A stretch of DNA of 21,623 bases from a virus: the IMG/VR virus record IMGVR_UViG_3300020478_000080, positions 1 through 21,623 of that record; one strand, 5' to 3'. Both the position numbers and the translations under genes were made by a program. The notes below the pieces were generated by a model that saw only the letters and a program-made list of their open reading frames with translations, did not search any database and was not told where the DNA came from. Of this stretch, positions 1 to 21,623 are shown in pieces (within the stretch, counting starts at the first letter, position 1; each line of letters opens with the position of its first letter).

Positions 1-210
1 ATCACCGTATACTTTATGAGCAACATTATCTGGTCTATCATCACCTTTGATTTTATATTTTGTAAAGTATACAGTATCTTGAAAGATATCATCTCTTAGT
101 TTTACTCTTTTAAAGAAGTTTTTTACTCTGATATAATCACCAATCATCGCATTTGGAAGACGACTGACATAATTAAAATCTGGTAATTGATTGAAATAAG
201 GTTTTGCCAT
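1..210 (-). CDS. 53: Baseplate wedge subunit gp53 (partial, N-terminal 70 residues)
   Basis: This is the N-terminal part of the T4-type baseplate wedge protein gp53; the rest lies beyond the left edge. In T4, gp53 joins neighbouring wedges when the baseplate closes around the hub. The 70 visible codons are open and start MAKPYFNQLPDFNYVSRLP, followed by RDDIFQDTVYFTKY and GDDRPDNVAHKVYGD, which I recognise as the conserved start of cyanophage gp53. The ATG (208-210) lies one base beyond the gp48 stop codon (212-214). An AGGA about nine bases upstream, inside the end of gp48, can serve as ribosome binding site, so the gene is probably translated with gp48 from one leftward late transcript. Identity is recalled from family resemblance. 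Confidence 0.83.
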   Translation of the reverse strand, partial: MAKPYFNQLPDFNYVSRLPNAMIGDYIRVKNFFKRVKLRDDIFQDTVYFTKYKIKGDDRPDNVAHKVYGD

Positions 211-211
211 C

Positions 212-1807
212 TTAGTATCCTATGTACTCGTTTGCTCCAATACCTGATGCCCCTTGACCTTTTGAAAGATCATCATAATCACTATCAAATATTGGTTCGA
301 GTTCTTTAAAACCTAATTGCATTTGATATGATGTTAATGCACCATTATGGAAGGTTGAGTATTGTCCATCAGGTGTATAAGTCATAGACATTGATTCTAG
401 TGCACACTCTTTAAACATATTTAACCAAGGAGAGGTACTACCTTTATGATAATAACCAATGAAGAATGTATGAGGAGCTTTAATGAAGGTAAAAGTTTTT
501 CCTTTCTTTGGACTCATTCCTTGTTTAAATTGTCTTATCATTGCTTTTACTGCTTCTGCTTCGGGAGCACTTCGTGGTGAAAGTCTAAAGGTAAAAGTAA
601 ATCCTCTTAGTTTGGGACCATTAAATAACAGTTCCATATTTTTATTCAGTGTTGCTCCATATTGTCTTTGAGCAAAATCGACACCAGATAGAGCAGCATT
701 TATCAATCCAGTTTGAACAGCAGCTCCTGTTGCGCCAACTTGTGCTTTATTAGCAGCTTCACCCAGACCACCTCCTGTACCTGATGTTATCTCTCCAGCT
801 GAATTAGCCAATACTTGATCCAATTGACTTAGTGATTTTTCTCCCCAATTAACTGAGTTTTGGTCAGCAATACCTGAAGGAATTGGAAGAGTCATTGTAG
901 CGAGGATTTTTCTTTCACCATTTTTTTCTTTGCTATAATCACCGGTATTTACTCCTGCTACTCCTCTGATAGCATTACCTGTACCACCTTTAACTTTAAC
1001 AGTTTGGATGCCTGGTGTCATTCTTGATCCTAAAGCACCTGCTTTTTGTTGACTTTTAAATTTTCTTGGTTGATATTCTATCATCTGGAATTGTATAAAA
1101 TCTTGATACTCAGGATTTAAATCTATAGGATATACTATATCTTCATACTCTGTTCTTTGATGTGCATTGTCTATATCATCTGACATTGCTTCTTGTTGTT
1201 TTTGCCAAGTTTCTTCATCAGTATCTGGTTGGTTTTTTTCAGCCTCTTCTAATGCTTTATTTGCTTCTTCATTTAACAGTACATTATTTGCATATCCTTC
1301 TGCTTGTGCATTACATTCTTCTCTGGAACCTTCTCCTTTTTTTGCTATACAACTATCTAGAGCTGATGTTTTAAGGGTTTGTCTTGCATTTTCTTGAACA
1401 AGTAAAGTATTACTTTTATTTTGAAGTGCTTCGACTCTTGGATCATCAGATTTGGGTCCATTCAATACGTTATTATTTTTATGAAATTTTTGATATCCTT
1501 CATCTTTATAATAAGATCCCATGTGCTGGGTCTCTCCTTTATCATCCCTACTCCATACCTGAATTGTTCCTGAATCACCTCCAGTAGTATCAGTTCTTGT
1601 ATAAAATGTATATTTTCTCTCTGCTACACCATCAACGGGAGTAGATTGACCACCAACATTATGTACTAATTTAAAGTCATTAGTTTCCGATTCAGTCCAA
1701 CCTTTAACCTTTACGCCATCATACTTCTTATTTCGCTCTACGGCTTGATCTATTCTTTGTTGAGTTAGTTCAGGACTTCTACCAGATCCAATATTTGGAG
1801 TTGACAT
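212..1807 (-). CDS. 48: Tail tube cap / baseplate protein gp48
   Basis: This 531-residue protein is the cyanophage form of T4 gp48, which caps the baseplate hub and, with gp54, starts tail-tube polymerisation. The C-terminal half, from about residue 229 (YPIDLNPEYQDFIQF), is the conserved part. It includes GPKLRGFTFTFRLSPRS, FTFIKAPHTFFIGYY, and the end region CALESMSMTYTPDGQYSTFH with GFKELEPIFDSDYD, typical of a tube-like fold. The first 220 or so residues are hydrophilic and rich in Asn, Glu and Gln, and make the protein much longer than T4 gp48 (about 364 residues). A TAAATA-containing late-box variant lies 18 bases upstream of the ATG. The ribosome binding site is weak. The gene sits between the 116-residue unknown and gp53 in the same leftward unit. 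Confidence 0.83.
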   Translation of the reverse strand: MSTPNIGSGRSPELTQQRIDQAVERNKKYDGVKVKGWTESETNDFKLVHNVGGQSTPVDGVAERKYTFYTRTDTTGGDSGTIQVWSRDDKGETQHMGSYYKDEGYQKFHKNNNVLNGPKSDDPRVEALQNKSNTLLVQENARQTLKTSALDSCIAKKGEGSREECNAQAEGYANNVLLNEEANKALEEAEKNQPDTDEETWQKQQEAMSDDIDNAHQRTEYEDIVYPIDLNPEYQDFIQFQMIEYQPRKFKSQQKAGALGSRMTPGIQTVKVKGGTGNAIRGVAGVNTGDYSKEKNGERKILATMTLPIPSGIADQNSVNWGEKSLSQLDQVLANSAGEITSGTGGGLGEAANKAQVGATGAAVQTGLINAALSGVDFAQRQYGATLNKNMELLFNGPKLRGFTFTFRLSPRSAPEAEAVKAMIRQFKQGMSPKKGKTFTFIKAPHTFFIGYYHKGSTSPWLNMFKECALESMSMTYTPDGQYSTFHNGALTSYQMQLGFKELEPIFDSDYDDLSKGQGASGIGANEYIGY

Positions 1808-1820
1808 TACATCTATATTT

Positions 1821-2171
1821 TTAATTATTTAGTAGGTATTGGGCATAGGGTAGTGATCGCACAGACATAATCTCTTCAGTGTTAATGATGTGTAAGTAAC
1901 CTTGAATCTCTTCCCAGGTATAGTTCCTTGGTTTACCCCAGTGAAAGTTGAGTCCTCTGAATCCCCATCTAAAGATTTCAAGACATGCAACTAATGGATA
2001 CTGATCATAATATAAGTTTGGTGTCTTAGGACTATAGACAAAGGTATAATACTTTCCTACTTCAGGAGTTACTTCAGTCTCAGTAAATGTCTCCATGATA
2101 CTCATCATAATATCATCAGGACTCTCAAAACCAACTAGCGAATCTTTTAATAGTAAACCTCTGTCATCCAT
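1821..2171 (-). CDS. Conserved cyanophage protein of unknown function, between gp4 and gp48
   Basis: A 116-residue acidic protein with no signal peptide or membrane segment. The central part reads VYSPKTPNLYYDQYPLVACLE followed by GFRGLNFHWGKPRNYTW. I associate a Y-D-x-[YF]-P-L plus G-x-N-[FL]-H pattern with small conserved proteins of T4-like and other large phages, but I cannot name a function. The ATG overlaps the gp4 stop by one base (TAATG), so translation is probably coupled to gp4; no Shine-Dalgarno sequence is visible. Its place among head-completion and tail-tube genes suggests a structural or assembly role, which is inference only. The gene itself is secure because it fills the space between its neighbours exactly and keeps a motif-like core. 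Confidence 0.8.
   Translation of the reverse strand: MDDRGLLLKDSLVGFESPDDIMMSIMETFTETEVTPEVGKYYTFVYSPKTPNLYYDQYPLVACLEIFRWGFRGLNFHWGKPRNYTWEEIQGYLHIINTEEIMSVRSLPYAQYLLNN
1826..1833 (-). promoter_or_regulatory. Weak late promoter-like box ACTAAATA before gp48
   Basis: Six of eight positions match TATAAATA on the reverse strand. It sits just before the stop codon of the 116-residue gene and ends 18 bases before the gp48 ATG. It repeats the TAAATA-near-stop arrangement seen on the forward strand, but the match is weak. Confidence 0.28.
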
Positions 2172-2614
2172 TACTTAATGCCTAATTGATCTTCTGTTAT
2201 TATTTTAAATTCTATTAATCTATCGTTACAAAATTCTGATGCTGCTTTCCATTTAGCTTGATTGACTGCATAGGTTTTCATTTCATATAAGTATCCTTTA
2301 GTCATTCTTGATTTTTTCTTTGGTGGAGTAGTTTGTTTTTTTGGTTTTACTTCAATCACATATGTTTTTATTTGCCCAGATGTTTCTTTAAGTTTTATTA
2401 TAAAATCTGGAAAGTATTTGTGACGACGATTGTCTATGGGTGAGACATAGGGGATAAAAAATTCTTCACTTCCCCATTCAAAAACACTTTCATTTAGATC
2501 GCACCACTGGCAAAATTTTCTTTCCCAACTACTTCTGCATATAATATTATTAGAATCACCTTTATATTTCATAGGAAATTTTGGTTTGTATCTGCTCTTG
2601 ATACTTTCTCCCAT
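2171..2614 (-). CDS. 4: Head completion protein gp4 (PD-(D/E)xK nuclease type)
   Basis: A 147-residue homologue of T4 gp4 (gp50/65), which acts after DNA packaging to finish the head before tail joining. The sequence shows a PD-(D/E)xK nuclease layout: Glu31 in RSSWERKF, Asp70 in HKYFPDFII, and Glu88-Val-Lys90 in VIEVKPK. This fits the view that the gp4 family is nuclease-like and trims or processes the DNA end. Length is close to T4 gp4 (about 150 residues). It is the first gene of the leftward unit, with the late box TATAAATA (2648-2655, reverse strand) 33 bases upstream and a GAAGAG-type ribosome binding site. Catalytic activity is inferred from the motif, not shown. Confidence 0.84.
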   Translation of the reverse strand: MGESIKSRYKPKFPMKYKGDSNNIICRSSWERKFCQWCDLNESVFEWGSEEFFIPYVSPIDNRRHKYFPDFIIKLKETSGQIKTYVIEVKPKKQTTPPKKKSRMTKGYLYEMKTYAVNQAKWKAASEFCNDRLIEFKIITEDQLGIK

Positions 2615-2656
2615 CTATCTCTTCTATATAATATATACCAATAAAGATATTTATAG
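2615..2656. promoter_or_regulatory. Divergent promoter gap between leftward gp4 and rightward gp54-like gene
   Basis: A 42-base, almost entirely A/T region separating the two divergent late units. It contains the leftward TATAAATA and, on the forward strand, a TATAAT (2627-2632) within an alternating TATATAATATATA run that may serve the rightward gene. No -35 hexamer is visible for the forward box because the upstream sequence is gp4 coding. Confidence 0.5.
2648..2655 (-). promoter_or_regulatory. T4-type late promoter box TATAAATA for the gp4-gp48-gp53 unit
   Basis: Read on the reverse strand this is an exact TATAAATA, the T4 late promoter -10-like box recognised by the gp55/gp33/gp45 system. 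It ends 33 bases before the gp4 ATG at 2614. Its right edge is one base from the ATG of the divergent gene at 2657, so the leftward promoter sits in the ribosome-binding region of the rightward gene. Confidence 0.7.
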
Positions 2657-3805
2657 ATGGCGATATTCGATCCTTTTACTTTTTTAGACTCTATACTGAG
2701 TGGTGAAGGGATGGGACCTAATAGTCCACAAAGGGACCCGTTTACTAAAATTAGAAATAATCTTCTTCAACCCGCATTAACTTCTCATTTTGAAGTTGAG
2801 GTTGGTGAACCTAGGGATGGTGCTTGGTCTCAATTTAAAGCGAACAATAATTTAAATTATACAAGTGCTAATGGTCAAGAAAAACTTTTTCTCCTTTGTT
2901 CAGAAACAGTTTTGCCAGGTTCTAGTATGGCAACCCATCAAATAACAGGTGATTATACAGGTGTTACAGAGAGGCATGCATATAGAAGATTGTTTGATGA
3001 TAGAATTGATTTAACCTTTATGGTTAATGCAAATGAGAATGCATACCTTCCTATTAGATTTTTTGAGGGATGGCTTAAATTTATTGCTGATGAGCAGGAT
3101 GCTGAAGTAAGAGGAGGACCAGGTGTTCTTCCTGGTCTTGGTGCTTTTGGTTTGCCTCAGACTGGAGGAACAAATAATAGTGTTCGTAATCCTAACTATT
3201 CTTATAGGATGAAGTATCCAACACAATATCAATCTCAATTAAAGATAACTAAATTTGAAAGGAATGGTCCTCAACCAAATCTTGTTTATACTTTTTTGAA
3301 TGCTTATCCTATAGCTGTAACTTCGATGCCAGTTTCTTATGAAACTTCTCAACTATTAAAGTGTACAGTTTCTATGACGTATGTTAGGTATTGGATTGAT
3401 GGGTTGATTGGTCATAAGTCAACAGGATATACTCCATCACCTCAACAGCAAGCAAATCAGAATGAGAAAAATCGTCCTGAGGGTGTTGTAAGTGGTAGTG
3501 GTACTAAAGATGATCCGTGGGTACGTCCTGCAATACAAACAGGTAGACCAAGTGATGTTAATATTAATGATACTAGACCAAAATTTACTGAGAAATCGGC
3601 TTTGAATTTCTTGGATAAGGATAATAATATAAATTTAAATAGTCAAACCATGGCATCTTCGACCTATCAGAGACCTGATGGTACTACAGTTGTGAATCGA
3701 ACTGAACGTGGTTTTGAAACAACAATTGTAACTACACCTGATGGTAGGACCACAACAACTACTAGATCTCGAAACCAGAATTTAACTTCTCCACAGGTAG
3801 CATAA
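2657..3805 (+). CDS. 54: Probable tail tube initiator gp54 (tube-fold baseplate protein)
   Basis: A 382-residue virion protein that I assign to the gp54 type, the protein that with gp48 nucleates tail-tube assembly. The first 260 residues look like a tube-type beta-barrel protein: LLQPALTSHFEVEVGEP near residue 35, then LCSETVLPGSSMATHQITGD, RRLFDDRIDLTFMVN and SQLKITKFERNG, ending with KCTVSMTYVRYWIDG. T4 gp54 is about 320 residues. The C-terminal 110 residues here are a low-complexity, Asn- and Thr-rich tail. The gene is the first of the rightward unit, divergent from gp4, with no clear Shine-Dalgarno sequence. A tail-tube (gp19) paralog or another tube-like baseplate protein cannot be excluded; the structural class is firmer than the number. 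Confidence 0.6.
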   Translation: MAIFDPFTFLDSILSGEGMGPNSPQRDPFTKIRNNLLQPALTSHFEVEVGEPRDGAWSQFKANNNLNYTSANGQEKLFLLCSETVLPGSSMATHQITGDYTGVTERHAYRRLFDDRIDLTFMVNANENAYLPIRFFEGWLKFIADEQDAEVRGGPGVLPGLGAFGLPQTGGTNNSVRNPNYSYRMKYPTQYQSQLKITKFERNGPQPNLVYTFLNAYPIAVTSMPVSYETSQLLKCTVSMTYVRYWIDGLIGHKSTGYTPSPQQQANQNEKNRPEGVVSGSGTKDDPWVRPAIQTGRPSDVNINDTRPKFTEKSALNFLDKDNNINLNSQTMASSTYQRPDGTTVVNRTERGFETTIVTTPDGRTTTTTRSRNQNLTSPQVA

Positions 3806-3808
3806 ATA
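3801..3808 (+). promoter_or_regulatory. Late promoter-like box CATAAATA before gp26
   Basis: This matches the T4 late box TATAAATA at seven of eight positions and overlaps the gp54 stop codon (TAA at 3803-3805). It lies 28 bases before the gp26 ATG, a normal distance for a late promoter with a short leader. A TAGGA ribosome binding site follows just before the start codon. It would drive gp26, the gp51-like gene and the two tape-measure-like genes. Confidence 0.5.
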
Positions 3809-3836
3809 AACATACTGAAATTCTCTATAGGATATT

Positions 3837-4556
3837 ATGCCTTTACCAAAGATTGCTACGCCAACATATGAGTTGGAATTACCCTCTACTGGAGAGACGA
3901 TAAAATACAGACCTTTTTTAGTTAAAGAAGAGAAGGTATTAGTTATTGCTCTAGAGAGTGAAGATAATAAACAAATCACTACTGCTATTAAAACAGTACT
4001 TAAAAGTTGTATTCAAACCAAAGGAATTAAAGTAGAAACACTTCCTACTTTTGACATTGAATATTTGTTCCTTAACATTAGAGGTAAGTCTGTTGGTGAG
4101 GTGATAGAAGTTAATGTAACTTGTCCTGATGATCAGGAGACTAGTGCTCAGATAGAAATTAATTTAGATGATATTAATGTTCAGAAGAATGAAGAGCATA
4201 CTAATCAAATTAAACTTGATGATAATATCATGATGGAATTGAGGTATCCATCATTGGAACAGTTTATTAAAACTAATTTTGATTTTTCAGATGACAATGC
4301 AATGGATCAATCATTCCAATTGATTGGCCAATGTATTGATAAAATTTATACTGAAGAAGAGGTTTGGAGTGCAGCAGATTGTACTAAGAAAGAGATTAAT
4401 GATTTCTTAGAGTCAATGAATTCATCACAGTTTAAGGATATTGAAAAATTCTTTGAGACAATGCCTAAACTACAGCATACTGTTACGGTTAAGAATCCAC
4501 AGACAAAGGTTGAAAGCGAGGTAGTAATTGAGGGACTGGCATCTTTTTTCGCATAG
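3837..4556 (+). CDS. 26: Baseplate hub assembly protein gp26 (tail-chaperone-like, frameshift donor)
   Basis: A 239-residue protein of the T4 gp26 family. In T4, gp26 is needed for hub assembly and is not prominent in the virion, which fits a chaperone role. It starts MPLPKIATPTYELELPSTGE, with the family segment KYRPFLVKEEKVLVIALES near residue 25 and a Cys-Pro motif (VTCPDD) near residue 97. The second half is largely helical. The ATG has a TAGGA ribosome binding site. The last sense codons, TCT TTT TTC GCA, contain a classical -1 slippery heptamer, so a share of ribosomes probably continues into the gp51-like frame, giving a 300-residue fusion (residues 1-238, then RIALIH, then the 56 residues of the small ORF). 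Its place just upstream of a tape-measure gene matches lambda gpG. Confidence 0.85.
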   Translation: MPLPKIATPTYELELPSTGETIKYRPFLVKEEKVLVIALESEDNKQITTAIKTVLKSCIQTKGIKVETLPTFDIEYLFLNIRGKSVGEVIEVNVTCPDDQETSAQIEINLDDINVQKNEEHTNQIKLDDNIMMELRYPSLEQFIKTNFDFSDDNAMDQSFQLIGQCIDKIYTEEEVWSAADCTKKEINDFLESMNSSQFKDIEKFFETMPKLQHTVTVKNPQTKVESEVVIEGLASFFA

Positions 4557-4584
4557 CTCTAATCCATATGGATTTAGAGAGCTA
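4544..4584 (+). promoter_or_regulatory. Putative programmed -1 ribosomal frameshift signal (slippery heptamer plus stem-loop)
   Basis: T TTT TTC at 4544-4550 fits the X XXY YYZ pattern in the gp26 frame (codons TTT and TTC). After slipping by -1, both tRNAs re-pair on TTT TTT. A 6-base spacer (4551-4556, containing the gp26 stop) is followed by a stem-loop. CTCTAA (4557-4562) pairs with TTAGAG (4574-4579), TCC (4563-4565) pairs with GGA (4570-4572), T4573 is bulged and the loop is ATAT. Outer bases TAG/CTA (4554-4556 with 4582-4584) can extend it. The -1 frame has no stop between 4544 and the gp51-like ATG (4568), which lies in the loop and top of the stem, and it continues to the stop at 4736-4738. 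Confidence 0.72.
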
Positions 4585-4738
4585 TTTCAGACTTAATTTT
4601 GCGTTGATGCAGTACCATAAATATTCATTAACAGAGATTGAAAACATGATACCTTGGGAAAGGGATATCTATGTTGCACTCTTAAAACAACATCTAGAAG
4701 AAGAAAAGTTAAAGCAGCAACAACAGCATGGCGGTTAA
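4568..4738 (+). CDS. 51: Small gp51-like protein, probably expressed as a gp26 frameshift extension
   Basis: A 56-residue ORF (MDLESYFRLNFALMQYHKY...) with a Gln-rich basic/acidic helical tail (LEEEKLKQQQQHGG). It occupies the place where cyanophage genomes carry a small gene that I recall being annotated as gp51, a baseplate hub assembly catalyst; T4 gp51 is much longer. The segment LTEIENMIPWERDIYVALLKQ resembles the T-domains of tail chaperones, which often end in a short E-x-x-x-M-P/W-E-x-x-x-Y helix. Its ATG has no Shine-Dalgarno sequence and lies within a predicted stem-loop, so independent starts are probably poor. The frame is open back to the slippery site in gp26. Its 3' end overlaps the tape-measure start by 11 bases, suggesting translational coupling. 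The gene number is tentative. Confidence 0.7.
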   Translation: MDLESYFRLNFALMQYHKYSLTEIENMIPWERDIYVALLKQHLEEEKLKQQQQHGG

Positions 4739-7313
4739 CTCTCAAAACATATCAGCATTAGTACCTGGAAAGGGTAAGGCTAGAGCGCAGCCTACTAGGG
4801 AAGTTGTTGATGAGAGGGTGTTAAGACTTCTTGGGATTGAAGCCTTTGAAGTCGAGATGGATTATGACACATATAAAGATGCTCTGAGAAGAGTTATGAT
4901 AGAAAGCCGTATGGGCGGCAGTAAATTACCATCAGAAGAAGCCGAAGCAGTAACTAATGAGTGGAGGAGAGTAAAGGGTAGAAAGGGTAGATTTATAGCA
5001 AAGAAAAAAGTAATAAAAGCAAAGGACATACAAAAAGCAGGTGCTACTAGTGGGTTAAGTAGGAAGGCTATTAGTGGTGCTGCTGTTGGGGTTCCTGCAG
5101 GTTTGTTGGCTGCAGCAGCCACTGCTCCACCTGCAGAAGGAAGGAGTGGCGTATTACAAGCAATTCAAGATTCTCTTGATAATATTGTTAAGGTTCTTAA
5201 GGAGCAAAATAAATTAGATAGAAAAGCAATTGAGAAGGATAGAAAGCAAAAATTAAGAACAAGAAGAGATAGATTAAAAGATAGTTTAAAGGGAGGTGCC
5301 AAGGCTGTAGCAACTACAGCAAAGAAGGTAATAAAACCAGTACAAAATATACTGGGTGATATTATGGGGGTACTTTTAAAATTGCTTTTTGGTAAAGCAT
5401 TATTAAAATTACTCAAATGGTTTTCTGATCCGGCGAATGATGAGAAGAAAGCGGCTTTGTTTAAATTTTTTAAAGATTTTTGGCCGATGATGACAGCTGC
5501 GGTGGTAGCATTTGGTACTGCAGTAGGTCCGATGATAGCTGGGTTGGTTAAAACGATCGGGGGATTTGTTGTGACTTTAGTGACTAAAATTATTCCTGGA
5601 CTTGTAAGTGCTTCAGTTGGATTGGCAAAACATTTAGGTTGGAAGGGATTGGCTATTGGTGGTGTTGCTGGTGCGGGATGGTTAGGAAATAAGTTATTAA
5701 ATCCTGATGAGGTTGCAAATAAAGCATCATCAGATCCAGATCCAGATTCAGATTCAGTTTCACCAACTCAAGGTGGAACTTCAGTTACACCAACTCCAAG
5801 TGCTCCTGACTCTGCATCAACTACATCATCATCTACTTCTAATAAGATTGATCCAGTTGATGTGTTGAATAAGAATAGACATCTTCTTCCAAATATTCCA
5901 TTTATGGATCCATATCAAATAGTTTTAGATAAGATTAATGAAGATCCATCGGCATATGATACTAAAGCGAAAATTGAGGCTGCTCTTAATGAAGCTGGTA
6001 TAGATACAAGTAAAGTAAGATATGCTACAGGTGGTTTTGTATCAGGACCTGGAGGAGTAGATAGAGTCTCTGCAAAACTAACTGCTGGCGAGTTTGTTAT
6101 GAGTAAGGGTGCTGTAGATAAATGGGGTACAGATACTCTTGCTGCTATGAATGCTGCGGGTGGTGGTACAAATAATCCTTCTTTTGGTAGATATAATACT
6201 GGCGGAAAGGTTGAGAAACCTAAGTCTACTCAAGAAGAACAAAGGGAGAAAGATAATAAAGGTGGTGGTCTTTGGGGTTGGGCTCGTGGTCTTATGGGGT
6301 TTGGTACTGATGATAAACCGGTCACAGGAGACTTAGGTGAAGGAACTGATTTTGCTAAGAGAAGTGGTACGGAGAAGGGAGGTATATCTAGAAATGCAAA
6401 AGCACTTCTTAATACTATTAGATGGGCAGAAGGTACTTTAAAACCTGGTGGATATAATACTTGGTTTGGTGGTCGTACTGATATGGATCTTACTAGAATG
6501 TCCATTGATGAAGTTGTTGCTGAACAGAAGAGAAGACTTAGTGCAGGTGAAGCAACTTATGGAAGATATACATCTGCAGCGGTTGGTGCATATCAGATGA
6601 TGCTACCGGATGAATTTGCCTCTAGGGCAGGTTTAAATGGTAGTTCTTTATTCACACCAGAGAATCAAGATAAGATGGCTATTGCTGCTTATATGAAGGG
6701 CAAGCTGACAAATAAAGAAATTGATAGTCCCATTACTAGAGAGACGATAGCAAAAATAGCAGGCGTATGGGCATCTCTTCCTACAATGAGTGGAGCAAGT
6801 GCTCATGGTCAACCAGTTAAAAAATATTCAGATCTTGAAAAAGTATATAATAAAAATTTAAAATCATTAGATCCTAATTCATATTCAACATCAACTACAT
6901 CAATAGCTTTAGGGAAGGGAAGTACTAGTGTTCCTGGTCAACAACCTGGTCAACAACCTGGTAAAACTGGAGATTCGGCAACAGGTTCAGAGTATGCCAG
7001 AGCAATATCTGATGCAGAAATTGATGCATTAATAGCCTCAGAATTTGGAGGTGCTCAACAAAGAGGATTTAATAGACCTCCTCAGACTAAATTTAGTCCT
7101 GTTGCAAAAGCGACTCCACCTTCACCACCTTCACATTCACTTCAGTCAATTGGAGATGCAATCAAGAGAGGTGATACTAAAGGTGGTGATTCAACAGTAA
7201 TGACTATTCCTGAGTCTTCTGCCAATGCAGGAACTCAGTTGCCACAGTTTGATGTTTCATCTCATGCTCTTCAGATTGAGAGATCATCCACCGTTTTAGG
7301 AATAAACGCATAA
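4728..7313 (+). CDS. Tape-measure-like virion protein with C-terminal lysozyme domain
   Basis: An 861-residue protein that I read as a tail tape measure. Order of parts: an acidic/basic N-terminus (MDYDTYKDALRRVMIESRMG near residue 45), an Ala-rich hydrophobic stretch (about 118-138), a charged coiled-coil-like segment (150-190), a long hydrophobic region able to cross a membrane (about 250-320), a Ser/Thr/Pro/Asp linker (330-375), and a tape-measure C-terminal motif from residue 432 (YATGGFVSGPGGVDRVSAKL, then AGEFVMSKGAV). A lambda-endolysin-type domain follows (about 557-690), with candidate catalytic Glu568 in IRWAEGT and the signature AAVGAYQMM around Tyr622-Gln623. It would set tail length and degrade peptidoglycan during entry. 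The start overlaps the gp51-like ORF, and there is little ribosome binding signal of its own. Confidence 0.72.
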   Translation: MAVNSQNISALVPGKGKARAQPTREVVDERVLRLLGIEAFEVEMDYDTYKDALRRVMIESRMGGSKLPSEEAEAVTNEWRRVKGRKGRFIAKKKVIKAKDIQKAGATSGLSRKAISGAAVGVPAGLLAAAATAPPAEGRSGVLQAIQDSLDNIVKVLKEQNKLDRKAIEKDRKQKLRTRRDRLKDSLKGGAKAVATTAKKVIKPVQNILGDIMGVLLKLLFGKALLKLLKWFSDPANDEKKAALFKFFKDFWPMMTAAVVAFGTAVGPMIAGLVKTIGGFVVTLVTKIIPGLVSASVGLAKHLGWKGLAIGGVAGAGWLGNKLLNPDEVANKASSDPDPDSDSVSPTQGGTSVTPTPSAPDSASTTSSSTSNKIDPVDVLNKNRHLLPNIPFMDPYQIVLDKINEDPSAYDTKAKIEAALNEAGIDTSKVRYATGGFVSGPGGVDRVSAKLTAGEFVMSKGAVDKWGTDTLAAMNAAGGGTNNPSFGRYNTGGKVEKPKSTQEEQREKDNKGGGLWGWARGLMGFGTDDKPVTGDLGEGTDFAKRSGTEKGGISRNAKALLNTIRWAEGTLKPGGYNTWFGGRTDMDLTRMSIDEVVAEQKRRLSAGEATYGRYTSAAVGAYQMMLPDEFASRAGLNGSSLFTPENQDKMAIAAYMKGKLTNKEIDSPITRETIAKIAGVWASLPTMSGASAHGQPVKKYSDLEKVYNKNLKSLDPNSYSTSTTSIALGKGSTSVPGQQPGQQPGKTGDSATGSEYARAISDAEIDALIASEFGGAQQRGFNRPPQTKFSPVAKATPPSPPSHSLQSIGDAIKRGDTKGGDSTVMTIPESSANAGTQLPQFDVSSHALQIERSSTVLGINA

Positions 7314-7316
7314 GAT

Positions 7317-9905
7317 ATGGCACAAAAAGCATTACCAGCAGCAAAAAAAATTGACGCAGCAAAGTTCTTACCTGGTAAGAAAGCTGATACTAAGATGTTA
7401 GCTTCTAATAGAGCAAAAGTAATTTCTAGGGATGAATCTTTAGTTTTAGTTCATAAAAAAGTAATTAAAGTTGAAAAACTTATACAGACTAATTTTAAAA
7501 TTAAATCTATATCTGATAAGAAGAAAAGGATACAACATGAAAGAGAGAAGGATAGGGTACAAGAAGAAATATTAGAAGATACTCCAAAGGATTCTAATTT
7601 AAAGAAAACAGAAAGCAAACTTCCTGTACCAGGATTTGCATTCTTTGGTGAAATAAAAGATACTATTTTAAAATTATTTTTTGGGTGGCTTGCAATAAAA
7701 ATTCTTCCACATCTTCCAAAACTGTTAGGATTTCTTCCTGTATTAAAACAAGGACTGGAGACAGTTACTGATTGGATGATAGGTGGGTTGGATGCGCTAA
7801 CAGGCTTTCTTGCTGAAGGCTATAAGATGTATGATAGCGCAAAAGATTGGATAACAGATACTTTTGGTGAGGGTGGTAAGAAAAATTTTGAAGCAATTAC
7901 TGGGCATCTTACTAAGGCTTTCAATCTAATTTCCATTATTGCTATGGGAATGATGGTTTCAGGAGGTGGGTTTGGTGGACCCAAAGGAAAGGGGCCAAGA
8001 AGAGGTATTAGAAATACTGCTAAGAGATTAGGTAAAAATCTTAAAAAGTTTCTGGGACAGACTGATAAGACGGTAATTGACAGAGCAAAAAATATTAATA
8101 AAATTAAAAGAGCAAAATTTCTTAATAAATTTACAGATCCTGCGAAAAAAATTGCGAGTAAAGCTAAAAATCTTGCTGGTAAGGGAATAAACCTTGCAAA
8201 AAGATTAGTGCCAAAGAGCCTTCCATCTGTTGGTGGTATGTTGAGTGGGTTATGGAATTGGGGAGGTCAACAAACACAAAAGGTAAGTGAAGCTGTAGGT
8301 AAGACTTGGGGTAGTGTTAGTAAATTTGTTACTGATCTTCCTGCTAAAACTAGAGCAATGTGGGATGACGTTGCTAAGAAAATTACTCCTTACCTAGATG
8401 AGATTGGTAAAGGAGTAAAAAGTATGGGAGATTCTCTTGGCAGACGGTGGGAGGATCTTAAAAACTTAAATCCTCAAAAGGCTATGGAGAAGATGCAGTC
8501 GAGGATGATGAAAAATGTTGAGATTCTTATGAAGAAGAATCCAGTGTTGAAGAAGGTGATGACTGCATTGAATCCTAGAAATGCAGCTGCTAAAATGGGA
8601 GGATTGATACAAAGTGCACAGAAGAATCCGGCACTTAAGAAAGTACTATCAGTTTTAAAGTCAAATAAAGGTGCAGCTAAAGGATTGGGTCCTATTGATA
8701 AAGTGATTACTGCTTTGACAGCTCTTACTGATTACGCTCTCTTTAAAGAGTCTCCTATTAATGCTATTTTTAAAGGTTTGGGTGGACTTGTAGGATATGG
8801 ACTTGGTTTTGCTGCGGCATCAGCGGTTCCAGTGTTGGGACAGAGTGGTGTATTTAATTTTGCAGGTGGTATTGCTGGTGCATCCCTTGGTGAATACATT
8901 GCTTTTTTGATGTTAAAAGGTTTGGCGAAGACTCCATTAGCAAATATAGATGATCCTATTGCTGCTAATACTCAGGGAATGACTCCACGGAAACTTGTAA
9001 GAAATCCTGAAAATCTGGCCGATCATATGATAGATGATAAACTTATCAAACAAGCACAGGAAGAAGGGATTGGAGATCCAGTTGGCGGTTTTGGTATTGA
9101 TGATAAGAAGATAACAGAAACTCCTAGTAATAATCAAACATCATCATCTACTACTACATCTACATCTACTTCTGCATCTAGCACTCAGGGAGGTAGTGGA
9201 GGTGGCATAAGAAATCCAGGGAAAGGATCTAAATTGGCAGGAGAGTTGGGGAGATTTTTAGATAAAGAAGGTCTTGGCAATTGGGGATCGGGAGTTCATC
9301 AGCATCCAGAACACCCTGACTGGCCAAAAGAAAGTGGGCATAGGGTTGGATCATTACATTATGCATCTCAAGGTGGAAGAGCAATTGATATTGGTGGATG
9401 GGGTCCTAACACGTTTAGAAGAGAAGGAGAGAGTGGAACGGATGATCAGACTAGGATTATGCAGGGAATAGCTAGATTCCATAAGAAGAAGGGGTTGCCA
9501 CCACCACCTGGAGGAACTGCAGAATGGGCTCATGAAGGTAATGAACCTACGGGGCATTGGAATCATGTTCATGTGGCATATGGAGGTGGTGGATTGGTTA
9601 AAGGTCTTACTAATGCAATGTTAGGTGAGAGGGGACCTGAGTTTGTTATAGATGCTGATTCTACTGCGGCATTGCGTACTACTTTCCCTGGATTGTTGGA
9701 AGCACTTAACAAAGCAGATTATGATGGTACTATTAATGTGTTAAGAAATTATGCTGAGTATGAGAAGGGATTGGCAAGAGAATCTGATACAAAACGACAA
9801 AATATTATTTTAAATCAGCAAACTACTTCAGATCCTGTTGTTAATGAAAAGGTTGTTTTTGTTAATAAGTCTGATAGATATGCTAGTTGTTATTTAAATC
9901 ACTAG
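7317..9905 (+). CDS. Second tape-measure-like virion protein with C-terminal M15-type peptidase domain
   Basis: An 862-residue protein of the same architecture as the preceding one. It has a basic N-terminal region, a hydrophobic segment at about 107-142 (KLFFGWLAIKILPHLPKLL), a Lys-rich helical middle, a strongly hydrophobic membrane-compatible stretch (about 481-537), and a Ser/Thr linker near residue 610. A D-Ala-D-Ala carboxypeptidase-like domain follows: His681 and Asp691 in LHYASQGGRAIDIGG, and His750/His752 in HWNHVHV, which are the expected M15-type zinc ligands. It ends with the tape-measure motif LGERGPEFVIDADSTAAL. It follows its neighbour after three bases in the same reading frame. 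Likely role: injected or tube-internal protein cutting peptide cross-links while the lysozyme domain cuts glycan. Whether it, its neighbour or both act as the ruler is not visible. Confidence 0.67.
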   Translation: MAQKALPAAKKIDAAKFLPGKKADTKMLASNRAKVISRDESLVLVHKKVIKVEKLIQTNFKIKSISDKKKRIQHEREKDRVQEEILEDTPKDSNLKKTESKLPVPGFAFFGEIKDTILKLFFGWLAIKILPHLPKLLGFLPVLKQGLETVTDWMIGGLDALTGFLAEGYKMYDSAKDWITDTFGEGGKKNFEAITGHLTKAFNLISIIAMGMMVSGGGFGGPKGKGPRRGIRNTAKRLGKNLKKFLGQTDKTVIDRAKNINKIKRAKFLNKFTDPAKKIASKAKNLAGKGINLAKRLVPKSLPSVGGMLSGLWNWGGQQTQKVSEAVGKTWGSVSKFVTDLPAKTRAMWDDVAKKITPYLDEIGKGVKSMGDSLGRRWEDLKNLNPQKAMEKMQSRMMKNVEILMKKNPVLKKVMTALNPRNAAAKMGGLIQSAQKNPALKKVLSVLKSNKGAAKGLGPIDKVITALTALTDYALFKESPINAIFKGLGGLVGYGLGFAAASAVPVLGQSGVFNFAGGIAGASLGEYIAFLMLKGLAKTPLANIDDPIAANTQGMTPRKLVRNPENLADHMIDDKLIKQAQEEGIGDPVGGFGIDDKKITETPSNNQTSSSTTTSTSTSASSTQGGSGGGIRNPGKGSKLAGELGRFLDKEGLGNWGSGVHQHPEHPDWPKESGHRVGSLHYASQGGRAIDIGGWGPNTFRREGESGTDDQTRIMQGIARFHKKKGLPPPPGGTAEWAHEGNEPTGHWNHVHVAYGGGGLVKGLTNAMLGERGPEFVIDADSTAALRTTFPGLLEALNKADYDGTINVLRNYAEYEKGLARESDTKRQNIILNQQTTSDPVVNEKVVFVNKSDRYASCYLNH

Positions 9906-9913
9906 TGTAAATA
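9906..9913 (+). promoter_or_regulatory. Late promoter-like box TGTAAATA before the gp27-like gene
   Basis: Seven of eight positions match TATAAATA. The box starts immediately after the upstream stop codon (TAG 9903-9905) and ends 20 bases before the ATG at 9934. An AAGGA ribosome binding site lies at 9920-9924, nine bases before the start codon. Confidence 0.4.
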
Positions 9914-9933
9914 GTATATAAGGATTAATAGAG

Positions 9934-11331
9934 ATGGTAGCCCAGAACTCAAAAAAACAAAAGGTATTTTCTAAAAAATCGGAATCAGGTGAAGTACAAG
10001 CTATTAACGTGATTTCTAACAAGCAAGGTGGGGGATCTGTTAATCTTGCTGGAGCACTTGGTGAATTGAGGTACTTTGAAAATATTCGTGATAAAGGTAT
10101 TAGAGCATCAGTAGCTTATACTGACAGTGGAAATACTGAGATAAAAGGTGGTGGTGGAGGAGGAGGTCAATTGGGGAGGAAGAATGAGTCTTCAGGTAAC
10201 AATAGATCTATTCTTGATGAACTTCCAATAGTTGGGGAAGAAAAAACTACGTTTAAAATGGTTGATAATAATGATCAAGAGTTGACTTTTACTATGTTTA
10301 TAAAGGATGTTAAACCAATAGCAGAAACCACTCAGAAGAATGGTGTATTCTTAACATTTCAATCAAAAGAAATGTTTTTAAATGATAATGGAGAGACTAG
10401 AGTTCGGGGAAAACATACAGGTAAAATATCAGATATTATTAAAAAAATTATTACTGGCGATACTCATTTGCAAAGTGAGAAGGATGTAAGTGAGTGGACT
10501 GATACAATGAATGACTATGTAGTTTGGGGTAATAATAGAAAACCTTTTGCTTTTATTGATTTGTTACAAAAGAAAGCAATTCCAAAAGAGGCTACTCCAG
10601 GAACGAGTGCTGGATTTTTTCTTTGGGAGACCTCAGAAGGATTTCAATTTAAATCGATTGAGAATTTGGTGCAGCAAGAACCTGTTAAGAGATATATTTT
10701 TAATGAATCTCAAGACAAGAGAGGAAAAGATGTTCCTTCACAATATGATGGTAAAGTATTGGAGTTGACTGGTCCGAGTAATATAGATGTTCAAAAGAAA
10801 AAAGATATTGGTGGATATGCTGGAAGAGTTATTGTATTTGATCCATTTGATTGTAAGTATGAAGTTATTGAACAACCACGAGATGAAACAACAGGGAAAT
10901 TGTCAGAGTATGCTGGTGATGAATTGCCAAAATTTAATGATGAACTTAAAACAAATTATACAAGGACATCATATTTTTGTGTTGATAGGGGAGTGGCATA
11001 TGCTGAGGTTGAAAAATCAAAAGAGATAAATTTTAGACCTGAACTTGCTGTAAGTCAGGCTACAATGAGATATAATCAGTTATTTACTATTCAAAAAACT
11101 ATTACTATACCAGGAGATTTTTCTTTGCATGCTGGAGACGCTATTTTTCTTGATATTCCAGAGGTATCTGACAAAGATGTTCAAGTTCCAAACAAGGAGG
11201 TAGGTGGCATATATATTATATCAGAGTTGTGTCATTACATGACTCCTCAACATTGCCTTACCAAGTTACATTTAGTTAGAGATTCATATGGGAGAAGAAA
11301 AGCACCGAAGTCAACACCTAAACCTGTATGA
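9934..11331 (+). CDS. Baseplate hub protein, gp27-like
   Basis: A 465-residue protein placed between the tape-measure-like genes and gp5, where T4-type and other contractile tails encode the hub protein (gp27 in T4) that forms the ring joining tube, spike and baseplate. Near the N-terminus GELRYFENIRDKGIRASVAYTDSG is the opening I associate with hub proteins in cyanophages. A short Gly run (GGGGGGG, about residue 73) interrupts the first domain. Later parts (TFTMFIKDVKPI; IPGDFSLHAGDAIFLDIPE; ISELCHYMTPQHCLTKLHLVRD at the end) look like the tube-like beta domains of gp27 and gpD-type hubs, where the last segment is often the best conserved. T4 gp27 is 391 residues. The AAGGA site fixes the start. 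The hub role is fairly likely from context; the exact gp27 orthology is less certain. Confidence 0.6.
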   Translation: MVAQNSKKQKVFSKKSESGEVQAINVISNKQGGGSVNLAGALGELRYFENIRDKGIRASVAYTDSGNTEIKGGGGGGGQLGRKNESSGNNRSILDELPIVGEEKTTFKMVDNNDQELTFTMFIKDVKPIAETTQKNGVFLTFQSKEMFLNDNGETRVRGKHTGKISDIIKKIITGDTHLQSEKDVSEWTDTMNDYVVWGNNRKPFAFIDLLQKKAIPKEATPGTSAGFFLWETSEGFQFKSIENLVQQEPVKRYIFNESQDKRGKDVPSQYDGKVLELTGPSNIDVQKKKDIGGYAGRVIVFDPFDCKYEVIEQPRDETTGKLSEYAGDELPKFNDELKTNYTRTSYFCVDRGVAYAEVEKSKEINFRPELAVSQATMRYNQLFTIQKTITIPGDFSLHAGDAIFLDIPEVSDKDVQVPNKEVGGIYIISELCHYMTPQHCLTKLHLVRDSYGRRKAPKSTPKPV

Positions 11332-11347
11332 ATTAAATCAAGATGGG

Positions 11348-11698
11348 ATGAATCCACAACGGCGTAGGCATTTACAAAATGAGATAAGTGAATTAGAATC
11401 ACAACTACAAATGGAAGGAGAATCTTCTATGACAAACACTACTCAGCACGATCTAGACCATGAAGTTTATATTGACCCTAAAGATCATAAAGAACATATC
11501 AATCATGGTATGCTAGAGTACACTGAAGAAGATTTAAAAACATCTCATGCTTATTATGATGAGTATCATAAAGGTGATGAGGTAAATTCAAATGAAGGTA
11601 AGATTAATGATTACCATACACGACATCAGGATCAGCATTTAGAAGTGTATTGTGAGAATCATCCAGACGCTATGGAATGTAGGGTATACGACGAATAA
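11348..11698 (+). CDS. Small acidic protein of unknown function between gp27-like gene and gp5
   Basis: I do not recognise this protein. From the ATG chosen here it has 116 residues. The frame is open from an earlier ATG at 11288 (136 residues, overlapping the hub gene by 44 bases). A third in-frame ATG at 11429 gives 89 residues and has the best ribosome binding site, AAGGAG eight bases upstream. I chose 11348 because it lies just after the hub gene stop and keeps the helical stretch RRRHLQNEISELESQLQ, but 11429 is a serious alternative. The protein is hydrophilic and rich in His, Asp, Glu and Tyr (YIDPKDHKEHINHG; YHTRHQDQHLEVYCENHPD), with no membrane segment. The position resembles T4 gene 28, without visible similarity that I can defend. 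The His-rich composition could bind metal. Confidence 0.62.
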   Translation: MNPQRRRHLQNEISELESQLQMEGESSMTNTTQHDLDHEVYIDPKDHKEHINHGMLEYTEEDLKTSHAYYDEYHKGDEVNSNEGKINDYHTRHQDQHLEVYCENHPDAMECRVYDE

Positions 11699-11703
11699 TT
11701 CTT

Positions 11704-13590
11704 ATGGAGGGAACTCTTTTTACACCTGGTTTTTTGGGAGCACATTTTAGTTGGTGGATTGGCCAAATTCCACAGGATGGAGTTTGGCGTGAAAATATTA
11801 TTCCAGGTAAGCACGAGTCTTCTGAGCAGAATGTTGGATGGGGGTATAGGTATAAAGTAAGTATTATTGGATGTCATGATCAGGAGGTAGGAGAAGAGGA
11901 AGATAATGAACTTCCTTGGGCTCAGGTAATGTATCCCATTACTGCTGGTGGAGGACAGAGTGCATCATATCAAACACCAAATATCCGGCAAGGAAATTTT
12001 GTGTTTGGATTTTATATGGATAATGATGACCAACAAGTGCCGGTCATCATGGGCATTCTGGGGAACAATCAACAAACAAAATTGGGAACCAAACCCAAGA
12101 ATTATAAACCTACAAGTGGATATGCTACGGGGGATGATCCAGATTTAAATATAAAACCACCAGATGAAGATCAACCTATTACGAAACCGCAAGGAGTTCA
12201 GACACCACAAAAGTTAGATCCTCCAGATATTTGTTCTCCATCTGCTGAGGATTTAAAAAGAAATAAGTATGGATTGAGACCAGATAGGAGACTTAATTCT
12301 GCTCAACAATTTGATGCGAATACTGCAAGAAACTTATTGGATAATGATGATGTATTTAAAGGGTATACTCCAGAACAAAAGAATGATTTTGTACAGAATG
12401 CGGTTCGCGAGGGGATAAAAAGAAGATGTGGAGCAAAAAATTCTCCTGATGCACCCGCTGAAGGGTATCCTTCAATGGAATCTACTGCTGGTGTTCATCA
12501 GCAGTCTGTTGCAGATGTTAAAAAACAGGATAGATATTTAAGAAAAATTCCTAAGCAAGATCCATATGATCCTATAGGGTCATCAATGAGATCAATGCAA
12601 ATTGTTTTGGAGAATCTGACAAAAGATATTAATAAGGTTCTTCAAACAGCATTAGCTTATGTTGATGCGGTAACTAATACTCTTGATTCTATTGATGATT
12701 TAATTTGCAAAGCAGCAGAACAATTAGCAAAATATATGAAGACACTTTTTGATAAGATGTTGGAGTATATTTTGAAGCAAATTCAAACTGCAATGGCTCC
12801 AGCAAGTAATTTGTTGTTTCCTAATCAAAGGTATATGTTCTCTGATTTAAAGGAACAAATTACAAAATTGATTACATGTTTATTTGAAAAGATTATTGAG
12901 GGATTGATTAAGCAGATTAAAGGTGCAATGAAGAATGGTGGTGATGGTAGTAAGGGCAGTGGAAAATTTGCAGTAGGTGGTGGTACTGGCACCAGAGGTG
13001 AAGCAGTTGATGAGTACACTCCGACTCCTTGTGACAAAACACCTCATGTACAAATGTGTTATGTTGAAAATTTAGCTGGAGATATTATTGCTGCCAATAG
13101 AGAACCTATTGAACAAGCATTGAATAGAATTGTTACTCAGGTTGATAACTTCTTGTTTGATCAGAAGAATCAGTTGGATGTGATTTCAGGAGGACTTAGT
13201 AGTGATAGTACGATTCCTCCTTCTCTTGGTGGGATAGCAGGAAATATGGCAAGTGCTTTAAGTTTTACTAATATGAGTTTTAATTTGTTTGGATGTGATT
13301 TTAGTCCAACAGCAGCTCTTTCTGATTTTTATAGACTTCAAAATGGTGGTGGATCAGGTGAGACTGCTGATAAGGGAAGAATTGCTCAGGTTGGTGTACA
13401 AGCAGCTGGATCAGCAGTTACTCCTAAAGGAGATGAATTGGCGTTTGCAACACCTGAGAAAAATCATGAAGATCTTGCAGTTAATTCATCTCAAACTAGA
13501 TCTGCAACAGCAGAGGAGGAGAGGGATTATTATAGTTCTCAGGGAGATAAGGATGAAGGTAGTGACGATGGTGACTTTGTGATGTACTAA
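11704..13590 (+). CDS. 5: Baseplate hub / spike base protein gp5 (lysozyme domain absent)
   Basis: A 628-residue protein whose first 125 residues are the gp5 OB-fold domain (GTLFTPGFLGAHFSWWIGQI, then WAQVMYPITAGGGQS and FGFYMDNDDQQVPVIMGILG). In T4, gp5 is a trimer combining this OB domain, a lysozyme and a triple-stranded beta-helix. Here the region after the OB domain is a polar linker rich in Pro, Asp and Lys, then a long helical domain (about 293-400) with amphipathic segments such as AEQLAKYMKTLFDKMLEYILK. A Gly/Ser-rich part and an acidic C-terminus follow. I see no lysozyme catalytic pattern and no octad beta-helix, so both functions must lie elsewhere, probably in the tape-measure-like gene and the 248-residue spike candidate. 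The start lies 5 bases after the upstream stop, with no clear ribosome binding site. Confidence 0.8.
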   Translation: MEGTLFTPGFLGAHFSWWIGQIPQDGVWRENIIPGKHESSEQNVGWGYRYKVSIIGCHDQEVGEEEDNELPWAQVMYPITAGGGQSASYQTPNIRQGNFVFGFYMDNDDQQVPVIMGILGNNQQTKLGTKPKNYKPTSGYATGDDPDLNIKPPDEDQPITKPQGVQTPQKLDPPDICSPSAEDLKRNKYGLRPDRRLNSAQQFDANTARNLLDNDDVFKGYTPEQKNDFVQNAVREGIKRRCGAKNSPDAPAEGYPSMESTAGVHQQSVADVKKQDRYLRKIPKQDPYDPIGSSMRSMQIVLENLTKDINKVLQTALAYVDAVTNTLDSIDDLICKAAEQLAKYMKTLFDKMLEYILKQIQTAMAPASNLLFPNQRYMFSDLKEQITKLITCLFEKIIEGLIKQIKGAMKNGGDGSKGSGKFAVGGGTGTRGEAVDEYTPTPCDKTPHVQMCYVENLAGDIIAANREPIEQALNRIVTQVDNFLFDQKNQLDVISGGLSSDSTIPPSLGGIAGNMASALSFTNMSFNLFGCDFSPTAALSDFYRLQNGGGSGETADKGRIAQVGVQAAGSAVTPKGDELAFATPEKNHEDLAVNSSQTRSATAEEERDYYSSQGDKDEGSDDGDFVMY

Positions 13591-13596
13591 TAAATA
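13589..13596 (+). promoter_or_regulatory. Late promoter-like box AATAAATA before the 1517-residue gene
   Basis: Seven of eight positions match the T4 late box. It overlaps the last two bases of the gp5 stop codon (TAA 13588-13590) and ends 44 bases before the ATG at 13641. The gap itself is nearly all A and T, so a chance match is possible. Confidence 0.42.
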
Positions 13597-13640
13597 TTAT
13601 TATGATAAGTACAAGTTTTAATAGCATATTAATATAAGAT

Positions 13641-16600
13641 ATGGCATTGGATAGAGCGACACAACATACTGTTCACACAGATATCTTTGGTAACATTACT
13701 AAGGAGGTTATTAAAGTTGGATGGATTGATCCTGATAAGGGATTTGTGGATGGGTTTGATCTTTGTGCTGCCAATGATCAAGCTAAAAAAGATCCTGGAA
13801 CAGTTTTTATTTTCCAGGATGGTAATCATACGATTAGATATCTTAATATTAATGAAGTTAATAAATTAGATGCAGCAGATACATTACCTCAAGGGGATCC
13901 TTGTAAGGGAGTTAATGAAAAGAAGATATGTGGTATTCCCAGGATTAACATTTATGGTGGAGGTGGTATTGGTGCATTAGGAAATGCGGTTATTGGAAGA
14001 GACGGATCTATACTTGCTGTTGATGTTGTAAGGGGTGGTCATGGGTATGCATATCCTCCTCAAGTTGATGCTAGAGATGATTGTGATTATGGAAGTGGAG
14101 CCGTATTTGAGGTTGTACTTGGAGAGGTTGCAGATGCTTGGCAATATTATGATCAGGCATCTGATTATGAAGAGTATCAACTCTGTGAGAATTGGGGATT
14201 TACACCAAAGGGTAGGATGTATGGTCCTAATGGGGAAGACCTAGGGGAATGGAATCCAGCTATTGCTGTGGATCTAGGTGTAGATCCCATTAGAGCGGAG
14301 ATAATGGAGTATGAAAGAAAGATTAGAGATGTTAGTAGAAAACCGTGGTTTAATACAAGAAAGAGAAGACCGAATAGGATGTTTGCTAATGATGAGAATG
14401 TAATTCCATCTTACAACAAGGTCACGGATGCATGTTTTAAAGAAGCGCATAGGAAACTTAATATTTGGCCTGCAGATGGTGGATGGGGCCCATGGATGAA
14501 TAAATATGCCATCTCTCCTAAACCCCCATCAAATGCGAGGGGTACAGATTATGCTGGTATCTTATTTACTATGGAGTGGGATGAATTATTTCCTGTTACT
14601 GGGGAGTATAAGATTAAAGGTCTTTGTGACAATAGGTCGCAGGTATATATTGATGGTCAAAAAGTTCTTACTCCTGGAGTTTATACTGGTGCCCAATTAA
14701 ATCCACCAGTTAAGAGGCGTTATGAGGAAGGAGTTCATAATATTAAGGTAGAACTTTATAATATACCAATTGTACAAACGGTATTGGAGGGTACAGGTCC
14801 GACTGATAGTGATATGGTTACATTTAAAGTCAGTTCGTCGGCGCGGTATGCTAATGGGTTTGCCATTCCTGAGTTAGGAATTAATTTTAAGAAAAAATAT
14901 AGGGGCAAACAAATAAATGAAACGGTTACGAAAAAGGTTCAGTTTGGAAAGCCTTATACAGTACTCGTAACTAGTGATCAATCTAAAAAAGGAGTAAGAC
15001 TGAGGACTAAGGGCAAACGTGTTCTGGAGATGGAAGATGATACGGATATGGATTGGACTGATGTAGTATGTAGTGCTAGTCATGGAAAATTTATTAGATC
15101 TCCAGACCCTAAGGAAGCAGGTGGTTTTCAACTGATTAGTAGTAATAGATGTTATTTTATAGTTGATAAACCAGAACCAAAACAAATAATTAAAGGTCCA
15201 CCTAAGAATCAATCTGAGACATTAAAGCATCCAACTGTACATGAGAATGCAGTTTTTGATACTATTGATTGGATGGGTAAAGCCAATAGACAATTATGGA
15301 GAACTAATGTTTATTCAAGAGGTGGATTCCTAAATGAGAAGGGAGTGTCTCCTTTTGATACATCTTTGATGTTAAATGATAATCCATATGCAGGAACGCA
15401 TCGGATTGAATGGCCTAATGTTAAGATCCCTGTTGATGGAGCATATACATTCCATATAGCTGTAGATGATACTGTGACTTTATATCTTGGGGATCAAATT
15501 AAGATTGTGAAGCAGGGATTTGTTGGAGATACTGATACGTCAACAGGAGAATATAAACAGAGTCATTTTATTAAGCAAGGAACCTATACACTCGTTGCAG
15601 ATTTGTATCAAAAACCTGGGGGAAGATTTGGGTATGGTACAGGAGCTGCTACTCCATCGGGAGGATCTGGTGATATTAAATATCATAGATTGAATCCTTC
15701 TAATAACCCAATTAAAGTTACTGATGGTGGAAAGAAAATTAAATTAAAAGATAGTGGTGGTCCTGATACTAATGCAATCTTTAAAATTGTATCTGGAAAT
15801 GGTACTTTCTCTTCTGATGGTAGGAGATTAAATGGTACTGGATCTATTACTCTTGAATTATCTTGGAATGATAAGAAAAATACAGCTGGAAGAGCAGTGC
15901 AATCCATTCAAATTGGCAATAAAACTTGGTCAGTATCTGGAAATGAAGTAGGATCACAAACACGTACAGTTGAGTTGGCGGGTGTTGTTAAGGGTATTAA
16001 TCCAATGGCTCTTGCCATTAATATTAGTGGTTCTATGATAGAAAAGGAAGTTGTTGTTCCTTATTCTTGGTGTGAGAATCCTATGGGGGTTGCTTTGGGT
16101 ATTAATTCTCCTGAACCAGTACCCCCTCAAGAGATCCCACCACCACAAGAAGGTAGGTGTCCTCCAAATCCAATTTGGTCAACTCGATTTCCAAATGCAG
16201 TAGAGAGATGGTATCCAGTAACTGGTGAGGGATCATCAGGAAGAACTGGTGGACAAAATGCATATAGTCCATTTACAAATCGTTATGCAATATCTCCTAT
16301 CAAACCTTTAGATCTTCCTGGTACTGATAATTCTGGAGTTACCTTTAGTAATACTTGGCCACTTGACATTGCTTATGATGGATTCTATGCAGTAAGGGGA
16401 ACATGTGACAACAGAGGGAAGGTTTTTATTGATGGCAGACAAGTTTATACTTTAAAGGGATTTAAGACAGAAAGACCTCTACCTAAAAAGGTATGGCTAA
16501 AACAAGGAACTCATACTATTGGTGTAGAGGTGTGGAATAAACCTGTAAAAAGAAGTTTTAAAATAAGAAAAAATATCTTTAGAACTATGGATTGGAGAGG

Positions 16601-18194
16601 CGGTCCTGATACGGTGGAGGCTGGTGAGGTAGATGTTACTTTTACTATCACTACTTCTGCATGGTATGCTAATGGAATTTCAATTCCAGAATTGGGAATC
16701 AGCGAGAAGAAAAAATATAAGGGCAAACAATTAAGAAAAACTATTACAAAAAAAGTTAAACGTGGAAAACTTTATGAAGTAATTACGAGTAGTGATCAAA
16801 CGAAAGAGGGTATTAGATTGAGGACAATGGGCAACAATGTTCTTCAAATGGAAGAAGATACGGATATGGATTGGACTGATCTGGTATGTACTGCAAGCCA
16901 AGGAAAGTGGAATGTTGGTCCAGGTAATACAGCTACTTTTATAGTGGGTGCTAATAGGATATTCGGTGGTATTGAAAGTGGAACAACAAAAAATGGGGTA
17001 ACATATACTGGTCCAAGATTATTTGGTCATGTTGAAACAGGTCATTATGAGATAAAGACCAGGCAAAAAATGGGCCCAGCACGTTGGGGAACATATATGA
17101 ATGCTCATTCTGTTTCTCCTTGGTTCCCTGATCTATTTGCAGAGGATTATTCTATTGTTGGTGTTAAGGTATATACATGGTCTAATGTTGATTTTCCTGA
17201 AAATGGTACGTATAGTTTTAAGTTTGCTGCAGATAATAATGCTAGTGTTTTCATCGATGAGACTTTAATAACAGGATCTTTGGATCATCAAATAAGAATG
17301 GATTATGGTCATTGGAAGACTGGGATGTGGCATAATGTTCAACTTACTAAAGGGAAACATACTGTAAGGGTAGAATGTTTAAACATTGATCATGCTGCTG
17401 ATGGTGGTGACTATACTTTTATTAATAATCCAACTGGATTTGCACTTATTATTAAATTTAACGATACAATTCAAAGGACTGATATGACCTCATGGGCTAT
17501 GAATCCTGTATGTGCATCTGCTATTTTGATTGCACCACCTTGTCCTAAGAAGATTAGTGGTAGAGGTGTAGTCAAAGAGATTATTCCTACCAATCCTGGA
17601 TGGTATCCACCACCAGAGACACCACCAGGAGATCCACCAGAATATGATGTGACTTTGGAGTTGGATAGGATAGAACCACCAGATACTACAAATTATAATT
17701 GTGAAGAGGATGAGATAGTAATTGAACCAAGTAATGGTGCTGAAGCTAAATTGGTTTGTGGTCCTTTTGGATCTATTCCAGAAATAATAGTTACAAAACC
17801 AGGAAGAGGATTCACTACTTATCCTGATATTTACATAGCAAGTTCTACTGGTATAAGAGTACCATTAGTTCCTACTTTTCGTATAATAAGAACGCCAGTA
17901 GATCCGACGATCAGACCAGAAGAATTACTTCAGGTAACAGATTTGGCTGGTATTAAGAAGACTGGATACTATAATGGCAAACCATACTATGGTGCTGTCT
18001 TCTATGAGAATGGTATTAAGTATGCTGGTTGGTATGAAACTCCTGGACAACTTGTACAGATTTATGATACACTTCAAGAGAGTATTGATGCTCAGGTAAC
18101 TACACCTCCATCTGCAATCCTTAGACAGGGTAGTGATGTTACTAGCAATGATCCTAAATTGGATATTCCTGGTACTCCTGATACCCTCACTTAG
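13641..18194 (+). CDS. Giant virion protein with repeated PA14-like modules (1517 residues)
   Basis: Probably a baseplate-associated or adhesin-type structural protein. The N-terminal part has a glycine-rich motif (NIYGGGGIGALGNA) and GGHGYAYPPQV near residue 133, a G-Y-x-x-P-P-x-V element often seen in cyanophage fiber proteins; a similar GRGFTTYPDIYI occurs near residue 1389. Four PA14-like beta-sandwich signatures are visible: VTGEYKIKGLCDNRSQVYIDG (about 320), VDGAYTFHIAVDDTVTLYLGD (598), YDGFYAVRGTCDNRGKVFIDG (about 915) and ENGTYSFKFAADNNASVFIDE (1185). The first and third belong to a 200-residue duplicated unit. The C-terminus (KKTGYYNGKPYYGAVFYENG; TTPPSAILRQGSDV) is a conserved cyanophage ending as I recall it. 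PA14 domains bind carbohydrate in many proteins, so host-surface binding is plausible but inferred. It stands alone between gp5 and the spike candidate. Confidence 0.78.
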   Translation: MALDRATQHTVHTDIFGNITKEVIKVGWIDPDKGFVDGFDLCAANDQAKKDPGTVFIFQDGNHTIRYLNINEVNKLDAADTLPQGDPCKGVNEKKICGIPRINIYGGGGIGALGNAVIGRDGSILAVDVVRGGHGYAYPPQVDARDDCDYGSGAVFEVVLGEVADAWQYYDQASDYEEYQLCENWGFTPKGRMYGPNGEDLGEWNPAIAVDLGVDPIRAEIMEYERKIRDVSRKPWFNTRKRRPNRMFANDENVIPSYNKVTDACFKEAHRKLNIWPADGGWGPWMNKYAISPKPPSNARGTDYAGILFTMEWDELFPVTGEYKIKGLCDNRSQVYIDGQKVLTPGVYTGAQLNPPVKRRYEEGVHNIKVELYNIPIVQTVLEGTGPTDSDMVTFKVSSSARYANGFAIPELGINFKKKYRGKQINETVTKKVQFGKPYTVLVTSDQSKKGVRLRTKGKRVLEMEDDTDMDWTDVVCSASHGKFIRSPDPKEAGGFQLISSNRCYFIVDKPEPKQIIKGPPKNQSETLKHPTVHENAVFDTIDWMGKANRQLWRTNVYSRGGFLNEKGVSPFDTSLMLNDNPYAGTHRIEWPNVKIPVDGAYTFHIAVDDTVTLYLGDQIKIVKQGFVGDTDTSTGEYKQSHFIKQGTYTLVADLYQKPGGRFGYGTGAATPSGGSGDIKYHRLNPSNNPIKVTDGGKKIKLKDSGGPDTNAIFKIVSGNGTFSSDGRRLNGTGSITLELSWNDKKNTAGRAVQSIQIGNKTWSVSGNEVGSQTRTVELAGVVKGINPMALAINISGSMIEKEVVVPYSWCENPMGVALGINSPEPVPPQEIPPPQEGRCPPNPIWSTRFPNAVERWYPVTGEGSSGRTGGQNAYSPFTNRYAISPIKPLDLPGTDNSGVTFSNTWPLDIAYDGFYAVRGTCDNRGKVFIDGRQVYTLKGFKTERPLPKKVWLKQGTHTIGVEVWNKPVKRSFKIRKNIFRTMDWRGGPDTVEAGEVDVTFTITTSAWYANGISIPELGISEKKKYKGKQLRKTITKKVKRGKLYEVITSSDQTKEGIRLRTMGNNVLQMEEDTDMDWTDLVCTASQGKWNVGPGNTATFIVGANRIFGGIESGTTKNGVTYTGPRLFGHVETGHYEIKTRQKMGPARWGTYMNAHSVSPWFPDLFAEDYSIVGVKVYTWSNVDFPENGTYSFKFAADNNASVFIDETLITGSLDHQIRMDYGHWKTGMWHNVQLTKGKHTVRVECLNIDHAADGGDYTFINNPTGFALIIKFNDTIQRTDMTSWAMNPVCASAILIAPPCPKKISGRGVVKEIIPTNPGWYPPPETPPGDPPEYDVTLELDRIEPPDTTNYNCEEDEIVIEPSNGAEAKLVCGPFGSIPEIIVTKPGRGFTTYPDIYIASSTGIRVPLVPTFRIIRTPVDPTIRPEELLQVTDLAGIKKTGYYNGKPYYGAVFYENGIKYAGWYETPGQLVQIYDTLQESIDAQVTTPPSAILRQGSDVTSNDPKLDIPGTPDTLT
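14505..15089 (+). repeat. Protein-level repeat unit A inside the 1517-residue gene (residues 289-483)
   Basis: Begins YAISPKPP and includes CDNRSQVYIDG, SARYANGFAIPELGI, KKYRGKQINETVTKK, SDQSKKGVRLRT and EDDTDMDWTDVVC. It aligns along its whole length with unit B at 16284-16904. At DNA level a 24-base identical stretch (15039-15062, encoding DTDMDWTD) is shared with 16857-16880. Confidence 0.85.
16284..16904 (+). repeat. Protein-level repeat unit B inside the 1517-residue gene (residues 882-1088)
   Basis: Begins YAISPIKP and includes CDNRGKVFIDG, SAWYANGISIPELGI, KKYKGKQLRKTITKK, SDQTKEGIRLRT and EEDTDMDWTDLVC, matching unit A in the same order. Unit B has an insertion before the SAWYANG segment (RKNIFRTMDWRGGPD). 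The order and similarity indicate an internal duplication followed by divergence, with the DTDMDWTD segment kept nearly unchanged in DNA. Confidence 0.85.
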
Positions 18195-18200
18195 TAAATA
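18193..18200 (+). promoter_or_regulatory. Weak late promoter-like box AGTAAATA before the spike candidate
   Basis: Six of eight positions match TATAAATA. It overlaps the upstream TAG (18192-18194) and ends 22 bases before the ATG at 18223. It shares the TAAATA core and stop-codon placement with the boxes at 3801, 9906 and 13589, which is the main reason to list it. Confidence 0.3.
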
Positions 18201-18222
18201 GTAATTGTACTAATTAAATGAA

Positions 18223-18969
18223 ATGGCAGTAGATCCAATTAAAGATTGCGTTCCTGGAACTCCGCAAAATAGAATCAATACTAGAAGAACTACTACTGGT
18301 GACACGCGGAGTGGTTCTGGTTCTGGTGGTGGATCTGGATCTGGTGGTGGTTCTGGTGGAGGAGGATCTCTTCAAAGAGCTGGTGGTAATGGTGGAGCTA
18401 AAGAAACTTTTACTACTATACGATATGGAAATGATCATGGATCGATTACCTTTGGTAAGATTTCTAAGTTAGGTGATGTAATTTCTGATGTATTTCTTCA
18501 GGCATCTGAGGGAACTCATCAACTTAGCATGGATAAAGATGGTCCTCGGAAAGGATTTACATCTATTGTTGCACCCTCAAATTTTCAAGTAGATTGTGGG
18601 AGAGATAATAAAAAGGAGCAGGATACTGTTCAGATTCATGCAGAGAATGGTAATATTATTATTACTGCATCTAGTGGAAAGATTGAGTTTAATGCTAATG
18701 ATATTGAATTTAATGTTAAAGGAGAGTCTGGCAAGGAAGGTAATTTTGTTGTTTCTGCTAGTGAAAGTATAGTCTTTAAAGATTGTAAAAAATTTCAGGT
18801 AGATGCGAAAACTAAAATGCGAATGGCAACTCCTGGTTCATGTGAGGTTGTTGCTAATGAAGTTATGAAAATTTATGGTGGTGTTGCAAGGGGAGTTTCA
18901 GACGGATGTTCCGTTAAAAACGATAAGAATAATAATCAATCGTTCCAAAGAGAACAACAAAAAACTTAA
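18223..18969 (+). CDS. Candidate central spike protein with beta-helix-like C-terminus and Gly-Ser linker
   Basis: A 248-residue protein with three parts. Residues 1-30 are a short polar N-terminus (MAVDPIKDCVPGTPQN). Residues 31-49 are a pure Gly/Ser linker. The rest is dominated by short beta-type repeats, for example QIHAENGNIIITASSGKIEF, NANDIEFNVKGESGKEG and NFVVSASESIVFKDCKKFQV, with alternating hydrophobic residues and Gly/Asn/Asp turns, as expected of a trimeric beta-helix or beta-prism needle. In T4 that needle is the C-terminal part of gp5; the gp5 here lacks it, so this protein is a good candidate for a separately encoded spike. The stop codon is merged with the ribosome binding site of the next gene. 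A fiber or decoration protein is the main alternative. Confidence 0.6.
   Translation: MAVDPIKDCVPGTPQNRINTRRTTTGDTRSGSGSGGGSGSGGGSGGGGSLQRAGGNGGAKETFTTIRYGNDHGSITFGKISKLGDVISDVFLQASEGTHQLSMDKDGPRKGFTSIVAPSNFQVDCGRDNKKEQDTVQIHAENGNIIITASSGKIEFNANDIEFNVKGESGKEGNFVVSASESIVFKDCKKFQVDAKTKMRMATPGSCEVVANEVMKIYGGVARGVSDGCSVKNDKNNNQSFQREQQKT
18313..18369 (+). repeat. Gly-Ser linker repeat (19 residues of only Gly and Ser)
   Basis: Residues 31-49 of the spike candidate consist of GSGS, GGGS and GGGGS units encoded by repeated GGT/GGA and TCT codons. The codons vary and match the phage's A/T-ending preference, so it looks like a natural tandem expansion. It separates the N-terminal peptide from the beta-rich domain. 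Confidence 0.85.
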
Positions 18970-18975
18970 GGAGGA
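18967..18975 (+). promoter_or_regulatory. Strong Shine-Dalgarno sequence fused to a stop codon
   Basis: TAAGGAGGA contains the stop codon of the upstream gene and a near-complete anti-16S match, placed six bases before the ATG at 18982. It is by far the strongest ribosome binding site in the window, suggesting high output of the following protein and stop-start coupling. Confidence 0.8.
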
Positions 18976-18981
18976 TAAAAG

Positions 18982-19743
18982 ATGTCGTGGTTATTTGATG
19001 ATACTGCAACAGGAGGTCAGCAATGTGTTGGCGCAGGAATGCCCAAGGCTTTGGGTTTAGGTGCCACAAAGATTAATGGGTCTTCTTTTATTGAAGGACC
19101 TCAGGTAGTTGGAAGTGCGGGTTCTTGGCCATTTGTTGGAGCAACTTTAATGGTTGGTCCTTTAACTAATATTGAATCTCCTAAACCCCTAATCCCCGGC
19201 GCATTGTGTAGTGGAGTTAATAATCCATACTCCTTAGGAGTGAGAGGATCTTCTGCTTTTATGGGGATGGTGGATACCAATTTAAATGTTAATGTTGGTA
19301 TGCATTTGATTGCACAAGGACATGTGATATCTAATTGTGGTGGTCATATTTTAGCAGCAAAGAAAAACTTTGATATCAAGCATCCTACCAGGGAAGGGTA
19401 TAGATTACGACATACTTGTCCAGAAGCACCACAAAATGATGTATATATACGCGGCAAGGTTACTAATAAAAAAGAGATTGAACTTCCTAAGTATTGGAAA
19501 GGGTTGGTAGACACACAATCTATTACAGTATCACTTACTCCTATTGGTGCTCATCAAAATGTTATTGTGAAGAGAGTTGATGAGGACAAAGTATATCTCC
19601 AGGCACAAGGTGGAATGCCAATCAATTGTTACTATCATATCTTTGGAGAGAGAAAGGATGGTGAGAAACTCATTCCAGAGTACCAGGGCTTGACACCAGA
19701 GGACTATCCAGGCGATAATAGTGAATATAATATAAACACTTGA
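18982..19743 (+). CDS. Tip or fiber-type virion protein with C-terminal KNFDI/HP module (paralog 1)
   Basis: A 253-residue protein. The N-terminal 100 residues are rich in Gly, Ser and Pro (GAGMPKALGLGATKINGSS; VVGSAGSWPFVGATLMVGP) and faintly recall PAAR-type spike-tip proteins, but I cannot confirm that. Residues 122-250 form a module starting GGHILAAKKNFDIKHPTREG, followed by RLRHTCPEAPQNDVYIRGKV, ELPKYWKGLVD, VSLTPIGAHQN, YHIFGERKDGEK and PEDYPGDN. The same module ends the protein at 20433. A similar K-N-F-x-I-x-H-P / Y-x-G / L-P-x-x-[FW] / L-T-x-[IL]-G pattern is, from memory, found at the C-terminus of many bacterial surface-type proteins. Position after the spike candidate suggests a role at the tail tip or baseplate periphery. 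It has the strongest ribosome binding site in the window. Confidence 0.68.
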   Translation: MSWLFDDTATGGQQCVGAGMPKALGLGATKINGSSFIEGPQVVGSAGSWPFVGATLMVGPLTNIESPKPLIPGALCSGVNNPYSLGVRGSSAFMGMVDTNLNVNVGMHLIAQGHVISNCGGHILAAKKNFDIKHPTREGYRLRHTCPEAPQNDVYIRGKVTNKKEIELPKYWKGLVDTQSITVSLTPIGAHQNVIVKRVDEDKVYLQAQGGMPINCYYHIFGERKDGEKLIPEYQGLTPEDYPGDNSEYNINT

Positions 19744-19744
19744 G

Positions 19745-20413
19745 ATGAAAGTCCATGAAGTTTTTCCTACTGTGGTAGCACAGGATAGGATTGATGTGCA
19801 TGATGAATTTAAAAGTGAATACTTTAATGAACTAAAAACTTTATGGTTTGATGGATATAATAATGAGACACCAGAAAATTCTGGTAGGTGTTCTCTTCAT
19901 CTAAATAAAAATTACCTTGGATTTTTTCAATCACTCAAGAGAAGTGTTTGTAGATACTTAGATCTATTAGAAGTAGACCATGAAAAATTAGATATTAATT
20001 TTATCAAATCTTGGATTGGTTATCATAATAAAGATATACCAGGCCTTAAAATGCATTCGCATAATGGTGCTGATATATCATTTACATATTATCTTTCATC
20101 AGATGAGACATCAGATAAATTTTGTGTTCATCAATTAACTAACACGAATGAAGTAGCAGGTGCACTCTTTGAACCTAGTGATCGATTTAATGTGATGAAA
20201 AAGTTTAATAGATATAACTGTCATAGTTACACAATTACTCCTCATGAGGGGACAGTTGTTATCTTTCCAAGTACTTTACAACATTCTACTTTAAAGAAAG
20301 AGAATAAAGGAGATAGATATGTAATTGCTGGAGACATTAAGTTGTGTCTTAAAGCAGAATACAATCTTTATCATCAAACTATGCCACATCCTGATATGTG
20401 GCTAACATGCTAA
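19745..20413 (+). CDS. 2OG-Fe(II) oxygenase family protein
   Basis: A 222-residue protein of the cyanophage 2-oxoglutarate/Fe(II)-dependent dioxygenase type. Such enzymes use 2-oxoglutarate and oxygen to hydroxylate a substrate. Visible motif elements: MHSHNGADISFTYYL with His104, His106 and Asp110 as metal-ligand candidates, GTVVIFPSTLQHST with His180 as the distal ligand, and Arg191 in GDRYVIAGDIKL as the likely 2-oxoglutarate-binding residue. The N-terminus (VHEVFPTVVAQDRID) is also typical of phage members that begin with a short I-[FY]-P-T-x-V segment. The ATG is one base after the upstream stop and lacks its own Shine-Dalgarno sequence. The gene is placed between two paralogous tip or fiber genes, suggesting a late-expressed enzyme acting on virion proteins; that substrate is inference. 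Another metabolite or nucleic acid substrate is equally possible from sequence. Confidence 0.78.
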   Translation: MKVHEVFPTVVAQDRIDVHDEFKSEYFNELKTLWFDGYNNETPENSGRCSLHLNKNYLGFFQSLKRSVCRYLDLLEVDHEKLDINFIKSWIGYHNKDIPGLKMHSHNGADISFTYYLSSDETSDKFCVHQLTNTNEVAGALFEPSDRFNVMKKFNRYNCHSYTITPHEGTVVIFPSTLQHSTLKKENKGDRYVIAGDIKLCLKAEYNLYHQTMPHPDMWLTC

Positions 20414-20432
20414 TCTAAACAGAGGTAAAAAA

Positions 20433-21140
20433 ATGGCAATACCCCCAATTCCTTCAGAAGCAACTACAGATCCTGATAAACTTGATTTTGTACCACATGC
20501 AATAGGAAGTCCGAATTGTGATGATGGAATGCATTGGGGTAGACCGTCATCATTGTATTCTTACATTATGAAAGGTCTGACTGGAGATGATCAAAAATAT
20601 CCAGAGGCGTGTGAACCTTGGTATCATAAGAATTTTCAGGTTGATAATGTTCAATTAAACAGTAGTATAATTGGGGGTGGATCTGTTCTTGTTAATGGTG
20701 ATGTTAATGTTGGAGGAGAGGTGTCATCTAATGATGGAGGACATGTTCTTTCAAATAAAAAGAATTTTGATATTCCTCACCCAACTAAAGATGGTCATCG
20801 ATTGAGACATGTATGTATTGAAGGTCCGAGTGCTGATGTTTATGTGAGAGGAAAACTTAAGGATGATAATGTAATAAAATTGCCTGAATATTGGCGTGGA
20901 TTGGTTGATCCAGAGTCAATTGATGTTTCTTTAACTCCACTTGGAAATTTCCAAGAACTTTTTGTTGAGAAGATGGAGTGGGGATCAAAGGTTATTGTTA
21001 AAAATGCTGCAGGTGGTTCAATTAATTGTAGTTATGTTGTATATGGTGAGAGAATTGATTGTGAGAAGAACATTGCAGAGTATGAAGGTAAATCCTTAGA
21101 GGATTATCCTGGCGATAACGATCAGTATACTCATAAGTGA
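20433..21140 (+). CDS. Tip or fiber-type virion protein with C-terminal KNFDI/HP module (paralog 2)
   Basis: A 235-residue protein. The N-terminal 75 residues are unlike paralog 1 and contain a Trp/Tyr/Cys-rich stretch (NCDDGMHWGRPSSLYSYIM). A short beta-type run follows (SSIIGGGSVLVNGDVNVGGEV), typical of fiber shafts. From about residue 103 the C-terminal module parallels paralog 1: GGHVLSNKKNFDIPHPTKDG, RLRHVCIEGPSADVYVRGKL, KLPEYWRGLVD, VSLTPLGNFQE, YVVYGERIDCEK and LEDYPGDN. A GAGGT ribosome binding site lies seven bases before the ATG. It is the last gene of the late run; its stop codon is followed at once by a sigma70-type promoter. The role is probably structural at the tail tip or fibers. 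Confidence 0.7.
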   Translation: MAIPPIPSEATTDPDKLDFVPHAIGSPNCDDGMHWGRPSSLYSYIMKGLTGDDQKYPEACEPWYHKNFQVDNVQLNSSIIGGGSVLVNGDVNVGGEVSSNDGGHVLSNKKNFDIPHPTKDGHRLRHVCIEGPSADVYVRGKLKDDNVIKLPEYWRGLVDPESIDVSLTPLGNFQELFVEKMEWGSKVIVKNAAGGSINCSYVVYGERIDCEKNIAEYEGKSLEDYPGDNDQYTHK

Positions 21141-21169
21141 TTGACACAAGACTGTGTATCCTTTATAAT
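21141..21169 (+). promoter_or_regulatory. Consensus sigma70 promoter (TTGACA - 17 - TATAAT) with a palindrome in the spacer
   Basis: TTGACA at 21141-21146 and TATAAT at 21164-21169 are both exact consensus hexamers with the optimal 17-base spacer. The expected transcription start is near 21176, giving a leader of under 20 bases before the ATG at 21193. ACACA (21144-21148) and TGTGT (21153-21157) form an inverted repeat with a 4-base centre that overlaps the -35 box, a possible operator. The promoter begins at the base after the upstream stop codon and marks the switch from late structural genes to a host-polymerase-type unit. Confidence 0.82.
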
Positions 21170-21192
21170 GAGGTGAAGTACTGGTAAAATTT

Positions 21193-21420
21193 ATGCAGGA
21201 AGATCAGGTTGAAAAGAATTTGTATGTCGAGTCAGAGGATGATGAATACTTGACACGATGCGTGGTGGATACAAGTGGTCGTAGATTTAATCTTTATTCT
21301 AATTTAGGCACTGAAAAGGTTGTTGTTTGTGAAGATATGAATGAATTTATGAATGTTCTTACATTCGTTAAGGATATGTTAGAAGATAGTGCTCAGTTGG
21401 TGTATGCTGATCCTCTGTAG
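21193..21420 (+). CDS. Small acidic protein of unknown function, probably early-expressed
   Basis: A 75-residue protein (MQEDQVEKNLYVESEDDEYL...). The middle reads TRCVVDTSGRRFNLYSNLGTEKVVVCEDMNEF and looks like a small beta-beta-alpha fold with a helical C-terminal half (FMNVLTFVKDMLEDSAQLVY). No membrane segment or catalytic motif is visible and I do not recognise the family. It lies directly behind the consensus sigma70 promoter, so it is likely transcribed early by unmodified host RNA polymerase, unlike everything to its left. The only nearby purine-rich element (AGGTG at 21171-21175) is 17 bases from the ATG, too far for a good ribosome binding site. No other in-frame start exists between the upstream stop at 21169 and the ATG. 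Confidence 0.75.
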   Translation: MQEDQVEKNLYVESEDDEYLTRCVVDTSGRRFNLYSNLGTEKVVVCEDMNEFMNVLTFVKDMLEDSAQLVYADPL

Positions 21421-21494
21421 GAAAATTAGCTTTTAATTCCAGAAAAGTCGGTAAAAAATCCCGGCAAATTTTTTCGCTCTATTACTTTTTTCAA

Positions 21495-21623
21495 ATGAGA
21501 CCGGAAACAAGAAAGGCGATGGAAATGTTATTTACGGCAAAATGGAATATACCAAAAGCAGCAAAATATTGCAATTTAACAAATAAAGAGATGAAAATCA
21601 CTTTTAACGAATATTGCAATTTT
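21495..21623 (+). CDS. Small conserved cyanophage protein, partial (first 43 residues)
   Basis: An open frame of 43 codons running off the right edge: MRPETRKAMEMLFTAKWNIP, then KAAKYCNLTNKEMKITFNEY. I recall very similar short proteins (an M-R-P-E-T-R start, A-K-W-x-x-P-K-A-A-K-x-C core) in many T4-like cyanophages, without an assigned function. The KAAKYCNLTNKEMK segment has the look of a short helix-turn-helix, which would suggest DNA binding, but this is weak inference. No Shine-Dalgarno sequence is visible in the T-rich leader, and it probably shares the promoter at 21141. Confidence 0.72.
   Translation, partial: MRPETRKAMEMLFTAKWNIPKAAKYCNLTNKEMKITFNEYCNF

Follow-up and report, generated by a model that had tools for sequence, protein, structure and literature searches.

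The closest described counterparts of the locus analyzed here are the two-form tail assembly chaperones (TACs) of tailed phages. In phage lambda, the slippery site is G GGA AAG, and the two forms, gpG and gpGT, are made in a ratio of about 30:1. The E. coli dnaX frameshift signal consists of three parts, a Shine-Dalgarno (SD)-like element upstream, the slippery heptamer A_AAA_AAG and a hairpin downstream. In T4-like phages, frameshifting is reportedly conserved in several groups, and T4 itself is said to use genes 26 and 51. The TAC genes of T4-like phages were identified by Vladimirov, Gautam and Davidson (Virology 2022;566:9-15; as cited in PMC10885494 and PMC12846349). In the passage of the PRFect paper that cites this work, T4-like phages have one short and one fused long gene (PMC10885494), and in the corresponding passage of the study of phage Adele, T4-like TAC-N genes carry poly-T slippery signals (PMC12846349). 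The part of the Adele study that deals with Vandenendeviridae and Andersonviridae describes TAC loci with a conserved GTTTTT at the TAC-N end and an open -1 frame (PMC12846349).

We analyzed a window of 21,623 nucleotides (the whole stretch of DNA under study) from a marine T4-like virus, in which gp26 is followed by a gp51-like open reading frame (ORF) and a large third gene (Table 1). The window's gp26 is homologous to T4 gp26, matching Pfam T4_baseplate (E 1.6e-77) and PHROG_150 (E 1.2e-81). Its 3' codons are TCT (4542), TTT (4545), TTC (4548), GCA (4551) and the TAG stop, so that a poly-T slippery heptamer lies in phase near the TAC-N end, with GCA as the sole sense codon separating its TTC from the stop. 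Reading after a -1 slip would continue as CGC ATA GCT CTA ATC CAT ATG and onward to the TAA at 4736-4738, and the predicted fusion (TAC-NC) would comprise gp26 residues 1-238 plus 62 further residues, 300 in all. The ATG of the small ORF lies within a predicted fold, and the best anti-SD energy there is +1.3 kcal/mol. On all of these points, namely the phase of the heptamer, the open -1 frame through the small ORF, and a start codon in a hairpin and lacking an SD sequence, the initial annotation was accurate. By count, the bare motif TTTTTTC is not unusual in the window (15 on both strands versus 10.3 +/- 2.6 expected), and its rarity was dropped as a line of evidence. Because the bare heptamer is not rare here, the case for frameshifting rests on conservation across relatives.

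Table 1. Features of the gp26-gp51 junction and its surroundings in the window.
Feature	Coordinates	Strand	Remarks
gp26, putative short tail assembly chaperone (TAC-N), 239 aa	3837..4556	+	stop TAG 4554-4556
SD-like GAGGGA, candidate stimulator	4530..4535	+	8 nt upstream of heptamer
Slippery heptamer T TTT TTC	4544..4550	+	in gp26 phase for a -1 slip
Predicted -1 frame extension (TAC-C), 62 residues after slip	4550..4738	+	PHROG_634, E 1e-29
Predicted downstream hairpin, 13 bp, 4-nt loop, 3-nt bulge	4553..4585	+	-14 kcal/mol, z -3.7
Covarying core helix	4561..4574	+	4561-4565/4570-4574, apical 5 bp
gp51-like ORF as annotated in relatives, 56 aa	4568..4738	+	ATG inside hairpin, without SD
Next gene, candidate tape measure protein, 861 aa	4728..7313	+	overlaps -1 ORF by 11 bases

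Among the first gp26 relatives retrieved from IMG/VR, 79/79 carry the heptamer in phase together with an open -1 frame. In a wider set, deduplicated by sequence and with the window represented by L093, in-phase TTTTTTC or TTTTTTT with an open -1 frame occurs at 133 of the 136 distinct loci. Families in this set include Kyanoviridae, Straboviridae and Pootjesviridae, and the carriers include P-SSM2, Syn10, a KVP40-like phage, Cronobacter S13, Aeromonas AsFcp_2, OLIVR5, Desulfovibrio phage 7757, Cr30 and Melnitz; Moby, S-H34, S-CRM01 and the jumbo phage Atu_ph07 are four further carriers beyond it. Scans of viral contigs recovered few loci with Cr30, KVP40-like and Aeromonas queries and none with a Vibrio D533 query. 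Across cyanomyoviruses, where the initial annotation had proposed to look for conservation, heptamer, phase and open -1 frame are kept, and these counts show that they are also kept well beyond that group. On the gp26 tree, the first Phe codon shows 0 third-base changes and the second 3, compared with 4-46 at 23 other two-fold columns, and all 3 are TTC to TTT, which leaves the site slippery. The codon before the Phe pair changed 31 times (variants are AGT, TCT, GAT, AAT, GCT and GGT) and ends in T at 132/132 loci. TTC occupies the slip position at 127/127 loci chosen for the heptamer (these codon-usage counts exclude L093) and at 128/132 loci taken without that choice; elsewhere in gp26, Phe is encoded by TTC in 30% and by TTT in 70% of cases. 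With its third bases frozen and the neighboring codon varying but always T-ending, the heptamer appears to be under selection on nucleotides, not amino acids, and by these comparisons its conservation is far beyond chance.

The -1 frame bears a signature of its own. Immediately after the slip, its first codon specifies Arg at 125 of 128 loci (L093 included) through four synonymous codons, CGC, CGG, CGA and CGT, with A, G, V, E, D, S or I as the overlapping zero-frame residue. Later -1 residues are also constrained (I/V/L at the second, L/M at the fourth and His at the sixth, the last in 117/128), all of them upstream of the window's ATG. That ATG is not conserved across loci, its position being T, D, E or N in other clades, and 24 of the 133 loci have no ATG, GTG or TTG in the -1 frame within 35 nt after the gp26 stop. 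Judged from this codon pattern, protein-level conservation in the -1 frame sets in with the very first codon past the slip. In Cyanophage Syn10 (L086:4214-4411), the gp51 domain is unannotated and has no ATG near its start, as would be expected if it were reached by frameshift only.

Two further elements flank the heptamer. Downstream, predicted pairing joins 4553-4565 with 4570-4574 and 4578-4585. The initial annotation had described a 9-pair stem-loop with one bulge; the stem-loop, the bulge and the 4-nt loop are recovered, and the size is revised to 13 predicted pairs. Within the core helix, changes on both sides occur at 5/5 pairs, with 45 such cells versus 10.1 in shuffles (0/500), figures to be read with the relatedness of the loci in mind, which makes shuffle and null standard deviations overstate significance and for which the tree test corrects at the heptamer only. 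Sliding the partner column by one loses most of this covariation. The 77 loci of the window-like clade have a mean downstream folding energy of -6.5 versus -2.6 +/- 0.22 for a synonymous-codon null, and the 17 loci of the P-SSM2-like clade have -4.9 versus -1.9. By the same measure, the Syn10-like clade (23 loci) has no excess downstream structure (-1.0 versus -1.2), and non-cyanophage loci give a mixed result. A universal hairpin was therefore rejected: with no stem in the Syn10-like clade, it cannot be required in every lineage. Conservation of the stem, about which the initial annotation had asked, accordingly holds for the window's clade, where compensatory changes are found, and fails for the Syn10-like one. 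In the window's clade, an X XXY YYZ heptamer is followed by downstream structure, the combination that defines a candidate programmed -1 frameshift site. Rfam has no match at 4400-4800. As a separate observation in the window-like clade, a stretch of the gp51 domain at window positions 4644-4680 (stop+90 to stop+126) folds at -6.4 versus a synonymous null of -4.7 (sd 0.24).

Upstream of the heptamer, GAG GGN or GAA GGG is in excess relative to gp26 codon usage, GAG accounting for 75% at the SD-like site versus 31% elsewhere in gp26 and GGG for 23% versus 5%. The anti-SD energy at this site is -7.15 versus a synonymous null of -5.79 +/- 0.14 (best of 200 sets, -6.25), in a test that used the E. 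coli anti-SD sequence and in which the null standard deviation is too small because the loci are related. GAGGGA may possibly be a stimulator of the dnaX type.

What kind of protein would be made? The AlphaFold model of gp26 has a pLDDT of 86.7, and its residues 1-86 best match the HK97 tail assembly chaperone 2ob9 (Z 8.0, borderline), followed by RBSTP2171 3fgx (Z 7.6) and YqbN 3klu (Z 7.3). Lower matches are a V. cholerae PICI-like protein (Z 4.8) and unrelated rows (about 2), and the first three stand well above the unrelated rows, as expected of a short form with a TAC fold. Foldseek alone gave a weak E of 0.66 for the gp26 match to a TAC, and a PDB sequence search with gp26 and gp51 profiles returned nothing useful; the TACs were found by fold comparison only. 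The T4-like phage p000v offers a second line of evidence. Its gp51, a protein of 250 aa encoded on the strand opposite to gp26, aligns over its first ~200 residues with the gp26 family (hhalign probability 95.6, E 1.3e-8) and over residues 200-245 with the -1 ORF family (hhalign probability 74, E 2.7e-5). Similarly, PHROG_150, the gp26 family, spans T4-like gp51 end to end, and PHROG_634 matches both T4-like gp51 and the -1 ORF, so that by hhalign and PHROG_634 alike the -1 ORF corresponds to the C-terminal domain of T4 gp51. T4-like gp51 is thus a gp26-like part plus TAC-C, and the fusion predicted here by frameshifting exists in the T4 group as an ordinary gene. These alignments of gp51 to both gp26 and the small ORF favor the earlier suggestion that T4 gp26/gp51 is a split version of the same system. 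A single in-frame gp51, opposite to gp26 and next to gp27, provides the long form in T4-like coliphages, Biquartavirus avDM1 and Hadassahvirus Mokit (L081:2659-3411, L188:1489-2235, L189:1315-2070).

For the gene that follows, the initial annotation had claimed an overlap and a tape-measure-like product. The overlap is present, and the one indication for the product is a weak PHROG tape-measure match (E 3e-4, residues 417-478), found next to an endolysin-family match. This 861-aa protein has no Pfam or NCBIfam match and no meaningful similarity to its positional counterpart in P-SSM2, and the following 862-aa protein likewise has a tape-measure match (8.5e-6). Elsewhere in the window, a 136-aa ORF in the tail/baseplate gene cluster (11288-11698), which shares 44 bases with the tail gene before it, matches the CP12 domain with its C-terminal residues (Pfam E 2.3e-7), and two neighboring paralogues of phrog_17490, of unknown function (18982-19743 and 20433-21140), flank a 2OG-Fe(II) oxygenase-like gene.

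We conclude with high confidence that gp26 would yield a short TAC and also, by a -1 slip on T TTT TTC, the 300-residue TAC-NC. A fraction of the ribosomes translating gp26 would slip back one base at the heptamer, both Phe-tRNAs would re-pair on TTT TTT, and the slipped ribosomes would pass the TAG in the -1 frame to make a long protein with a gp51-like C-terminal domain. The close downstream stop, the hairpin and the upstream GAGGGA would probably raise the efficiency of this event. By analogy with lambda gpG, the short form would be expected to coat the tape measure protein; the long form, like gpGT, would be the rarer of the two and would bring in tube subunits. Given the conserved heptamer, the selection on the -1 frame, the TAC-like fold of the gp26 model and the natural fusion in T4-like gp51, gp26 and gp26-51 very probably represent TAC-N and TAC-NC, the counterparts of lambda G and GT, as had been proposed from the window alone. 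We infer the chaperone function and, from selection, the occurrence and efficiency of the shift and the stimulatory roles.

A slip is not the only way in which the gp51 domain could be produced. It could be a small protein in its own right, translated by re-initiation at an ATG that closely follows the stop of gp26, in which case the heptamer would be incidental. Public records do annotate gp51 as its own gene, and at 102 of the 133 loci an in-frame ATG follows the gp26 stop at a distance of no more than 35 nt. We consider this highly improbable as the sole route: conserved -1 residues upstream of the window's ATG, together with the 24 loci without a nearby start, make a separate gp51 insufficient as an explanation by itself, and the absence of an SD sequence at the window's ATG, the freezing of the heptamer while its neighbors vary, and the fused nature of T4-like gp51 all point the same way. 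The frequency of a nearby ATG would permit some independent gp51, so that a frameshifted TAC-NC might be accompanied by some free gp51 domain from internal starts in clades that keep the ATG. Most window-like loci have such an ATG, and phage genes a short distance apart are often translationally coupled; against this, the window's ATG is buried in the hairpin and lacks an SD sequence, and the Met position is replaced in other clades. A combination of the two routes is unlikely, if less so than re-initiation only.

The fusion could also arise before translation, since homopolymer T runs can cause transcriptional slippage, and RNA polymerase, rather than the ribosome, might slip on the T6 run. 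A run of T7 in place of T6 in a few loci (Cr30, Melnitz, L179 and L180) would suit this route. However, T6C is found at the same codon in 128 of 133 loci despite TTT being the commoner Phe codon, which argues that longer runs are avoided, not selected, and an exactly phased site with an SD-like element and a stem is in keeping with slippage by the ribosome. Of the routes weighed here, we give slippage by the polymerase the smallest chance.

Not all relatives would decode the two forms in this way. In Ackermannviridae-like Vibrio and Aeromonas phages, gp26 is followed by a gp51 domain in the -1 frame without a canonical heptamer (L085:4180-4240, L092:4040-4100, and near the gp26 stop in L182-L184 and L190); their U-runs are shorter (CTT TTT, GTT TTT, CTT TTC), with a TAATG overlap in the Vibrio ones. 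The TAATG overlap suggests re-initiation or P-site slippage in these phages. The T4 superfamily may have one two-form chaperone decoded in at least three ways, a proposal to which, taken as a whole, we give an even chance: (i) a clade-variable signal, in which a U6C heptamer would act with an SD-like element upstream and a hairpin reshaped or lost from one clade to the next; (ii) two genes, one short and one long, in T4-like coliphages and in some further Straboviridae; and (iii) the shorter, non-canonical U-run of Ackermannviridae-like phages, most with the TAATG overlap. If true, the different lineages would provide a natural experiment on the means by which viruses hold two protein forms at a set ratio. 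No annotated record examined carries a joined gene: gp26 and gp51 are either listed apart, each as a 'baseplate hub' gene, or gp51 is left out. Recognition of a recoded TAC would correct this annotation in hundreds of genomes of cyanophages and other T4-like phages, in agreement with the 2022 identification of TACs in T4-like phages, and the loci would form a broad comparative collection for finding which of the signals (SD-like element, hairpin, nearby stop) govern how much of each form is made.

How does the locus compare with known systems? Lambda gpG/gpGT differs in its slip site (T TTT TTC here) and in that the window virus is a contractile-tail phage. E. coli dnaX has the same three-part layout and differs in its A_AAA_AAG site and in being a cellular gene, the SD and hairpin roles here being putative. 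The TAC loci of Vandenendeviridae and Andersonviridae, in the part of the Adele study that describes them, are alike in that the TAC-N end carries a motif and the -1 frame stays open; the families differ, as does the motif, GTTTTT there and U UUU UUC here. In our literature search, which does not exclude such a report, we found none on cyanophages specifically, on a covarying hairpin or on an SD-like element, and what seems to be new is the extent of the system, the covarying stem, the SD-like element and the lineages with other modes. The initial annotation knew of no description in T4-like cyanophages; the kind of system was already published for T4-like phages in 2022. To the T4-like TAC-N/TAC-NC genes of Vladimirov et al. 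(2022), as represented in the papers that cite them, the likeness lies in the kind of gene pair, its arrangement and the poly-T site at the TAC-N end. With that identification in place, the gene pair of the window is a well-supported instance of an already known system.
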